The notes beneath the pieces are model-generated. The model made no database searches. It saw nothing but the letters and a program-made list of their open reading frames with translations, and had not been told where the DNA came from. Below are positions 1-64,000 of a stretch of 64,000 bases of DNA, one piece after another (positions within the stretch are counted from its first letter, which is position 1; each line of letters starts with the position of its first letter). A program made the translations under genes and the position numbers. Source of the DNA: Pseudomonas sp. R84 (GTDB taxonomy: Bacteria > Pseudomonadota > Gammaproteobacteria > Pseudomonadales > Pseudomonadaceae); NCBI RefSeq assembly GCF_009834515.1, contig NZ_CP019426.1, positions 2,593,501 to 2,657,500 on the forward strand, written 5' to 3'.

Positions 1-151
1 ATGACGGTTGAAATGTCAGACAGGCGGTTAGTTCATTCGAACGTCTGTTTTATGTGCTCCGTCTCAAAAATGAAACAGTGTTTGTAACAACAGTGATTCG
101 CTTTATGAGTCGCTAAAATTTGCAATAGTTTTATTGCTTGTAACGCTGCGT

Positions 152-183
152 CAAAAGATCGCAGCCTTCGGCAGCTCCTACAT
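152..183. repeat. Single REP-like half element (GATCGCAGCCTTCGGCAGC family)
   Basis: The stretch reads AAAGATCGCAGCCTTCGGCA followed by GCTCCTAC. The same sequence forms one arm of the inverted repeat at 58053-58135, so it is one unit of a dispersed repeat family. It lies just downstream of the SRAP gene. Bases 1-151 are AT-rich and hold no convincing gene; they are probably a leader or promoter region for something to the left. Confidence 0.6.
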
Positions 184-210
184 TGATAAACGCTTGAAGT
201 CGGCAAATGT

Positions 211-891
211 TTAAGTCTGCTCGATAATCAAACTGGCCCCCTGATTGCGCACGTTACCGACAGCTTTGCCGACTTTGTACCATTCGAACACTTCGTTGCG
301 TTCACCTTCGAACAGCAGCATTTGCTCGGCGCGCTCAAAGGGTGTCGCCGGATCCAGCCATTCATGCACCAAGTCTGCGCAGAAGACTACGGGTCGGCGA
401 TCATGGATATCGAGCATGCCGCCGAGAGCATCGGCGGTGATTATCACGAAACCGTCGTCATCCCGAGCTGGCGTTTCGGCTGTAGGAAATTGCCCGATGG
501 CTGCGCAGAAAACCGCTTCGTGATCCGCGCGACGGATCAGCCATGGTTGTCGTGTTTTGTCTGCGCTATCGACCCATTCAAACCAGTTGTCCACGGGCAC
601 AATCAAACGATGTCGCCAGATCGCCCGGAAGAATGGTCCATGGGCGACTTTCTCGACCCGGGCATTGATCGGTGGTGGACGATCCTTGGCCCAATGCGGG
701 CGCCAGCCCCAGCGCAGATTGTCGGCATGCAGGTGTTGCCCTTGTTGATGCAGGACGGCCAGCGCGGTGGTCGGCGCCGCGTTGTAGCGATCGAGCGGCG
801 CGTCGCCGACGTGATTGATCAACGCGTCGGGAATGCTCAGCACCGCGACGAAGTCGTGAATGCCCCGGTACTGCGAGAGTCTTCCGCACAT
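211..891 (-). CDS. SRAP domain protein (YedK/HMCES family)
   Basis: A 226-residue protein of the SOS-response-associated peptidase family, close to the length of E. coli YedK. Family members form a stable thiazolidine DNA-protein crosslink at abasic sites in single-stranded DNA through Cys2 and protect them from strand breakage. Seen here: N-terminal MCGR with the catalytic Cys exposed after Met removal, the RYNAAPTT segment with the conserved Asn, NWFEW with the conserved Glu, and DIHDRRPVVF with the conserved His. It is the last gene of a leftward run, 29 nt downstream of the sulfonate-type permease, but a functional link with that permease is unlikely. No LexA box is obvious. Confidence 0.93.
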   Translation of the reverse strand: MCGRLSQYRGIHDFVAVLSIPDALINHVGDAPLDRYNAAPTTALAVLHQQGQHLHADNLRWGWRPHWAKDRPPPINARVEKVAHGPFFRAIWRHRLIVPVDNWFEWVDSADKTRQPWLIRRADHEAVFCAAIGQFPTAETPARDDDGFVIITADALGGMLDIHDRRPVVFCADLVHEWLDPATPFERAEQMLLFEGERNEVFEWYKVGKAVGNVRNQGASLIIEQT

Positions 892-920
892 GGGCTGAAT
901 CTCCGGTTGGAGAGTTCAGC

Positions 921-1763
921 TTAGTCGCTGGCGTCCTGCCCGGTGAAGGTGTCACGCCAGTTCAGCCAGCGGCGTTCGAGCATGGCCAGCAAGCCGTCGC
1001 TGAGTTTGCCGAGCAAGGCGAGCACGATGATCGCGGCCAGCACGATGTCCGGCCGCGAGGTTTCCCGGCCGTCACTGAGCAGATAGCCCAAACCCTTGGT
1101 GGCCGCGATCAACTCTGCTGCCACGAGAAACATCCATGCCAGGCTCATGCCGCTGCGCAATCCGGTGAACAGGCCGGGCAGGGCGGCGGGCAGCAATATT
1201 CGTCGCACCAGTTGCAAGCGGCTGAAACCATAGATGCGGCCGACTTCCACCAGTTTGCGATCAATATTTCGAATCGCCGCGACGACATTCACATACACCG
1301 GAAAGAACGCGCCGATCGCGATCAAGACAATTTTCGAGGTCTCGTCGATGCCCAGCCACAACAGCAGCAGTGGCACCCAGGCCAGGCTCGGAATGGAGCG
1401 CAGGGCGGCGAACGTCGGCTCCAGATAGGCCTCGGCTTCACGGCTCAAGCCGACCCAGGCAGCAAACACCAGCGCCAGACTGGCGCCAATGGCAAAACCC
1501 AGCAACACGCGAATCAGGCTGGCGCCGATGTGCTTCCACAGCGCGCCCTCAGCAAGGTCGGTGAGGGTTAGGGCGATTTCGCTCGGCGCCGGCATCTGGT
1601 AGGACGGCAGCCAACCGATGCGGACGATAATTTCCAGTGCAACGATGATCAGCAGCGGCAGGGCCAGGCCTTTGCCGCGGCGCTGCCACGTCGGATTCAA
1701 ACTCGCAGGACGCTGGCGCGGTACGGCAAGTGGCGCGGGCAAGTCTTTGCTGTGAGTGGTCAT
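921..1763 (-). CDS. ABC transporter permease, sulfonate/taurine type (SsuC-like)
   Basis: An inner-membrane permease of about 280 residues (binding-protein-dependent transport family, BPD_transp_1) with about six hydrophobic segments and an EAA-type loop near the C-terminal third (VEVGRIYGFSRLQLVRRILL). Closest in style to SsuC/TauC, which move aliphatic sulfonates. A start at 1763 (MTTHSKD) is preferred because GGAG lies 8 nt upstream; an in-frame GTG at 1781 would add six residues but falls inside a strong hairpin. It lies downstream of the binding-protein gene at 1826-2806 on the same strand. No ATPase gene lies beside it; the next gene left encodes an SRAP protein. Confidence 0.88.
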   Translation of the reverse strand: MTTHSKDLPAPLAVPRQRPASLNPTWQRRGKGLALPLLIIVALEIIVRIGWLPSYQMPAPSEIALTLTDLAEGALWKHIGASLIRVLLGFAIGASLALVFAAWVGLSREAEAYLEPTFAALRSIPSLAWVPLLLLWLGIDETSKIVLIAIGAFFPVYVNVVAAIRNIDRKLVEVGRIYGFSRLQLVRRILLPAALPGLFTGLRSGMSLAWMFLVAAELIAATKGLGYLLSDGRETSRPDIVLAAIIVLALLGKLSDGLLAMLERRWLNWRDTFTGQDASD

Positions 1764-1777
1764 GGTTTTGGCTCCGC

Positions 1778-1816
1778 TCACGACAAATCCGCGACGGGGC
1801 GCGGATTTGTCGTGAG
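1778..1816 (-). other. Perfect 17-bp intercistronic hairpin
   Basis: CTCACGACAAATCCGCG at 1778-1794 region pairs exactly with CGCGGATTTGTCGTGAG ending at 1816, leaving a loop of about six bases. It sits between the stop of the binding-protein gene (1826) and the start of the permease gene (1763). There is no T tract, so it is more likely an mRNA-stabilising or translation-modulating stem, or a partial terminator, than a full terminator. Confidence 0.7.
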
Positions 1817-1825
1817 GCTGATCGG

Positions 1826-2806
1826 TTACTGGTGGGCGACGGCTTGCTGCACACCGCTGTCGAGCAATTGATCGATGACTTGATCGACATTCACCCCACG
1901 GCGCACCAGTTCCTCGGAGACCAGAATCGGCGCCGCTGCCTTGGAGGCGCTGATGTCCTGTTGAGTGAGTTGCGGGCTGCTCAGGTCAGTGCGCGACAGT
2001 TGCAACTTGGCTACATCCAGCGGCAATCCGGACTCCTTGGCGAGAAGGGCGGCGAATTCATCGGGATTTTTCAGCGCCCAGTCGCGGGCCTGTTCGTAGG
2101 CTTTGATGACGGTGTCGATGGTTTGCGGATGTTCTTTGGCGTATTGCTCGGTGACGCTGACCACGCCGTAACTGTTGAACGCCGGGTTGCGGTAGAGCAG
2201 GCGCGAACCGGCCTGCACCTGACTGGCGGCCATGTGCGGATCGAGTCCGGCCCAGGCGTCGACATCGCCTTTTTCCAGTGCGGTGCGGCCATCTGGATGT
2301 TGCAGATGAACCAGTTCCACATCGTCTTTTTTCAGCCCGGCCTGTTGCAGGCTGCGCAGGGTGAACAGGTACGGGTCGGTGCCTTTGGTGGCAGCGATCT
2401 TTTTGCCCTTGAGGTCGGCGACAGTCTGGTAAGGAGAATCCTTGCGCACCACCAATGCTGTCCATTCGGCGCGGCTGTAGACATAGACCGATTTGATCGG
2501 GCTGCCGTTTGCTCGGCTCAGCACGGCGGCGAGACTGGCGCTGGAAGCGAAATCCACGCCGCCGCTGTTGAGGTATTCCAGCGAGCGGTTGCTGCCCTGG
2601 CTCAGGACCCAGCTGACCTTGGTCTGCGGCAAGGCTTTTTCGAGGAAACCGAAGTGCTTGAGCACCAGACTGACTGGTGAGTAATAGGCGTAGTCCAGAT
2701 GCACTTCTGCCGGCGCCGTTTCAGTCGCGTGGGCGAGCGGTTGCAGGCTCAGTGCCACTGCGCTGGCAGCCAGCAGGGTTTTGAGTCGAGGAAAGAACGA
2801 TGTCAT
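1826..2806 (-). CDS. ABC transporter substrate-binding protein, aliphatic sulfonate type (SsuA-like)
   Basis: A periplasmic binding protein of 326 residues with a Sec signal peptide (MTSFFPRLKTLLAASAVALS, cleavage near AHA). The mature domain has the NMT1/SsuA-family pattern: a segment around SNRSLEYLNSGGVDFA, a VRKDSPYQTVADLKGKKIA block typical of sulfonate/nitrate binding proteins, and a DVDAWAGLDPHMA segment in the ligand cleft. Start 2806 is chosen because GGAG lies 6 nt upstream; an earlier in-frame Met at 2827 lacks a site. It lies upstream of the permease on the same strand and diverges from a second binding protein at 3100. The exact ligand (alkanesulfonate, taurine or related) cannot be read from sequence. 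Confidence 0.88.
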   Translation of the reverse strand: MTSFFPRLKTLLAASAVALSLQPLAHATETAPAEVHLDYAYYSPVSLVLKHFGFLEKALPQTKVSWVLSQGSNRSLEYLNSGGVDFASSASLAAVLSRANGSPIKSVYVYSRAEWTALVVRKDSPYQTVADLKGKKIAATKGTDPYLFTLRSLQQAGLKKDDVELVHLQHPDGRTALEKGDVDAWAGLDPHMAASQVQAGSRLLYRNPAFNSYGVVSVTEQYAKEHPQTIDTVIKAYEQARDWALKNPDEFAALLAKESGLPLDVAKLQLSRTDLSSPQLTQQDISASKAAAPILVSEELVRRGVNVDQVIDQLLDSGVQQAVAHQ

Positions 2807-3099
2807 GGGGCGCTCCGGCAAAGGCACAGGTTTCTTATGTCCAAAAAGATATTTTTATCGAATGCTTCCTGCATGAATGGAATATTGCAGGCTCTGTGCC
2901 ATGTGCTTGAAAGCCCCGGTTTGTAAGGGTTTTAACGTCAAGTGCAGGATTTCAGCTGTTGCGTGGGCAACAGTGTGATCTGCCACTGTTGCCAAGCAAA
3001 CAGCAAGTATCAACCGTGATGAGCTTATGCATTTATCGAATTTCAAAACCTTGAATCAACAGCGTTATGGTCTATGCAATTACCTTTGCAGGACTCGCC
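2807..3099. promoter_or_regulatory. Divergent regulatory region between two binding-protein genes
   Basis: The region holds two identical same-orientation decamers TTTATCGAAT at 2854-2863 and 3032-3041, one near each gene, and a perfect 10-bp inverted repeat GGCAACAGTG (2966-2975) / CACTGTTGCC (2984-2993) with an 8-nt loop. These are candidates for a shared activator site, as expected for sulfur-starvation genes under CysB/Cbl-type LysR regulators; the regulator assignment is inference. Confidence 0.45.
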
Positions 3100-4047
3100 A
3101 TGAAGCTTTCTCGTTTCCTCCGCAGTGCGCTACTCACAGCGCTGTTCACCTCGCCGCTTTCCTATGCAGCCGAGCCATTGGTCCTGCATGTCGGCGATCA
3201 GAACTACTACAACATCCGTGCCTCGGTGGAGGCATCCGGTGTGTTGAAAGACACGCCTTATACCGTCGACTGGAAACACTTCCAGGCCGCTGCACCCTTG
3301 GCGGAAGCCTTGCAAACCGGTTCGCTCGACCTGGGCTTTTTGGGCGATTCCGGTTTTCTGTTTCTGGCTGCCAAGCAGGCGCCGGTGAAACTGATCGGCG
3401 TATCGCGGCAGAATCCGGACACCATCGCGTTGTTGGTGCCCAAGGATTCTCCGGTGAAAACCATCGCCGACTTGAAGGGCAAAAAGGTCGCTTATTGGCC
3501 CGGAGCCTGGAGTCAGCAGTTGACCTTGCGCGCGCTGGAGCAGGGCGGTCTGCCGGAAAACTACGTCGACTTCGTCAAGCTGATGCCGATCGATGCCGCC
3601 GCAGCCCTGCCACAGGGCAGTATTGATGCCTTCCCGGTGTGGGAACCGTATATTTCCCAGCAGATCGTGTTCTCCGGTGCGCGGCCGATCCTGACCGCAA
3701 AAAACCTGATGCCGGGGCTCAGTGCAATCGCGGCGTCGACACCGTCCATCGACAGCAAACGTGCAGCGATTGCGGATTTTCTCGGTCGTTTGAAACTGGC
3801 GCGGGCCTGGGTCGACAGCCATACGGACGAATACGCCGATCTGTGGGCGAAGAAAGCCAATCTCGATCAGCAGGTGTCGCGGCATTGGTTGCGTCAGGCG
3901 CACATGACGGTCGGGCCGGTGGATCAGCAGGCTGCGACGGACCTGCAAAGCACTGCCGACTTCCTGTTCAAAGTGAAAGCGCTGCCAGCTCCGTTGGCCA
4001 CCGCTGGCATTATCGACACGTCTTTTCAACAGGCATTGGCTCACTGA
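3100..4047 (+). CDS. ABC transporter substrate-binding protein, aliphatic sulfonate type
   Basis: A 315-residue periplasmic protein. The start at 3100 (MKLSRFLRSALLTALF) gives a clean Sec signal with cleavage after SYA, and AGGA sits 6 nt upstream; an in-frame Met at 3067 would bury the signal. It carries the VPKDSPVKTIADLKGKKVAY block typical of SsuA-like proteins and an SIDAFPVWEPYIS cleft segment. It is divergent from the other sulfonate-type binding protein at 1826-2806 and is clearly a different paralogue. No permease or ATPase follows it, so it either feeds the 921-1763 permease or a transporter elsewhere. Confidence 0.88.
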   Translation: MKLSRFLRSALLTALFTSPLSYAAEPLVLHVGDQNYYNIRASVEASGVLKDTPYTVDWKHFQAAAPLAEALQTGSLDLGFLGDSGFLFLAAKQAPVKLIGVSRQNPDTIALLVPKDSPVKTIADLKGKKVAYWPGAWSQQLTLRALEQGGLPENYVDFVKLMPIDAAAALPQGSIDAFPVWEPYISQQIVFSGARPILTAKNLMPGLSAIAASTPSIDSKRAAIADFLGRLKLARAWVDSHTDEYADLWAKKANLDQQVSRHWLRQAHMTVGPVDQQAATDLQSTADFLFKVKALPAPLATAGIIDTSFQQALAH

Positions 4048-4178
4048 GCGAGCGCCGGAACCAAACCCTGTGTACCTTATCCAACCTCGGTTCGAATATC
4101 CGAGCGCAGGGATGGATAGGGGCGAGGGAGTTTTGCCAGTCGACCACATGACGGCAGCCGCCGTGCTCAAGGCAAAAC

Positions 4179-5078
4179 ATGACATCCGGATTCAAACTTC
4201 TTTGTGCCGCGCTGATTGCTCTCGGGCTGGCCGGTTGTATCGCCGCCCCGATCGAAATGACCGCGCAAACCGAAACGCGCCTGAAGACCCAGGCGCCAGT
4301 GCGCTTTCTGCTGACGTTCGACGACGGCCCCAGTGCCTCGAGTTTGTGGAATCCGTCGGCCACGGTACTCGACAGTCTCAAGGACAATCCGCTGATGCCT
4401 GACATCAAAGCGGTGTTCTTCGTGCAGACGCGTGCACCGCGAGCGGGCAACAGTGACATCGGTCGCGGCATCATGCACCGTGAGTATGAGGAGGGGCACA
4501 TCCTCGCGTTTCACACCGCGACCCATTGGCACACCAATCATCGCTTGCTCGACCCGCAAGAACTGGAAGAGTCGCTGAGCAACGGCACAGCTGATATTGC
4601 CGCCATTACGGGGGCGCCGCCGACGCTACTGCGCCCCCCGTTCTGGAATTACGACAAGCGCACCTTCGCCGCCTATCAACAGCATGGCTTGCATGTATTG
4701 CTCACCGATTTAAGCGCCAATGACGGCAAGATCTGGGGCTTCAATGCCAGCCCGCGACGTCGGGCCAACATGCTGCGACAGTTATCCGAAGTCCGTGAAC
4801 GTATCGCCCGTGGCGAATTGCCCGCCGTGGACGGGGTCATCCCGGTCGTGGTGACGTTTCATGATCTCAACCGCTATACCGCGCGGCACACCCGCGAATA
4901 CCTGCAGATTCTGCTGGATAGCGCCGCTGCCACGGGCGTGAAGCTGGCGGACAAGCCTTTCTATGATGATCACGCTGAACTTGAGAAAGCCGCGTTGGCG
5001 CGTGCCGTGGAGAACAGTTCGGAGTCGGTGAATTTGCCGGGGATGTGGAACTGGATCTGGGATCATGACGCGCATTGA
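4179..5078 (+). CDS. Polysaccharide deacetylase (NodB-type) lipoprotein
   Basis: A carbohydrate esterase 4 family protein of 299 residues that should remove N- or O-acetyl groups from a glycan at the cell envelope. The N-terminus has a lipoprotein signal ending LGLAGC, so it is probably lipid-anchored. CE4 motifs are visible: motif 1 LTFDDGPS (catalytic and metal Asp), motif 2 HTATHWHTNH (metal-binding His pair), motif 3 RPPFWNYD, and a later DLSANDGKIWGF segment. AAGGC lies just upstream of the ATG. It stands alone, downstream of the binding protein on the same strand with a 131-nt gap. The substrate (peptidoglycan, exopolysaccharide) is not deducible. Confidence 0.88.
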   Translation: MTSGFKLLCAALIALGLAGCIAAPIEMTAQTETRLKTQAPVRFLLTFDDGPSASSLWNPSATVLDSLKDNPLMPDIKAVFFVQTRAPRAGNSDIGRGIMHREYEEGHILAFHTATHWHTNHRLLDPQELEESLSNGTADIAAITGAPPTLLRPPFWNYDKRTFAAYQQHGLHVLLTDLSANDGKIWGFNASPRRRANMLRQLSEVRERIARGELPAVDGVIPVVVTFHDLNRYTARHTREYLQILLDSAAATGVKLADKPFYDDHAELEKAALARAVENSSESVNLPGMWNWIWDHDAH

Positions 5079-5189
5079 CGGCGTGCTTGAAAGTTGTGAT
5101 CGGGTTGGCATTTTTGTCTCGAGCGAGACACAAATTGCTCGTCTATGCTCAACCAGTCGACCGACCCACCGCCTGCGAGGCGTCCACTC

Positions 5190-5432
5190 ATGCTTGCCAT
5201 TGACGATATCTGCCGGATTGTCGAATCCGGCTTTCCTGCGTTCAAGTGCGATTGCATTCCGAGCACGCAGGGGCTATTGCAGATCAAGGTGTATGAACCG
5301 GACAGCGGGCGAGTCGAGTTGCTGTTGAATGGCGTCTCCCCGGAACACCTCGTCACGATTCGTGACATTTCCAACTTCATCGGTGAATTACGCACGGAAA
5401 TGAGCGCCGGTCGTCGTGCGTTCGCTGGCTAA
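5190..5432 (+). CDS. DUF1652 domain protein
   Basis: An 80-residue cytoplasmic protein matching the short Pseudomonas DUF1652 family (opening with an IDDICRIVESGF-like helix and ending with a GVSPEHLVTIRDISNFIGEL segment). No function is established for the family. The start at 5190 is preferred because GAGG lies 9 nt upstream; an in-frame ATG at 5145 would add a proline-rich 15-residue extension unlike the family. Convergent with the NUDIX gene, 4 nt apart. Confidence 0.75.
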   Translation: MLAIDDICRIVESGFPAFKCDCIPSTQGLLQIKVYEPDSGRVELLLNGVSPEHLVTIRDISNFIGELRTEMSAGRRAFAG

Positions 5433-5436
5433 TCCC

Positions 5437-5799
5437 TCATAACCGTCGCTGAAACGCTTGAACGATGCGTCGCGTCGCGTCGCTGGTATTCAAATTGCGC
5501 ACTGCGTCCAGCGGATGCCAGATGCAATCGATGATCTCGTTCTGCGGCCGCGCTTGTTCGAGATCCTGCACTGACGCTTCGTAGACATGGTGTCGCGTGC
5601 TGCCGCTCTGCAGTTCCATCAAATACAACACGTCGTCGGCGTTCAGGCCGGTTTCTTCCTGCAGTTCGCGTACGGCGGCTTGCGCGCGGGTTTCTCCGGG
5701 CTCTACTTTGCCGCCGGGCAATGTCCAGCGGCAGTGGGGTTTGCGCACCAGGAGAATGTGGCGATCCTGTTCGCATATAACGGTGGCGCGTACTTTCAT
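5437..5799 (-). CDS. NUDIX hydrolase (MutT-like)
   Basis: A 120-residue single-domain NUDIX protein expected to hydrolyse a nucleoside diphosphate linked to another group, with Mg2+. The full NUDIX box is present around residues 28-50: [14 protein letters not shown] followed by [10 protein letters not shown], with the REXXEEXG core intact. The N-terminal strand [18 protein letters not shown] is typical of MutT-like housecleaning enzymes. It is monocistronic; a 224-nt gap separates its start from the next gene to the right. The natural substrate cannot be told. Confidence 0.88.
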
Positions 5800-6023
5800 C
5801 TGTTACCTGTTTACTGCCTGTCACAAAAAAGAAATAAAACTGCAATATTTGAGCCGAGGCTTGCGGCAAAGGTTTCATTGGAGTTTGGAGCGTTCGCGGC
5901 GGCGAAAAGTGCCAGAGCCATGACGGATGCGGCTTGCGACACCCGGTCGGCATTTCGGGCGGATCAGGGTGTAAGGTAAAAGCGTGAAGCTGGATCTGAC
6001 CGTTAGCAAAAATGGAGGTGTCC

Positions 6024-6221
6024 ATGAGCATGCCGATGTTGAACAAGATGCACATGAACGGCTATGACGTGCTTAGCGTGAACAATGGCCCATGGCGGGT
6101 TTGCACCCAGGGTGATCGGCTGGCGTCGTTTGGCAGCCGGGAGGAGGCGCTGGCCTACGCCGCCGCATTGCCTGGCTACAAAAAACGCTCGACGCGCGTG
6201 CAGAGTCACAAAACCCACTGA
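6024..6221 (+). CDS. Small DUF2188-like protein
   Basis: A 65-residue basic protein with a pattern like the small DUF2188 fold: a strand YDVLSVNNGPWRVCTQGDR then an alpha segment SREEALAYAAALPGYKKRS. The start at 6024 is fixed by a GGAGGTG site immediately upstream; the Met at 6012 lies within that ribosome-binding site. Followed closely by its own terminator. Function unknown; family assignment is by pattern only. Confidence 0.65.
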   Translation: MSMPMLNKMHMNGYDVLSVNNGPWRVCTQGDRLASFGSREEALAYAAALPGYKKRSTRVQSHKTH

Positions 6222-6241
6222 CAGGCTGCCTGTAATTAAAG

Positions 6242-6272
6242 AGCCCCGGCAATTGTCGGGGCTTCTGTTTTG
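6242..6272 (+). terminator. Rho-independent terminator after the DUF2188-like gene
   Basis: Stem AGCCCCG (6242-6248) / CGGGGCT (6257-6263) enclosing a CAATTG core, followed by a T-rich run TCTGTTTT. It is 20 nt after the stop codon at 6221. Confidence 0.85.
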
Positions 6273-6285
6273 GGGGAGGGTGCTC

Positions 6286-6525
6286 TCAGTGGACCTTGGT
6301 TCGGCTGATGGCGCGGGCTTTCACTTCCTTGGCATACAGTTGCAGCCGTTCTTCGTCGCTTTGCAGCACCTCGCAGGATCTCAGCACGGTTTGTGCGTCC
6401 GCCTCATTGCCGGATTTGCGCAGCTGTTCTGCGATTCGTTTCAGGTCGACCGCCGACCATCTCAAGTCCGATGCAACGCTTTGCAGGTCGCGTTGAAGTT
6501 CGTGTTCGTATTCATTGAGCCGCAT
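6286..6525 (-). CDS. Small predicted coiled-coil protein, function unknown
   Basis: A 79-residue charged, mostly helical protein (RLNEYEHELQRDLQSVASDL, then a RIAEQLRKSGNEAD segment), rich in Leu, Glu and Arg and with no membrane segment. The start is fixed by a strong GGAGGTGATC site directly before the ATG at 6525; an upstream in-frame Met at 6567 has none. It is single on its strand and I recognise no family. Confidence 0.65.
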   Translation of the reverse strand: MRLNEYEHELQRDLQSVASDLRWSAVDLKRIAEQLRKSGNEADAQTVLRSCEVLQSDEERLQLYAKEVKARAISRTKVH

Positions 6526-6657
6526 GATCACCTCCAGAACATTCTCGGTAGAAAAGAGTAGTCGCATTTTTCGTCGATGGGCAAAGCCTGTTCGTCAGTA
6601 AGCCGGACGGTTGTGAAAAGTTGTGCAGATTGCGCCGAGGGCGCGGTGCCACGATGG

Positions 6658-6692
6658 ATGTAGCGCCGCTTACACGCTACATTCACTTTTTT
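6658..6692 (+). other. Terminator-like stem in the leader of the 6710 lipoprotein gene
   Basis: ATGTAGCG (6658-6665) pairs perfectly with CGCTACAT (6675-6682), followed by TCACTTTTTT. The structure is that of an intrinsic terminator or attenuator but lies only about 18 nt before the ATG of the lipoprotein gene and has no rightward gene just upstream. It may be an attenuator or a regulator-binding palindrome. Confidence 0.5.
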
Positions 6693-6709
6693 CAGATCAG
6701 GAATGCACC

Positions 6710-7045
6710 ATGCGGATATGGATCGGGAGTCTGGCGTTGGCCATGTTGGCGGGTTGTTCGTTGCCGGCATCGCTGGTGCCGGGTGAGCCGAATATCAGCA
6801 AGACCAGCGACAAGTCGCCCAAGGACTATGCTGCGTGTTTATTACCGTTGTGGCAGAAGGATGTGGCCAAGACTTCCCAGACATCGATTTCCAACGGCTA
6901 CCGCATCACCGCGCCGAGCATCATTACGGCGGACGAGATCCTCGACATCGTCAAATACAAGGACGGCAGCCGGGTTTCGTTGTATCAGGGCCCGCCGTGG
7001 GCCAAGTCCGGGTCGTTGCGCCAGTCGGTGCGTGATTGCCTGTAA
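6710..7045 (+). CDS. Small hypothetical lipoprotein
   Basis: A 111-residue protein with a lipoprotein signal MRIWIGSLALAMLAGC (lipobox LAGC) and a short mature domain beginning SLPASLVPGEPNISK. The mature part includes a CLLPLWQKDVAK segment and ends in CL. The start at 6710 has a weak AGGA upstream; earlier in-frame Met codons would place the signal internally. An intrinsic terminator follows at 7069-7100. It resembles short conserved Pseudomonas lipoproteins, but I cannot assign a function. Confidence 0.72.
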   Translation: MRIWIGSLALAMLAGCSLPASLVPGEPNISKTSDKSPKDYAACLLPLWQKDVAKTSQTSISNGYRITAPSIITADEILDIVKYKDGSRVSLYQGPPWAKSGSLRQSVRDCL

Positions 7046-7068
7046 CGACGCCTGCCGAGACAAAAAAG

Positions 7069-7100
7069 CAGAAGCCGTATCGTCGGTTTCTGTTTTTTTT
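7069..7100 (+). terminator. Rho-independent terminator after the lipoprotein gene
   Basis: CAGAAGCCG (7069-7077) pairs with CGGTTTCTG (7084-7092, one wobble) and is followed by eight or more T residues. Confidence 0.88.
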
Positions 7101-7245
7101 TGCCTGCCTGGAGGCTGATAAGGTGTGGATTTGATTCGCGAAATGAACGGTGACAGTTGCGCACGAAGGGTTTCCTCGGTGTGCACTAGGCTTTTGCGGG
7201 GCGGTCGATAGTCAGGTCGGCCGGTCTTTCAAGGAGTCGCGGATC

Positions 7246-7782
7246 ATGGATGATCTGGTCAAAGAAGTTATTCCGCTGTTGCAGTATCTGATTCCCGGGT
7301 TTTTGTCGGCGTGGATTTTTTATTCGCTGACGGCGTTCAAGCGACCGGATACGTTCGGGCAGATTGTGCAGGCGCTGATTTTTACGTTTGTGATTCAGGG
7401 CGCGGTTTGGGGCGTGGGCACTCTGTGTTTGTGGGTGGGTTCGAAGGGGTTTTCTGTCGGGCGCTGGGATGCCAAGAGCGAAACGATGTGGGCATTCGTT
7501 GTGTCGGTGACGCTCGGGCTGTTTTCCTGTTATCTGGCCACGAATGACAAATTGCACGGCTGGTTACGCAATCGAAATGTCACGAAACAAACTTCCTACC
7601 CCAGCGAATGGTTCAGCATTTTTGCCCAGCACCATCGTCTGGTCACACTGCATTTGATCGATGAAAGGCGCGTGTTTGGCTGGCCCGTGGAGTGGCCACC
7701 GGAATCCAGCAGTGGCCAGTTCGTCATGCAGAATCCCTGTTGGCTGGATGCGGAAGGGGCAGAAGTGCCTTTTGGCGCTTAG
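7246..7782 (+). CDS. DUF6338-like membrane protein, truncated by an in-frame amber codon
   Basis: A 178-residue protein with two to three N-terminal membrane segments (LLQYLIPGFLSAWIFY; IVQALIFTFVIQGAVWGVGT; MWAFVVSVTLGLFSCYL) and a soluble tail with FGWPVEWPPESSSGQF, the pattern of DUF6338 proteins. The reading frame stops at TAG (7780-7782), but continues in the same frame for 22 codons to TGA at 7849-7851, encoding a segment with KVKWVEFGPK, which looks like the usual family C-terminal strand. That restored TGA overlaps the ATG of the next gene (7848) in an ATGA arrangement, as expected of an intact operon. So the TAG is probably a recent nonsense change, a sequencing error, or a readthrough site. 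Function of the family is unknown. Confidence 0.75.
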   Translation: MDDLVKEVIPLLQYLIPGFLSAWIFYSLTAFKRPDTFGQIVQALIFTFVIQGAVWGVGTLCLWVGSKGFSVGRWDAKSETMWAFVVSVTLGLFSCYLATNDKLHGWLRNRNVTKQTSYPSEWFSIFAQHHRLVTLHLIDERRVFGWPVEWPPESSSGQFVMQNPCWLDAEGAEVPFGA

Positions 7783-7847
7783 TTTTTGCTGATAGATTCC
7801 GGGAAGGTCAAGTGGGTCGAATTCGGCCCGAAATCGGAGGTTTCTAT

Positions 7848-7970
7848 ATGACAGCCAGAGCACCGCAACCAATGCCGGAATGGGTAGCGCGTCGCTACAC
7901 GAAAGATGGCAAGCCAGTGGCAAATGCGCAGCCCAAGGCACCCAGTGCTCCACCACCTCTGAAGAACTAG
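7848..7970 (+). CDS. Small proline-rich protein coupled to the DUF6338 gene
   Basis: A 40-residue protein (starts MTARAPQPMPEWVARRY, ends in a Pro/Ala/Lys-rich tail). The ATG at 7848 is preceded by CGGAGGT and overlaps the TGA that would end the uninterrupted DUF6338 frame, so the two genes are probably translationally coupled. No known domain. It ends 7 nt before the convergent LysR gene. Confidence 0.6.
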   Translation: MTARAPQPMPEWVARRYTKDGKPVANAQPKAPSAPPPLKN

Positions 7971-7977
7971 TATTTCT

Positions 7978-8877
7978 TCAGCCCCAACCCTCAGCCACCG
8001 CCCGGCGAATCGCTTCCAGCAACATCGCAAACGCCGGGTTGTCGTTGTTCTCCCGCCAGATCAGATGCAGCTCGCTCTGCACCCCTTCGCCTAGATCGAT
8101 ATCGCGAAACACCACATTCTTGAACACCACACTGGTGGCGCAACGCGGCACCAGCGCCAGGCCCATGCCGGCGTTAACCAAAGCCAGAATTGTCAGCGAT
8201 GACCCCAGCCACTGCACATAATCCGGCGCGACCCGCGCTGAGCGCAGCATGCCGGTCAGCAGTTCGTTGAACGGCGGATACGCGGCGTGGGAGTACATCA
8301 GGAACGGCTGTTTATCCAGATCACTGACCGCCACTTCAGCCGCCGTTGCCAATGGATGTCCACTCGGCACCGCCAATACAAACGGCTCGCGTACCAGGCA
8401 TTCGGTGGCGTAGCCCGGCTCCAATAACGGCGCACGGGCAATGCCCAGATCGATGCGGCGAGCGCGCAGGGCTTCGTGTTGCTGGTAAGTGTTCATCTCC
8501 GACAGATCGATTTTCACCTGCGGCTGTTTCAGCCGTGCCTCGGCGATCACTTTGGGCAGAAACTCGTACACCGCGCTGCCGACAAAACTGATGTTCACCG
8601 AACCGATATCGCCCTCGGCAAAGCGTCGGGCGGTGACGGCTGCTTGCTGCGCGCGCTCCAGCAGGTTCTGTGCTTCGATGAAAAATGCACGGCCAGCGGC
8701 GGTCAGCGCGACGCTGCGGGTGCTGCGGGTGAACAACTCGACGCCAAGGTGATGCTCCAGCAACTGGATCTGCCGGCTCAGCGGCGGCTGCGTCATGTTC
8801 AGTCGCTCGGCGGCGCGGCGAAAGTTGAGTTCGGTGGCGACGGTGGTGAAGCAGCGCAATTGGGTCAGTTCGAACAT
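7978..8877 (-). CDS. LysR-family regulator, probably of the glucarate genes
   Basis: A 299-residue LysR-type regulator. The N-terminal winged helix covers FELTQLRCFTTVATELNF, AAERLNMTQPPLSRQIQLLE and the GVELFTRSTRSVALT wing; an effector-binding domain follows from about residue 90. The start at 8877 gives the canonical LysR N-terminus; an in-frame Met at 8928 would add 17 unlikely residues. It is divergent from the MFS transporter and glucarate dehydratase genes, so it is likely their activator, with an aldarate or pathway intermediate as co-inducer. This role is inferred from position. Confidence 0.88.
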   Translation of the reverse strand: MFELTQLRCFTTVATELNFRRAAERLNMTQPPLSRQIQLLEHHLGVELFTRSTRSVALTAAGRAFFIEAQNLLERAQQAAVTARRFAEGDIGSVNISFVGSAVYEFLPKVIAEARLKQPQVKIDLSEMNTYQQHEALRARRIDLGIARAPLLEPGYATECLVREPFVLAVPSGHPLATAAEVAVSDLDKQPFLMYSHAAYPPFNELLTGMLRSARVAPDYVQWLGSSLTILALVNAGMGLALVPRCATSVVFKNVVFRDIDLGEGVQSELHLIWRENNDNPAFAMLLEAIRRAVAEGWG

Positions 8878-8996
8878 TGATCTAATCCGGGTATCAATCG
8901 AATGCCAAGTTAGATTAGACGGGATCAATGATCGCCGTCCATGATCGGTCCATCGCTTTACGCCATCCCTAAAAAAACAAGATCGGGAGTCGCCCC
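8878..8996. promoter_or_regulatory. LysR/MFS divergent promoter region
   Basis: An interrupted inverted repeat TCTAATC (8881-8887) / GATTAGA (8913-8919) and two ATCAAT-containing repeats (GGTATCAATC, GGGATCAATG) lie between the divergent starts. This spacing fits a LysR operator, but no site is proven. Confidence 0.4.
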
Positions 8997-10364
8997 TTGA
9001 AAACCCTCCAGAGTCCGCTGGACGTCACGGTTCTCGCCCGTGCCGCCGCCAAGGTCAAGCGCCACGTGCTGCCGCTGTTCGTGGTGATGTTCATCGTCAA
9101 CTACATCGATCGGGTCAATATCGGTTTTGTGCGCAGCCACATGGAAACCGATCTGGGCATCGGCGCGGCGGCTTACGGCCTCGGCGCTGGATTGTTCTTT
9201 GTTGGCTACGCGCTGTTCGAAGTGCCGTCGAACATGCTTTTGCAGCGTTACGGCGCGCGGGTCTGGTTGACGCGGATCATGTTCACGTGGGGTGCAGCGG
9301 CCATGGCCATGGCCTTCGTCAGAGGTGAAACCAGTTTCTATGTGCTGCGCTTTATTCTCGGTGCGGCCGAGGCGGGTTTCTTCCCGGGGATTATTTATTA
9401 CTTCACTCAGTGGCTGCCGGCCTCCGAGCGCGGCAAGACCATGGCGGTATTTCTCAGCGGTTCGGCCATTGCTTCGGTGATCTCCGGCCCGGTCTCCGGT
9501 GCGTTGCTGCACATCAGTGGCCTGGGCCTGCATGGCTGGCAATGGATGTTTTTGATCGAGGGCGCGGCTTCAGTGGTGCTCTGCGCATTCGTCTGGTTCT
9601 GGCTGCAATCGCATCCGCGTCAGGCCAAGTGGCTGAGCGAAGAAGAGCGCGAAGCACTGGTGGCGGCAATTGCCGAAGAGCAGCGCGCTCGTGAGGCGTC
9701 GCAAGTGGCCAAGCCGTCGATGTTCAAGCTGTTGGCGGATCGGCAGATTGCGCTGTTCTGCTTTATCTACTTTTCTATCGCCCTGACCATTTACGGCGCG
9801 ACGTTCTGGCTGCCGAGCATGATCAAGAAGATGGGCAATCTCGGCGACTTCCAGGTCGGCCTGCTCAACTCGATCCCGTGGATCATTTCGATTGTCGCCA
9901 TGTATGGCTTTGCGGCGATGGCCGGCAAGTGGAAGTTCCAGCAAGCCTGGGTCGCGCTGACGCTGGTGATTGCGGCGATTGGCATGTTCATGTCGACCAC
10001 CGGTGGGCCGATCTTCGCCTTCGTCGCCATCTGCTTCGCCGCCATCGGCTTCAAGGCTGCGTCGGCGTTGTTCTGGCCGATTCCGCAAAGCTATCTGGAT
10101 GCGCGTATCGCCGCTGCAGTGATCGCTTTGATCAACTCCATCGGCAACCTCGGCGGTTTCGTTGCGCCGACGGCGTTCGGCATCCTCGAAGAAACCACCG
10201 GCTCCATCGAGGGCGGACTGTACGGCCTGGCGGCGACGTCGCTGGTCGCTGCGGTGGTGATCTTTTTTGCCCGCACGGCGCCTGGCGCGAAAGGTAAAAA
10301 CCTTGCAAAGCCGCATGACGAGGCCGCCGTTGTCGTGACGGCCAGCCCGGCCGCGAGCCATTGA
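8997..10364 (+). CDS. MFS transporter, anion:cation symporter family (glucarate/galactarate-type)
   Basis: A 455-residue, 12-segment inner-membrane protein of the ACS branch of the major facilitator superfamily. Visible signatures are NYIDRVNIGFVRSHMETDLG at the first helix (typical of GudP/phthalate/tartrate-type symporters), GYALFEVPSNMLLQRYGAR between helices 2 and 3, and a central loop with EEREALVAAIAEEQ. Start is a TTG at 8997 with CGGGAG upstream. It is followed after 30 nt by the glucarate dehydratase gene, so uptake of D-glucarate or a related aldarate, coupled to protons, is the most likely role. Confidence 0.85.
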   Translation: MKTLQSPLDVTVLARAAAKVKRHVLPLFVVMFIVNYIDRVNIGFVRSHMETDLGIGAAAYGLGAGLFFVGYALFEVPSNMLLQRYGARVWLTRIMFTWGAAAMAMAFVRGETSFYVLRFILGAAEAGFFPGIIYYFTQWLPASERGKTMAVFLSGSAIASVISGPVSGALLHISGLGLHGWQWMFLIEGAASVVLCAFVWFWLQSHPRQAKWLSEEEREALVAAIAEEQRAREASQVAKPSMFKLLADRQIALFCFIYFSIALTIYGATFWLPSMIKKMGNLGDFQVGLLNSIPWIISIVAMYGFAAMAGKWKFQQAWVALTLVIAAIGMFMSTTGGPIFAFVAICFAAIGFKAASALFWPIPQSYLDARIAAAVIALINSIGNLGGFVAPTAFGILEETTGSIEGGLYGLAATSLVAAVVIFFARTAPGAKGKNLAKPHDEAAVVVTASPAASH

Positions 10365-10394
10365 ATTGATTGTTGATCTGTCAGGAGCGTTATC

Positions 10395-11669
10395 TTGAAA
10401 ATCACCCGCGTAACTGTGACCCCGATTGCCTTTCGCGATCCGCCGCTGCTCAACGCCAGCGGCATCCACGAACCCTTCGCCCTGCGCTCGATCATCGAGA
10501 TCGAAAGCGACAACGGCTATATCGGCCTCGGCGAAAGCTATGGCGATGCCCCGGCGCTGGCGATTCAGCAGCAGTTGCAGGCACAGCTGATCGGCCTCGA
10601 CCCGTTCAACCTCAATCAGTTACGCGCGATCGTGCAGGCCACCGTTGCCGCGAACAAACCGGCCAGTCTTGCCGGCGCCGAACTGGCACCCGGTTCCCAC
10701 GCCAGCAAAGCGGTGAGCAATGCCTACTCGGCGTTCGAAGTGGCGTTTCTCGATTTGCAGGCGCATTACCTGAATGTGCCGCTGGTGGACCTGCTCGGCG
10801 GTGCTATTCGTGATGAAGTGCCGTTCAGCGCTTACCTGTTCTTCAAGTACGCACAGCATGTCGATTCGCCGTACAAACCGGACAATTGGGGCGAGGCGCT
10901 CAGCGAGCAGCAGATCGTCGCGCAGGCTGCGCGGATGATCGAGGCGTACGGTTTCAAGAGCATCAAGCTCAAAGCCGGCACGTTGCCGCCGGAGCATGAA
11001 GTGGCATGCATCAAGGCACTGAAAAAAGCCTTTCCGGGATATCCGTTGCGCATCGATCCGAACGGCAACTGGTCACTGGAAACCTCGATTCGCATGGCCG
11101 AGTTGCTCGGCGATGATCTGCAATATTACGAAGACCCGACCCCGGGCCTCGACGGCATGGCCGAGCTGCACAAGCGCACTGGCCTGCCGCTGGCGACCAA
11201 TATGGTGGTCACCGATTTCGACGAATTCCGCCGCAGCATCGCGCAAAACAGCGTGCAGATTGTTCTCGCCGACCACCATTACTGGGGCGGCCTGCGCGAC
11301 ACGCAGACCCTGGCGAAGATGTGCGACGTGTTTGGCCTCGGCGTGTCGATGCATTCCAATTCACACCTGGGCATCAGCCTGATGGCGATGGCGCATGTCG
11401 CGGCGGCGGTGCCGAATCTGGATTACGCCTGCGATACGCATTATCCGTGGCAGGAGCCGGATGAGGAGGTGATCAAGGGCGGCAAACTGCCGATTGTCGA
11501 TGGCTGCGTGAAGATCACCCGCGCACCGGGGCTTGGGCTGGAACTGGATCAGGATCAGTTGGGCAAGCTGCATGATCAGTACCTGACGTGCGGGATTCGC
11601 CAGCGTGATGATGTGCGGCAGATGCAGCGCTACAAGCCGGACTGGAAGGCGGTCAAGCCACGGTTTTGA
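10395..11669 (+). CDS. gudD: Glucarate dehydratase (enolase superfamily)
   Basis: A 424-residue enolase-superfamily enzyme expected to convert D-glucarate (and L-idarate) to 5-dehydro-4-deoxy-D-glucarate. The N-terminal capping domain is followed by the TIM barrel with the expected residues: KLK at 191-193 (acid/base Lys), DPNGNW with D221 and N223 (metal ligands), YYEDPTPG with the E246 ligand, and SMHSNSHLG with the His base near 320; these match glucarate dehydratases rather than mandelate racemase or galactonate dehydratase. Start is TTG at 10395 with AGGAG upstream. It follows the MFS gene in one operon. The next pathway enzyme (KdgD) is not in this window; a candidate third enzyme is at 24486. 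Confidence 0.9.
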   Translation: MKITRVTVTPIAFRDPPLLNASGIHEPFALRSIIEIESDNGYIGLGESYGDAPALAIQQQLQAQLIGLDPFNLNQLRAIVQATVAANKPASLAGAELAPGSHASKAVSNAYSAFEVAFLDLQAHYLNVPLVDLLGGAIRDEVPFSAYLFFKYAQHVDSPYKPDNWGEALSEQQIVAQAARMIEAYGFKSIKLKAGTLPPEHEVACIKALKKAFPGYPLRIDPNGNWSLETSIRMAELLGDDLQYYEDPTPGLDGMAELHKRTGLPLATNMVVTDFDEFRRSIAQNSVQIVLADHHYWGGLRDTQTLAKMCDVFGLGVSMHSNSHLGISLMAMAHVAAAVPNLDYACDTHYPWQEPDEEVIKGGKLPIVDGCVKITRAPGLGLELDQDQLGKLHDQYLTCGIRQRDDVRQMQRYKPDWKAVKPRF

Positions 11670-11687
11670 GGTGTTTGATTTGACGCC

Positions 11688-11754
11688 ATCGCGAGCAGGC
11701 TCACTCCTACAGTTGGAATGCGCTTCCCTGTAGGAGTGAGCCTGCTCGCGATTG
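11688..11754. repeat. REP inverted pair (BIME-like)
   Basis: GCGAGCAGGCTCACTCCTAC at 11691-11710 pairs with GTAGGAGTGAGCCTGCTCGC ending at 11750, around a short spacer. It lies between convergent gudD and the 11767 LysR gene and may serve as a bidirectional transcription barrier. Same family as 21979, 32447, 50350 and 53981. Confidence 0.85.
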
Positions 11755-11766
11755 GCGTCCTCATGT

Positions 11767-12651
11767 TCACAACGTTTTTACCAGCCAATCCCGAAACGCT
11801 TTCAGCGACGGTAAATTCTCATTACGCGACGGATACACCAGGTAATAGCTGCGGCGACTGGTAATCGGCTCACCCAGTTGCAGCAGTTCACCCTTCAACA
11901 ACTCATCTTCGACCAGAATCCGCGGCACCAACCCCACACCAATATTCGCCCGCACCGCCTGAATCAAGTGCGAGGTCATTTCAAAGCTCGGCCCGATACG
12001 CATGCTTCGGTGCGGCAGACCTTGATGGCTGAACCATTCCGCCCACGCCTGGGCATTGCTACTGACGTTGAGCAACAGTTGCCCGGCGATGTGTTGCTCG
12101 GCGTCGTCGCGCTCAGTGTCAGAGAGTTGCGCACTGGCGATCACCACCAGTTCCTCGGTGTGCAAGGGCAGGGCCGTCAGCCCCGGCCATTCACCACCAC
12201 CGACGCAGATCGCCGCATCGATTTCGCTGGTATCGAAGTCGATTGCTTCGATACGCGAATGCAAGTGCACGGTCATGCCTGGATGTGCGGTGTAGAAATC
12301 CTTCAAGCGCGGCAGCAACCATTTTGAACCGAAAGTCGGCAGCGTCGCCAGGCGCAGACTGTGAATGCCCGAGCCAAACGCCATCGCCTGCAACGTCGCA
12401 CTGCGAATCTGCCCGAGCGCTTCGGCGAGTTCGCGCTGATACATGCGTCCGACATCGGTCAGCACCACTTGCCTGCCTTCGCGCGTGAACAAACGCATGC
12501 CGAGCATTTTCTCCAGAATCTGCACCTGACGGCTGACCGCACTCTGCGTCAGCGACAGTTCGTGGGCGGCACGGGTGTAGCTTTCATGGCGCGCGGCGGC
12601 CTCAAAGGCCAGCAATAACGACATGGAAGGGGTGAGCGTGCGCGGATTCAT
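11767..12651 (-). CDS. LysR-family regulator (GcvA-like)
   Basis: A 294-residue LysR-type regulator of the GcvA subgroup. The winged helix includes LLLAFEAAARHESYTRAAHE, LTQSAVSRQVQILEKMLG and RLFTREGRQVVLT; the effector domain starts near LRLATLPTFGSKWLLPRL, a hallmark of GcvA-like proteins. It is divergent from the YdiJ-type dehydrogenase gene, with a 158-nt intergenic region, so it probably controls that gene; the effector is unknown. Confidence 0.87.
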   Translation of the reverse strand: MNPRTLTPSMSLLLAFEAAARHESYTRAAHELSLTQSAVSRQVQILEKMLGMRLFTREGRQVVLTDVGRMYQRELAEALGQIRSATLQAMAFGSGIHSLRLATLPTFGSKWLLPRLKDFYTAHPGMTVHLHSRIEAIDFDTSEIDAAICVGGGEWPGLTALPLHTEELVVIASAQLSDTERDDAEQHIAGQLLLNVSSNAQAWAEWFSHQGLPHRSMRIGPSFEMTSHLIQAVRANIGVGLVPRILVEDELLKGELLQLGEPITSRRSYYLVYPSRNENLPSLKAFRDWLVKTL

Positions 12652-12809
12652 TCGTAAAAGTCATCAATAGCGGGTCGAATTTACGGTTGTCCCGGCGTTC
12701 GCCAGCAATGAACATGGGCACCATGAGATGGCGGAGCCTGACGCAATCATTCGTTGCGTACAACTGTTCACCGCCGCGCGGCCCGATTTTGACCGAGATA
12801 ACCTGACCG

Positions 12810-15800
12810 ATGATTGCCCAGCTGTCCCCTGCCAAAGCCCTGACCAGCGATTACCAGCAGTTCCTCCAAGCCCTGAAAGCCAGCGGTTTTCGCGGTGAAA
12901 TCAGCGCCGATTACGCCAGCCGCGTGGTGCTGGCGACCGACAACTCGATCTATCAGCGCCTGCCACAAGCGGCGGTGTTTCCGCTGGATGCCGAGGACGT
13001 GGCGCGGGTGGCGCGACTGATCGCCGAGCCGTCGTACCAGCAAGTGGTGATCACTCCGCGTGGCGGCGGCACCGGCACAAACGGCCAATCGCTGACGGAC
13101 GGCATCGTCGTCGATCTGTCGCGGCACATGAACCGCATCCTCGAAATCAACGTCGAGGAACGCTGGGTGCGCGTGCAGGCCGGGGTGGTCAAGGATCAGC
13201 TCAACGCTGCGCTGAAATCCGCCGGACTGTTTTTCGCCCCGGAGCTGTCGACCTCCAACCGCGCCACCGTCGGCGGCATGATCAACACCGACGCCAGTGG
13301 CCAAGGCAGTTGCACCTACGGCAAGACCCGCGACCATGTGCTCGAACTCGACATGGTTTTGCGCGGCGGCGAACGTCTGCACGGTTTGCCGCTTGAGGAA
13401 AGTGAGCTTGAAGCGCTGTGTGCCCGCGAAGATCGCGTCGGTGAAGTCTATCGCTGCGCGCGGCAGATCATTGATGAGCAGGGCGAGCTGATCAAGGCGC
13501 GTTTTCCCGATCTCAACCGTTGCCTGACCGGTTATGACCTCGCGCACTTGCGTGAGGCGGACAACCGTTTCAACCTCAACAGCGTGCTCTGCGGCGCGGA
13601 AGGCTCGCTGGGGTTTGTCGTCGAGGCGCGGCTGAACGTGTTGCCGATCCCCAAACACACGATGCTGGTGAACATCCGCTACGCCGGGTTCATGGATGCT
13701 TTGCGCGATGCGCGGGCCTTGATGGCGCTCAAGCCGTTGTCGATCGAAACCGTCGACTCGAAAGTGCTGTTGCTGGCGATGCAGGACATCGTCTGGCACG
13801 GCGTCGCCGAGTATTTCCCGGAAAGCGCCAAGCGCCCGACGCTGGGCATCAATCTGGTGGAGTTCTGCGGCGACGATCCCGAGGATTTACAGCGCCGGGT
13901 CGAAGCATTCGTCGAACACCTGAGCCGCGATCAAACCGTTGAGCGCCTGGGTCATACGCTGGCGGTCGGTCATGCGGCGGTGAACAAGGTCTACGGCATG
14001 CGCAAGCGTGCGGTAGGCCTGCTCGGCAACGTCGCCGGTGAAGCGCGGCCGCAGCCGTTTGTCGAAGATACTGCTGTGCCGCCGCAACACTTGGCCGAGT
14101 ACATCGCCGAGTTGCGCGACCTGCTCGACAGCCATGGTTTGCAGTACGGCATGTTCGGTCATGTCGACGCGGGCGTGCTGCACGTGCGGCCGATTCTCGA
14201 CATGAAAGACCCGCAGCAAGCGGCGCTGGTGCGCCCTGTGTCTGATGGCGTCGCCGCGCTGACCCAGCGTTACGGTGGGCTACTGTGGGGCGAGCACGGC
14301 AAAGGCCTGCGCTCGGAATATGCCCCGGCGTTTTTCGGCGAGTTGTATCCGGCACTGCAAGCCTTGAAGGCCGCGTTCGACCCGTTCAACCAGTTCAACC
14401 CGGGCAAGATCGCCACGCCGGCGAACACCGGTGCGGCGTTGCTGAAAATCGATGAAGTCACTCTGCGTGGCGAACTGGATCGGCAGATCGACGAAAAAGT
14501 CTGGCAAAGCTACGGCGCGGCCATGCACTGCAACGGCAACGGCGCCTGCTACAACTTCGATCCCGATGACGCCATGTGCCCGTCGTGGAAAGCCACCCGC
14601 GAACGCGCGCAATCGCCCAAGGGCCGCGCTTCGTTGATCCGTGAGTGGCTGCGTTTGCAGGGCGAGGCGGGCGTTGATGTGTTGTCCGATGCGATTCGCA
14701 AGCCGGCGTTTTTCAGCACGTTGTGGCAGCGCTGGCGCAACAGCCGTGCACAGTCCGAGGATTTCTCCCACGAAGTCTACGACGCCATGGCCGGTTGCCT
14801 GGCGTGCAAATCCTGCGCGGGGCAGTGTCCGGTGAAGGTCAATGTGCCGGAGTTTCGTTCGCGATTTCTTGAGCTGTATCACAGCCGTTATCTGCGTCCG
14901 GCGCGGGATTATCTGATTGCTTCGCTGGAGTACAGCATCCCGTACATGGCGCGGATTCCGGCGCTGTACAACGGTTTGATGGGCGCTTCATTCGTTCGTA
15001 GCTTGCTGGAACGGGTCGGCGGCATGATCGACGTGCCGTTGCTCAGTCGTTTTGATTTCCATGCGGCGATGCGCCGTTGGCAGGTGCAGCCGGCGACGGT
15101 GTCGACCTTGGCGGCGCTGACCCCGGCGCAACGCGAGCGCAGCGTGGTCATCGTGCAGGATGCCTTCACCCGCTACTTCGAAGCGCCATTGTTGGCCGAT
15201 CTGGTCGAGTTGATTTCGCGTCTGGGTTATCAGGTGTATCTGGCACCGTTCAGCGCCAACGGCAAGCCGCTTCACGTGCAGGGCTTCCTCTCGGCGTTCA
15301 ACCGCGCGGCATTGCGCAACGCTCGGCAGTTGCGTGAATTGGCCGATGTGGGCGTGCCGTTGCTGGGCCTCGATCCGGCGATGACGCTGGTGTATCGCCA
15401 GGAATACCTGAAAGTGCCGGGCATGGAGCAATGCCCGGAAGTGGCGCTGGTGCAGGAGTGGTTGCTCAAAGTGATGCCAGAGCAGGCGGTGCAGGATAAA
15501 AGCGCAGCGTTCCGACTGCTTGCCCATTGCACCGAGAAAACCAATGCCCCGGCCGCGACCCGCCAGTGGGAACAGGTGTTCGAACGCGCAGGTTTGAAGC
15601 TGGCCACGCAGGCCACCGGTTGCTGCGGCATGTCCGGGACTTATGGCCACGAGGCGCGCAACCGCCAAACCTCAGCGGTGATCTACGAGCAGTCGTGGGC
15701 ACGTCAGGTAGACGCGCCGGCAGAGCATGGCGAAGCACTGGCCACGGGGTATTCCTGCCGTAGTCAGGTCAAGCGCCAGTCGGATCAGGCACTGCGCCAT

Positions 15801-15836
15801 CCGTTGCAGGTGTTGCTGACGGCTCTGCGTCGCTGA
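12810..15836 (+). CDS. ydiJ: FAD/4Fe-4S D-2-hydroxyglutarate dehydrogenase (YdiJ type)
   Basis: A 1008-residue fusion of an FAD-linked oxidase with an iron-sulfur reductase module, similar in length and order to E. coli YdiJ (about 1018 residues), which oxidises D-2-hydroxyglutarate to 2-oxoglutarate. Visible: FAD domain with TPRGGGTGTNGQ and TSNRATVGGMINTDASGQGS; oxidase C-terminal domain with FGHVDAGVLHVRP and LLWGEHGKG; Cys-rich CNGNGACYNF near residue 574; 4Fe-4S motif CLACKSCAGQCP near 663; and CCGMSGTYGH at 938. It is preceded by a divergent LysR gene. Its last 68 nt overlap the convergent PqiA2 gene. Dld-type D-lactate dehydrogenase is the main alternative, but the overall sequence fits YdiJ better. 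Confidence 0.92.
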   Translation: MIAQLSPAKALTSDYQQFLQALKASGFRGEISADYASRVVLATDNSIYQRLPQAAVFPLDAEDVARVARLIAEPSYQQVVITPRGGGTGTNGQSLTDGIVVDLSRHMNRILEINVEERWVRVQAGVVKDQLNAALKSAGLFFAPELSTSNRATVGGMINTDASGQGSCTYGKTRDHVLELDMVLRGGERLHGLPLEESELEALCAREDRVGEVYRCARQIIDEQGELIKARFPDLNRCLTGYDLAHLREADNRFNLNSVLCGAEGSLGFVVEARLNVLPIPKHTMLVNIRYAGFMDALRDARALMALKPLSIETVDSKVLLLAMQDIVWHGVAEYFPESAKRPTLGINLVEFCGDDPEDLQRRVEAFVEHLSRDQTVERLGHTLAVGHAAVNKVYGMRKRAVGLLGNVAGEARPQPFVEDTAVPPQHLAEYIAELRDLLDSHGLQYGMFGHVDAGVLHVRPILDMKDPQQAALVRPVSDGVAALTQRYGGLLWGEHGKGLRSEYAPAFFGELYPALQALKAAFDPFNQFNPGKIATPANTGAALLKIDEVTLRGELDRQIDEKVWQSYGAAMHCNGNGACYNFDPDDAMCPSWKATRERAQSPKGRASLIREWLRLQGEAGVDVLSDAIRKPAFFSTLWQRWRNSRAQSEDFSHEVYDAMAGCLACKSCAGQCPVKVNVPEFRSRFLELYHSRYLRPARDYLIASLEYSIPYMARIPALYNGLMGASFVRSLLERVGGMIDVPLLSRFDFHAAMRRWQVQPATVSTLAALTPAQRERSVVIVQDAFTRYFEAPLLADLVELISRLGYQVYLAPFSANGKPLHVQGFLSAFNRAALRNARQLRELADVGVPLLGLDPAMTLVYRQEYLKVPGMEQCPEVALVQEWLLKVMPEQAVQDKSAAFRLLAHCTEKTNAPAATRQWEQVFERAGLKLATQATGCCGMSGTYGHEARNRQTSAVIYEQSWARQVDAPAEHGEALATGYSCRSQVKRQSDQALRHPLQVLLTALRR

Positions 15837-16458
15837 GTGGTTCATCGTCTGGAGCGTTGTCCCAGATCAGCCGAGGGTCGAAGCTCATTGCCGAGAGCAT
15901 GGTCAGCACCACGACCATGCCGAAGAACAGGATGCCCGGTCGCGGTTCGATATCGCCCAGTGTCTGGAACTTCACCAACGCTGCCACCAGTGCGACCACC
16001 AGCACATCGAGCATTGACCAGTAGCCGATCAGCTCGACGAAGCGGAACATTTTCGAGCGTTCCCGGCGTGCCCAGCCACTGTCGCGTTGCACAGTGATCA
16101 ACAACAGCGACAGGGCGACGAACTTGACGCCCGGCACGGCGATACTGGCAATAAAGATGATCAGTGCGATGTCCCACGCGCCATGCTGCCAGAACTCCAG
16201 CACGCCGCTCATGATCGTGCTGTCGGCGCCGCTGCCAAGCATGGTGGTGTTCATCACCGGCAGCAGATTGGCCGGCACGTAAAACGCCAGCGCCGCGAGC
16301 ATGTAGGCCCAGGTGCGCGCCAGTGAATTGGTTTTGCGCCGGTGCAGCGGCGCATCGCAGCGCGGGCATTCATGTGGCTCGTCGGTCATGTCGCAGGCCA
16401 GGCCACAGCTGTGGCACAGGCACAGGTTGAGTTCGCTGGCAGTCGCGGGTCGGTTCAT
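15769..16458 (-). CDS. pqiA: Paraquat-inducible protein A, second half (PqiA domain)
   Basis: A 229-residue inner-membrane protein with one PqiA domain: an N-terminal zinc-ribbon-like CLCHSCGLACDMTDEPHECP segment and about four membrane helices (e.g. WAYMLAALAFYVPANLLPVM). E. coli PqiA carries two such halves in one chain; here they are two genes. The ATG at 16458 overlaps the stop of the upstream half by 4 nt (ATGA), giving coupled translation. PqiA works with the MCE protein PqiB in lipid traffic across the envelope, but no pqiB follows. The end of the gene overlaps ydiJ tail-to-tail by 68 nt. Confidence 0.87.
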   Translation of the reverse strand: MNRPATASELNLCLCHSCGLACDMTDEPHECPRCDAPLHRRKTNSLARTWAYMLAALAFYVPANLLPVMNTTMLGSGADSTIMSGVLEFWQHGAWDIALIIFIASIAVPGVKFVALSLLLITVQRDSGWARRERSKMFRFVELIGYWSMLDVLVVALVAALVKFQTLGDIEPRPGILFFGMVVVLTMLSAMSFDPRLIWDNAPDDEPLSDAEPSATPATDGAVPDPTGA

Positions 16459-17051
16459 GGAATGTCCCATAGGTCGCGGATATCGCGGCCGGCAATCCTG
16501 ATCATCATCAAACTCAGCACGGCCAATGCGAACAGGCCGATGCCGGGCAACACGTCGAGCAATCCCGCCAGTTTGAACACCGCGACCATCGCCCCCAGCA
16601 GGCACACTTCGAGCATGCTCCACGGCCGCAGGGTTTCCAGCCAGCGCATGCACAGCTTGAAGCCCGGCGCGCGTCGGGAGGACAGCGCGAAGCTGAGCAC
16701 CCAGATCAGCAGCACCAGTTGAAATGCCGGGGCAATGATGATCGAAATTGCCGCGACCATCGCTATGAAGGTGATCGGCCCCTGACTCAGCGCCAGCACC
16801 GAATCCCACAGTGTCGCGCTGTTTTTCAGGCCTTTGAGGCTGATGCTCATCACCGGATAGAAATTGGCAAACAGCCACAGCATCGCCGCCGTGAAGGTCA
16901 GTGCCAGGCGCTGTTCGACGGTCAAACCGTTGAAGCGCTGGAGTACGCCGCCGCAGCGCACGCACGAGGTTTTCTGGTGTTTGGCCAGCACGGTTTTTTC
17001 GTACACACAATCGCAGTGCTCGCAGATGATCAGGTGTTCGGTGTTGACCAT
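16455..17051 (-). CDS. pqiA: Paraquat-inducible protein A, first half (PqiA domain)
   Basis: A 198-residue inner-membrane protein with an N-terminal two-CXXC zinc ribbon (CEHCDCVYE then CVRCGGVL) and about four helices including LTFTAAMLWLFANFYPVMSI. The start at 17051 (MVNTEHLIICEH) is preferred over an in-frame Met at 17096 because it places the ribbon at the N-terminus as in the family. It is the upstream partner of the 15769-16458 gene, with a 4-nt overlap. Together the pair equals one full E. coli PqiA. Confidence 0.87.
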   Translation of the reverse strand: MVNTEHLIICEHCDCVYEKTVLAKHQKTSCVRCGGVLQRFNGLTVEQRLALTFTAAMLWLFANFYPVMSISLKGLKNSATLWDSVLALSQGPITFIAMVAAISIIIAPAFQLVLLIWVLSFALSSRRAPGFKLCMRWLETLRPWSMLEVCLLGAMVAVFKLAGLLDVLPGIGLFALAVLSLMMIRIAGRDIRDLWDIP

Positions 17052-17192
17052 GGACAACGCTCGACAGCAAGCCGCAAGGGCAGGGGACTTGATCACTATA
17101 GAAGCCTGAGGCTATTGGGCAACTTGCCCGGCGTGATCAACTGAGGTTTTTCTGAGAATCACTATCGATTGAGCTTGGGTTTTTGCTGGTTA

Positions 17193-17209
17193 TTGTTATA
17201 AGGTAACGC
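17193..17209. promoter_or_regulatory. Zur-box-like imperfect palindrome upstream of the DUF1624 gene
   Basis: TTGTTATAAGGTAACGC has GTTA/TAAC half-sites separated by five bases and resembles gammaproteobacterial Zur sites (TGTTATA-TATAACA), with mismatches. It is about 60 nt before the ATG at 17270. It could equally be a chance AT-rich promoter element. Confidence 0.25.
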
Positions 17210-17269
17210 GAATTTTCAGGGGTGGTCCTTGTGGGCATCCGGTGTTAACCCTTCGATTGCGAAACGCTC

Positions 17270-18439
17270 ATGACGATTGTGCTCCCTCGTTCTGCCCCGT
17301 TGGCCGCTGGCCGGCTGCTGTCCATTGACGCCCTCAGAGGCTTGGTCATTCTGTTCATGCTGCTCGACCACGTGCGCGAAACCTTTTTGCTGCACCGTCA
17401 GGTCAGCGACCCGATGGACATTGCCAGCACCGAGCCGGCGCTGTTTTTCAGCCGCACGTTGGCGCATCTGTGTGCGCCGGTGTTTGTGCTGCTGACGGGA
17501 TTGTCGGCGTGGTTGTTCGGTGAAAAGTACGCGGGCAAGTCTGATGTCAGCGCCTTTCTGTTCAAGCGTGGTCTGTTTCTGGTGCTGCTGGAATTCACCC
17601 TGGTGAACTTCGCGTGGACGTTCCAGCTGCCACCGAGCGTGATTTATCTGCAAGTGATCTGGGCGATCGGTTTGAGCATGATCGCCTTGTCGCTGCTGGT
17701 CTGGCTGCCGCGCTGGCTGTTGCTGACGTTAAGCCTGACGATCATCGCCGGACACAACCTGCTCGACACTGTGCATTTCCCGGTGGAGTCGGCGTTGCAT
17801 GTGCCGTGGGCGATTTTGCATGATCGCGGCTGGATCGACGTCAGCGACACTCTGCGCCTGCGCACCTCCTATCCGTTGTTGCCATGGATCGGTGTGATTG
17901 GTCTGGGTTATGCACTGGGGCCGTGGTTTGCTCGCGGCGTTGAAGCGGGTTTGCGTCAGAGCCACCTGTTGATCGCGGGTTGCGCCGGGCTGCTTGGCTT
18001 TGTCGGGCTGCGGCTGATCAATGGCTATGGCGAAAAACCGTGGGCCGTGGGCGACACGTCGGTGCAAACCCTGATGAGTTTTTTCAACATCACCAAGTAC
18101 CCGCCGTCGTTGCTGTTTATCGCGCTGACCGTGAGCGTCGGCCTGTTGCTGCTACTGGCATTCGAACGTTTGCAGGATCGTCGCTGGATTCGCTGGCTGA
18201 CCGTATTCGGTTCGGCGCCGATGTTTTTCTACCTGCTGCACCTGTACGCGTTGAAGGTGTTGTACCTGATCGGCGTGGCCTTGTTCGGGCTGAATCAGGG
18301 CAGCTATTTCGGTTTCTCGTCAGTCGCGGCCATCTGGCTGGCGGCAGCGCTTCTGTCGATAGCGCTGTACCCGGCCGTGCGCTGGTTCTCGGCGTTGAAG
18401 GCCCGTCGTCGCGACATCGCCTGGTTGAAGTACCTGTAA
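17270..18439 (+). CDS. DUF1624 / heparan-alpha-glucosaminide N-acetyltransferase-like membrane protein
   Basis: A 389-residue polytopic inner-membrane protein with about ten hydrophobic helices. The N-terminal RLLSIDALRGLVILFMLLDH is the hallmark of DUF1624/HGSNAT-like acyltransferases, with the conserved Asp-Ala-Leu-Arg-Gly and the active-site-region His after it. Family members are thought to move acetyl groups across the membrane onto a periplasmic acceptor; the acceptor here is unknown. Single gene, convergent with the LysR at 18443 (3-nt gap). An upstream Zur-like palindrome is noted separately. Confidence 0.82.
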   Translation: MTIVLPRSAPLAAGRLLSIDALRGLVILFMLLDHVRETFLLHRQVSDPMDIASTEPALFFSRTLAHLCAPVFVLLTGLSAWLFGEKYAGKSDVSAFLFKRGLFLVLLEFTLVNFAWTFQLPPSVIYLQVIWAIGLSMIALSLLVWLPRWLLLTLSLTIIAGHNLLDTVHFPVESALHVPWAILHDRGWIDVSDTLRLRTSYPLLPWIGVIGLGYALGPWFARGVEAGLRQSHLLIAGCAGLLGFVGLRLINGYGEKPWAVGDTSVQTLMSFFNITKYPPSLLFIALTVSVGLLLLLAFERLQDRRWIRWLTVFGSAPMFFYLLHLYALKVLYLIGVALFGLNQGSYFGFSSVAAIWLAAALLSIALYPAVRWFSALKARRRDIAWLKYL

Positions 18440-18442
18440 GCG

Positions 18443-19333
18443 CTAGCGCCGGTTGCGCACGAAGTCGATAAACGCCTTCAGCGCTGCCGGCACATGACGG
18501 CGGCTCGGGTAGTACAGGTGCAGACCTGGATAGAACGGGCACCAGTCTGCCAGCACTTGCACCAGAAGCCCGCTGGCGAGGTGTTCGCTGACCATGTCTT
18601 CGAACACATAGGCCAGGCCCAGCCCTTGCAGCGCTGGGCCGACCATCAGGCTGACATCGCCGAGGGTCAGCGGGCCGTTGCCTTCGATTTCCTGGGCAAT
18701 GCCGCCGCGCTCGAACTCCCAGCGATACATCGAACCGCTGGGGTAGCGGTGGCGGATGCATGGCAGTCCGTGCAGGTCTTCGGGCTTTTGCGGTGCTGCG
18801 TGACGTTCAAAAAACGCCGGTGAACCAACGACCACTGAACGCATTGGCGGGCCAATCGGCAGCGACACCATGTCGGCCTCCAGGCGATCACCGAAGCGCA
18901 CGCCGGCATCGAACCCATTGGCGACGATATCCAGCAGCGCATCGCTCTCGACCACTTCCAGACGAATGTCCGGATACACCTGCAAAAACTCACTGGCAAT
19001 CGGCAGCAACACCAGTTCGCAGGCTTGCCGCCCCGAAGTGATGCGCAAGTTGCCCGAGGGTTTATCGCGAAAATGGTTGAGGTCTTCCAGCGCATCGTCG
19101 ATATCACGAAAGGCCGGTTTCAATCGCGCGTACAGGCGCTCGCCAGCCTCGGTCAACGCCACGCTGCGGGTGGTGCGATTGAACAGGCGCACGCCTAGAC
19201 GGTTTTCCAGCGCCTTCACCGAATGGCTCAGGGCGGAGGGCGTCAGACCGAGTTCGATGGCGGCTTTACTGAAGTTCAGGTACTGCGCGGTGCAGAGGAA
19301 AACGCTGAGATCTGCCGCCGAAGGTGATTTCAT
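18443..19333 (-). CDS. LysR-family regulator
   Basis: A 296-residue LysR-type regulator of the CrgA-like group. DNA-binding domain: LSVFLCTAQYLNFSKAAIEL, LTPSALSHSVKALENRLGVR and the RLFNRTTRSVALTEAG wing; effector domain from about residue 90 (SGNLRITSGRQACELVL). It is divergent from the SDR gene at 19464, the usual arrangement for a regulator controlling its neighbour. The inducer is not known. Confidence 0.88.
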   Translation of the reverse strand: MKSPSAADLSVFLCTAQYLNFSKAAIELGLTPSALSHSVKALENRLGVRLFNRTTRSVALTEAGERLYARLKPAFRDIDDALEDLNHFRDKPSGNLRITSGRQACELVLLPIASEFLQVYPDIRLEVVESDALLDIVANGFDAGVRFGDRLEADMVSLPIGPPMRSVVVGSPAFFERHAAPQKPEDLHGLPCIRHRYPSGSMYRWEFERGGIAQEIEGNGPLTLGDVSLMVGPALQGLGLAYVFEDMVSEHLASGLLVQVLADWCPFYPGLHLYYPSRRHVPAALKAFIDFVRNRR

Positions 19334-19463
19334 CTGTGAATGCCTTTCACAAAGTTATGCAAAATTGTTGGGATTATCGCATCAGTAGCACGGCTTTAAA
19401 GTCGCATCAACTTATCAAACAGGCCCGGCACCCATGTCAGGGTTTCTAACAGGAGAAGTTGTT

Positions 19464-20294
19464 ATGCGCACCTGGTTCATTACTGGCGCTTCCCGTGGCT
19501 TTGGCATTCTCATCGCCGAGCAGGCCCTGCGTTCCGGTGACGCGGTCATCGCTACCGCGCGCAACCCGCAAGACATCACTGATCGCCTCGGCGAGCAACC
19601 GAACCTGCTGGCATTGCGTCTCGACGTCACCCGTGAAGACGAAGCGCATCAAGCGGTCGCTGAAGGGATCAAGCGTTTTGGCCGTATCGATGTGCTGATC
19701 AACAACGCCGGGTTTGGCGTACTGGGCGCGGTAGAAGAAACCAGCGCCAGCGAGACCGAGCGCTTGTTCGCGACCAATGTGTTCGGTTTGCTCAATGTCA
19801 CCCGCGCCGTGTTGCCGCATATGCGGGCGCATCGCAGTGGTCGGGTGATCAACATCTCGTCGATTGGCGGCTATCAGGCGTACATGGGCTGGGGCGTTTA
19901 CGGCTCGACCAAGTTCGCCGTCGAGGGCATCACCGAAGCGTTGCATCAGGAACTGGCGCCACTGGGCATTCAAGCCACGGTGGTCGAGCCGGGTTTCTTT
20001 CGCACTGATTTCCTTGATGAACAGTCGTTGATCAAAACGCAACTTGAGCTGCCGGACTACGACGAAACCGTGGGCAAGATGCGAGTGTTTGCCGAAGCTG
20101 CGAATCATGCACAACCGGGTGATCCGCAGAAGTTTGCCGAGGCGATGCTGGCGCTGGTCAATGCACCGAACCCGCCGCTGCGCCTGGCGCTGGGCAGCGA
20201 TACGGTGGCGCGGATCGAGGCGAAGAATCGCCTGGTGGCGCAGGAGTTGGCCGAGTGGAATGAGCTGGCGCTGTCCACCGACTTCGCCAACTGA
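19464..20294 (+). CDS. Short-chain dehydrogenase/reductase
   Basis: A 276-residue classical SDR, NAD(P)-dependent, cytosolic. Cofactor motif TGASRGFG is at residues 7-14, NNAGFG in the middle, catalytic SSIGG... Ser and YGSTK (Tyr-X-X-X-Lys) at about 151-157. The TGASRG plus an Arg after it favours NADP(H). Start 19464 has AGGAG 8 nt upstream; an in-frame ATG at 19434 would add ten residues. Followed by a strong terminator at 20307. Part of a LysR-SDR-MFS group; substrate unknown. Confidence 0.9.
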   Translation: MRTWFITGASRGFGILIAEQALRSGDAVIATARNPQDITDRLGEQPNLLALRLDVTREDEAHQAVAEGIKRFGRIDVLINNAGFGVLGAVEETSASETERLFATNVFGLLNVTRAVLPHMRAHRSGRVINISSIGGYQAYMGWGVYGSTKFAVEGITEALHQELAPLGIQATVVEPGFFRTDFLDEQSLIKTQLELPDYDETVGKMRVFAEAANHAQPGDPQKFAEAMLALVNAPNPPLRLALGSDTVARIEAKNRLVAQELAEWNELALSTDFAN

Positions 20295-20306
20295 ACGCCA
20301 GAGCTG

Positions 20307-20338
20307 TGAGAGCGAGGCTGCTCGCTCTCATCTTTTTC
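20307..20338 (+). terminator. Rho-independent terminator after the SDR gene
   Basis: Perfect 10-bp stem TGAGAGCGAG (20307-20316) / CTCGCTCTCA (20321-20330), 4-nt loop, then TCTTTTT. Confidence 0.88.
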
Positions 20339-20426
20339 GTGCGCAAACTTCGGTGGATTTTTCTGTGTGCTTTGCGCCTTATTCGCTGCGCGACGCAGCT
20401 TTGTGATAACTCAAAGGATGGAACGA

Positions 20427-21971
20427 ATGATTTCTATGACTCAGCCGCACGGAGCGCGCGACAAGTTGCTCGTACTCGCGGCCGTGTGTCTCTCGGCACT
20501 GGTCCTGCCGTTGAGTTTTACCGGCGGCGCGGTGGCGACGCCGGCCATTGGTCGCGATCTGGGCGGCAGCCCGGTGGCGCTGACCTGGATCACCAATGCG
20601 TTCATGTTGTCGTTCGGCAGTTTGCTGATGGCCGCCGGCGCATTGGCTGATGTTTATGGGCGCAAACGCCTGTTCACCTTTGGCATGCTGCTGTTCACCG
20701 CCGCGTCGTTTGCGCAGAGTCTGGCGCCTTCGGTGTTCTGGCTGGACGTGTTGCGTGCCGTTCAAGGTGTGGCGGGGGCAGCGGCGCTGGCCAGCGGTTC
20801 GGCGGCGTTGGCGCAAGAGTTCGAAGGGCACGCCCGGACCCGCGCGTACAGCGTGCTTGGCACGACGTTCGGCATTGGTCTGGCGTTCGGACCCTTAGTG
20901 GCCGGGGCATTGATCGAGGTTTTCAACTGGCGAGCAATTTTTGTCTTTACGGCGTTGGTTGGAATGATCGCAATGGTCTTCGGTCTGCCACGCATGCGCG
21001 AAACCCGTGACCCCGATGCCAAAGGGCTGGACCGGCCGGGCACGTTGCTGTTCAGCACAATGCTGGCGCTGTTCACGTTTGGCCTGATTCAGGCGCCGGA
21101 CAGTGGTTGGGGCAGTCCGCTGGTCATCGGTTTGTTGGGTGCTTCGGCAATATTGCTGGCGGTGTTCGTGCGCGTCGAAATGCGTGTCGAGCGGCCGATG
21201 CTGGACTTGACCCTGTTTCGTTATCCGCGATTCATTGGCGTGCAGATGCTGCCGATCGGCACCTGTTTCTGCTACATCGTGCTGGTGGTGATGTTGCCGC
21301 TGCGCTTTATCGGCGTTGAGGGCTTGAGCGAGATCGATGCCGGTCTGCTGTTGCTGGCGTTGTCGGCGCCGATGCTGGTGGTACCGATGCTGGCCGCCGC
21401 GCTGGCGCGCTTTGTATCCGCTGGCATTTTGTCCGGCACCGGGTTCCTGATTGCCGCCTCGGGTCTGCATTGGCTGAGTTTGTACAGCGTCGGTGAGGCG
21501 AAATTCGCGCTAGTGGTGCCGATGCTGCTGATCGGTGTAGGCGCCGGTTTGCCCTGGGGGCTGATGGATGGTTTGTCGGTCAGCGTCGTGCCGAAAGAGC
21601 GCGCCGGCATGGCGGCGGGCATCTTCAGCACTGTGCGCGTGGCGGGTGAGGGGATTGCCTTGGCGATTGTCGCGGCAGTGCTGGCGTCATTGCTGCACGC
21701 TGATCTGTCGAGTGCCGTGCACGTGGTGACAGGCAGCGCCGAGGCATCGCTGATTGCCGAGACCGCGCACCGGGTGACGACGGGTGATATGGCGCATGCG
21801 ATCAACACCGTGCCAGGTCTGGCCAATGAACGCCTGGTGCAAGGTTATGCGTCAGCGTTTCAATATCTACTGCATATCCTGACGGTGATCACGCTGGTGT
21901 CGGCGGTGGTGGTGCTGGGCTTGTTGAGCAAGGATCGCAGCGTCGCCGAGCCACAACAGGCTGCTGCATAA
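20427..21971 (+). CDS. MFS drug-efflux-type transporter, DHA2 (EmrB/QacA) family
   Basis: A 514-residue inner-membrane protein with about 14 hydrophobic helices, the DHA2 topology. N-terminal features LVLPLSFTGGAVATPAIGRD and ALADVYGRKRLFTFGML (motif A between helices 2 and 3), and RAVQGVAGAAALASGSAALA (motif C region) mark a proton-coupled multidrug exporter. The start at 20427 is chosen because AAGGA lies about 8 nt upstream; in-frame ATGs at 20418 and 20436 are possible. It is separated from the SDR by a terminator, so it is probably transcribed alone. Substrate range unknown. Confidence 0.87.
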   Translation: MISMTQPHGARDKLLVLAAVCLSALVLPLSFTGGAVATPAIGRDLGGSPVALTWITNAFMLSFGSLLMAAGALADVYGRKRLFTFGMLLFTAASFAQSLAPSVFWLDVLRAVQGVAGAAALASGSAALAQEFEGHARTRAYSVLGTTFGIGLAFGPLVAGALIEVFNWRAIFVFTALVGMIAMVFGLPRMRETRDPDAKGLDRPGTLLFSTMLALFTFGLIQAPDSGWGSPLVIGLLGASAILLAVFVRVEMRVERPMLDLTLFRYPRFIGVQMLPIGTCFCYIVLVVMLPLRFIGVEGLSEIDAGLLLLALSAPMLVVPMLAAALARFVSAGILSGTGFLIAASGLHWLSLYSVGEAKFALVVPMLLIGVGAGLPWGLMDGLSVSVVPKERAGMAAGIFSTVRVAGEGIALAIVAAVLASLLHADLSSAVHVVTGSAEASLIAETAHRVTTGDMAHAINTVPGLANERLVQGYASAFQYLLHILTVITLVSAVVVLGLLSKDRSVAEPQQAAA

Positions 21972-21978
21972 ACCCAAT

Positions 21979-22074
21979 GTGGGAGCGAGCTTGCTCGCGA
22001 AAGCGGTGAGTCAGCAACGGATGGGTTGACTGACATTGCCTCTTCGCTAGCAGGCTCGCTCCCACAGGGTTTTC
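21979..22074. repeat. REP inverted pair (BIME-like)
   Basis: GTGGGAGCGAGCTTGCTCGC at the left and GCAGGCTCGCTCCCACAGGG at the right face each other across a spacer of about 50 nt. Located between the convergent DHA2 exporter and the Sad-type dehydrogenase genes. Confidence 0.85.
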
Positions 22075-22085
22075 CGGTGTCTGGA

Positions 22086-23477
22086 TTATTTGCGATCCAG
22101 CCACACAGTTTGCGCATTGCAGAACTCGCGCACGCCGAAGTGCGACAGCTCGCGACCGAAACCACTCTTCTTCACGCCGCCAAAGGTCACACGCGGATCG
22201 CTGGCGGAGTAGCCGTTGATGAACACGCCGCCAGTGTCCAGTTCGCTGGTCAGTTGCTGGGCCAGTGCCACGTTGGCGGTGTAGATCGTAGCGGTCAGGC
22301 CGAACTCGCTGTCATTGGCCAAGGCCACGGCATGCGCGCAATCGCGGGCGGTGATGATCGACGCGACCGGGCCGAACAGTTCCTGTCTGAACGAGGTCAT
22401 ACGATCGGTGACATCGGCCAGCACGGTTGGCTCGTAGTAGTTGCCCGGGCCTGCGGACTTGCCGCCGCCGAGCAGCAGGGTGGCGCCTTCTTCCAGGGTG
22501 TCACGCACTTGCTGGTCGAGTTCATCGCGCAGGTCGAAACGCGCCATCGGGCCGATGTATGTGTCGGCGGACAGCGGATCCCCGACCTTCAACTTGCGCG
22601 TGGCTTCGACAAACTTGCGGGTGAATTCTTCAACCACGCCTTCTTCGATGATCAGGCGTTTGGCTGCCGCGCAGACCTGACCGGAGTTCTGGTAGCGACC
22701 AATGACCGCCGCTTGCACCGCTTCGTCCAGATCGGCGTCGTTGAGCACGATAAACGGATCGGAACCGCCCAGTTCCAGCACGCATTTCTTCAACGCAGCA
22801 CCGGCCTGCGCGCCGATTGCCATGCCGGCACGGACGCTGCCGGTCAGGGTCACGGCGGCAATGCGGGGATCAGCGATGGCGGTGGAAACGCCTTCCGGAG
22901 TGACGTTGATCACCTCAAAAACACCCTCGGCGAAACCGGCGCGGGTAAAGGCATCGCGCAACAGATAGGCGCTGCCCATCACGTTCGGCGCATGTTTGAG
23001 CACGTAAGTGTTGCCGGCGATCAGCGCCGGCACGGCACCGCGCAGTACTTGCCAGATCGGGAAGTTCCACGGCATCACCGCGAGAATCGGGCCGAGCGGA
23101 CGGTACTCGATGCGCGCCTTGCCACCTTCAACCTGCGTCGGCTCGGCGTCGAGCATGGCCGGGCCGTGTTCGGCGTACCACTCGCAGAGCTTGGCGCATT
23201 TTTCGATTTCGCCACGAGCCTGGGCGATTGGCTTGCCCATTTCCTGAGTGATCATGGTGGCCATGGCCTCGCTGGTTTCACGCAGCGCACCGGCGAGGGC
23301 GGTCAACAAGCGCGAGCGATCCTGCAACGGCTTGCGCTTCCATTTGCCGAAGCCGTAGGCGGCGCGGGTCAGCGCGGCGTCGAGGGCGGCAGCGGATTCA
23401 AATGCGTAATGACCGATCTGCTCGCCAGTGGCGGGGTTGATCGAGATGGCGTGGGTCTGGCTGGAAATCTGGCTCAT
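22086..23477 (-). CDS. sad: NAD(P)-dependent succinate-semialdehyde dehydrogenase (Sad/YneI type)
   Basis: A 463-residue aldehyde dehydrogenase, near-identical in length to E. coli Sad (YneI), which oxidises succinate semialdehyde to succinate in GABA and putrescine breakdown. Catalytic residues are in place: N138 in MPWNFP, E235 in LELGGSDP, C269 in NSGQVCAAAK. The short N-terminus and WNFPIWQVLRGAVPALIAGN block are typical of this subgroup rather than GabD. It is divergent from a LysR gene whose sequence closely resembles E. coli PtrR (YneJ), the neighbour and regulator of sad, which supports the assignment. Confidence 0.9.
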   Translation of the reverse strand: MSQISSQTHAISINPATGEQIGHYAFESAAALDAALTRAAYGFGKWKRKPLQDRSRLLTALAGALRETSEAMATMITQEMGKPIAQARGEIEKCAKLCEWYAEHGPAMLDAEPTQVEGGKARIEYRPLGPILAVMPWNFPIWQVLRGAVPALIAGNTYVLKHAPNVMGSAYLLRDAFTRAGFAEGVFEVINVTPEGVSTAIADPRIAAVTLTGSVRAGMAIGAQAGAALKKCVLELGGSDPFIVLNDADLDEAVQAAVIGRYQNSGQVCAAAKRLIIEEGVVEEFTRKFVEATRKLKVGDPLSADTYIGPMARFDLRDELDQQVRDTLEEGATLLLGGGKSAGPGNYYEPTVLADVTDRMTSFRQELFGPVASIITARDCAHAVALANDSEFGLTATIYTANVALAQQLTSELDTGGVFINGYSASDPRVTFGGVKKSGFGRELSHFGVREFCNAQTVWLDRK

Positions 23478-23580
23478 GGCATCGTCCTGCGTGTTCGTCG
23501 GATGAGCCTAGAGTAGAGTGGTGTTTGTTTTCTGGAAACTGAATAATAAAGATCGTTTCTTTCACGATTGGAGAATGAAT

Positions 23581-24459
23581 GTGGATCTGGTGCAGCTGGA
23601 AATCTTCAAAGCCGTTGCCGAACACGGCAGCATCAGCGCCGCCGCCGCGCAGATCCATCGCGTGCCGTCGAACCTGACCACGCGGATCAAGCAACTTGAG
23701 CAGGATTTGGGCGTTGATCTGTTTATTCGCGAGAAAAGCCGTCTGCGTTTGTCCCCGGCGGGGTGGAGTTTTCTTGAATACGCGCGGCGCATTCTCGATC
23801 TGGTGCAGGAGGCTCGGGCCACGGTGGCGGGGGAGGAACCGCAGGGCGCGTTTCCGTTAGGTTCGCTGGAAAGCACCGCGGCGGTGCGCATCCCCGAACT
23901 GCTGGCGGCGTACAACCAGTTGCACCCGAAAGTCGATCTCGATCTGTCCACCGGACCGTCCGGCACGATGATCGACGGCGTGCTGTCCGGGCGTCTGGCT
24001 GCAGCGTTTGTCGACGGCCCGGTGCTGCATCCAACACTGGAAGGCGTGCCGGCGTTCGAGGAAGAAATGGTCATCATCGCCCCGATCAACCACCCGCCCG
24101 TGAAGCGCGCAGCGGACGTAAACGGCGAGAATATTTATGCCTTCCGCTCCAACTGCTCCTACCGTCACCACTTTGAAAAATGGTTCAGCACCGACGCCGC
24201 TGTGCCGGGCAAGATTTTCGAAATGGAGTCCTACCACGGCATGCTCGCCTGTGTCAGCGCCGGCGCCGGTCTGGCGCTGATGCCGCGCAAAATGCTGCAG
24301 AGCATGCCCGGGAGTGCGACCGTCAGCGTCTGGCCATTGGCGGCGGATTTTCGCTATCTGACCACCTGGCTGGTGTGGCGACGGGGCACGGTGTCGCGCA
24401 GTTTGAGCATGTTTGTGCGCTTGCTGGAAGAGCGCGGGGTCGTGCGCGCAGATGCATGA
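23581..24459 (+). CDS. ptrR: LysR-family regulator, PtrR (YneJ)-like
   Basis: About 292 residues. DNA-binding domain: [40 protein letters not shown] and the [15 protein letters not shown] wing. The [13 protein letters not shown] helix and later [15 protein letters not shown] and [18 protein letters not shown] segments match what I recall of E. coli PtrR. GTG at 23581 is preferred as start because GGAG is 7 nt upstream; the ATG at 23575, two codons earlier, is too close to that site. It diverges from the sad gene, which it should regulate in response to amine catabolism. Confidence 0.87.
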
Positions 24460-24485
24460 TCGCGTCTGCCGCGCACTGGCTCCTG

Positions 24486-26051
24486 TTATTGCCCGTCGAC
24501 GCTGCGCGGCAGATTCAGCGGATTACCTTCGCGCAACACTTGCGGCAACAACTCATCCGGAAAACCCTGATAAGCCACGGGCCGCAAGAAGCGTTCGATC
24601 GAGGTCATGCCGACCGAAGTGAAGCGGCTGTCCGATGTGGCCGGAAAAGGGCCGCCGTGCACCGTAGCAAAGGTCACTTCCTGTGGGTGGGCGAAGGCGT
24701 TGACCACGATGCGTCCGGTGCGCCGTTCCAGAATCGGCAGCAGGCGCCGCGCCAATTCCAGATCGACACTTTCAAGGTGAATCGCCGCGCTGAGCTGACC
24801 CTTGAATGAGCGGGCGACCGCCAGCAGTTCGGCTTCATCGTTGACCGCCACCAGCAGCGCCGACGGGCCGAAAACTTCATGGGCCAACCCCGGCTCGCTG
24901 AGCAATTGGTGTCCCTCGACTTCCAGCAACGCAGCACGTCCGGCGAATGTGGCATTGGCCGGTGTGCCTGCCGCGATCACCTGCGCGCCGGCACTTTTCA
25001 TCACCATCAAGCCCTCGACGTAGGCGCCATGAATGCCCGGCGTCAGCATCGTCCGCGCCGGTGCCGCGCTGACCCGTTTGCGCATGGCGCTGCGCAGCTC
25101 TTCAAACCCGGCACCACGGATGGCAATCAGGATCGACGGACACAAACAGGCCTGACCGACGTTGACCAGCATGCGCTCGATAAAGCCGTCGCCGATCTCG
25201 GTGCCGCGAGCCGCCATGGCCTCGGGCAGGATGAAGGTCGGGTTGACGCTGGTCATTTCGGTGAATACCGGGATCGGATCGGGGCGCAATTGCGCGCGGC
25301 GATAGAGCGCCATGCCGCCCTGTTCAGATCCGGTAAACGTCACAGCCTTGATCAGCGGATGATCGACCAGCGCTTCGCCAATGGCATTGCCGCCACCACG
25401 CACCATCGAGAAAACACCTTCGGGCAAGCCATGGGCCTGCACGGCTTTACGAATGGCGCGGGCCTGGATTTCCGAGGCGCCGGGATGCGCGTTGTGTGCC
25501 TTGAGAATCACCGGTGCCCCGGCCGCGAGTGCCGACGCGGTATCGCCACCCGCCACCGAGTAGGAGATCGGGAAGTTGCTCGCGCCGAAAATCGCCACCG
25601 GGCCAATGGCGATTTTTTGCAGGCGATGATCCATCCGTGGGCGCGGCTGACGCTCGGGTTGCGCCGGGTCGATGGCCAATTGCAGAAAGCGGCCCCGGCG
25701 CACCACATCGGCGAACTGGCGGAACTGGGTTGCCGCTTTCGCGGCTTCGCCTTCGAGCTGGGCTTGCGGCAGTCCGGTTTCCAGTGCGGCGCGTGCAGAT
25801 AGTTCGCGGCGTACTTCATCGAGATTGTCAGCGATGCTTTCGAGGAACGCCGCGCGTTCGGCCAGCGAGGTGTGGCTGTAGCGGTCAAACGCTGCATCGG
25901 CGAGTGTTGCAGCCTGATCAACTTGTGCGGCACCGCCGAAGGCGAAGTCGGGTTCGATCAACTGATCAGTGGCCGGATTCAGCGCTTTCATCGTGCCTGC
26001 GGTGGCGGCGACATCCGCCGCGCCGATCAGCAAATGGCCGGACAGATTCAT
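24486..26051 (-). CDS. NADP-type 2-oxoglutarate-semialdehyde (2,5-dioxovalerate)-like aldehyde dehydrogenase
   Basis: A 521-residue aldehyde dehydrogenase of the 2,5-dioxovalerate dehydrogenase subgroup, which makes 2-oxoglutarate from its semialdehyde in glucarate, pentose and hydroxyproline catabolism. Seen: N159 in FGASNFP, E265 in FTEMTSVNP, and the nucleophile C302 in VGQACLCPS. Most members have GQFCTNPG here; the A301, L303, C304 and P305-S306 pattern is unusual and adds a second Cys. Upstream the cysteine hydrolase gene overlaps by 4 nt, so the pair is one operon, divergent from an HxlR gene. It could serve the glucarate route at 8997-11669, or another aldehyde made by the hydrolase pathway; the latter is favoured by operon structure. 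Confidence 0.8.
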   Translation of the reverse strand: MNLSGHLLIGAADVAATAGTMKALNPATDQLIEPDFAFGGAAQVDQAATLADAAFDRYSHTSLAERAAFLESIADNLDEVRRELSARAALETGLPQAQLEGEAAKAATQFRQFADVVRRGRFLQLAIDPAQPERQPRPRMDHRLQKIAIGPVAIFGASNFPISYSVAGGDTASALAAGAPVILKAHNAHPGASEIQARAIRKAVQAHGLPEGVFSMVRGGGNAIGEALVDHPLIKAVTFTGSEQGGMALYRRAQLRPDPIPVFTEMTSVNPTFILPEAMAARGTEIGDGFIERMLVNVGQACLCPSILIAIRGAGFEELRSAMRKRVSAAPARTMLTPGIHGAYVEGLMVMKSAGAQVIAAGTPANATFAGRAALLEVEGHQLLSEPGLAHEVFGPSALLVAVNDEAELLAVARSFKGQLSAAIHLESVDLELARRLLPILERRTGRIVVNAFAHPQEVTFATVHGGPFPATSDSRFTSVGMTSIERFLRPVAYQGFPDELLPQVLREGNPLNLPRSVDGQ

Positions 26052-26686
26052 TGCGCTTCACCTTGGGATTGGAGGTTGGCAATCAGTTCGTCAGTGTTGG
26101 CAATCACGTGAGCGAATGTCGGGCCGTTGAGCTCGTGGGCGGCGTGCATCATTTCTGCTTTGAAGGCCGCTGTTGCATCGCGTACGAGGGTGACGTGGTA
26201 GCCCAGTTCCGAGGCATAGCGCGCGGTGGCTTCGATGCAGGTGTTGGCCAGCAGGCCGACGATGATCACGTGGGTGACGCCTTGCTGCTTCAGGCGAAAA
26301 TCCAGGTCAGTGTTGGCGAAACCACTCGAACCCCAGTGTTCCTGAACCACGATATCGCCGTCCTTCGGGGCGAAATCAGGGTGCCATTCACCGCCCCATT
26401 CTCCGCGGGCAAAGTGGTGCATGTGCATGATCTTGCATTGGGTCGGGGTAGGGTGGTCCCAGCTTTCGTAGTCGCCTTTTTCCCAGCGATGATGGGGTAC
26501 GATGACCACCGGCATTTTCAGCTCGCGCACGGTGCGGTCGAGTTTGCGCAGGTTATCGAGCAGGCCATTCTGTTCGGCCATGGGTTTGATCAAAGGGAAA
26601 ATTTTGCCGCCGTCCGACAGAAAATCGTTATACGGATCGACCAGCAGGTAGGCGGTTCTGTCCAGCGGATAGGGGGTATTCGACAT
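26048..26686 (-). CDS. Isochorismatase-family cysteine hydrolase
   Basis: A 212-residue member of the isochorismatase-like amidohydrolases (group containing RutB, biuret and nicotinamide hydrolases). The Asp of the triad is D17 in LVDPYNDF, and the nucleophile is C150 in GLLANTCIEATAR with the family's cis-peptide-like Leu-Ala. The usual Lys before the substrate loop is not evident: the stretch reads DIVVQEHWGSSGF. Start 26686 has GGAG upstream; an in-frame ATG at 26758 would add an odd 24-residue tail. Its stop overlaps the dehydrogenase start (ATGA). Divergent from an HxlR regulator. Likely cleaves a C-N bond of a small amide or carbamate; substrate unknown. Confidence 0.82.
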   Translation of the reverse strand: MSNTPYPLDRTAYLLVDPYNDFLSDGGKIFPLIKPMAEQNGLLDNLRKLDRTVRELKMPVVIVPHHRWEKGDYESWDHPTPTQCKIMHMHHFARGEWGGEWHPDFAPKDGDIVVQEHWGSSGFANTDLDFRLKQQGVTHVIIVGLLANTCIEATARYASELGYHVTLVRDATAAFKAEMMHAAHELNGPTFAHVIANTDELIANLQSQGEAQ

Positions 26687-26746
26687 GGCGGCTTGCTCCG
26701 GCATTGGGATTATCGGTGCGCAGGGCTTGTCCCGGCATCGTGTAGA

Positions 26747-26759
26747 TATGATAATCATA
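26747..26759. promoter_or_regulatory. Palindromic operator candidate for the HxlR regulator
   Basis: Perfect palindrome TATGAT-A-ATCATA between the divergent cysteine hydrolase and HxlR genes, 25 nt before the HxlR ATG. Symmetry and position fit a dimeric winged-helix regulator. A weaker GTAACTGTAAAAG AT-rich stretch follows. Confidence 0.5.
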
Positions 26760-26784
26760 GTAACTGTAAAAGAGGCAAGCCCTG

Positions 26785-27282
26785 ATGGCAGTAAACAATA
26801 GTCTTCCTGACACGCTGTGCCCGATCTCCCGGGCCGAGACGATCGTCGGCGACCGCTGGACGGTGCTGGTTTTGCGCGAGTTGTTCATGGCCAATCATCG
26901 CTATGACGAAATCCAGGCGCAGACCGGCGGTACGCCGCAAATGGTTGCCGCGCGTCTGAAATGTCTGGAAGCGGATGGGTTGGTCGAACGACGCTTGTAT
27001 AACGAGCGGCCGAAACGCTACGAGTATCACCTCACCGCGAAAGGCGAGGCGTTCTATCCGGTGATCATCGCGTTGCGGGCTTGGGGTGAGACCTGGTGCA
27101 AAGCACCGGAGGAAGGGCTGGCAGTGAACATGACCCACAAAAACTGCAACCACGACGCCGGCCTCGGGCCGCTGTGCGATCACTGTGGCGAACCCTTGCG
27201 TCGGCAAGATCTGATCAGCCAGCCACAAGCAGCCTACGCCGCCGAACGACAGGCGCGGCGTGAGGCATTCAAAGGCAAATGA
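26785..27282 (+). CDS. HxlR-family transcriptional regulator
   Basis: A 165-residue winged-helix protein. The HxlR core is residues 10-100: CPISRAETIVGDRWTVLVLR, GTPQMVAARLKCLEADGLVE and RYEYHLTAKGEAFYPVI. The first Cys (residue 12) is the redox-sensitive position in related HxlR/YodB-type sensors, and the C-terminal part has a zinc-ribbon-like pair (C..H.. then CDHCGEPL). It is divergent from the cysteine hydrolase and aldehyde dehydrogenase operon and very likely represses it, with release by an electrophile or substrate. Convergent and 6 nt from the GST gene. Confidence 0.88.
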   Translation: MAVNNSLPDTLCPISRAETIVGDRWTVLVLRELFMANHRYDEIQAQTGGTPQMVAARLKCLEADGLVERRLYNERPKRYEYHLTAKGEAFYPVIIALRAWGETWCKAPEEGLAVNMTHKNCNHDAGLGPLCDHCGEPLRRQDLISQPQAAYAAERQARREAFKGK

Positions 27283-27288
27283 TCTCTA

Positions 27289-27912
27289 TCACGGCGTGCC
27301 GTTGCGACCGTGCAGCACGTAGCCGGGACGCAGGCTCAAGCGTTCGTAATAGGCTTTCACTGCGGCAAAATCCGGGTGAGCCAGTGGCGTTTCGAACCAG
27401 CGGTTCACCGACAGCCCGATGGGAATGTCCGCCAGGGAAAACTGCTCGCCGCTGACGTAAGCGCCGGTCTTTTCCAGTTGCCGGTCGAGGATGGCCATGT
27501 TTTTCGACCATTGCTCAATCCCGACCGCCAGCGTGGCATTGTCCTGATAGTCGGGCGACTGACGCACCAGTGACATGAAGGCGTACGACCACGAACGATT
27601 CAGCTCCGACGCTTGCCAGTCGATCCACTGATCAATCCGCGCTCGAGCCATCGGCTCCGTCGGATAAAACTGCGCGCCGTCATAGCGCGACACCAGATAA
27701 CGAATGATCGTGTTCGATTCCCATAGCGTGAAATCCCCGTCCTGAATTACCGGCACCATGGCACAGGGATTGAGCACTAGAAACTCCGCATCGTTGGTCG
27801 ATTTGAAGCCCGACCCCCAGTCTTCGCGCTCGAAAGGAATGTGCAATTCAGCGCAAGTCCACAGCACTTTGCGCACGTTGATCGATGAGGCTTTACCGAG
27901 TATTCGCAGCAT
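27289..27912 (-). CDS. Glutathione S-transferase
   Basis: A 207-residue two-domain GST. The N-terminal thioredoxin-like domain shows [17 protein letters not shown] with the active-site Ser region, [21 protein letters not shown] with the cis-Pro and the glutathione-binding Glu-Ser pair; the C-terminal helical domain has FSLADIPIG (N-capping box). It acts in the cytosol on electrophiles; the substrate is not known. Single gene, with an intrinsic terminator of the neighbouring NCS1 gene just upstream. Confidence 0.9.
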
Positions 27913-27969
27913 TGGATTTCCCTTTCCCCAAAGTCGTCAGGCTTGAAGAAGTACCATACCGAAATAAAG

Positions 27970-27992
27970 AAGGCCCGCACTAGGCGGGCCTT
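27970..27992 (-). terminator. Rho-independent terminator after the first NCS1 permease gene
   Basis: Stem AAGGCCCGC (27970-27978) / GCGGGCCTT (27984-27992) with a 5-nt loop; T-rich flanks on both strands (CTTTATTT reading leftwards, GGTTTTT reading rightwards), so it may work in both directions. It is 21 nt past the stop of the permease gene. Confidence 0.85.
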
Positions 27993-28012
27993 GGTTTTTC
28001 ATCGGGACAATC

Positions 28013-29428
28013 TCACAGACTGCTCGCCAGTTTCCCGCCCATCATCCGCCGACGATAGGAGGTGTCCCGATTGGCCAGCCAGAAATACAACGGCGAGGTC
28101 ACCAGCAGTCCCACCAGCCACGACAGATCCGCGCCGTTGATGTGCGCCGACACCGGGCCGACGTACAGCGGCGTGTTCATGAACGGGATCTGCACGGCGA
28201 TACCGATCGCGTAGGCCAGCAGGGCTTGCGGGTTGTACCGGCCGTAAATACCGCCATCGACCTGGAAGATCGACTGGATGTCGTACTGGCCTTTGTGGAT
28301 CGCGTAGAAGTCGATCAGGTTGATCGCCGTCCACGGCACCAGCACCACCAACAACACCAGCACCATGTCGACGAAGTGGCCGATGAAGTCTTTCGAGGCG
28401 CCAACGGCGGCAAAGCAGCAGGCCAGCAAGACGATGATCGAGATCACCGCGCGGCTCTTGGCGGTGGGGATCCAGCGATAGGCGAAGGTCTGCACCAGGG
28501 TGATCAGCGACAGCACCGCGCCGTACAGGTTGAGAGCGTTGTGACTGATCACGCTGAGCAGGAACAGCACCAGCATCAGCGGGCCGATGGAGCCAGTGGC
28601 GAGTTTGACCGCGTCCATGGTGTCCATGCCCACCGGCGTCGCCAGCACTGCGACGGCACCGAAGATGAACGCCAGACTCGACCCCAGCGCCGACCCCAGG
28701 TACGTGGTCCAGAACGTCGACGAGACTTTCACGTCCGCCGGCAGGTAACGCGAATAATCAGACACGTAAGGCGCAAACGCGATCTGCCACAAAGCCGCCA
28801 GCGACACCGTGGCGAGCCAACCGGAGAGGTTGAAGCTGCCACGAGTGAGGAAATCATCGGTCTGAATATGCGTGAAGATATAGCCGAAACCGACGACGAT
28901 GCCGATCCCCAACACCCACGTGCCGATGCGGTTGAGCACGTGGATAAAGCGGTAGCCGATGATGCCGATGACTCCCGAACCGACTGCGCCAATGACGATG
29001 CCGACCGGCACAGGAACGCTGTCGACCACGCCATGCAGCGACTTGCCGGCCAGCACGATGTTGGAGGCGAAAAAGCCGATGTACATGACGCCGGCAATCA
29101 ACACCACCAGCAACGCACCGAGGGAGCCGAACTGCGCGCGGCTCTGGATCATTTGCGGGATGCCCATTTGCGGGCCTTGCGCCGAGTGCAGCGCCATCAG
29201 TACGCCGCCAACCAGATGGCCGACCAGAATCGCGACGATGCCCCAGAGCAGATTCAAGTGAAACAACTGCACGCCCAGCGCACCGGTGACGATGGGCAAC
29301 GGCGCGATATTGCCGCCGAACCAGAGCGTGAACAGATCCCTGACCTTTCCGTGGCGATCTTCGTGGGGCACGTATCCTATCGTGTGTTTTTCAATCAGCG
29401 GAGCGGAGGATGCTGCAGGGGTAGCCAT
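28013..29428 (-). CDS. NCS1 family permease (cytosine/purine type), copy 1
   Basis: A 471-residue, 12-helix inner-membrane symporter of the nucleobase:cation NCS1 family (CodB-like). Seen: LFTLWFGGNIAPLPIVTGAL at helix 1, SAQGPQMGIPQMIQSRAQFG after helix 2, and ISHNALNLYGAVLSLIT in the middle, all typical of NCS1. The start at 29428 has TTGGAG upstream; an earlier in-frame Met at 29494 is unlikely. It is divergent from a LysR gene that probably regulates it. A clearly homologous second copy lies at 51208-52620. The ligand could be a nucleobase, hydantoin, or other N-heterocycle or amide. Confidence 0.87.
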   Translation of the reverse strand: MATPAASSAPLIEKHTIGYVPHEDRHGKVRDLFTLWFGGNIAPLPIVTGALGVQLFHLNLLWGIVAILVGHLVGGVLMALHSAQGPQMGIPQMIQSRAQFGSLGALLVVLIAGVMYIGFFASNIVLAGKSLHGVVDSVPVPVGIVIGAVGSGVIGIIGYRFIHVLNRIGTWVLGIGIVVGFGYIFTHIQTDDFLTRGSFNLSGWLATVSLAALWQIAFAPYVSDYSRYLPADVKVSSTFWTTYLGSALGSSLAFIFGAVAVLATPVGMDTMDAVKLATGSIGPLMLVLFLLSVISHNALNLYGAVLSLITLVQTFAYRWIPTAKSRAVISIIVLLACCFAAVGASKDFIGHFVDMVLVLLVVLVPWTAINLIDFYAIHKGQYDIQSIFQVDGGIYGRYNPQALLAYAIGIAVQIPFMNTPLYVGPVSAHINGADLSWLVGLLVTSPLYFWLANRDTSYRRRMMGGKLASSL

Positions 29429-29662
29429 GACGAACTCCAAGGCAAGGATGAGTACGTGGACGTACTTCGGCAAGCGCCGGCACGGGCGGCGCATTTCTTG
29501 TTGAAGTGATCATGTGCAAAGCGTCGGGATAGATAAATTAGTAAGTTTGTTGCTTCAGACCTTAAAAAAAATATGCTTCGACGGATGCGCGCGTCCGGTA
29601 TGTTCAAACCTGATCGTGCGCCAGGGAACAGGGCGAACACTCGCGCTCTTCGGGAGACTCAC

Positions 29663-30574
29663 ATGGCTGCCTACAACCTGCGTCAGCTCAAATACTTCGT
29701 CACCACGGCCGACTGCGGCAGCGTCGCCGAAGCCTCGCGCAAGCTGTACATCGCGCAGCCGTCGGTCTCCACGGCCATCAAGCACCTGGAGGAAAGCTTC
29801 GGCGTGCAGTTGTTCATCCGCCATCACGCTCAAGGCGTCTCTCTGACGCCCAGCGGTTCGCGGTTCTATCGCAAGGCGCTGGAGCTGCTGCGCGTGGCTC
29901 ACGAATTCGAGCAGAACGCGCTGGCCGACAATGATGTGGTCGCGGGGCAGATCGATATCGGCTGTTTCGAAACCGTTGCTCCGCTGTACCTGCCGCGTCT
30001 GATCGCCGGGTTCAAGGCGCGTTGGCCGGGGGTGGAAATCCGCATTCGTGATGGCGAGCAACAAGAACTGGTGCAGGCCCTGACCGCTGGCAGCATCGAC
30101 GTGGCGATGCTGTTCGAACACGATCTGGACAGCACTATCGAAACTGCGCCGCTGATGCCGCCGCAACAGCCTTACGCGTTGCTGCCGGCCAGCCACCGCT
30201 TCGCGCAACAGGCGAAAGTCTCGCTGGATGATCTGGTGCTGGAACCGATGATCCTGCTCGACGTGGTGCCGAGCCGCACCTATTTCGTGAGTATCTTCGA
30301 AGAGCGCGGGCTGACGCCGAACATCGTCTTCAGCTCACCGTCGATCGAGATGGTGCGCGGCATGGTCGGCAATGGTTTCGGCTTTTCGATTCTGGTGACC
30401 AAACCGTTCAGCGACTACACCTACGACGGTCAGCAAGTCGTCTGTGTGCCGCTGGCGGAAAACGTCACCGGTTCGGGCTTGTCGGCGGCCTGGTTGCGTC
30501 GTGTGCAATTGACCAAACCGGCGCAGTTGTTTGTCGATCATTGCCGCGAAGAACTGGCCCGAGAGCACCCGTGA
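29663..30574 (+). CDS. LysR-family regulator
   Basis: A 303-residue LysR-type regulator. DNA-binding domain: LRQLKYFVTTADCGSVAEAS, LYIAQPSVSTAIKHLEESFG and the LFIRHHAQGVSLTPSG wing, of the OxyR-like subgroup; the effector domain follows from near QIDIGCFETVAPLYLP. Start 29663 has GGGAG 6 nt upstream; the longer reading from 29573 is not convincing. It sits between the divergent NCS1 permease and the convergent ArgE-like gene, so it likely controls the permease and perhaps the monooxygenase operon on its other side. Confidence 0.87.
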   Translation: MAAYNLRQLKYFVTTADCGSVAEASRKLYIAQPSVSTAIKHLEESFGVQLFIRHHAQGVSLTPSGSRFYRKALELLRVAHEFEQNALADNDVVAGQIDIGCFETVAPLYLPRLIAGFKARWPGVEIRIRDGEQQELVQALTAGSIDVAMLFEHDLDSTIETAPLMPPQQPYALLPASHRFAQQAKVSLDDLVLEPMILLDVVPSRTYFVSIFEERGLTPNIVFSSPSIEMVRGMVGNGFGFSILVTKPFSDYTYDGQQVVCVPLAENVTGSGLSAAWLRRVQLTKPAQLFVDHCREELAREHP

Positions 30575-30592
30575 GGGCGGTCGGGCCAGGGT

Positions 30593-31741
30593 TCAAGCTC
30601 TGATAAACGCAAGCATGCGCTGGAGCATCTGATCGCAAGCCTGCAACTGATCGAGGCTGACAAACTCATCGGGTTTGTGGCCCTGATCCATGCTACCGGG
30701 CCCGCAGACAACGGTCGGAATGCCGACAGCATCAAACAGACCGCCTTCAGTTCCGAACGCCACAGTGCCGAAATCCTTCGAACCGCAAAAAGCCGAAATC
30801 AACTCGGCGGCCTGACTTTGCGCATCAGTGGCCAACCCCGGATACGCCGACAAGGCGCTGAAGCGAATATCACTCTGCGCACTGACCGCTCGCATACGCG
30901 GTAGCACTTCGCGCTCGGCATAGGCTTGCAGCGCTTCGGCAACGAGGATCGGGTCCTGTGAGGGCAGGGCGCGGATTTCGAAATCGAAACGGCAATCGGT
31001 CGGGACGATATTCAAGGCTTTGCCGCCGCTGATCACACCGGTCTGCACCGTGCTGTAGGGCGGATCGAAGCGCGCATCGTGATGCTCCGGCGCTTTCAAC
31101 TGCTGGCCGAGGCGGCCCAGTTCAGCGATCAGTTCGGCGGCGTATTCAATCGCGTTGACCCCGAGCGGGGCATAGGCCGAATGGCACGGATGGCCATGCA
31201 CATCGCAGCGCATTGCCAGTTTGCCCTTGTGGCCGAGCACCGGTTTCAGTTCGGTCGGCTCGCCGATGATGCACAGCAACGGTTTGATCGGACGTTGCTG
31301 CAAGACCTTGAGCAGCGAACGTACTCCGAGGCAGCCGACTTCTTCGTCATAGGACAAGGCAATGTGCACCGGCATGCGCAGCGGCGTTTTAACCAGTGAC
31401 GGCACCAGGGCGAGCACGCAGGCGATATAACCCTTCATGTCTGCGGTACCGCGCCCGAATACTTTGCCGTCGCGTTCCGTCAGTTCGAACGGCGGCAGCG
31501 TCCACGGCTGGCCATCGACCGGCACCACATCGGTATGCCCGGACAGCACAATGCCCGGTTGATCCACCGGGCCGATCGTGGCGAACAGGTTGGCTTTGCT
31601 GCGCTCATCGTTATAGATCAGCGCGCACGGCACGTCGAAACCCGCGAGGTAATTGCGAACGAATTCGATCAACTGCAAGTTGGATTCACGGCTGGTGGTG
31701 TCGAACGCCACCAACGCTTTGAGCAACTCGACGCTGTTCAT
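30593..31741 (-). CDS. M20 family deacylase, acetylornithine deacetylase (ArgE)-like
   Basis: A 382-residue dinuclear zinc peptidase of the M20 family. Zinc and catalytic residues are visible: LSGHTDVVPVDG (His and Asp), GRGTADMKG (bridging Asp), LSYDEEVGCLG (catalytic Glu-Glu), GEPTELKPV and the C-terminal GPGSMDQGHKPDE (His). Closest to ArgE, but Pseudomonas makes arginine through the ArgJ cycle, so in this operon it more likely cleaves an N-acyl or N-formyl intermediate of a catabolic route. The start overlaps the stop of the DUF1028 gene (ATGA). Confidence 0.85.
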   Translation of the reverse strand: MNSVELLKALVAFDTTSRESNLQLIEFVRNYLAGFDVPCALIYNDERSKANLFATIGPVDQPGIVLSGHTDVVPVDGQPWTLPPFELTERDGKVFGRGTADMKGYIACVLALVPSLVKTPLRMPVHIALSYDEEVGCLGVRSLLKVLQQRPIKPLLCIIGEPTELKPVLGHKGKLAMRCDVHGHPCHSAYAPLGVNAIEYAAELIAELGRLGQQLKAPEHHDARFDPPYSTVQTGVISGGKALNIVPTDCRFDFEIRALPSQDPILVAEALQAYAEREVLPRMRAVSAQSDIRFSALSAYPGLATDAQSQAAELISAFCGSKDFGTVAFGTEGGLFDAVGIPTVVCGPGSMDQGHKPDEFVSLDQLQACDQMLQRMLAFIRA

Positions 31742-32415
31742 CGGTTATCACCGGCCACGCCATAACCCGGCGCTTTGGCCGGATCGAGGGCGCGGTCGAT
31801 GTAGTCCTGAAGCTGCGGCTCGTAGGCATCCCAGAGCTTTTGCAACTGACCGATCGGGTCTTCATCAGCCCAGTCGACGCGCAGGTTGACGATCGGCCAG
31901 GTCTGTTCGCCGACTACCACGACAGCGGCCGAATGCACCGGGCCGGCTTCGCCACCGAGTGCTTGCGCGGCGTGCAGGGCTTGGAGCAGGCGATCAGCGA
32001 GTTGACCTTCGCCGCCCTCAAAGGCACTGACCATCGCTTCGATGACCGAACGCCCGGCGAGCATGTTGCCAGCGGCGACGCACTGTTCGCCGCTGACGGC
32101 GTTGTGTATGCCGAGGGTTTGCGCACCGCTGAAATGTGCGGTCTGGCCGAGGTGGTTGATCGCGGTGATCTGACGGTACTGGCTGTAGCCGTTGCGCGTG
32201 AGGACTTTGTCCAGCGCATCGTCGGGTGCCAGGCCTTGTTCCATCAAAGCGAGGACTTCCGGGCCGAGGGACGGCAGAGTGATGTTCTGGCTCGACACCG
32301 CGCCAACACCCGGCAGCAGCCACGGGCAGCGCGCGCCGACGGCGATGCTGGAGGAACTGATGGCGACACCGAACTGGCCGGTTTCCGCGCAGCGGGCTGC
32401 GATTGAAAAGGTCAT
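31738..32415 (-). CDS. DUF1028 family protein (putative Ntn-type hydrolase)
   Basis: A 225-residue protein matching DUF1028: N-terminal MTFSIAARCAETGQFGVAIS, a GAVSSQNITLPSLGPEVLAL segment and HFSGAQTLG / VAAGNMLAG blocks typical of the family. The early TFSIAARC strand is compatible with an Ntn-hydrolase-like fold after removal of Met, but no reaction is established. It overlaps the downstream ArgE-like gene by 4 nt and follows the Rid gene, separated by a REP pair. Within this operon it may hydrolyse an amide or imide intermediate; that is inference. Confidence 0.83.
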   Translation of the reverse strand: MTFSIAARCAETGQFGVAISSSSIAVGARCPWLLPGVGAVSSQNITLPSLGPEVLALMEQGLAPDDALDKVLTRNGYSQYRQITAINHLGQTAHFSGAQTLGIHNAVSGEQCVAAGNMLAGRSVIEAMVSAFEGGEGQLADRLLQALHAAQALGGEAGPVHSAAVVVVGEQTWPIVNLRVDWADEDPIGQLQKLWDAYEPQLQDYIDRALDPAKAPGYGVAGDNR

Positions 32416-32446
32416 CTAATGAACTCCTTGTGTGTCTGGGCTGGCC

Positions 32447-32515
32447 TCTTCGCGAGCAGGCTCGCTCCCGCAATGCAATGCATTCCAAATGTGGGAGCGA
32501 GCCTGCTCGCGAAGG
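32447..32515. repeat. REP inverted pair inside the operon
   Basis: TTCGCGAGCAGGCTCGCTCC faces GGAGCGAGCCTGCTCGCGAA across a short spacer. It is unusual in lying between two genes of the same operon (Rid and DUF1028), where it could lower or stabilise expression of the downstream genes. Confidence 0.88.
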
Positions 32516-32535
32516 CCGCGACTCGGTGTGATGCC

Positions 32536-32952
32536 TTACTCAGGAATCACCGCAATCACATCAATCTCCATCAACCACTGCGGCTGCCCCAGCGCCGACA
32601 CCACCAGTCCGGTTGAAATCGGGAACACACCCTTGAGCCATTTGCCGACTTCGCCATACACCGCTTCGCGATAACGCGGGTCGATCAGGTACGTCGTGGT
32701 CTTGACGATATGACTCATGTCGCTGCCGGCTTCTTCGAGCAGTTGCTTGACGTTGCGCATCGCTTGTTCAGCCTGCGCGCGCGGATCGCCAAGACCGATC
32801 AGATTGCCGTCGAAATCAGTGCCGACCTGACCGCGCACATACACCGTGTTGCCGGCGCGCACGGCCTGGCACAAATCGTTGTCCAGCGTCTGGTTGGGGT
32901 AGGTGTCTTTGGTGTTGAACATGCGGATGCGAGTGTGGGTTGGCTGGCTCAT
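32536..32952 (-). CDS. Rid family protein (RidA/YjgF/RutC-like)
   Basis: A 138-residue Rid protein, trimeric in the family, that hydrolyses reactive enamine/imine or related intermediates, or acts like RutC on aminoacrylate-type compounds. Seen: RAGNTVYVRGQVGTDFDGNL, DPRAQAEQAMRNVKQLLEEA, HIVKTTTYLIDPRYREAVY. In archetypal RidA the catalytic Arg lies in a VRTVEVA-like strand; here the matching stretch reads VKTTTYLID, so it belongs to another Rid subgroup. Start 32952 has GAGCG upstream. It lies 58 nt downstream of the flavoprotein monooxygenase gene in the same operon. Confidence 0.85.
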   Translation of the reverse strand: MSQPTHTRIRMFNTKDTYPNQTLDNDLCQAVRAGNTVYVRGQVGTDFDGNLIGLGDPRAQAEQAMRNVKQLLEEAGSDMSHIVKTTTYLIDPRYREAVYGEVGKWLKGVFPISTGLVVSALGQPQWLMEIDVIAVIPE

Positions 32953-33010
32953 TGAGCGCTCCTGAAGAAGGTTTGCCCCGGCGCCATCGGCGCCGGTACG
33001 AAAAGGGACA

Positions 33011-34330
33011 TCAAGCGTCGACGGTGTCGGTAGCTTTGCTGTGGGTGTTCTGGTGCAACTCCGCTTCACGCTGCTCGGCATCGCGGTAGTCCAGATACTT
33101 GCGCTGGGTGGCGATGTGATCGGCGACGTGTTTGGCGTCGTGCCAAACACCCCAGATAAACGACGAGCCACGACGCGACTGCCACGGCAGACCAAGGAAA
33201 TACACCCCCGGCTCACTCGACACGCCACGCTGATGCACAGGCTTGCCCTTGTCGTCGAACGCGGCGACTTGCAGCCAGGAGTAATCCACGGCGAACCCGG
33301 TGGCCCAGATGATCGAGGTCACGCCAGCCTTGGCCAGATCGAGATCGGCCAATGGGTTTTTCACGCACTCGGGATCCGGATAGGTTTCGCGCGCTTCCGG
33401 TTCTTCCGGCAGATCGAGGCCGTTACGCTCGATGTAGGCATCGGCAGCATCCAGCAGCGCCAGGTAGTTTTCGTCGCCGCGAGTAAGGTTGCCGACGAGG
33501 TCCTGCTTGAAACTCACCACGCCTTTATTGAACGACTCGGTAACGCCAACCAGGGTCATGCCGCGATGGGCCAGACCACGGAAATCGATGGTGCGACCGC
33601 CATGGGCACCACTGACTGCGATGGTCACGTGCTCGCGACCGGGTTTCATCGCCGCTTGATCCCACTCGCCGAGCACACCCAGCCACCAGCAGAAATCCCG
33701 GTTGCGATAAGCGCGAGGCGGGCGGTCGTGAGCGCCGACCGACAGGTAAACCTGCTTGCCGCTACGTTGTAGCTCATCGGCGATCTGCACACCGGAAGAA
33801 CCGGCACCGACCACCAGCACCGCGCCTGCCGGCAATTGCTGCGGGTTGCGGTAGTCGGCGGAGTGGATTTGCAGCAGACGTTCGTCTTGCGGGGCAATCG
33901 CCGGGATCACCGGTTTCTGGAACGGCCCGGTCGCGGCGACTACGCGGTTGGCTTCGATTACACCTTCGGAGGTCTCGACGGTGAAACCCGGGCGACCGAC
34001 ATTGCGCACCACGCTTTTCACCTCAACACCGGTGCGGATCGGTGCATTGAATTTCTTCGCATAGGCTTCGAAGTAGTCGGCTACACGTTCTTTCGGGGCG
34101 AAACCGTCGGGATCGACGTCATCGAATTCCAGGCCCGGGAAGCGGTCGTGCCACGCCGGGCCGTTGGCGACCAGCGAGTCCCAGCGCCCGGTGCGCCAGC
34201 GTTCGGCGATGCGATTGCGCTCCAGCACAAGGTGCGGCACGCCGAGTTTGCTCAGGTGCTCGCTCATGGCGACGCCTGCCTGGCCGGCACCCACGATCAA
34301 CGTGTCTGTTTTTATTATTTCAGGGGTCAT
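33011..34330 (-). CDS. Flavoprotein monooxygenase (CzcO/FMO-like)
   Basis: A 439-residue FAD- and NAD(P)H-binding protein. Dinucleotide motifs are VGAGQAGVAMSEHL at residues 13-26 and VGAGSSGVQIADEL in the middle; the ATGF-type motif is SIIWATGFAVDYSW towards the end. The pattern WRTGRWDSLVANGP is typical of CzcO-like and Baeyer-Villiger/N-hydroxylating flavoproteins. It should insert oxygen at C, N or S of a small substrate. It is the first gene of an operon with Rid, DUF1028 and ArgE-like genes, suggesting that it opens breakdown of an N-containing compound. The region 34331-34536 upstream is AT-rich and probably holds its promoter. Confidence 0.85.
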   Translation of the reverse strand: MTPEIIKTDTLIVGAGQAGVAMSEHLSKLGVPHLVLERNRIAERWRTGRWDSLVANGPAWHDRFPGLEFDDVDPDGFAPKERVADYFEAYAKKFNAPIRTGVEVKSVVRNVGRPGFTVETSEGVIEANRVVAATGPFQKPVIPAIAPQDERLLQIHSADYRNPQQLPAGAVLVVGAGSSGVQIADELQRSGKQVYLSVGAHDRPPRAYRNRDFCWWLGVLGEWDQAAMKPGREHVTIAVSGAHGGRTIDFRGLAHRGMTLVGVTESFNKGVVSFKQDLVGNLTRGDENYLALLDAADAYIERNGLDLPEEPEARETYPDPECVKNPLADLDLAKAGVTSIIWATGFAVDYSWLQVAAFDDKGKPVHQRGVSSEPGVYFLGLPWQSRRGSSFIWGVWHDAKHVADHIATQRKYLDYRDAEQREAELHQNTHSKATDTVDA

Positions 34331-34536
34331 CTCTACATCCTTCCTAGCAAGGCAGTGGGATTCGGGCCGCTGTTGGCTTGTCCGTTTGGCTTGAGGTCAG
34401 ACTAGGGAGAGGGGGGATATCGGTAAAATATTATTAAGCTGGGATGTGAAGATAAAATTCTGATGCAGAGGGGCGAAAGCCTTGAACCATGCGGGCTACA
34501 GCTTTGCAGGCGGGAAGGTCGGGGTGAACCTGACTC

Positions 34537-34803
34537 TTAAATTTCACGCTTGCGCTCAAGCGCCAGACCATGACCGGTGAGGAGTTTTTTCGCCGTCTCG
34601 GGTTCATCCGGCAATTGGCCGCTGAGATCCCAGATCTCGAGCATTTTGGCGTATTCGAAAGCGTGGCGCGGGTCGAGTTGTACCCAGCGCTGGAAATCCT
34701 GGCGTACAGCCGGCGAACACTCATCATCGTGCAGACGCATGCACCAATCGGCGGCTTGCAGAGAGATGTCTTCGTCCATTTCGTTGCGGTCGGAAGGGGT
34801 CAT
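34537..34803 (-). CDS. Stand-alone DUF4880 protein (FecR N-terminal-like)
   Basis: An 88-residue protein equal to the N-terminal cytoplasmic domain of FecR-type anti-sigma factors: LQAADWCMRLHDDECSPAVR, then FQRWVQLDPRHAFEYAKMLE. The membrane helix and FecR domain that normally follow are missing, and no ECF sigma factor or TonB receptor is adjacent. It may be a remnant, or a free sigma-binding protein acting on a sigma encoded elsewhere. A strong terminator lies immediately upstream, so it must have its own weak promoter or depend on readthrough. Confidence 0.72.
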   Translation of the reverse strand: MTPSDRNEMDEDISLQAADWCMRLHDDECSPAVRQDFQRWVQLDPRHAFEYAKMLEIWDLSGQLPDEPETAKKLLTGHGLALERKREI

Positions 34804-34817
34804 TGAACGAGGGTAAC

Positions 34818-34854
34818 AAAAAAGTCCGTCAAGCCGATGCCGACGGACTTTTTT
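34818..34854. terminator. Bidirectional rho-independent terminator
   Basis: AAAAAAGTCCGTC pairs with GACGGACTTTTTT around an 11-nt loop, with A/T runs on both sides. It terminates the leftward alpha/beta hydrolase transcript (stop at 34867). Confidence 0.92.
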
Positions 34855-34866
34855 AATGCCGAATTT

Positions 34867-35685
34867 TCAGCGTTTGAGAAACGCTAGCAAATCCTCATTC
34901 AAGGCCTGCGCATGTGTCACCGCAAAGCCGTGTGGCGCTCCTGCGTAGACCTTCAACTCGGCGCCTTTGATTTGTGCAGCAGCCTGTTTGCCGGTGGTTT
35001 CGAGCGGCACGATCTGATCGCCGTCGCCATGGATCACCAGCGTCGGTACATCGATTTTCGCCATGTCCGGACGGAAGTCGGTTTCCGAGAACGCGGTTAC
35101 GCAATCCACCGTGCCTTTGAGCGACGCTAGCAGGGCGACATTCAGGGTTTGTGTGAGCACGCCGTCAGATACTTTCTGGCCCTGATTGGTGCCATAGAAC
35201 GGCGCAGCGAAATCCGCAATGAACTGCGCGCGATCCTGCAGCAGGCCGGCCTTGATGCCGTCGAACACCGAGGTGTCGACGCCCTGCGGGAAATCGGCTT
35301 TCTTGCCGAACAACGGCGTCACCGCGCCCAGCAACACCAGCCCGGCGACCCGCTCGCTGCCATGTCGGGCGATGTAGCGGCTGACGTCGCCGCCGCCCAT
35401 CGAGAAGCCCACCAACGTCACGTCGCGCAGGTCCAGATGATTGATCAGTTGCGCGATGTCATCGGCGAAAGTGTCGTAGTCATAACCGGTCCACGGCTGG
35501 TCGGAACGACCGAAACCGCGGCGATCGAAGGCAATGGTGCGATAGCCACGGCTGCTCAGGTATTCCATCTGGTATTCCCACATGTCGGCATCCAGCGGCC
35601 AGCCGTGGCTGAACAGCACGGGTTTACCGCTGCCCCAATCCTTGTAGTAGATATCGGTGCCGTCTTGCGTGGTGAAGGTGCTCAT
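34867..35685 (-). CDS. Alpha/beta hydrolase (non-haem haloperoxidase/arylesterase group)
   Basis: A 272-residue hydrolase. Triad visible: S95 in VGFSMGGGD, Asp in VIHGDGDQIVP near 227, His in YAGAPHGF near 256; oxyanion HGWP at 27-30. The TQDGTDIYYKDWGSGKPVLF N-terminus is typical of cofactor-free chloroperoxidase-like esterases. Start 35685 is fixed by AGGAG 5 nt upstream. It is divergent from an HxlR gene, a common pairing in which the regulator controls the hydrolase. Substrate unknown. Confidence 0.9.
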   Translation of the reverse strand: MSTFTTQDGTDIYYKDWGSGKPVLFSHGWPLDADMWEYQMEYLSSRGYRTIAFDRRGFGRSDQPWTGYDYDTFADDIAQLINHLDLRDVTLVGFSMGGGDVSRYIARHGSERVAGLVLLGAVTPLFGKKADFPQGVDTSVFDGIKAGLLQDRAQFIADFAAPFYGTNQGQKVSDGVLTQTLNVALLASLKGTVDCVTAFSETDFRPDMAKIDVPTLVIHGDGDQIVPLETTGKQAAAQIKGAELKVYAGAPHGFAVTHAQALNEDLLAFLKR

Positions 35686-35814
35686 GGAAACTCCTGCTTC
35701 GGGGTTCATTGCCGAAATGGCGGCATTCACTATCAGCGCAAAGCGCTCCGGCTACTTGTATGCAGGTGCTGGTTTTGCGTCGGTCCAGTCGTGAACGTGT
35801 CCTGGAGTTGTATG

Positions 35815-36315
35815 ATGCAACTGAGAGCCGCGAGGCCAATCGACGAATGCATGGAGTACTCCTACGTGAAACGCAAAAGTTTGCAGGGCAATGCCTGCCC
35901 GGTGGCCCGGACGCTGGACCTGATCGGCGACTGGTGGTCACTGCTGATCATTCGTGACGCGCTGGACGGGATTCGCCGTTTCAATGATTTTCAGAAGAGT
36001 CTGGATATCGCCAAGAACATGCTCAGCGCGCGCCTCAAAGGGCTGGTGGAGCAGGGGATCCTGCAAGCGCTGCCTGCGGCCGATGGCGGCGCGTATAAGG
36101 AATACGTGCTGACTGAGCGCGGCAAAGCCTTGCAGACGGTGATCGTCGCGCTGTCGCAGTGGGGTGGTGAATTCATGTATGCGCCGGGTGAGCCGGGTTC
36201 GGTGATGGTCGATGCGAAGAATCGTCAGCCGATTCGCAAGCTGACCTTAACGGCGGCCGATGGCCGCGTGCTGGCCCCCGAGGACGTCGCCACACGACTG
36301 GGTGTTGAACACTGA
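35815..36315 (+). CDS. HxlR-family transcriptional regulator
   Basis: A winged-helix regulator of 166 residues from the ATG at 35815 (GGAG 7 nt upstream), or 154 residues from the ATG at 35851, which matches usual HxlR lengths better. Core: QGNACPVARTLDLIGDWWSL, LDIAKNMLSARLKGLVEQGI and YKEYVLTERGKALQTVI. The N-terminal Cys in NACPVAR is the position that senses electrophiles or oxidants in several HxlR proteins. Divergent from the alpha/beta hydrolase gene, its likely target. Confidence 0.85.
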   Translation: MQLRAARPIDECMEYSYVKRKSLQGNACPVARTLDLIGDWWSLLIIRDALDGIRRFNDFQKSLDIAKNMLSARLKGLVEQGILQALPAADGGAYKEYVLTERGKALQTVIVALSQWGGEFMYAPGEPGSVMVDAKNRQPIRKLTLTAADGRVLAPEDVATRLGVEH

Positions 36316-36509
36316 AAGGCGGGGCTGCTTGACTGAGTCACCCGCTGCCGCCAGATCAATGAAAACGGGCCCTCGCTGCACCGAAACCGGTCGTACATTC
36401 CTCGATACAAACCCGACAAGCGGTCGACACGATTGTTTGACGTCAAAATGATGGCCATCTAATATCGCGCCACTATTTTGATGTCACTTTTCGTCTCGAG
36501 GGATCGAAC

Positions 36510-38216
36510 ATGTCCTCACCCGCCCTCGTGGCGAGGTTGTGCGTAGCGTTGCTGTGCCTGTCTCCACTTCAGATTGCCGTCGCCGCTCCGACTCCCGGTG
36601 ACACCGACCTTATCCGTGACCGGCAGAACCGCTTGCTCGAAGAGCAGCAGCGGCGCCTCGAAGAACTCAAGGATCTGCCCGGCAAGGACGCCAGGCCTGC
36701 GCAACCGGCAGCCCCCAACGATACCCGCTGTTTCCCGATCAAAGACATCGAACTCAAAGGTGCCGACAGCCTTTCCGAGCGCGACAAGACTCGCCTGCTC
36801 AAACCCTATATCGGTGAATGCCTCGGTGTGCCGCAGCTCAACGAACTGCTCAAAGTCATCACCGATCACTACATCGAGAAAGGTCTGGTCACCAGCCGCG
36901 CTTACTTGCCACAGCAGGATCTGTCCAGCGGGCACCTGCAAGTGCTGGTGGTCGAAGGCAAGCTCGAAGGCATGAAAGGCGCGGAAAACAGCCGGCTCTC
37001 GGAGCGGGAACTGGCCATGGCCTTTCCCGGCAAAACCGGTGAACTGGTCAACCTGCGCGAGATCGAGCAAATGGTCGATCAGCTCAACCGTCTGCCATCG
37101 AATCAGGCAAAAATGGAGCTGGCGCCCGGCCAGAACGTCGGTGGCAGCAAAGTGTTGGTCACCAACACCCCGCAGAAGCCATGGCGAGTCGGGCTGTCGC
37201 GCAACAACGACGGTCAGCGCAGCACCGGTGAGCAGCAATGGGGCACGACTTTTGATTGGGATAGCCCGCTTGGCCTGGCGGATCAGTTGAGCCTGCGCGG
37301 CGGTCACGATGCGATGACTGACCATCAACACACCTCCAATAACGCCATGCTCAATTACAGCTTGCCATGGGGTTGGTGGACATTTGGCTACACGTACAGC
37401 CAGAGCGAGTACCGCTCGCAAATCGCCGCCAATGGCTACAACTTCAAACAGACCGGCGACAGCGAAAACCATCAGTTGCGCGCCGAGCGGGTGATCCATC
37501 GCGACGCCGTCAGCAAAACCTCGCTCAGCGCTGGCCTGTCGTACCTGCGCACCAACAACTTCATCGAAGACAGCAAACTCAAACTGAGCAGCAACCGCAT
37601 CAGCGAAGCACAATTTGGCTTCAACCACGGTCGCCGTGTCGGCAGTGCCTTCGTCAACTTTGACGCGGGCATGCAGGAAGGCATCGGCGCCTTCGACGCA
37701 CAGGGTAGCCATGACCCCGGCCCCGGCGAGCCGAATGCGCGCTACCGCAAATACACCGCGACCCTGAGCTATCTGCAGCCCTTCAAAGTGTGGGGCGAGT
37801 CGTTCAGTTTCAGCAGTTTGATGACCGGTCAACGCAGTGAAGACGTGTTGTTCAGCTCACAGCGCACCAGTCTCGGCGGATCGTCGTCGATCCGTGGCTA
37901 CAAGGATCAATCGCTGTCCGGCGACAGCGGCGGCTACTGGCGCAACGACCTGCGCTGGAGCCGTCCGGTGACTGCCGAGTGGCTGCAACCGGTGTTCGCC
38001 GAGTACGGCACCAGCCTCGGTTACGACCAGGGCGTGATCCAGAACAATCAGTACAACGGCAATCAGCATGGGCGCATGTCGAGCAACTCGCTGGAACTGT
38101 TCACCCGTGGCCAGCACGTCGCCGCCAGCGTGACGTTTGCCCATTCCCTGGAACGACCGGACGCGCTGACCGAGCGTGAAGCACCGATCTATTTCCGCCT
38201 CGATTTTTTTATCTAA
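36510..38216 (+). CDS. cdiB: TpsB / CdiB-type outer-membrane transporter (ShlB/FhaC family)
   Basis: A 568-residue Omp85-superfamily protein that exports the partner TpsA. Signal peptide at 1-25 (LCVALLCLSPLQIAVAAP), a helix-like linker rich in Arg/Glu, two POTRA domains (CFPIKDIELKGADSLSERDK; YIEKGLVTSRAYLPQQDL), and a C-terminal beta-barrel containing the conserved loop motif SSSIRGYKD near residue 450 and ending in a Phe-rich strand (YFRLDFFI). It is 24 nt upstream of the giant TpsA gene, the standard two-partner order. The symbol is by analogy, since the partner looks CdiA-like. Confidence 0.92.
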   Translation: MSSPALVARLCVALLCLSPLQIAVAAPTPGDTDLIRDRQNRLLEEQQRRLEELKDLPGKDARPAQPAAPNDTRCFPIKDIELKGADSLSERDKTRLLKPYIGECLGVPQLNELLKVITDHYIEKGLVTSRAYLPQQDLSSGHLQVLVVEGKLEGMKGAENSRLSERELAMAFPGKTGELVNLREIEQMVDQLNRLPSNQAKMELAPGQNVGGSKVLVTNTPQKPWRVGLSRNNDGQRSTGEQQWGTTFDWDSPLGLADQLSLRGGHDAMTDHQHTSNNAMLNYSLPWGWWTFGYTYSQSEYRSQIAANGYNFKQTGDSENHQLRAERVIHRDAVSKTSLSAGLSYLRTNNFIEDSKLKLSSNRISEAQFGFNHGRRVGSAFVNFDAGMQEGIGAFDAQGSHDPGPGEPNARYRKYTATLSYLQPFKVWGESFSFSSLMTGQRSEDVLFSSQRTSLGGSSSIRGYKDQSLSGDSGGYWRNDLRWSRPVTAEWLQPVFAEYGTSLGYDQGVIQNNQYNGNQHGRMSSNSLELFTRGQHVAASVTFAHSLERPDALTEREAPIYFRLDFFI

Positions 38217-38240
38217 AAACAACTTTTCGAGATCATCGAC

Positions 38241-41200
38241 ATGGATGTTCGTCAGTTCGCCTTCCTTGCAGACCAACCTTCTGCGGCCGTGAAAACACGT
38301 GAGTCTTTTTTGGGCATGCCCAAACGCGGGTTGGCGTTCCTGTTGGCGAACGTGATGTTCTGGCAACCGATGTGGGCGCAGGCTGACGGCATTGTCGTAG
38401 CCAACCCCAACACCTCGCTGGATCGCGCCGGCAATGGCGTGCCGATCATCAACATCGCAACGCCCAACGCCAGCGGCCTGTCGCATAACCAGTTCCACGA
38501 CTATAACGTCGGTGCGCAGGGGCTGATCCTCAACAACGGCTCCACGCAGAATAACGTCACCCAATTGGGCGGGCACATCGTCGACAACCCGAACCTGAAG
38601 AACAGCGGTTCGGCGCAAGCAATTCTCAATGAAGTCATCAGCGGAAACCCGAGCCAGTTGCGCGGGTACACGGAAGTGGCGGGGCAGTCGGCGCGTGTGA
38701 TTGTCGCCAACCCGTATGGCATCACCTGCAACGGTTGCGGCTTCATCAACTCGCCTCGAGTGACGCTGACCACTGGCAAACCGGTGCTCGACAACGGCCG
38801 GCTGGATCGCTTTCAGGTTGATCAGGGCTCGGTGGCCATCGAGGGCGCCGGGCTTAACGCCAGCAACGTCGACCGTTTCGAAATCATCACCCGCAGCGCG
38901 AAAATCAACGCACAGATTCAGGCACAGAACCTGGCCATCGTCGCAGGTCGCAACGACGTCAATGCGCAAACCCTCAACGCCACCGCACGCGTTGAGGACG
39001 GCAGCAGCAAACCGCAGCTGGCCATCGACTCCTCGGCACTCGGCGGCATGTACGCCGGGGCGATCAAACTGGTCGGCACCGAAGCCGGGGTCGGGGTGAA
39101 ACTCGACGGCAAACTGATCGCCAGCGGTGGCGACATCCAGCTTGATGCCAATGGGCAACTGAGTCTGGTCGATACCTCGGCCACCGGCGCGGTCAACGTC
39201 AAAGCCGCCAGCCTCGATGCGCGCGGTCCGGTCTATGCGGGGACCGCACTGAACGTGCAAACCCAAGGTGATCTGAATAACCGGCAAAGCCTTGCGGCCC
39301 GCGACAACATCACACTCAGTGCTGGCGGCCGCTTGACCAACAACGGTGTGATTGAAGCCGGCATCAATGCTGATGGCAGTCGCAATGCTACGGGGGATTT
39401 GAGCCTGACCGCGCAGAACCTCGATAACACCGGCAAGAGCCTGGTGGCGAGCCGCTATTTGGCGGTCAACGCTGCGACCCTGAACAACCGCAGCGGTTCG
39501 CTCAGTGCACAAGCCATCGCCATGGGCGGCGGGACTGTAGACAATCGCAGCGGCCAGATTCTTGGCGATCTGGGCCTCAACATTGATCTGAGCGGGGCGC
39601 TGGACAACCGTGACGGCATGCTCGGGTCCGGACGGTCAGTGAGCTTCAAAGCGGCCGGTCTAGATAACCGCGATGGCGGCGTGGTGGTCAGCGATGGCGG
39701 CCTTACGGTGCGTGTCAGCGGATTGCTCGACAACCGCAACACAGGCGAGATCTCGGCCAAGGGCGCAACGTCTGTGAGCGGGCGCACACTGAACAACAGC
39801 GGCGGCATCCTCAGTGGCCTCAACGGTCTGGTGATTACTCTTGATGATGCACTGACCAACGCCACGGGTGTCATCAGCAGTGAAGGCACGCTGACCCTCA
39901 ATGCCGGGCGTATCGATAACAGCACCGGCAATCTGAGCAGTGCCGGCATGCTCACGATCACCAGCGCGGGAGCGTTGCTCAACCGGGCCGGTTCGATCAG
40001 CACCGACAGCGCATTGGCCATCAACAGCGCAAGTCTGGACAACAGTCAAAAAGGCCTGATCATCGCTAAACAGAACAGCCGGATTGATACCGGCCTGTTC
40101 GACAACAGCAACGGTCAACTGCTCGGGCAACAAGGCTTGACGCTACGCATGGCGCAAGCATTGAACAACGTCAAAGGGGTAATTTCCGCCGCCGCCGTGG
40201 ACAGCCACAGCGCCAGCCTCGATAACCATGAAGGTCTGATCAGCAGTCGCGGTGTGTTGCTGTTGGCTACCGACAAAACGCTGGATAACCAGCTGGGCAC
40301 AGTGATTGCCGACGGTCAGCTCACGCTCACGGTCGGTGTTCTCGACAACCGGGTCGGCAACATCGCCGGCAAATCGGACGTCAGCGTGCAGGCACCGAAC
40401 GTCTATAACCAGAAAGGCAAGTTGATCGCCACCGGCGTGCTCAAACTGAACGCCGCTCAACTGGATAACCGCCAGAGCGGTCTGTTGGGTTCGACCAAAG
40501 CCATGACCCTGACTGTGGGTGAACTGGATAACCGCGGCGGTGAAATCAGCACCAACAGCGATCTGCTGCTCACCGGTAAAAAACTCGACAGCAGTGACGG
40601 CGGCAAGGTCTTCACCGGCAAAGCCTTGACGCTGACTGTCGATGACGTGCTCAACCGCAATAAAGGCCTGATCGATGCGGGCACGTTGTTGACGCTGAGA
40701 TCGCGCACCCTGGCCAACAACGGCGGTGAATTGCGCAGTCAGCAAACCATGCTCCTGACCGCCATCGAAGCCCTTGATAACACCCAGGGCAAGGTCAGCA
40801 GTGAAGCGACATTGACGGTCGACACCGCGCAGATGACCAACGCTCAGGGCAGTCTTTCCAGTGCCGCCGATTTGAAGCTGGTCAGCCGTGACGGCGTTGA
40901 TAACCAGGGCGGCAAGGTTGTTACCGACGGTGCACTGGTCATTGAAAGTGGCAGCCTCGACAATCGCCAGCACGGCACGCTCAGCGGTAAAGGTGCAGTC
41001 ACGGTTACTACCGGCGCCTTCGATAACAGCAACGGTCTGCTCAGCAGTGCCGACACCCTGAACCTCGTCGCCGCTCAGGTCACCAATGCCGGTGACGGCA
41101 GTATCGGCAGTCAAGGTGCTTTGACGGCTTCGGTTACAGGACTCGATCAACAGGGCGGCAAGCTGTTCAGCAACACGCGCCTGAGTCTGGATTTGAATCA

Positions 41201-44200
41201 CGGTCAGCTGAACAATGGTGGTTTGATCAGCGCCCCTGGCACTCTGCTGCTCAAACAACTCAACGGCATCAACAACCAGGGCGGTACGATTTCCAGCGCT
41301 GAAGCCTTCACGCTGACCGCGCAAAGTCTGGATAACGGCAACGGCAATCTTTTGAGCAATCAGGGGCTGATCCTGCGCATTGCCGCAGCGCTGGATAACG
41401 TCAAAGGCATGATCGGCGCCGCATCGATCGATGCCCGCGCCGCCAGCCTGAACAACAGCGGCGGTAACCTGATCAGCCGTGGCGGCCTGGAACTCACGGT
41501 CGATGGCCTGCTGCGTAACGATGCCAAAGGCTTGATTAGCGCCGCGCAGGCGCTGCACATCGACAGTGCCGAACTGAACAACCGCGACAGTGGCTTGATC
41601 AACAGCAAAGGCAACCTGACGCTGAGGGCGACCGGTCTCGATTCCAGCAATGATGGCGAAGTCTCCAGCAATGGCGACATAGACCTGACGCTGACCTCGC
41701 TGACGCAGAACGGCGGGCGACTGCTGGGTGACAGATCGATCACACTGGATCTGGCCAACGGCGACCTCGACAACCAGAACGGTCAGCTCACCGCCAAAGG
41801 TCCGCTGACCCTCCAGCGTCTGCGCGACCTGCGCAACCAGAATGGCGAACTCTCGAGCAATCTCGGTTTCGATGTGATCGCCAGAGCGGTGAACAACAGC
41901 GCCGGCAAAATCATCAGCGGTGAAAAACTGCTCGTGCGCGGCTCGAACCTGATCAACCAGAAAGGCCTGATGTCCGGCTGGCAAGGGCTCATCGTCAACG
42001 GTAACAGCCTGGACAACCGCGACAGCGGCACGCTGTCCAGCAAGTACGCCGATGTCAGCGTAGATTTGACGGGCGCGCTGCTCAACAGTGGCGCGGGTGC
42101 TGTGGTCGCTCAGGGCAATCTGAGTATCAACGCTGACAATGTCGATAACAGCAACAAAGGTAATCTCAGCAGTGGGGCGGGGCAGACCCTGACGTTGGCC
42201 GGTGCGCTTGATAACAATCAGGGCGGCCTGATTGCCAGTGGCGCGGCGCTGGATATCGTCAGCACGGCATTCAGCAATATCGGCGGTGTGATCAATGCAC
42301 AGCAGGTCTTCAATGCCACGGCATCGAGCCTCGATAATCGTGGCGGAAAGATCGCCAGCAACAATGCTATCAACCTCAACCTGAGCGGTGACCTGAACAA
42401 CAACGCCGGTAAACTCGCTGCTGCCGGTCCGCTGCTGATCAAGGGCGTAACCGATCTGCACAACCAGAACGGCCAACTCGCCAGCCAGAAAACCCTGGAC
42501 CTGCGCACGGGTTCGCTGGACAACAGCAACAAGGGCACCGTCGCCGCCAATGACCAGTTGCTGATCACCGCCACTGGCGCCGTCAGCAACAATGCCGACG
42601 GCCTGATCTACAGCCAGAAAGCCGATGTGCAACTGAAAGCGGCAAGCTTGCTCAACGCTAAAGGCTCGATCCAGAGCGACAGCGCGCTGACGCTGGAGAT
42701 CAGCGGCGATTTCGACAACCAGAGCGGCAAAGTCATCGCCCAGAATGGCGATGTGCTGATCAAAGCCGCCAACATCGATAACCGTGGCGGCACACTCGCC
42801 AGCATCAAAGGTGCACTGGAAGCACGCACGGTTGGTGTTCTGCGCAATGGTTTCGACCTGAACAACAACCGTCAGGGCGGCATCATTCAGGCACAGGGCC
42901 TGACGCTGTCGGCACTGGCCGGCCTGAACAACAACGGCGGGCGGATCTCGGCGCAAGCGGCAGACAGCAGCATCACCACGGCGGCGCTGGACAACGGCGC
43001 TGGGGTGCTTTACGCGAAAGGGCTGCTGGGTGTTACCGCCGCAAGCCTCGATAACAGTGGCGGCCAGATCGCCGCCGAGCGTATCGACTTCGGCCTCAGT
43101 GGTGCGCTGCGCAATGGCACGGGCGTCATCGAAAGCAACAGCCAACTGAGCGTCAAAGCCGCCAGCGTCGACAACCAGAACGGTCGCCTGCGCTCCCTGG
43201 GCACCTCCGGCAAGACCGAATTTCAGCTCGGCGGCTTGCTCGACAACCGTAATGGCGTACTGGAAACCGCCAACACTGACATGACCCTCGCGGTCGGTAG
43301 CTTCCTCAATGCCGGGGGGCAACTCAACCACGTCGGGCGCGGCAAGTTCGATATCTCTACGGCCAATGTGCTGGGGGCCGGCGGCAGCATCGTGACCGGC
43401 GGCCTGCTGGAGCTCAATGCAGATACCTGGAACAACACCAGCACGATTCAGGCCGGTCGCCTGAACGTTAACGTGCGCGAGTTCAGCCAGAGCACCAGCG
43501 GCAAGCTGCTGGCTTCGGAGTCTCTACAGGCCCGTGGCGGCAATTGGACCAACCACGGTTTGATCGCCAGTGACGGCATTATCGACATGCAGCTGTCGGG
43601 CAGTTACGGCGGCAGCGGCCGCTTGACCAGCCAGCGAGGGACCGAACTGTCTGTCGCGCAGATGAACATCGGTGCAGGCGGCAGTTTTGCCGCCGGTGCG
43701 ACGTCGACCATTCGTGTCGGCGGGCAACTGATCAACTCGGGCCGCATCACGTCCAGTGAAGACCTGACCGTCAACGCTGGCAGCGTTGCCAACTACGGCA
43801 GTCTGGGGGCGGCGCAGAACCTGACCATCAACACGCCTTCATTGCTCAACGATCGCGGACTGATTTTCAGCGGCAATGACATGACGCTCGGCGTCAGCAC
43901 ATTGACCAACCAGAACGGTGATTTCTACAGCCTGGGCAATGTAGTCATCGGCGGATATGGCGGTGCGGCGCGGGCTGCCGGGGTCTACAACATTTCCGGC
44001 TCGATGGAGAGCGTGGGCGGGTTCACGCTCAATGCCGATGTGTTCGAGAACCGGACTGAAGGCTCGGCGGCTTCGTCTGAGCGCAAGCTGATATCGGGGT
44101 ATATCGCGGCCAGTTGTGGCGACTGCGTCGGCAGCACTTTCAGCAACTTCCTCACGGCTCGTGAGATTTATGAAAGTGTCGACACTGACGCCAGTGCCTC

Positions 44201-47200
44201 TGCCGTGCTCAACGTCGGCAAGGATTTTGTGTTTCAGGGTGGTACGTTTCTCAACAGTAAAAGCACGGTGGCGGCCGGTGGCAACATCGATATCAACGCG
44301 ACGAGTCTGAAGAATATCGGCGCAAAAAGCGGGACTATCGAAGTGACCCGCGAATACGCCTTTGAAATGGGCGCTGGCAGCACAGAAAATTTCATGTCCG
44401 ACTTTGTTGTGCCGTACAACCAGCACAACAACCCCGACTTTCCGTATGTGTATTACTTGGCCCCTGACGGAGTCGTCCGTAAAGCCATCGCTGAATCCGG
44501 CAGTAAAAGGGAAGGCGGGCGAGACGGAGAGACGTTTCGAGTCGTAAGACTCAAAGACAGTGAAACGGGCGAAATCGTCAGTGAGCGCAAATACGGTCGG
44601 GCACTGTCCGGGCTGAAGTATGGCTTTGAAACCTCGATGCCATCGCTGTACGACCCCAACAATCTGGTTGCCTTACCGAGTCAACTGGCGCCCTACCAGC
44701 AAGGCGATGCCGTTGAGGTAGCCACTGACAGCACCGGCTCCACCGGGACAGTCACCAGTCGCAACGCGGTTATCCAGGCGGGCGGAAAAGTCTCGATCAC
44801 GGCGACCCGCGAAGTTGAAAACAGTGTTATTCACGAAGACTACAGCTCCAGCGGCGGCACTAATAAAGTGGCCAACACCAACGTCGGCAGCAGCGGCACC
44901 ACCGTTGTGCGCATCAATAGCCAACTGCCGCCAGACCTCGCGCAGCAGCAAGTCAATCCGCTGAGCTTGCCAGGCTTCTCCCTGCCCACCGGCGAAAACG
45001 GGTTGTTCCGTTTGAGCGGGCAGGGCAGCAGCACGGCATCGTCCGGCAATGGATCGGCGCCTACCTGGACGGTGGGCGGTGAAGCGCTCAGCACTCAGGA
45101 CCATATGGCCGTTGCCACCGGTGGCGGCCCGCGCAACCTGTTTATCGACGCGCCGGCCCAAGTCTCCGACAGCACCCGCGCAGTCGATACATTCCATCGC
45201 ACGCCCAGCGTCGGCAATGACGCCAAAGACTCGATCGACACCCGCTCGGTGACCCGCGTTACCGGCCTGCCGGACACCAAGGCGCCGTCCAATACGCACA
45301 AATACCTGATCGAAACCAACCCGGTACTCACCGACCTCAAGTCGTTCATGAGCTCCGACTACCTGCTGGAAAAACTCGGTTATGACCCCGACCAGAGCGC
45401 CAAGCGCCTCGGTGACGGTCTCTACGAACAGCGCCTGATCCAGCAAGCCGTCACTGCGCGCACCGGCCAGGCTTTCATCGATGGCCAGACCTCCAACGAG
45501 GGCATGTTCAAGTACCTGATGAACAACGCCATCGCCAGCAAGGATGCGCTCAACCTGTCGGTCGGTGTCGGCCTCACGGCCCAGCAAGTGGCAGCACTGA
45601 CCCACGACATCGTCTGGCTCGAAGAGCACGAAGTGAATGGCGAAAAAGTGCTGGTGCCGGTGGTGTATCTGGCGCAGGCCAATGGCCGTTTGGGCCCGAC
45701 CGGGGCGTTGATTGCCGGTAACGATGTGACGCTGATTGCCGGTGAGAACCTGGATAACGTCGGGACGTTGAAGGCGACGAATAATCTGTCGGCCACCGCA
45801 AGTAAAGATCTTGTTAACAGTGGATTGATCGAAGCGAACGGACGAGTGGATTTGTTAGCCAGTGAGAATCTGGTGAACAAGGCCGGCGGGATCATCACCG
45901 GGGGTGATGTCAGCATGGTGGCTGTTCGTGGCGACGTGATCAATGAGCGAACGATTATCGGAATGGATCGCAGCGGTCTTGATATAACCCAACATCAGGA
46001 CTACGGCGACTCTGCCGCGCGCGTGGAGGCTGCAAACGATCTGACAATCAAAGCCGGGCGTGACGTAACTATTGCGGGTGGAGTACTGCAGAGTGGGCGT
46101 GACATGCTTTTGGATGCCGGGCGGGATGTCAATATTCTGTCGATGGAAGAGCGCTCCTACAAAGGTAACTCTGTAAATTTCAAAGAATCGGTTGATCAGT
46201 TGAGCTCTTACGTCGATGCGGGTCGAAATCTTTCAGTGGAAAGTGGCCGAAACATCGCTGTAATCGCAAGTGAAATTACGGCCAAGCAGAATATCTCGAT
46301 GAGTGCGGGCCAAGATATTCTCTTTGCTTCTGCGGCCGACGAAGAGCACTCGGCCTCGAAAAATCGCAAAATTGTCCGCAAGGAAGATCACGTTGACCAG
46401 GTTCAGACGACTGTCGAAGCGGGTGGGAAAATATCCCTTAGCGCTCGGGATGACATGACGCTGATAGCCAGTCGTGTCACCGCCGGCGAAGAGGCTTATT
46501 TGATCGCGGGAGATCAGCTCAATTTACTGGCGGCACAGGACAGTGACTATTCTCTATATGACAAAAAGAAAAAGAGTAGCTGGGGTAAAAAGGAAACCAA
46601 GCGGGATGAAGTCACCAAGATAACTAATATTGGTACGCAAATTTCCAGTGGCGGCAATTTGACTCTTGTCAGCGCTGGTGATCAGCGCTATCAAGCAGCT
46701 GAACTCACCAGTGCAAAAGATCTGTCCCTTTTCAGTGGCGGCTCTATCACTTTTGAAGGCGTCAAAGACCTCAAGCAGGAAAGTCACAATAAAAGCAGCA
46801 GCAGCCTTGCTTGGAATTCTGCCAAAGGCAAAGGTACAACCGATGAGACTTTACGCCAGAGTGAATTGACTGCCGAAGGTAACCTGGTCATTCATGCGGT
46901 TAATGGATTGACTGTCGATATCAAGCAGTTAGACCAGCACACTATCAGTCAGACAATCGATGTAATGGTCAACGCAGACCCAAAGCTCGCGTGGCTTAAG
47001 GATCTGGAAGCTCGCGGGGACGTGGACTGGCGTCTGGTCAAGGAAACGCACGACTCATACCAGTACAGTAGCTCCGGCATGGGGCCCGGTTTGATGCTGG
47101 CGGTGCTCATCATTATCACTGTTCTTACTGCAGGTGCTGCCAGTGGTGCTGTAGGGGCAGCCGCAGGTGCAACTGCCGGATCAGGGACCACCATGGCGGC

Positions 47201-48767
47201 TGCGACTACCGCGCAGGCCGTTGCGGCAGGCGCTCAGTTCACTGCAGCTGGATGGGGTAACGTGATGGCCTCCAGTGTTCTGACATCAATGGCCGGAACT
47301 GCTTCAATCAGTTTCATCAATAACCAGGGAGATATAGGTGCTGTCTTCAAAGATCTCCTGGCTGAAGACAATTTGAAGAACTATCTGACCGGGGCTGCAA
47401 CAGCCGGCTTCACGTCTTCCTTCTTGAATGATTTTTTCGGCGTTCAAGGCATTGAAGTCGTTCAGCCTGAACATGGATTCAACCTTAGTACGCTCGACGG
47501 GATGCTGGGCTTTACGGCTTATTCGTTGAGTCAAGGCGCTACTCAGGCAACAATCAGTACTGCTCTGAACGGTGGGGATTTGGGGCGCAATCTAGGCAAC
47601 GCTTTAGCATCGCAGGCCGGTAACTCGGCCATGGCGATCGGATTCAAACTGGTAGGCGACTACGTCTCTTACCCTGAAGGCAGTCCGCAGAAAATTCTCG
47701 CGCACGCCATTATGGGTGGGCTACTTTCGAAAGCGACAGGCAGTGACTTCGCCACTGGTGCGGCTTCGGCAGGGCTCAATCAGGCAATGATAAACGTGCT
47801 GGCCAGTATGGCTAATGGCGACAAAAACATTGAAGGCGTGCTTTCTCAACTCACCGGTATTCTGGCTTCATCCGCGGTGGGAGGGGACGTCGACACTGGT
47901 GCTCAGATCGCCATGAACGCCACCACGTTCAACCGCCAGTTACACCCGGAAGAGAAGGCTCTGGCACGGCGACTGGCTGCTGAAAGCAATGGCAAGTACA
48001 CGGTGGAGCAGATTGAAGCTCAGTTGCGATTGTCTTTTGTCAAAGGGACGAAGATCGGCCCAGGCAGCGATATCGTAGCGACTCAAGAAGGTATGTATGA
48101 TCCCGATGGTAATTGGTTGCCGCTGGGTAATAGTGGACTCTTTGTACAGAACTTCACTGGTAGCGATCATGATGTTGTGGCGTACATACAAGGGAAAACC
48201 GACCTCTATTCATGGACACTGGAAGCGGAGATGGGGTTTTCATCAATCGTCAAAGATGGATGGTCTCAGTTCAGTTCTGATGGTTCTGGCGGTCGTGACC
48301 GGCTCACTGGGTACCCCATGGATAGCAATGGCGGGTATCGTGTACCCATCACCATCGACGGCAAGAACTACACACCACGGTTTTATCCCTGTGCAACTGC
48401 TGAATGCATCGCAACGGGAGGTAATATTGATCTGAAGGATCCACAGACACTCAAGTGGATCAGAGCTGCAAACATTCAAATGGTCAAGGATGTTGGGTAT
48501 GCGATGAGTTGGGGAGCAGTCATGGGGCCGGCGAAAGCATCGGTAATTTTGTCGAACTCATCAATGGCTGCATCGATGCTCGCGGGATATTTGGACAGTG
48601 ATCTGCCAAAAACAACCGCCAGTAATATCTTGAGCACAGGGTTTGAGAAATTTCTGGTAGCTAAGGGCATTCCGGCCGTGGATGCGGGAAGGATCTCCAA
48701 TTACTTAGGAACGCAAGAGGTGTGGGACAATCTTGTAAAGGAAGCGGCTGATGCCTATTCCCATTAA
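38241..48767 (+). CDS. cdiA: TpsA / CdiA-like giant filamentous haemagglutinin with C-terminal toxin region
   Basis: A 3508-residue exoprotein. Residues 1-48: extended signal (PKRGLAFLLANVMFWQPMWA). Residues about 50-290: TPS secretion domain with NPYG at 157-160 and a CNGCG pair. Residues about 320-1890: many FHA-type repeats of roughly 20 residues (LDNxxG patterns) forming a beta-helix rod. Residues about 2355-2500: conserved CdiA-type block (LEKLGYDPDQSAKRLGDGLY; LTHDIVWLEEHEV). Residues about 2500-2900: second repeat zone. Residues from about 2905: DUF637-like pretoxin with hydrophobic LMLAVLIIITVLTAG. NATTFNRQLHPEE near 3226 marks the likely start of the variable C-terminal domain. The last part is more AT-rich than the rod. 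Secreted by the upstream TpsB; the next gene is the immunity candidate. Confidence 0.93.
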   Translation: MDVRQFAFLADQPSAAVKTRESFLGMPKRGLAFLLANVMFWQPMWAQADGIVVANPNTSLDRAGNGVPIINIATPNASGLSHNQFHDYNVGAQGLILNNGSTQNNVTQLGGHIVDNPNLKNSGSAQAILNEVISGNPSQLRGYTEVAGQSARVIVANPYGITCNGCGFINSPRVTLTTGKPVLDNGRLDRFQVDQGSVAIEGAGLNASNVDRFEIITRSAKINAQIQAQNLAIVAGRNDVNAQTLNATARVEDGSSKPQLAIDSSALGGMYAGAIKLVGTEAGVGVKLDGKLIASGGDIQLDANGQLSLVDTSATGAVNVKAASLDARGPVYAGTALNVQTQGDLNNRQSLAARDNITLSAGGRLTNNGVIEAGINADGSRNATGDLSLTAQNLDNTGKSLVASRYLAVNAATLNNRSGSLSAQAIAMGGGTVDNRSGQILGDLGLNIDLSGALDNRDGMLGSGRSVSFKAAGLDNRDGGVVVSDGGLTVRVSGLLDNRNTGEISAKGATSVSGRTLNNSGGILSGLNGLVITLDDALTNATGVISSEGTLTLNAGRIDNSTGNLSSAGMLTITSAGALLNRAGSISTDSALAINSASLDNSQKGLIIAKQNSRIDTGLFDNSNGQLLGQQGLTLRMAQALNNVKGVISAAAVDSHSASLDNHEGLISSRGVLLLATDKTLDNQLGTVIADGQLTLTVGVLDNRVGNIAGKSDVSVQAPNVYNQKGKLIATGVLKLNAAQLDNRQSGLLGSTKAMTLTVGELDNRGGEISTNSDLLLTGKKLDSSDGGKVFTGKALTLTVDDVLNRNKGLIDAGTLLTLRSRTLANNGGELRSQQTMLLTAIEALDNTQGKVSSEATLTVDTAQMTNAQGSLSSAADLKLVSRDGVDNQGGKVVTDGALVIESGSLDNRQHGTLSGKGAVTVTTGAFDNSNGLLSSADTLNLVAAQVTNAGDGSIGSQGALTASVTGLDQQGGKLFSNTRLSLDLNHGQLNNGGLISAPGTLLLKQLNGINNQGGTISSAEAFTLTAQSLDNGNGNLLSNQGLILRIAAALDNVKGMIGAASIDARAASLNNSGGNLISRGGLELTVDGLLRNDAKGLISAAQALHIDSAELNNRDSGLINSKGNLTLRATGLDSSNDGEVSSNGDIDLTLTSLTQNGGRLLGDRSITLDLANGDLDNQNGQLTAKGPLTLQRLRDLRNQNGELSSNLGFDVIARAVNNSAGKIISGEKLLVRGSNLINQKGLMSGWQGLIVNGNSLDNRDSGTLSSKYADVSVDLTGALLNSGAGAVVAQGNLSINADNVDNSNKGNLSSGAGQTLTLAGALDNNQGGLIASGAALDIVSTAFSNIGGVINAQQVFNATASSLDNRGGKIASNNAINLNLSGDLNNNAGKLAAAGPLLIKGVTDLHNQNGQLASQKTLDLRTGSLDNSNKGTVAANDQLLITATGAVSNNADGLIYSQKADVQLKAASLLNAKGSIQSDSALTLEISGDFDNQSGKVIAQNGDVLIKAANIDNRGGTLASIKGALEARTVGVLRNGFDLNNNRQGGIIQAQGLTLSALAGLNNNGGRISAQAADSSITTAALDNGAGVLYAKGLLGVTAASLDNSGGQIAAERIDFGLSGALRNGTGVIESNSQLSVKAASVDNQNGRLRSLGTSGKTEFQLGGLLDNRNGVLETANTDMTLAVGSFLNAGGQLNHVGRGKFDISTANVLGAGGSIVTGGLLELNADTWNNTSTIQAGRLNVNVREFSQSTSGKLLASESLQARGGNWTNHGLIASDGIIDMQLSGSYGGSGRLTSQRGTELSVAQMNIGAGGSFAAGATSTIRVGGQLINSGRITSSEDLTVNAGSVANYGSLGAAQNLTINTPSLLNDRGLIFSGNDMTLGVSTLTNQNGDFYSLGNVVIGGYGGAARAAGVYNISGSMESVGGFTLNADVFENRTEGSAASSERKLISGYIAASCGDCVGSTFSNFLTAREIYESVDTDASASAVLNVGKDFVFQGGTFLNSKSTVAAGGNIDINATSLKNIGAKSGTIEVTREYAFEMGAGSTENFMSDFVVPYNQHNNPDFPYVYYLAPDGVVRKAIAESGSKREGGRDGETFRVVRLKDSETGEIVSERKYGRALSGLKYGFETSMPSLYDPNNLVALPSQLAPYQQGDAVEVATDSTGSTGTVTSRNAVIQAGGKVSITATREVENSVIHEDYSSSGGTNKVANTNVGSSGTTVVRINSQLPPDLAQQQVNPLSLPGFSLPTGENGLFRLSGQGSSTASSGNGSAPTWTVGGEALSTQDHMAVATGGGPRNLFIDAPAQVSDSTRAVDTFHRTPSVGNDAKDSIDTRSVTRVTGLPDTKAPSNTHKYLIETNPVLTDLKSFMSSDYLLEKLGYDPDQSAKRLGDGLYEQRLIQQAVTARTGQAFIDGQTSNEGMFKYLMNNAIASKDALNLSVGVGLTAQQVAALTHDIVWLEEHEVNGEKVLVPVVYLAQANGRLGPTGALIAGNDVTLIAGENLDNVGTLKATNNLSATASKDLVNSGLIEANGRVDLLASENLVNKAGGIITGGDVSMVAVRGDVINERTIIGMDRSGLDITQHQDYGDSAARVEAANDLTIKAGRDVTIAGGVLQSGRDMLLDAGRDVNILSMEERSYKGNSVNFKESVDQLSSYVDAGRNLSVESGRNIAVIASEITAKQNISMSAGQDILFASAADEEHSASKNRKIVRKEDHVDQVQTTVEAGGKISLSARDDMTLIASRVTAGEEAYLIAGDQLNLLAAQDSDYSLYDKKKKSSWGKKETKRDEVTKITNIGTQISSGGNLTLVSAGDQRYQAAELTSAKDLSLFSGGSITFEGVKDLKQESHNKSSSSLAWNSAKGKGTTDETLRQSELTAEGNLVIHAVNGLTVDIKQLDQHTISQTIDVMVNADPKLAWLKDLEARGDVDWRLVKETHDSYQYSSSGMGPGLMLAVLIIITVLTAGAASGAVGAAAGATAGSGTTMAAATTAQAVAAGAQFTAAGWGNVMASSVLTSMAGTASISFINNQGDIGAVFKDLLAEDNLKNYLTGAATAGFTSSFLNDFFGVQGIEVVQPEHGFNLSTLDGMLGFTAYSLSQGATQATISTALNGGDLGRNLGNALASQAGNSAMAIGFKLVGDYVSYPEGSPQKILAHAIMGGLLSKATGSDFATGAASAGLNQAMINVLASMANGDKNIEGVLSQLTGILASSAVGGDVDTGAQIAMNATTFNRQLHPEEKALARRLAAESNGKYTVEQIEAQLRLSFVKGTKIGPGSDIVATQEGMYDPDGNWLPLGNSGLFVQNFTGSDHDVVAYIQGKTDLYSWTLEAEMGFSSIVKDGWSQFSSDGSGGRDRLTGYPMDSNGGYRVPITIDGKNYTPRFYPCATAECIATGGNIDLKDPQTLKWIRAANIQMVKDVGYAMSWGAVMGPAKASVILSNSSMAASMLAGYLDSDLPKTTASNILSTGFEKFLVAKGIPAVDAGRISNYLGTQEVWDNLVKEAADAYSH
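39200..43900 (+). repeat. FHA-type degenerate repeat array within the cdiA-like gene
   Basis: Tens of tandem, diverged units of about 60 nt encode LDN(x)nG(x)nS(x)nG/L(x)nL(x)nL-type strands of the beta-helix. Units share GATAACCG/GACAACAG-like cores. The repeats are imperfect, so slippage or recombination could change rod length, but no long identical copies are seen. Confidence 0.75.
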
Positions 48768-49059
48768 ATCAATAATTGCAGCGCTTTTTAAACACCACCA
48801 CATGGTGGGTGTTGCATTGCTTGTCGCCGCAGTCATAAATGGTTATCTGCAATTCAATGGTAGCTGGGGGCGCTTTTTCACTGTGCTGGCAACCCAGTTA
48901 TGGTTTGCACAAGGTGTCTATTGCTACTTTCGTGGCGCGGGTATTTCAATCGCCCCGGGTGGGCTGGGCAGAGATGCAGATCCCACCTGGCGAGCCGGTT
49001 TGGCGTCTTTTGCTTTCTTTCTATACGCAATATTCTTCTTTTTGGATTACCAGTATTGA
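48751..49059 (+). CDS. Small membrane protein, candidate CdiI immunity protein
   Basis: A 102-residue protein with about three predicted membrane helices (VGVALLVAAVINGYL; FFTVLATQLWFAQGVYCYF; LASFAFFLYAIFFFLDY) and a short basic N-terminus. Its ATG lies inside the last codons of the cdiA-like gene (17-nt overlap, different frame), so the two are translationally coupled, as cdiA/cdiI pairs are. Membrane-embedded immunity proteins are known for CdiA toxins that act on the inner membrane. I do not recognise its family; the role is inferred from position, size and topology. Local base composition is AT-rich like the end of the toxin. Confidence 0.65.
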   Translation: MPIPIKSIIAALFKHHHMVGVALLVAAVINGYLQFNGSWGRFFTVLATQLWFAQGVYCYFRGAGISIAPGGLGRDADPTWRAGLASFAFFLYAIFFFLDYQY

Positions 49060-49119
49060 ATCGTAATAATCGGCCAACTTCCTGCTCTTTCGGGAATGAA
49101 GAGGGAAAAATGACTGGGG

Positions 49120-49159
49120 ACAGACCACGTTTAGAAAACACTCCGAAAACGTGGTCTGT
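49120..49159. repeat. 13-bp inverted repeat (ACAGACCACGTTT) after the immunity candidate
   Basis: ACAGACCACGTTT (49120-49132) and AAACGTGGTCTGT (49147-49159) form a perfect palindromic pair with a 14-nt loop, preceded by ACTGGGG. The form GGGGACAGA... resembles termini of REP-associated elements in Pseudomonas, so this may be a mobile-element scar at the end of the CDI locus. No transposase is present. Confidence 0.5.
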
Positions 49160-49216
49160 TGCTTGGGCGATGCGTTGCAATTTCGGCTTCACGTTCAGGA
49201 ATTGAATCGCAGGTTA

Positions 49217-49248
49217 GAAAACGCCCCGAACAATGTCGGGGCGTTTTC
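49217..49248. terminator. Bidirectional rho-independent terminator
   Basis: GAAAACGCCCCGA (49217-49229) pairs with TCGGGGCGTTTTC (49236-49248). It lies between the convergent immunity candidate and luciferase-like monooxygenase genes and can end both transcripts. Confidence 0.9.
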
Positions 49249-49274
49249 ATTTACGGGCTGAACCAGCATAGTGT

Positions 49275-50318
49275 TTACCGAAACGCTGGCACCACATGCT
49301 TGATAAACAGCTCCAGTGATTTCTTTTTCTCTTCATGCGGCAAGCTGTTGTCACACCAGAAACTGAACTCATCCACCCCCAGTTCCTGGTAGTACTTGAT
49401 GCGCGGAATGATCTCTTCCGGCGTACCAATCATCGCCGTCTTGTGCAGACTCTCCAGCTCAAACTCCGGCCGCCCGGCAAACTTCTCTTCCGGGCTTGGC
49501 GCGAGGAAGCCGTTGACCGGTGTCTGCTTGTTGCCGAACCACGCATCAAAAGTGCGATAGAAACGTGAGATGGCTTTCGCGCCGACTTTCCAGCCGTCCG
49601 GGTTATCAGCGGTGTGCACGTGGGTGTGACGCAGCACCATCAGTTGCGGGCGCGGTACGTCTGGATTGTTGTCCAGCGCGGTCTGGAACTTGTTCTTCAG
49701 GTCGAGGACTTCCTCGTCGCCCTTCATCAGCGGCGTGACCATTACATTGCAGCCGTTGGCCACGGCGAAGTTGTGCGAATCCGGGTCGCGGGCGGCGATC
49801 CACATTGGCGGGTTCGGCTGTTGGATCGGTTTTGGCACGCTGGTCGAGGTGGGGAATTTCCAGATGTCGCCGTCGTGGGCGTAGTCGCCTTGCCACAGGG
49901 CGCGGACCACCGGGACCATTTCGCGCAATGCCTGGCCACCGCTGGAGGCAGGCATGCCGCCGGCCATGCGATCGAATTCAACCTGATAGGCGCCACGGGC
50001 CAGGCCGACTTCCATGCGGCCGTTGCTGATCACGTCGAGCAAGGCGCATTCACCGGCAACGCGCAGCGGGTGCCAGAACGGCGCGATGATGGTGCCGGCG
50101 CCGAGGTGGATGGTGGTGGTTTTGGCGGCGAGGTAGGCGAGCAATGGCATCGGGCTTGGCGAGATGGTGTATTCCATCGCGTGGTGTTCGCCAATCCACA
50201 CGGTGCTGAAACCGCCGGCCTCGGCCATCAGGGTCAGTTCGGTGAGGTCTTCGAACAGTTGGCGGTGGCTGACGCTTTCGTCCCAGCGTTCCATGTGGAT
50301 GAACAGGGAAAATTTCAT
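49275..50318 (-). CDS. Luciferase-like (LLM class) FMNH2-dependent monooxygenase
   Basis: A 347-residue flavin-dependent oxidoreductase of the bacterial luciferase family, which uses reduced FMN supplied by a partner reductase. Seen: FSLFIHMERWDESVSHRQLF at the N-terminus, GGFSTVWIGEHHAMEY with the conserved His-His, LGAGTIIAPFWHPLRVA, and GRMEVGLARGAYQVEF. The flavin reductase gene lies upstream on the same strand, so together they form a two-component monooxygenase. Related systems open N-heterocycles (RutA/RutF) or act on trigonelline or alkanals; the substrate here is unknown, but the nearby NCS1 permease suggests an N-heterocycle. Confidence 0.88.
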   Translation of the reverse strand: MKFSLFIHMERWDESVSHRQLFEDLTELTLMAEAGGFSTVWIGEHHAMEYTISPSPMPLLAYLAAKTTTIHLGAGTIIAPFWHPLRVAGECALLDVISNGRMEVGLARGAYQVEFDRMAGGMPASSGGQALREMVPVVRALWQGDYAHDGDIWKFPTSTSVPKPIQQPNPPMWIAARDPDSHNFAVANGCNVMVTPLMKGDEEVLDLKNKFQTALDNNPDVPRPQLMVLRHTHVHTADNPDGWKVGAKAISRFYRTFDAWFGNKQTPVNGFLAPSPEEKFAGRPEFELESLHKTAMIGTPEEIIPRIKYYQELGVDEFSFWCDNSLPHEEKKKSLELFIKHVVPAFR

Positions 50319-50349
50319 GACGCTTCCTCGGATCTTTTGTTGTTGAGGC

Positions 50350-50382
50350 TACATGTGGGAGCGAGCAAGCTCGCCCCCACAA
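50350..50382. repeat. Single REP palindrome
   Basis: GTGGGAGCGAGCAAGCTCGC followed by CCCCAC forms one compact hairpin between the flavin reductase and monooxygenase genes. Confidence 0.75.
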
Positions 50383-50403
50383 TTGTTATGCGTTGTTCTT
50401 TTA

Positions 50404-50889
50404 TCAGGCCAGGACGGGCAGGGCGCCCATCTTGCCGTGGCAATACACCAGCGGTCCGCTGTGCTGTTCGGGGACGATCAGGTTCTTCACCGCGCCGACC
50501 ATGATGGCGTGGTCGCCGCCTTCGTATTCGCGCCACAGTTCACACTCGATGATAGCTGTCGCGTTGGCCAGGATCGGGTTACCCAGTTCGCTCAAGGTCC
50601 ACTCGATGCCCTGCGCCTTGTCTTTGCCTTTGCGGGCGAAGGCGTAGGCTTCGCTTTGCTGGCCGCCGGACAGAACGTGGATGGCAAAGCGCTTGTTCTT
50701 GATCAGTACCGGGTAGGAATCAGAGCTGTAGTTGGGGCAGAACAGCACCAGCGCCGGGTCCATCGACAGCGAGCTGAACGCGCTGGCAGTCAGGCCGACG
50801 ATCTGACCGTCATCGTCCAGGGTGGTGATAACGGTTACGCCGGACGGGAACGAGCCCATGACTTGTTTGTAGATGGCGGCATCGATCAT
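50404..50889 (-). CDS. Flavin reductase (DIM6/NTAB, RutF/HpaC-like)
   Basis: A 161-residue FMN-binding split-barrel reductase that makes free FMNH2 from NAD(P)H for a partner oxygenase. The N-terminal VMGSFPSGVTVITTLDDDGQ and GLTASAFSSLSMDPALVLFC are characteristic of the family, with a later FAIHVLSGGQQSEAYAFARK block. Start 50889 is chosen for GAGGA 7 nt upstream; the in-frame ATG at 50967 would add 26 unusual residues. It precedes the luciferase-like monooxygenase gene, with a REP element in between. Confidence 0.88.
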   Translation of the reverse strand: MIDAAIYKQVMGSFPSGVTVITTLDDDGQIVGLTASAFSSLSMDPALVLFCPNYSSDSYPVLIKNKRFAIHVLSGGQQSEAYAFARKGKDKAQGIEWTLSELGNPILANATAIIECELWREYEGGDHAIMVGAVKNLIVPEQHSGPLVYCHGKMGALPVLA

Positions 50890-51207
50890 TGGTCGGTCCT
50901 CGGGTGTGGTGCTGCTGTTTTTATGTGTTTGTTGGTCTGATGGTATACCACTATTCGATCTTTGCAAGGCCTTTTAAGCTGAACCGATAAACGTGCCGCG
51001 TTCGTCGGAAACTCAGCATTTACGGGGCTTTCGGCTGGTCTGCAAGCCGCGGTTTCAGTAAGGATGGCGTATCAGATAGCGCCGCAAACTACGGATCAGT
51101 CTTGTGAATTGTTTGGAATACCATAATATGGTCTGCATCTGAGGGGCGGCCAGAGAGTCCCCCCGGTTTGGCTTCATACAACGATAAGAACAGACAAACT
51201 CGAGTTC
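50890..51207. promoter_or_regulatory. 318-nt divergent regulatory region with two GGTAT palindromes
   Basis: No gene is seen. It separates the leftward flavin reductase from the rightward second NCS1 permease. It holds TGGTATACCA (50941-50950), a perfect palindrome of the kind bound by FadR/VanR-type GntR regulators, 52 nt before the reductase start, and ACCATA-A-TATGGT (51120-51132), 76 nt before the permease start. Both share TGGTAT/ACCATA half-sites, suggesting one regulator for both transcripts; no GntR gene is in the window. Confidence 0.5.
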
Positions 51208-52620
51208 ATGCATATGTCCCAGATGTCCCGGCAAGATCCGTTGATCGAGAACCATACGGTCGACTACGTCCCACTCGCGGAACGCCACGGGAAGGCCCGC
51301 GACCTATTCACCCTTTGGTTCAGCACCAACATTGCGCCACTGCCCATCGTCACCGGCGCCATGGTGGTTCAGGTGTTCCATCTCGATTTGCTCTGGGGGC
51401 TGCTGGCGATTGCGCTGGGGCACATGATCGGCGGCGTGGTGATCGCGCTGGCGTCGGCGCAAGGCCCGCGTATGGGCATTCCGCAAATGGTTCAGAGTCG
51501 CGGCCAGTTCGGCCGTTATGGCGCGCTGTTAATCGTGTTCTTTGCCGCGCTGATCTACATTGGTTTCTTTATTTCCAATATCGTCCTGGCGGGCAAATCC
51601 ATCGTCGGCATCGCGCCGTCGGTGCCGGCGCCGTTGAGCATTCTGATCGGTGCACTGGCAGCCACGGCGATTGGCGTGATCGGCTACAACTTCATCCACA
51701 CGCTGAACCGTATCGGCACTTGGGTGATGGGCAGCGCGTTGTTGGCGGGGTTCATCTATATCTTTGCCCATGACTTGCCGGCGGATTTTCTCACTCGCGG
51801 CAGCTTCAACTTGTCCGGCTGGCTGGCAACGGTGTCGCTGGGGATCATCTGGCAGATCAGTTTCTCGCCGTACGTGTCTGACTATTCGCGTTACTTGCCT
51901 GCGGACATTGGCATTGCCAAACCATTTTGGGCGACCTATCTGGGCGCGACGCTGGGCACGATTCTGTCGTTCAGCTTCGGCGCCGTTGCCGTGTTGGCGA
52001 CCCCGGAAGGCACCGAAGCGATGGTCGCGGTCAAGCAGTCGACGGGTTGGCTCGGGCCGATTCTGATGGTGCTGTTTCTGCTCAACATCATCAGCCACAA
52101 CGCGCTGAATCTGTATGGTGCGGTGCTGTCGATCATCACCTCGATCCAGACCTTTGCCAGCCAATGGACGCCGAGCATCAAGGTGCGCGTGGTGTTGTCG
52201 AGCGTAGTGTTGGCGGGTTGCTGCGTGGTTGCGCTGGGTGCGTCGGCGGATTTCATTTCCGAGTTCATCGGTTTGATTCTGGCACTGCTGTTGGTGCTGG
52301 TGCCGTGGGCGTCGATCAACCTGATCGACTTCTACCTGATCAAGCGAGGCAACTACGACATCACCTCGATTTTTCGCGCTGACGGCGGGATTTACGGGCG
52401 TTTCAACCTGCACGCGATCATTGCCTACTTCATCGGCATCCTTGTGCAGTTGCCGTTCGCCAATACCTCGCTGTACGTCGGGCCGTACGCCAATCTGGTC
52501 GACGGCGCGGATCTGTCCTGGCTGGTGGGCTTGGTGGTCACCGTTCCGTTGTATTACTGCCTGGCGACACGCGGCCAGACTCAGCAGAGCAGGGCGGCGA
52601 GGTTGGGTTACACCGACTGA
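51208..52620 (+). CDS. NCS1 family permease (cytosine/purine type), copy 2
   Basis: A 470-residue, 12-helix symporter closely related to the 28013-29428 permease over its whole length (shared LFTLWF..NIAPLPIVTGA, SAQGP.MGIPQM.QSR.QFG, SHNALNLYGAVLS.IT). The start may be 51208 or the ATG two codons later (51214); neither has a strong ribosome-binding site. It is divergent from the flavin reductase/monooxygenase pair and probably imports the compound they oxidise. A terminator follows at 52639. Confidence 0.87.
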   Translation: MHMSQMSRQDPLIENHTVDYVPLAERHGKARDLFTLWFSTNIAPLPIVTGAMVVQVFHLDLLWGLLAIALGHMIGGVVIALASAQGPRMGIPQMVQSRGQFGRYGALLIVFFAALIYIGFFISNIVLAGKSIVGIAPSVPAPLSILIGALAATAIGVIGYNFIHTLNRIGTWVMGSALLAGFIYIFAHDLPADFLTRGSFNLSGWLATVSLGIIWQISFSPYVSDYSRYLPADIGIAKPFWATYLGATLGTILSFSFGAVAVLATPEGTEAMVAVKQSTGWLGPILMVLFLLNIISHNALNLYGAVLSIITSIQTFASQWTPSIKVRVVLSSVVLAGCCVVALGASADFISEFIGLILALLLVLVPWASINLIDFYLIKRGNYDITSIFRADGGIYGRFNLHAIIAYFIGILVQLPFANTSLYVGPYANLVDGADLSWLVGLVVTVPLYYCLATRGQTQQSRAARLGYTD

Positions 52621-52638
52621 CCTGATCCGCTTCACCCC

Positions 52639-52670
52639 AATGCTCGGCCATTCGCCGGGCATTGTTGTTT
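52639..52670 (+). terminator. Rho-independent terminator after the second NCS1 permease gene
   Basis: AATGCTCGGC pairs with GCCGGGCATT (one G-T wobble) around CATTC, then TGTTGTTT. It is 18 nt after the stop. Confidence 0.75.
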
Positions 52671-52869
52671 CCGCATCCCGGCGGTCAATCAAAATGGCCA
52701 CATCGATCCCCTTTTGGCCCATCCCCCACTGTGCTCCAGCTACGCTGTCAGCAAGAATCAAAACCATAACCAGACGCTGAACCTTTTCTACCCTTGGCTA
52801 CCTTTACAGCCGCTGCCGTGTACAGAACATAAAAACCATCGAACTCACGCTGCCTTTTGGGGAACAACC

Positions 52870-53970
52870 ATGGTCACGATGAAACGCATTCTGGGTGCCA
52901 CTGTGTGTGGGCTGTCGCTGTTGGCCGGCGCGGTCCAGGCCGAGCAACGCGAACTGCGCGTGTACAACTGGGCGGACTACATCCTGCCGTCCGTGCCCAA
53001 GGATTTCGCCGCCAAAAGCGGCATCAAAGTGATTTGGGACACCTTCGACACCAATGAATCCCTGGAAGCCAAACTGCTCACCGGCAACTCCGGCTACGAC
53101 CTGGTGGTGCCGTCGAACCAGTTCCTTGAAACGCAGATCAAGGCTGGCGTGTTTCAGAAGCTGGATAAATCCAAACTGCCGAACTGGAGCCACCAGGATC
53201 CGGAGCTGTTGAAACTGCTGGGCAAGAATGATCCGGGCAACCAGTACGGCGTGCCTTACATGGTCGGCACCGTGCTGATCGGCTTCAACCCGGCCAAGGT
53301 CAAAGCGGCATTGGGCGACAACGCGCCGGTGGACAGCTGGGATCTGGTGTTCAAACCGGAGAACATGGAAAAACTCAAATCCTGCGGTGTAGCGATGCTT
53401 GATTCGCCGACAGAAATCCTGCCGTTGGCCTTGCATTACCTGGGCCTCGACCCGAACAGCCAGAACCCCGCCGACTATGAAAAAGCCAAGGAACTGATGC
53501 TCAAAGTTCGTCCGTACGTGACCTACTTCAACTCGGCCAAATACATGACCGACATCGCCAACGGCGACATCTGCGTGGCCATCGGTTACTCCGGCAGCTT
53601 CTACCAGTTCGGCAACCGCGCCAAAGAGGCGAAGAACGGCGTGGTGGTCGACTGGCGCTTGCCGAAGGAGGGCGCGCCGATCTGGTTCGATACTTTCGCC
53701 ATTCCGAAGAGCGCGAAGAACGTCGCCGAGGCGCATGAATTCCTCAACAACCTGCTCGACCCGAAAGTGATCGCGCCGATCAGCGACTTCCTCGGCTACC
53801 CGAATGCGAACAAGGATTCGATACCGCTGATCAATAAGGAAATCACCGACAACCCGAACCTGACGCCGACACCTGAGGCGCTGAAAAACCTCTACGTCGT
53901 GCAGCCGTTGCCGCAGAAGCTTGAGCGTGTGCGTACGCGCGTGTGGACCAGTATCAAGTCCGATAAGTAA
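52870..53970 (+). CDS. Polyamine ABC transporter substrate-binding protein (PotF/SpuD family)
   Basis: A 366-residue periplasmic protein with a Sec signal (MKRILGATVCGLSLLAGAVQA). The mature start ELRVYNWADYILPSVPKDF and later GNSGYDLVVPSNQFLETQI and YGVPYMVGTVLIGFNP segments are typical of PotF/SpuD/SpuE, which bind putrescine or spermidine. The ATG at 52870 has GGGGAA upstream; the ATG at 52879 is also possible. No permease or ATPase genes accompany it, so it must serve a transporter encoded elsewhere. A 249-nt non-coding stretch lies upstream, partly the previous gene's terminator. Confidence 0.88.
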   Translation: MVTMKRILGATVCGLSLLAGAVQAEQRELRVYNWADYILPSVPKDFAAKSGIKVIWDTFDTNESLEAKLLTGNSGYDLVVPSNQFLETQIKAGVFQKLDKSKLPNWSHQDPELLKLLGKNDPGNQYGVPYMVGTVLIGFNPAKVKAALGDNAPVDSWDLVFKPENMEKLKSCGVAMLDSPTEILPLALHYLGLDPNSQNPADYEKAKELMLKVRPYVTYFNSAKYMTDIANGDICVAIGYSGSFYQFGNRAKEAKNGVVVDWRLPKEGAPIWFDTFAIPKSAKNVAEAHEFLNNLLDPKVIAPISDFLGYPNANKDSIPLINKEITDNPNLTPTPEALKNLYVVQPLPQKLERVRTRVWTSIKSDK

Positions 53971-53980
53971 CACCGATCCC

Positions 53981-54077
53981 CTGTAGGAGCGAGCCTGCTC
54001 GCGAAAGCGGAGTGTCATTCAACATCGATGTTGACTGGTCCGACGCCTTCGCGAGCAGGCTCGCTCCCACAGGGTTT
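53981..54077. repeat. REP inverted pair (BIME-like)
   Basis: CCTGTAGGAGCGAGCCTGCT at the left faces AGCAGGCTCGCTCCCACAGG at the right across a spacer of about 55 nt, between convergent genes. Confidence 0.88.
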
Positions 54078-54086
54078 TGTGGTGTG

Positions 54087-55061
54087 TCATTCCGTGCGGC
54101 GTTCGGCATCTCTGGTCATGACCAAGCTGAGCAGGACTGAGCCAAGAATCACCCCTCCCACCACCGCCAGCGACCACTCCACCGGCATGTGCAGCCACGG
54201 CATCAACACCATCTTCCCTCCGATAAACACCAGCACAATCGCCAGCCCATACTTGAGCAAGTGAAAGCGGTCCGCCATGTCCGCCAGCAGGAAATACAAC
54301 GCCCGCAGGCCCATGATTGCGAAGATATTCGACGTGAAGACAATGAACGGGTCAGTCGTCACGGCGAAAATTGCCGGGATGCTGTCGACCGCAAACATCA
54401 AGTCACTGGCCTCGATCAGCACCAGCACCAGAAACATCGGCGTGGCCCAGCGCACGCCGTTCTGCAGGACGAAAAAGCGTTCGCCATGAAAGCCACTGGT
54501 GATGCGCATATGCCCGCGCACCCAGCGCAGCAACGGATTCTTGTCCAGGTCCGGCTGGTGGTCGGCAAACACCAGCATCTTGATCCCGGTGAAGATCAGG
54601 AACACGCCGAACGCATACAGCAGCCATTCGAACTGCGACACCAGCCACACGCCGGCAAAAATCATCACCGCGCGCATCACGATCGCCCCAAGTACACCGT
54701 ACAGCAGCACCCGCCGCTGTAACTCCGGCGGTACGGCGAAGTAGCTGAAGATCATTACGAAGACGAACATGTTGTCGATAGACAGCGATTGCTCGATCAG
54801 ATAACCGGTGAGGAACTCGAGGGTCTTTTCCCGGGCGATCTCGGCGCCGAACGCACCGTGCAAATACCACCAGAGCAGTGCCGCGAAACTCAGTGCCAGC
54901 AAGCACCAGGCGATGACCCAGGACAAGGCTTCGCGCACAGAGACCCGATGCGCCTTGCGTCCACCGAAGACGAACAGGTCCAATGCCAGCATGGCAAGCA
55001 CGAAGACGATGAAAGCGCCCCACATCCACGGTTCGCCGATATTGATGTTTGTGGCTGGCAT
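54087..55061 (-). CDS. TerC family integral membrane protein (Alx-like)
   Basis: A 324-residue inner-membrane protein with about nine helices. TerC/Alx signatures: WMWGAFIVFVLAMLALDLFV at the N-terminus, FLTGYLIEQSLSIDNMFVFV with conserved Glu and Asp in the membrane, and VLIEASDLMFAVDSIPAIFA. Alx-type members export Mn2+ and respond to alkaline pH in E. coli. Start 55061 follows GGGAG; an upstream in-frame Met at 55106 adds 15 residues without support. Divergent from the Dyp peroxidase gene over 164 nt; I did not see a convincing manganese riboswitch there. Confidence 0.88.
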   Translation of the reverse strand: MPATNINIGEPWMWGAFIVFVLAMLALDLFVFGGRKAHRVSVREALSWVIAWCLLALSFAALLWWYLHGAFGAEIAREKTLEFLTGYLIEQSLSIDNMFVFVMIFSYFAVPPELQRRVLLYGVLGAIVMRAVMIFAGVWLVSQFEWLLYAFGVFLIFTGIKMLVFADHQPDLDKNPLLRWVRGHMRITSGFHGERFFVLQNGVRWATPMFLVLVLIEASDLMFAVDSIPAIFAVTTDPFIVFTSNIFAIMGLRALYFLLADMADRFHLLKYGLAIVLVFIGGKMVLMPWLHMPVEWSLAVVGGVILGSVLLSLVMTRDAERRTE

Positions 55062-55225
55062 GTCACGCTCCCTGTCTATTCTTGGATTGGGGTCAGACGA
55101 GGCCATGCTAGCGACGAGTTTGCAGCAAAGAAAAATCGTTTATTTCTGCGCAACAGTTCGATAAAAACGAAGTATCTGCCCTCGTTAACAGCTCGGGCAC
55201 TCTTTACGGAGCAAATTTTTCAGCG

Positions 55226-56170
55226 ATGAATACCGACATTCTCGAACCTCAAGCGGTGTGCAGTCCGATCACCAGCAGCGCGATTTTCATCGTCGCGACG
55301 CTGAATGCGGGGGCTGAAGCCGCGCAAACCGTGAAAGACTGGTGCGGCGATGTCGCCGGGCTGGTGCGCTCGGTGGGCAAGCGTGTACCGACAGGCAATC
55401 TGACCTGCATTTGCGGCTTTTCCTCGAACGCCTGGGATCGCCTGTTCGGCCATCCACGGCCAGCGGCGCTGCATGGTTTTCGCGAGTTTGGCGGGGAAGG
55501 GCGCCACGCCCCTGCGACACCTGGCGATCTCCTGCTGCACATCCGCGCCGATCAAATGGACCTGTGTTTTGAGCTGGCCACACAAATCATGGCGGCCCTC
55601 GGCGATGCGGTGACCGTGGTCGATGAGGTGCAGGGTTTCCGCTATTTCGACATGCGCAGCATCATCGGATTTGTCGACGGCACGGAAAACCCGGTCGGGC
55701 GCAAAGCGCTCAACTTCACCATCGTCGGTGACGAAGATCCGGGTTTCAGCGGCGGCAGTTACGTGCTGGTGCAGAAGTACCTGCACAACATGACCGCGTG
55801 GAACGGTTTGAGCGTTGAAGCTCAGGAGCGCGTTATCGGGCGCACCAAGCTCTCCGATATCGAACTGGATGACGCGGTCAAACCGAGCAACTCGCACAGT
55901 GCGCTGACCACCATCACCAACGCAGACGGTGAGGAAGTGAAGATCCTCCGCGATAACATGCCGTTCGGCCGGCCGGGAGCAGGGGAGTTCGGTACCTTCT
56001 TCATCGGCTACGCGCGCTCGCCCGAGCCGCTGGAGCAGATGCTGGAAAACATGTTTGTCGGCAAGCCACCGGGCAACTACGACAAGTTGCTGGATTTCAG
56101 CACGGCCGTGACTGGGAGTCTGTATTTCGTGCCGTCGGCGGATTTGCTGGAAGAACTGGCGGATCGCTGA
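55226..56170 (+). CDS. Dyp-type haem peroxidase (YfeX-like)
   Basis: A 314-residue haem peroxidase. The diagnostic GFVDGTENP (GXXDG) has the distal Asp at 151; the proximal haem ligand is H224 in SNSHSAL; the distal Arg is R242 in LRDNMPFG; and GEFGTFFIGYARSP closes the haem pocket. No Tat or Sec signal and no encapsulin-targeting tail are visible, so it is probably cytosolic like YfeX. It ends one base before the stop of the convergent AraC gene. Confidence 0.92.
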   Translation: MNTDILEPQAVCSPITSSAIFIVATLNAGAEAAQTVKDWCGDVAGLVRSVGKRVPTGNLTCICGFSSNAWDRLFGHPRPAALHGFREFGGEGRHAPATPGDLLLHIRADQMDLCFELATQIMAALGDAVTVVDEVQGFRYFDMRSIIGFVDGTENPVGRKALNFTIVGDEDPGFSGGSYVLVQKYLHNMTAWNGLSVEAQERVIGRTKLSDIELDDAVKPSNSHSALTTITNADGEEVKILRDNMPFGRPGAGEFGTFFIGYARSPEPLEQMLENMFVGKPPGNYDKLLDFSTAVTGSLYFVPSADLLEELADR

Positions 56171-56959
56171 TCAGCGAAAAAACTCCCCCGGTGTTTCGCC
56201 AAACTGCTGACGAAACGCCGCGATAAACGCCGACGTCGAGTCGTAACCACAGGCCAGTGCGACATCGGTAACCCGTTCACCTTTCTCCAGCGGTGTCAGC
56301 GCACCGAGCAGGCGCAAGCGCTGGCGCCAGGCGCGGAATGTCAGGCCGGTGTCGCGCAGAAACAGGCGCGTAAGGGTCTTTTCGGTGACGCCGAACTTCT
56401 CGCTCCAGTGGCTCAGCGTGGTTTGCTGTTCCGGATGGTGTTCCAGGCTCTGATAGATCTGCTTCAAGCGCGCGTCTTGCGGCAACGGCAGCATCAGGTC
56501 GATCTGCGGCGCCTCGGCCAGTTGATCGAGGATCACTTGAGCGAGGCGTCCATGCGGGCCGCTCTGGTCGTATTCCACCGGGACCTGACTGAACGCGCGG
56601 ATCAGCTCCCTGAGCAGATCGCTGACGCCGAGCACATGACAACGCTCGATTGCCCATCCGGCAACGCTGCAATCGATGTACAGGCTGCGCATTTCCGTGT
56701 GTGGCGAGCTGAATACCCGATGCGGCACACCGGCCGGGATCCACACGGCACGCTCTGGCGGGGCGACAAAGCGGCCGGCGCTGGTCTGGATTTCCAGCAC
56801 CCCCTGAATCGCGTAGGACAACTGTACCCACGGGTGGCTGTGGCGTCGGGTCAGGGCGCGATTGGGTAGCGATTCGGTGCGCCCGTAGAGTGGACGCGGC
56901 AGGCTGGGCAGCCCGGGAATGCTGCGGCGCACGCTCTTGTCATGTCCTTTAGGCGGCAT
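56171..56959 (-). CDS. AraC-family regulator with N-terminal cupin
   Basis: About 262 residues. The N-terminal cupin-like half has HSHPWVQLSYAIQGVLEIQT and PERAVWIPAGVPHRVFS; the C-terminal half has two helix-turn-helix motifs (HWSEKFGVTEKTLTRLF; VTDVALACGYDSTSAFIAAF) ending FGETPGEFFR. The type resembles NimR and other AraC regulators that control a neighbouring transporter. Start 56959 is chosen over 57025 because it avoids an odd basic tail and has AAGGG upstream. It is divergent from the symporter gene at 57044, its likely target. Confidence 0.87.
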   Translation of the reverse strand: MPPKGHDKSVRRSIPGLPSLPRPLYGRTESLPNRALTRRHSHPWVQLSYAIQGVLEIQTSAGRFVAPPERAVWIPAGVPHRVFSSPHTEMRSLYIDCSVAGWAIERCHVLGVSDLLRELIRAFSQVPVEYDQSGPHGRLAQVILDQLAEAPQIDLMLPLPQDARLKQIYQSLEHHPEQQTTLSHWSEKFGVTEKTLTRLFLRDTGLTFRAWRQRLRLLGALTPLEKGERVTDVALACGYDSTSAFIAAFRQQFGETPGEFFR

Positions 56960-57043
56960 CTTGTGGCCCTTCGGCGTTAGTCGGTAATTGGCAGTCACGT
57001 TAGAGTCGTCGGCACGCACTGGCAACCCCCGGATGAACCGACC

Positions 57044-58042
57044 ATGACTCGCCCACGTTTTTTGCCCGATAACTTCACCCTGACGCTGATTGGCGTCGTG
57101 CTGCTGGCCAGTTTTCTACCGGCCAGCGGCCAAGTCGCCGTCGGCTTCGGCTGGCTGACCAACATCGCCATCGCGCTGCTGTTTTTCCTGCACGGCGCCA
57201 AGCTGTCCCGCGAGTCGATCATCGCCGGCGCCGGTCACTGGCGCCTGCATTTGCTGGTGTTTGGCCTGACGTTTGTCCTTTTCCCGTTACTGGGCCTGGC
57301 GCTGAAACCGCTGCTGTCACCGCTGATCGGCGACAAGCTGTACATGGGCATGCTTTACCTGTGTGCACTACCGGCCACGGTGCAGTCGGCCATTGCTTTC
57401 ACTTCGCTGGCGCGCGGCAATATCCCAGCGGCGATCTGCAGCGCGGCGGCATCGAGCCTGTTCGGGATTTTCCTCACGCCGCTGTTGGTGACGCTGCTGC
57501 TCAATGTCCACGATGATGGCGGCTCAACCCTCGATGCGATCCTGAAAATCAGCGTGCAATTGCTCCTGCCGTTCATTGCCGGGCAGATCGCCCGTCGCTG
57601 GATCGGCGCGTGGGTGGGGCGCAACAAGAACTGGCTGAAGTTCGTTGATCAGGGTTCGATTCTGTTGGTGGTTTACGGCGCGTTCAGCGAGGCGGTCAAC
57701 GAAGGTATCTGGCATCAGATTCCGCTGTTCGAGTTGCTGGGGCTGGTGGTGGTCTGCTGCATTCTGCTGGCGCTGGTGCTGTTGGCGTCGACGTTGCTGG
57801 GCAAGGCATTCGGCTTCAGCCAGGAAGACCGCATCACCATTTTGTTCTGCGGTTCGAAAAAGAGCCTGGCCACCGGCGTGCCGATGGCGCAGGTGTTGTT
57901 TGCCGGCAGCACGATTGGCGTGCTGATCCTGCCGTTGATGCTGTTCCATCAGATTCAACTGATGGTCTGCGCGGTGCTGGCTCAGCGCTACGCCAAGCGC
58001 CCGGAATCGGTGCCAGAGCTGATGGCCCAAGTCGATCCATAA
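57044..58042 (+). CDS. Bile acid:sodium symporter family (SBF-like, YfeH type) transporter
   Basis: A 332-residue inner-membrane protein with about nine to ten helices. The FTLTLIGVVLLASFLPASGQ start, LLFFLHGAKLSRESIIAGAG, and LPATVQSAIAFTSLARGNIP are typical of the SBF_like (PF13593-type) family represented by E. coli YfeH; the C-terminal ILFCGSKKSLATGVPMAQVL block is also conserved. The substrate is an organic anion, not identified. Divergent from the AraC gene. Confidence 0.88.
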   Translation: MTRPRFLPDNFTLTLIGVVLLASFLPASGQVAVGFGWLTNIAIALLFFLHGAKLSRESIIAGAGHWRLHLLVFGLTFVLFPLLGLALKPLLSPLIGDKLYMGMLYLCALPATVQSAIAFTSLARGNIPAAICSAAASSLFGIFLTPLLVTLLLNVHDDGGSTLDAILKISVQLLLPFIAGQIARRWIGAWVGRNKNWLKFVDQGSILLVVYGAFSEAVNEGIWHQIPLFELLGLVVVCCILLALVLLASTLLGKAFGFSQEDRITILFCGSKKSLATGVPMAQVLFAGSTIGVLILPLMLFHQIQLMVCAVLAQRYAKRPESVPELMAQVDP

Positions 58043-58052
58043 CACACCCCAC

Positions 58053-58135
58053 CGTGTAGGAGCTGCCGCAGGCTGCGATCTTTTGATCTTGTCTTTTAAA
58101 AAACAAAGATCGCAGCCTTCGGCAGCTCCTACAGG
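58053..58135. repeat. Long inverted repeat (GTAGGAGCTGCCGCAGGCTG family)
   Basis: GTAGGAGCTGCCGCAGGCTG continuing GCGATCTTTT faces AAAGATCGCAGCCTTCGGCA continuing GCTCCTAC, forming a hairpin of nearly 30 bp between convergent genes. One arm also occurs alone at 152-183. It can act as a transcription barrier. Confidence 0.88.
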
Positions 58136-58145
58136 GGCGGGGAGA

Positions 58146-58901
58146 TCAGACGATGTCGTCGATCAGGATATGCGACAGCCCTTTGCTGCACTGCTCGATC
58201 CTCGCCTCGACCTGATAGACATCGCGCAGCATCTGTTCGGTGATCACCTCATTGCTCGGGCCGCTGCCCTGACTGGTGCCATCAGCAATCACCAGCACCT
58301 GATCGGCGAAGCGCAACGCCTGATTCAGATCATGGATGGCAATGAACACAATCACCTCGCGTTTGCGCGCGAGGCCGCGCATGAAGTTCAGCACCTGCAC
58401 TTGCCGATGCATGTCGAGGGCGCTGGTCGGTTCGTCCATCAGCAGGATTTCCGGTTCGCGCACCAGCGTCTGGGCGATGGAGACCAACTGCTGCTGACCG
58501 CCGCTGAGTTCACCAAGGTTACGGAACGACAGCCCGGTGATGCCCAGTGCGGCGAGAATCTCGTCGACCAGTTTCAGCTCATCATCGTGGACCACCCAGC
58601 CTGGCGTCAGCTGCTTGCGCGCCAGCAGCACCGATTCGTACACCGTCAAACGCGCACTGGCGTTCAAGCCTTGCGGCATGTAACTGATGCCGCTCGGGCC
58701 TTTTTTCGAGTCCTGCAAAATCACCTGCCCGGGGCCATCGATCAGCCCGGCCATGCGTTTGAACAGGGTCGATTTACCGGCCGCATTGGGCCCGACCACG
58801 GCCACCACCTGACCGCCAGAAAACGTCGCCGTCGAGACGCCACGAATGATCTCGCGCTGACCGTAGCGCGCGCCCAGATTGTCCAGTTGCAGCGTCACCA
58901 T
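58146..58901 (-). CDS. Ferric-siderophore ABC transporter ATPase (FecE/FepC-like)
   Basis: A 251-residue ATP-binding protein. Walker A VVGPNAAGKSTLFK, signature LGELSGGQQQLVSIAQ, Walker B EILLMDEPTSALD and the switch His in FIAIHDLNQALRF are intact. It is the last gene of the leftward operon; its start overlaps the end of the permease gene by 7 nt. It should energise uptake of a ferric-siderophore across the inner membrane. Confidence 0.92.
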   Translation of the reverse strand: MVTLQLDNLGARYGQREIIRGVSTATFSGGQVVAVVGPNAAGKSTLFKRMAGLIDGPGQVILQDSKKGPSGISYMPQGLNASARLTVYESVLLARKQLTPGWVVHDDELKLVDEILAALGITGLSFRNLGELSGGQQQLVSIAQTLVREPEILLMDEPTSALDMHRQVQVLNFMRGLARKREVIVFIAIHDLNQALRFADQVLVIADGTSQGSGPSNEVITEQMLRDVYQVEARIEQCSKGLSHILIDDIV

Positions 58902-59956
58902 GAGTTTTTCTTCCCGCCGAGAATCAGTGAAATGAAGAACGGCACGCCGATCAGCGAGGTGACCACGCCGATAGGGAAAATCGCACCGGGGATCAGGGTC
59001 TTGCTGACCACCGAACTGGCCGAGAGAATCAACGAACCGGTGAGCAAGGAGGCCGGCAAAAAGAAGCGCTGATCTTCACCGATCAGCATGCGCGCGATGT
59101 GCGGACCGACCAGACCGATGAAGCCGATGGTGCCGACGAAGGCCACGGGAAACGAGGCGAGCAGGCTGACCATGATCAGCGTCTGAAAGCGCAGGCTGCG
59201 CACGTTGATGCCGAAACTGGCAGCCTTGTCGTCGCCCAGGCGCAGGGCGGTCAGGGCCCAGGCGCGTTTGGCGAAGATCGGCAGGGTGATCAGGATCACC
59301 AGGCAGATCACCCCGAGTTTCGGCCAGGTGGCTTTGGTCAGGCTGCCCATGGTCCAGAACACCACGGCGGCGACGGCTTGTTCGGTGGCGAAGAACTGCA
59401 CCAGCGCCAGCAGCGCATTGAAGGTGAACACCAATGCGATGCCGAGCAGTACGATGGTTTCGGCAGTGACGCCACGACGCATGCTCAGAAAGTGAATCAA
59501 CAGCGCCGAGAGCATGGCCATGATGAAGGCGTTGAGCGGCACCATGAATTGCGCGGCCAGCGGGAACAGCGCAACGCCGAAGGCCAGGCCCAGTGCCGCG
59601 CCGAAACTGGCGGCGGCGGAAATGCCCAAGGTGAATGGACTGGCCAACGGGTTGTTGAGGATGGTCTGCATCTGCGCGCCGGCCAGCGATAACGCCGCGC
59701 CGACGGCCACGGCCATCAACGCCACCGGCAGACGAATGTCCCACATCACCACGCGCACTTGTGGCGAGGCGCTGTCCGGCGAAAACAGGGCGCCGAGCAC
59801 TTCGCTGAAACTGTAACTCGCCGGACCCAGTGCCAGATCGAGCAGCACACTGCACAGCAACAGAACCACCAGCCCGGCGAGGATCATGCGTTTACGCAGC
59901 ACCAGTCGCCGGTAGGTTTCGCGCTGCACCTCGACGGTGTCGGTCAACGAACTCAT
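58895..59956 (-). CDS. Iron-siderophore ABC permease (FecCD family)
   Basis: A 353-residue inner-membrane permease with about ten helices. The FecCD signatures are ALSLAGAQMQTILNNPLASPFT and FVGTIGFIGLVGPHIARML. It is the only permease gene in the operon, so it probably forms a homodimer, unlike FecC/FecD. Its start overlaps the stop of the binding-protein gene by 4 nt. Confidence 0.92.
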   Translation of the reverse strand: MSSLTDTVEVQRETYRRLVLRKRMILAGLVVLLLCSVLLDLALGPASYSFSEVLGALFSPDSASPQVRVVMWDIRLPVALMAVAVGAALSLAGAQMQTILNNPLASPFTLGISAAASFGAALGLAFGVALFPLAAQFMVPLNAFIMAMLSALLIHFLSMRRGVTAETIVLLGIALVFTFNALLALVQFFATEQAVAAVVFWTMGSLTKATWPKLGVICLVILITLPIFAKRAWALTALRLGDDKAASFGINVRSLRFQTLIMVSLLASFPVAFVGTIGFIGLVGPHIARMLIGEDQRFFLPASLLTGSLILSASSVVSKTLIPGAIFPIGVVTSLIGVPFFISLILGGKKNSW

Positions 59957-61134
59957 GGCTTGACCTCAGGATTGCGCAGGCTGACGAAGTAGCCCGACTC
60001 ATACGGCACGGGCAGAAAACGCTCGTGCAGTTCGCGGAAGGAGGCGTCCGGGTCGAGATCGGCAAACAGCTCCGGGTGAAACCATTTGGCCAATTGCTGA
60101 ATGGCCACGAATTGGTAGGGGCTGTTGTAGAACTGATGCCAGATGGCGTGGAAGGCTTGTGTCTCCTGAGCCTTGATCCCGGCGTAGGCCGGACGCTGCG
60201 TATACCACGCGAGTTTTTTCCGTGCCTGGTTCATGTCGGCGCCGGGCCCGACACCGACCCAATGGCCACCGGGTGCAAAGGCTTCCCAGTTGGCCGTGGT
60301 GACCACCACGTGCGCCGGATTGGCGACGATGACCTGCTCGGGATTCAACTGGCCGAACGTGGTCGGAATGATCCCCCGGGCGATGTTGTTGCCGCCGGCC
60401 ATATCGACAAACAGGCCAAAGTTCTCGTTGCCGAAACTCAGGCAGCAATCGTCGGTATAGCCGCCGATGCGCTCGATGAACACGCTTGGACGCGGTGGGT
60501 GCTGTTTCTCGATGACGTCGGTGACGCGGTGAATCTGCTGGTTGCGAAAATCAATGAAGGCTTCGGCGCGTTGCTCTTTACCGAACAGTTTGCCGAACAG
60601 GCGCATGGTCGGTTCGGTGTTCTGCATCGGGTTGTTGCGAAAATCTACGTACACCACCGGGATGCCCAAAGCGTCGAGCTTCTCGATGTAGCGCGCATCT
60701 TCGGTGGCGTGCTGCGCTTCGATATTGAGGATGATCACATCCGGGCGCTGCGAGATCGCTTGTTCGATATCAAAGGTGCCGTCTTCAAAGCCGCCGAAGG
60801 TGGGGATTTTGGCAATGCCGGGAAATCTGCGCAGGTAGGCATTGTAGGTGTCCGGGTCGGACTGGATCAGATCCTTGCGCCAGCCGACGATGCGTTCGAT
60901 CGGATTCTGTGTGTCCAGCGCGGCGAGCAGATACAACTGCCGGCCTTCACCGAGAATGACCCGTCTGACCGGCAGATGCACCTTGACCTTGCGCCCGAGC
61001 AGATCGGTCACTTCGGTGCGCGCCGTATCCGCTTCGCTGGCGTTTGCATTGCGCGGCGCCAGCGCAGACAGGCTCAGCAGTCCTGCCAGTAACAGCGCAG
61101 CCATCGCGAGGCTGCGTCGATCGAAAATCACCAT
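59953..61134 (-). CDS. Siderophore ABC transporter periplasmic binding protein
   Basis: A 393-residue class III binding protein (FecB/FepB-like fold). Sec signal RRSLAMAALLLAGLLSLSAL; mature domain with VTDLLGRKVKVHLPVRRVIL, typical of ferric-siderophore binders, and RPDVIILNIEAQ. Start 61134 is preferred; an in-frame Met at 61278 would put the signal at residue 50 and run into the TonB receptor gene. It is larger than most FecB proteins (about 300 residues). Located between the receptor and the permease genes. Confidence 0.87.
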   Translation of the reverse strand: MVIFDRRSLAMAALLLAGLLSLSALAPRNANASEADTARTEVTDLLGRKVKVHLPVRRVILGEGRQLYLLAALDTQNPIERIVGWRKDLIQSDPDTYNAYLRRFPGIAKIPTFGGFEDGTFDIEQAISQRPDVIILNIEAQHATEDARYIEKLDALGIPVVYVDFRNNPMQNTEPTMRLFGKLFGKEQRAEAFIDFRNQQIHRVTDVIEKQHPPRPSVFIERIGGYTDDCCLSFGNENFGLFVDMAGGNNIARGIIPTTFGQLNPEQVIVANPAHVVVTTANWEAFAPGGHWVGVGPGADMNQARKKLAWYTQRPAYAGIKAQETQAFHAIWHQFYNSPYQFVAIQQLAKWFHPELFADLDPDASFRELHERFLPVPYESGYFVSLRNPEVKP

Positions 61135-61196
61135 GGTCAAAGCCTTTGCAAAGGTCAGTTCGGCCAACGGCTCACACCGCTGGCCGGCTGAACGTT

Positions 61197-63611
61197 TCAG
61201 AAATCGACAGTCGCCGACAGTAATAAGGTGCGCGGTGAGCCTTGGGAGAACGCGCCGTAGGAAGCGACGCCCGACCAATACTCGTGGTCGAACACGTTCT
61301 GCACGGTGGCGCGAAACGTGGTCGGTCGATCATCGATGCGCGTGCTGTAGCGGGCGCCGACATCGAAGCGGGTCCAGTCATCGAGTTTTTGTGTGTTGGC
61401 CTGGTTCACGTACTGGCTGCCGGTGTGGATCGCGCCTCCGGTCAGCGTCAGCCCCTCGACCCATGAGGTGTCCCATTCGGCCCAGAGGTTGGCCTGAACC
61501 TCGGGCACGCCGACCGGTTTGTTGCCGCGGTTGGCGGCCACGCCGGTTTTCGTCAGTTCGGCATCGAGCAGGGTCACGCCGCCGAGCAGGCGAGTGCCCG
61601 GCGTGACTTCGCCGAACACGTTCAGCTCCAGCCCGCGATTGCGTTGTTCGCCCTGCACCGAGAACACCCCGGAGGCCAGTTCGCCGCTGGGTTTGGTGAT
61701 CTGAAACAGGCTGATGGTGGAGGTAAACGTGCCGTAGTCGGCTTTGACCCCGAGTTCGTGCTGGCGGGAAACATAAGGGGCAAAGATCTCGCCAGCGTTG
61801 GACGCGGTGGAAGGCGCGATGTCGCCCTTGCTCAGCCCTTCGAGGTAGTTGTAGTAGAACGAAACGTGATCCCAAGGCTTGATCACCGCGCCGAACAACG
61901 GGGTCGTCCGGCCGTCGTCATAGGACGTGGTCACCACGCCGGCGGCGTTGTAGTTGTCGGATTTGATGTTCTGTTTGCGCAAGCCCAGGGTTACCTGCGC
62001 GCGATCATCGAGAATCGACAGCGTGTCGGCAAGCGCCACGCCAGTCAGTTCGCTCTGCGAGACCTTCGGCGTATCCGGCTTGGGAATGTAAGGTTGCGGG
62101 CGATCCACCGGGTGATAAATGTTCGACAGGATCGGTGCTCCGGAAATGATCCCGCGCGACAACACATCGCGATAGCGACTGACCTGCACGGTGGTGCGGT
62201 GACTGATAGGCCCGGTATCGAAGCGCAGCCGCGCACCGGCATCAACGGTGTAACGCTCGACTTCGAACTTGTAGTAACCGGGGATCGACGAGGTGTCGCC
62301 AGCGGCACTGATAATGGTCGGCGTCTGGTCGGACATCCGCGCCACATCGGATTTGCCGCCACCGGCATGGGCGAACACCGTCAATGCGTCGCTGAGGTCA
62401 TATTCGCCGCTGAGCAGCGCCGATTTGTCACGGGTTTTCGACCAGCCCCAATCCTGACTGACGTTGCTGCGACCATTGGCGGCGGAAGGAATGTCCACGC
62501 CTGAAGCAATCAGGAACGGCCGCGAAGCGGCGTCGAAGCTTTCTTTCTGGTTGAGCCAGTCGAAGGTTGTGCGCAGGCGTTCGCCCTGATAGTCGAGGGA
62601 AATCGCGCCGATGTCGACGTGGCGCGATTGATCGTCGATCGCCGTGTTGCCCAGTTGCGTACTGCCGTTGAAGCGCACGCCAAAACGGCGCTCTTCACCG
62701 AAGCGGCGACTTACATCGAGATGGCCACCGGCCTGAGCATCCATGGCGTAACTGGCGGTGAAACGGGTCAGGTCTTCATCGAGGGAGCGTTTCGGCACCA
62801 CGTTGATTACGCCGCCCACCGCGTTGTTGGGGGACATGCCGTAGAGCAGGGCGCCGGGGCCTTTGACCAGTTCGATGCGCTCGGCGTATTCGGTGAACAC
62901 GCGGTAATTGGGCGCCACTCCGTACACGCCGTCGAAGGCCAGTTCACCGAGGTTGCCTTCGCCGACGGGAAAGCCACGGATGAAGAACGAGTCGACAATC
63001 CCCCCGGTCTGGCCAGTGGAGCGCACCGAAGAATCACGTTCCAGCACATCGCCGACGGTGACGGCCTGTTGATCCTTGATCAGCGCCGAGGTGTAGGTGC
63101 TGATGCTGAAGGGGGCGTCCATCACGTCAGTGTTGCCGAGCAAGCCCAAACGTCCGCCGTTGGCCACCTGGCCACCTGCATACACTTCTGGCAGGGAATC
63201 GGCGCGCTTTTCGGTGCCGATGATCGATGTTTCATCCAGTGTCACCCGGCGTGGCACCAGCGTGTAGCTGCCGTCGCTGCGCAAGACCATGTCCAGGCCA
63301 CTGCCGGCCAGCAAGCGATTGACCGCCTCCTGCGTCGAGTAATGACCGATCAGCGCAGGGCTGGTCAGGCCTTCGGCCAGCGAGGGCTGGAACGACAGGG
63401 CAATGTTGGCGTCCACGGCGAAGCTCGACAGGGTCGCACCCAGTGGCCCGGCAGGAATGTTGTAGGCACGAACCGCGACAGCGTCCAGTTGCACCGGCAC
63501 GGCGGCCAAGGCAAACGGGCAAACGGCACCGATCAGGACAAGGCTTAGCAACGCACTGCGAACAACGGGTTTGAGCTGACGTTCCGGGCGCAGGTGGCGT
63601 GCGGCAAGCAT
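61197..63611 (-). CDS. TonB-dependent siderophore receptor with STN signalling domain
   Basis: An 804-residue outer-membrane receptor. Signal peptide within 1-37; STN domain at about 45-125 (NIPAGPLGATLSSFAVDANI to DGSYTLVP), which contacts FecR; plug with VTVGDVLERDSSVRSTGQTG and VDSFFIRGFPVG, then ERIELVKGPGALLYGMSPNN; 22-strand barrel ending VDF with the terminal Phe. A single TonB-box-like stretch may lie before the plug. It takes up a ferric-siderophore and signals to FecR and an ECF sigma factor. The ligand is unknown; the domain order is FpvA/FoxA-like. Confidence 0.92.
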   Translation of the reverse strand: MLAARHLRPERQLKPVVRSALLSLVLIGAVCPFALAAVPVQLDAVAVRAYNIPAGPLGATLSSFAVDANIALSFQPSLAEGLTSPALIGHYSTQEAVNRLLAGSGLDMVLRSDGSYTLVPRRVTLDETSIIGTEKRADSLPEVYAGGQVANGGRLGLLGNTDVMDAPFSISTYTSALIKDQQAVTVGDVLERDSSVRSTGQTGGIVDSFFIRGFPVGEGNLGELAFDGVYGVAPNYRVFTEYAERIELVKGPGALLYGMSPNNAVGGVINVVPKRSLDEDLTRFTASYAMDAQAGGHLDVSRRFGEERRFGVRFNGSTQLGNTAIDDQSRHVDIGAISLDYQGERLRTTFDWLNQKESFDAASRPFLIASGVDIPSAANGRSNVSQDWGWSKTRDKSALLSGEYDLSDALTVFAHAGGGKSDVARMSDQTPTIISAAGDTSSIPGYYKFEVERYTVDAGARLRFDTGPISHRTTVQVSRYRDVLSRGIISGAPILSNIYHPVDRPQPYIPKPDTPKVSQSELTGVALADTLSILDDRAQVTLGLRKQNIKSDNYNAAGVVTTSYDDGRTTPLFGAVIKPWDHVSFYYNYLEGLSKGDIAPSTASNAGEIFAPYVSRQHELGVKADYGTFTSTISLFQITKPSGELASGVFSVQGEQRNRGLELNVFGEVTPGTRLLGGVTLLDAELTKTGVAANRGNKPVGVPEVQANLWAEWDTSWVEGLTLTGGAIHTGSQYVNQANTQKLDDWTRFDVGARYSTRIDDRPTTFRATVQNVFDHEYWSGVASYGAFSQGSPRTLLLSATVDF

Positions 63612-63708
63612 GGATGAATGAGCCTATGAACAGGACGAAAAGGTGCTTCTCCCCAGTAGCCAGTCGAGATCGGAAAAAGTATCACCGCTGCGGCAAATAT
63701 TTTTTCAC

Positions 63709-64000
63709 TCAGGCGGGGGAAAGCATGACCCAGTAGCCATTCAGGTGGCCGCTGACGAGGATCGGGTAGGTTTGCGCCAGCATGTTCAGGGTGCGCTGGC
63801 TGTCGCTGATCGGGTAGGCGCCGGAAATGCGCAGATCGGCAAGCGCCGGATCGAGGCGCACGAAGCCACGGCGATAGCGCGTCAGTTCTTCGACGAAGTC
63901 GGCCAGACGCATCTTGTCGGCCATCAGCATGCCTTGACTCCAGGCTCCGACATAGCGGTCGGCAACGCTGATCTGGCCAAAAGTGTGGGACGAGAAGTCG
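63709..64000 (-). CDS. FecR-type anti-sigma regulator, C-terminal part (runs off window)
   Basis: The frame is open from 64000 and ends at 63709. The peptide includes FSSHTFGQISVADRYVGAWS, then GMLMADKMRLADFVEELTRY and RISGAYPISDSQRTLNML, matching the periplasmic C-terminal end of FecR proteins, which bind the STN domain of the adjacent receptor. The N-terminal DUF4880 part and the ECF sigma factor should lie further right, outside the window. It is 97 nt upstream of the receptor gene on the same strand. Confidence 0.85.
   Translation of the reverse strand, partial: DFSSHTFGQISVADRYVGAWSQGMLMADKMRLADFVEELTRYRRGFVRLDPALADLRISGAYPISDSQRTLNMLAQTYPILVSGHLNGYWVMLSPA

Follow-up and report, generated by a model that had tools for sequence, protein, structure and literature searches.

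A probable contact-dependent inhibition pair of a CdiA C-terminal module and a predicted three-helix membrane protein in Pseudomonas sp. R84

In pore-forming colicins the pore domain is helical and contains a hydrophobic hairpin; the E1-type colicin immunity protein, of about 113 aa, forms three helices in the inner membrane. Among contact-dependent inhibition (CDI) systems, the E. coli ionophores described in the available part of Halvorsen et al. (2024, PMC11630599) comprise CdiA-CT type 10, namely EC93 and groups 1–6, and their toxin domains are reported to have five helices. For Pseudomonas, the available part of Mercy et al. (2016, PMC4725963) gives NEALV as the pre-toxin motif of CdiA class V, does not require PT-VENN in the Pseudomonas CdiA classes, and places orphan modules in P. 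aeruginosa only.

We analysed a 64,000-nucleotide stretch of the Pseudomonas sp. R84 genome, hereafter the window, which contains the following features:

36510..38216, plus strand: cdiB-like outer-membrane transporter, 568 aa (Pfam ShlB PF03865, E 5e-97; POTRA_2; POTRA_3)
38241..48767, plus strand: cdiA-like effector, 3508 aa (Pfam TPS domain, E 2e-55; Fil_haemagg repeats)
47778..47792, plus strand: NQAMI at residue 3180, in the place that NEALV occupies in some relatives (equivalence judged by eye)
48751..49059, plus strand: cdiI candidate, 102 aa, three predicted membrane helices (from ORF, homologues, hydropathy and model)
49217..49248, plus strand: 13-bp inverted repeat, a possible transcription terminator 3' of the cdiI gene

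The gene for a ShlB/FhaC-type transporter adjoins that of a TPS-secreted effector with FHA repeats, whose product also shows 42 fil_hemag_20aa stretches (NCBIfam) and DUF637 at residues 3010–3177 (Pfam). PT-VENN, the E. coli-type pre-toxin domain, was absent from the window CdiA in the Pfam search, and DUF637 was found instead. As the initial annotation of this DNA had it, the next ATG lies 17 nt inside the cdiA-like gene (stop codon 48765–48767) and opens the 102-residue frame. The GC content falls from 58.2% in the CdiA body to 49.2% in the last 99 codons and 47.6% in cdiI, which fits an exchanged cassette. Further along, window 49275–50318 holds a convergent gene. By its computed anatomy, the locus is a cdiBAI system, with contact-dependent growth inhibition as its predicted function.

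The CdiA tail indeed begins where it had been placed, since NATTFNRQLHPEE starts at residue 3226, with NRQLH at 3231 (nt 47931). On the other hand, the tail had been taken as a single toxin of about 280 residues, which we reject: the first 170–195 residues or so after NATTF recur in relatives whose ends are a deaminase, an Stv domain or unassigned. In G348 the shared region is followed by a Deam_C deaminase (E 2.1e-51) and in G061 by an Stv domain (E 2.9e-11). Because residues ~3227–3420 are common to CdiA proteins with other toxins, the pair-specific part shrinks to the last ~85–108 residues. The cysteine pair FYPCATAEC is present (residues 3381–3389) but lies within the shared region and not in the toxin-specific part. 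Nor does the tail end in a hydrophobic stretch, as had been claimed: SWGAVMG... (residues 3423–3442) stops 66 residues short of the C-terminus and is only moderately hydrophobic, no 19-residue segment anywhere in the tail exceeding a Kyte-Doolittle mean of 1.15. The two parts are therefore delimited as follows:

47919..48461, plus strand: shared pre-toxin and putative entry region (NRQLH...KYTVEQIE...RDRLTG...FYPCATAEC), present in CdiA proteins that differ in their toxins
48462..48764, plus strand: toxin-specific module, the final ~100 residues, modelled at low confidence as five helices from about residue 3401

The profile search proposed with the initial annotation matched no family, in line with its statement that the tail resembles no named toxin: neither the 282-aa tail nor the 102-aa protein had a significant Pfam or NCBIfam match, and neither was matched in a PDB sequence search. 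A PDB search with one sequence and two profiles reached at most E 0.1. Pfam runs on 15 members of each family alignment returned upstream DUF637 (three members) and otherwise weak matches, the best being PF17586 (E 0.0029) and PT-VENN (0.02). A PHROGs search gave no result, the plasmid records searched contained no match, and a literature text search for NRQLH found nothing related.

Structure prediction with AlphaFold used a tail alignment (A5) of 15 rows, namely the window, the named contig L031 and 13 of the 19 proteins found; P0019 (part in another frame), P0027 and P0028 (other toxins), P0031, P0032 and P0033 were left out. The tail model has a mean pLDDT of 60.6, with residues 185–233, 245–251 and 276–282 below 50. 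Its entry region is modelled as a mixed alpha/beta fold (block-mean pLDDT 75–94 over tail residues 11–100) and its last 108 residues as five helices, with pLDDT mostly below 60. The 102-aa protein is modelled with three long helices (mean pLDDT 57.5; best Kyte-Doolittle mean 1.72) from alignment A4, which holds all eight of its database relatives; alignment A2 holds seven, without P0012. Both models are weak, so we take the five helices as a hint only, and Foldseek with these two models found no PDB match at E<=0.001.

Conservation was measured over 17 module sequences, made up of alignment A6 (12 rows, from which P0018, P0023 and P0025 were excluded as gapped or truncated) together with P0014, P0018, G032 (L036), G315 and the end of P0019. 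Only G, F, G and A are invariant; no charged, His, Cys or Ser residue is, the nearest being S32 and S56 (15 of 17 each) and E60 (14 of 17). The tail contains no glycine zipper GxxxGxxxG, only GAVMGPAKA. The hydrophobic start of the module aligns with a hydrophobic stretch in a deaminase-bearing relative, and hydrophobicity alone is therefore no proof of a membrane toxin. Action on the membrane, as proposed in the initial annotation, is the likeliest reading of the module.

A module profile matched eight of 396 Pseudomonas genomes (the window's own, G032, G036, G097, G152, G164, G315 and G390) and, among 274 genomes drawn across the class, only the window's own. We judged G164 (E 8.9e-5) a chance match and treated G307 (E 9.8e-4), which is not one of these eight, likewise; each has an internal stop. 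The Clostridia MAG contig L034 was also set aside as a chance match, in a long unrelated frame. The Cupriavidus and Herbaspirillum tails (L032, L033) share NRQLH...KYTVEQIE, end in a different hydrophobic module and precede an ORF of 94–100 aa; they were rejected as the same toxin (hhalign probability 0.1 on a 0–100 scale, with three sequences on that side).

The small protein has eight database relatives (102–106 aa, 71–81% identity). Of 398 Pseudomonas genomes, 28 besides the window's own also match it. In the window, in L031 and in five further Pseudomonas genomes (G032, G390, G036, G097 and G315), a related small gene directly follows a complete module. In G315 a 144-aa ORF holds the module, and a frame change breaks the small gene in two. 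The eight relatives, the 28 further genomes and the recurrence of the two genes together make the pair more than chance. Over alignment columns 1–120, which make up the first four bins, the tails of L031 and G097 share 100, 100, 97 and 90% identity, and in the bins beyond 77, 49, 13, 43 and 26%; their immunity proteins are 40% identical. By this comparison, the difference is a natural swap of toxin end and immunity gene. Across relatives, and within one chromosomal locus as well, a change of the polymorphic C-terminus goes with a change of the small gene after it. The comparison of relatives suggested in the initial annotation showed both a swapped end and a swapped downstream gene. This supports its proposal that toxin and immunity protein form a CDI pair, the candidate for immunity being a membrane protein. 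In 15 of the 29 genomes with a small-protein match, no toxin module lies within the ~1.5 kb read; immunity is perhaps not the sole job of this family, which may have roles beyond it.

How does the pair compare with the described systems? As far as the available part of PMC11630599 goes, the E. coli ionophores share with it the CdiBAI order, a small hydrophobic CdiI encoded directly downstream and a CT built of an entry part followed by an all-helical part, with five helices at the C-terminal end if the weak model of the window tail is right. In the same source they differ in that the type 10 toxins have the glycine zipper that the window tail lacks, the entry region is alpha-helical rather than mixed alpha/beta as modelled here, and CdiI proteins are two-helix hairpins of 72–100 aa, against 102 aa and three modelled helices. 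No sequence relation to EC93, the one ionophore compared, was found for the tail (BLASTP E 17; hhalign probability 0.8 on a 0–100 scale) or for CdiI, a weak test with single-sequence yardsticks. Compared by description, the Pseudomonas class V/DUF637 systems share the CdiB-CdiA-small ORF order and DUF637 before the variable end, with a NEALV-like motif where the window has NQAMI; the available part of Mercy et al. (2016, PMC4725963) names no membrane-acting toxin for them. Among the Pfam families of colicins and colicin immunity proteins, none was matched by the tail or by the 102-aa protein. As modelled, the pair resembles pore-forming colicins and their E1-type immunity proteins in combining a helical toxin with a three-helix membrane immunity protein; colicins differ in being released, whereas delivery here would be by CdiA.

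We consider it probable that the CdiA end is a membrane-depolarising toxin and the 102-aa protein its CdiI. CdiB would export CdiA, whose C-terminal region, on contact, would enter the neighbour's periplasm; the shared entry region would dock on an inner-membrane protein of the target, and the last ~100 residues, as a small all-helical module, would integrate into the cytoplasmic membrane and collapse the potential across it. CdiI would sit in the producer's inner membrane through its three helices, with its two ends on opposite sides, and block the cognate module there. This reading draws on the CdiB and CdiA domains, the pairing, the swap, the other toxins on the shared region, the restriction of invariant residues to G, F, G and A, the hydrophobic partner with three modelled helices, the five modelled helices and the GC fall. 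It is weakened by the poor models and their lack of a Foldseek match, the missing zipper, the lack of relation to EC93, the modest hydropathy, the similar hydrophobic stretch in a deaminase-bearing relative and the unpaired small genes. Action like that of the E. coli ionophores, by analogy and without claiming membership among them, is our best reading of the module.

The same evidence bears on three other explanations. A membrane immunity protein with little soluble surface and a module lacking invariant catalytic-type residues would equally fit a toxin that binds a specific inner-membrane protein (a transporter, a division or a cell-wall enzyme) and forms no pore, with the immunity protein shielding the target or the toxin-target interface; the module is also small and only moderately hydrophobic. 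We consider this unlikely, as nothing points to a specific target and the closest functional precedent for a small hydrophobic CdiI, in the available part of PMC11630599, is the ionophores. Less likely again is an enzymatic toxin of unassigned fold (a nuclease, or a lipid or peptidoglycan enzyme) with a membrane-tethered immunity protein. The deaminase on the same entry region in G348 and the absence of a Foldseek assignment for the module speak for it, but the lack of an invariant charged, His, Cys or Ser residue and an immunity candidate with almost no soluble surface speak against.

Filamentous haemagglutinin (FHA) proteins without toxins exist, and some members of the small-gene family have no toxin nearby, as would suit a structural adhesin end beside a bystander membrane gene. 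The polymorphism of the end, its exchange along with the gene that follows, seen within one chromosomal locus too, and the GC drop at the module already disfavour this explanation, which we regard as very improbable.

Beyond the pair lies one further element:

49116..49159, no strand: palindrome GGGGACAGACCACGTTT...AAACGTGGTCTGT; an exact GGGGACAGACCACG occurs nowhere else in this genome

In relatives, this chromosomal locus is occupied by arrays of small toxin/immunity-like genes with palindromes. These arrays resemble orphan modules and occur in Pseudomonas relatives, in contrast to the limit to P. aeruginosa stated in the available part of Mercy et al. (2016, PMC4725963). A RAYT-like Y1 transposase gene shares the array palindromes; the single copy scanned, from G097, matched Y1_Tnp at E 2.2e-14. 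Palindrome half-sites bound this gene left and right in G033, in G162 and at two copies in G097. The G036 copy is shorter, and its right boundary is less clean. The window retains one palindrome, and no Y1_Tnp transposase gene was found in it. A doubtful extension of our reading is that the module, ~100 residues long, lacking a glycine zipper and paired with a three-helix immunity protein, belongs to a structurally new class among the membrane-depolarising CDI toxins. It would then circulate in a cassette with a Y1/RAYT-type palindrome at its 3' edge, and transposase repeats, not ordinary homologous recombination alone, would build and reshuffle orphan toxin/immunity arrays at this hotspot.

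The CDI ionophore classification, in the available part of PMC11630599, covers E. coli toxins. If our reading is true, a sequence-unrelated family in Pseudomonas and Halomonas/Vreelandella would make membrane-acting CDI toxins more diverse than the glycine-zipper group, and an entry region that bears enzyme toxins would also bear a membrane-acting one. The compact pair would suit the study of toxin recognition by membrane immunity proteins, and the link of palindromes and Y1 transposase with toxin/immunity-like arrays offers a testable idea on how such cassettes are collected and exchanged.

The CdiB-like and CdiA-like genes of the window form a two-partner secretion operon, which is followed by a candidate cdiI overlapping the end of cdiA:

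36510-38216, + strand, CdiB-like transporter (Pfam ShlB, E 5e-97)
38241-48767, + strand, CdiA-like protein of 3508 aa with a TPS domain, haemagglutinin repeats and DUF637 at residues 3010-3177
48751-49059, + strand, 102-aa ORF (the small gene) starting 17 nt within cdiA
49116-49159, no strand, palindrome, sole copy in the window, beginning 57 nt beyond the cdiI stop
49275-50318, opposite strand, 347-aa gene, next after the 102-aa ORF

Further frames of about 75-104 aa lie between these genes in the ORF listing of the window. GC content falls from 58.2% in the CdiA body to 50.5% in the last 282 residues (the tail); the last 99 codons have 49.2% and the small gene 47.6%. The genome is a single contig of 6.6 Mb, and a CdiA of equal length is on record for Pseudomonas sp. 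M20, identical across the queried last 85 residues.

The initial annotation had recognised no toxin family in the tail, and the searches bear this out: neither the tail nor the 102-aa protein has a significant match in Pfam, NCBIfam or PHROGs, and neither matches a PDB sequence (best profile match E 0.1). In Pfam scans of the 15 members of each family alignment, 3 members showed DUF637, upstream; all other matches were weak.

The same annotation had taken about 280 residues after residue 3226 as the toxin. This assignment proved too long: the first part of the tail, a putative entry region, recurs ahead of a Deam_C cytidine-deaminase domain in genome G348 (Pfam, E 2.1e-51) and of a Stv domain in G061 (E 2.9e-11); in G010 and G079 no domain named by Pfam follows it. 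The Cys pair belongs to this shared region, where it is invariant or almost so. The annotation had named a relative with a swapped CdiA end and a swapped downstream gene as support for its reading, and such a case was found. Contig L031, from Pseudomonas sp. CROZ-RG-20F-R04-15, has both the tail and a related small gene; against G097, identity in successive bins of the tail runs 100, 100, 97, 90, 77, 49, 13, 43 and 26%, and the immunity proteins share 40%. This difference is a natural exchange. Because the shared region carries other toxins and because of this exchange, the pair-specific unit is about the last 100 residues (the module) plus the small gene.

Some 50 residues ahead of NRQLH, NQAMI (residue 3180) answers by eye to NEALV, the class V motif of Mercy et al. 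(PMC4725963). One locus of G348 (L088, C2:2649000-2668000) holds three entry-region copies with different C-termini, two of them in short ORFs starting inside the entry region. In Cupriavidus (L032), Herbaspirillum (L033) and protein P0033, the NRQLH region stands ahead of another hydrophobic C-terminal module, possibly a second, unrelated membrane toxin type, which in L032 and L033 is followed by a 94-100-aa ORF.

The small protein was matched in 29 of 398 Pseudomonas genomes, the window's own included, and toxin presence was judged from about 1.5 kb read upstream of each match. A complete module ends just 5' of the small gene in six of the 29 (own, G032, G390, G036, G097 and G315; the G315 module lies within a 144-aa ORF, and a frame change splits its small gene). 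Remnants lie directly upstream in three others (G152, G165, G279), and tail pieces adjoin the small gene in G136. No toxin module was seen within this upstream stretch in 15 further genomes. In the reverse search the tail was matched in 15 of 398 genomes; in G061, G010, G079, G348, G327 and G044 the match either breaks off at residue 192-217 or covers an inner piece, with a different C-terminus and a different downstream ORF after it. It is highly probable that the window holds a real CDI toxin/immunity pair.

In G052, G191 and G358 (3/29) the upstream ORF appears to resemble immunity proteins of PoNe-type toxins; the toxin-less immunity-like genes sit directly behind it (L004, L005, L026), as if stockpiled. 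The match in G307 looks like chance. Some relatives of the small protein are distant (34-44% identity; L097, L098, L100, L101 and L102 in G019, G297, G395, G156 and G348) and carry an extra ...DWTMP(T)REE-type tail. The 9 kb read at these loci show no recognisable CDI toxin; by reading, integrase-like ORFs lie near some of them. These are perhaps solitary immunity genes.

The tail including the module is present in Halomonas urumqiensis (P0029) and Vreelandella aquamarina (P0030). A module profile matched the window's genome only among 274 genomes drawn over the class; within the genus it matched 8 of 396, of which one is probably a chance match.

A homologue of gene 49275-50318 (MKFSLF[IV]HMERWDES...), presumably an oxidoreductase, stands beside cdiA genes in G036, G097, G033, G055, G098 and G162. 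All these cdiA genes have other ends, for example a NucA/NucB DNase in G033, except the first cdiA of G036 and of G097. Small ORFs lie between cdiA and the MKFSLF gene in relatives, some by reading repeating CdiA ends or immunity-like genes, and palindromes GGGGACAGACCACGTTT...AAACGTGGTCTGTCCCC are interspersed among them. In G097 (two copies), G033 and G162 a Y1-transposase-like gene of 230 aa is flanked on each side by half-sites, and G036 has a shorter one; the single such gene scanned is Y1_Tnp (Pfam, E 2.2e-14). The window has no array of small toxin/immunity-like ORFs. The palindrome after its cdiI recurs in such arrays at the same locus of relatives, a putative hotspot (L083-L086, L091-L094).

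In the window's genome the 13-mer ACAGACCACGTTT (<=1 mismatch) and its reversed control each have 12 occurrences, and there is thus no wider family of degenerate palindrome copies. Across 199 Pseudomonas genomes, GGGGACAGACCACGTTT occurs 74 times in 19, its reversed control 0 times; 46 of 72 listed positions are <=25 kb from a DUF637 match. Eight of 26 clusters lie near DUF637, against at most 0.95% of sequence (binomial 9e-11, treating clusters as independent), as do 5 of 23 once the source of the idea (own genome, G036, G097) is removed. Of these five, the one in G122 is upstream rather than downstream. Because 11 of the 19 genomes, some being drafts on small contigs, have no copy near a DUF637 gene, the element is not restricted to CDI loci. 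G183 has a cluster of 5 and no DUF637 anywhere, and in G041 a cluster adjoins a large CdiA-like ORF without a DUF637 match. Among the papers listed in literature searches on RAYT, REPIN, toxins and orphan cdiA modules, no report of a palindrome/RAYT link to CDI toxin/immunity arrays was seen.

Across 17 module sequences (residues counted from nt 48468) only G40, F59, G67 and A73 are invariant. Every best-kept polar position has exceptions: Y41 is kept in 16, S32, S56 and W86 in 15, and E60 and N78 in 14. An AlphaFold2 model built from 15 sequences places five helices in tail residues 175-281, with pLDDT <50 over 185-233, 245-251 and 276-282, and we take it as a hint at secondary structure. In the model of the small protein (hydropathy peak 1.72), a short helix at residues 5-14 is followed by helices 16-33, 39-60 and 78-101 (mean pLDDT 57.5). 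Positive residues, seen by eye at its N-terminus and in the 61-80 loop, suggest a cytoplasmic N-terminus and an outside C-terminus.

From the initial proposal of a membrane-targeting toxin/immunity pair, the pair with a membrane immunity candidate stands, and membrane action of the module keeps a conditional form. Three features speak for action in the cytoplasmic membrane: the immunity candidate is membrane-only, its partner is modelled as helical and has no invariant residue of catalytic type, and the entry region is separate. We consider it reasonably likely that the toxin acts in the membrane. The E. coli type 10 ionophores are the best precedent. PMC11630599 describes them as having five-helix domains, a glycine zipper as their only common sequence element, and CdiI proteins of 72-100 aa predicted to be two-helix hairpins. 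No sequence relation was found between the EC93 CT and CdiI and the window pair; unlike that group, the tail lacks the zipper and the modelled CdiI apparently has three helices. For these reasons we do not file the toxin as a type 10 member. It probably works like the type 10 ionophores, and the pair appears to be a new sequence family within a known kind of system.
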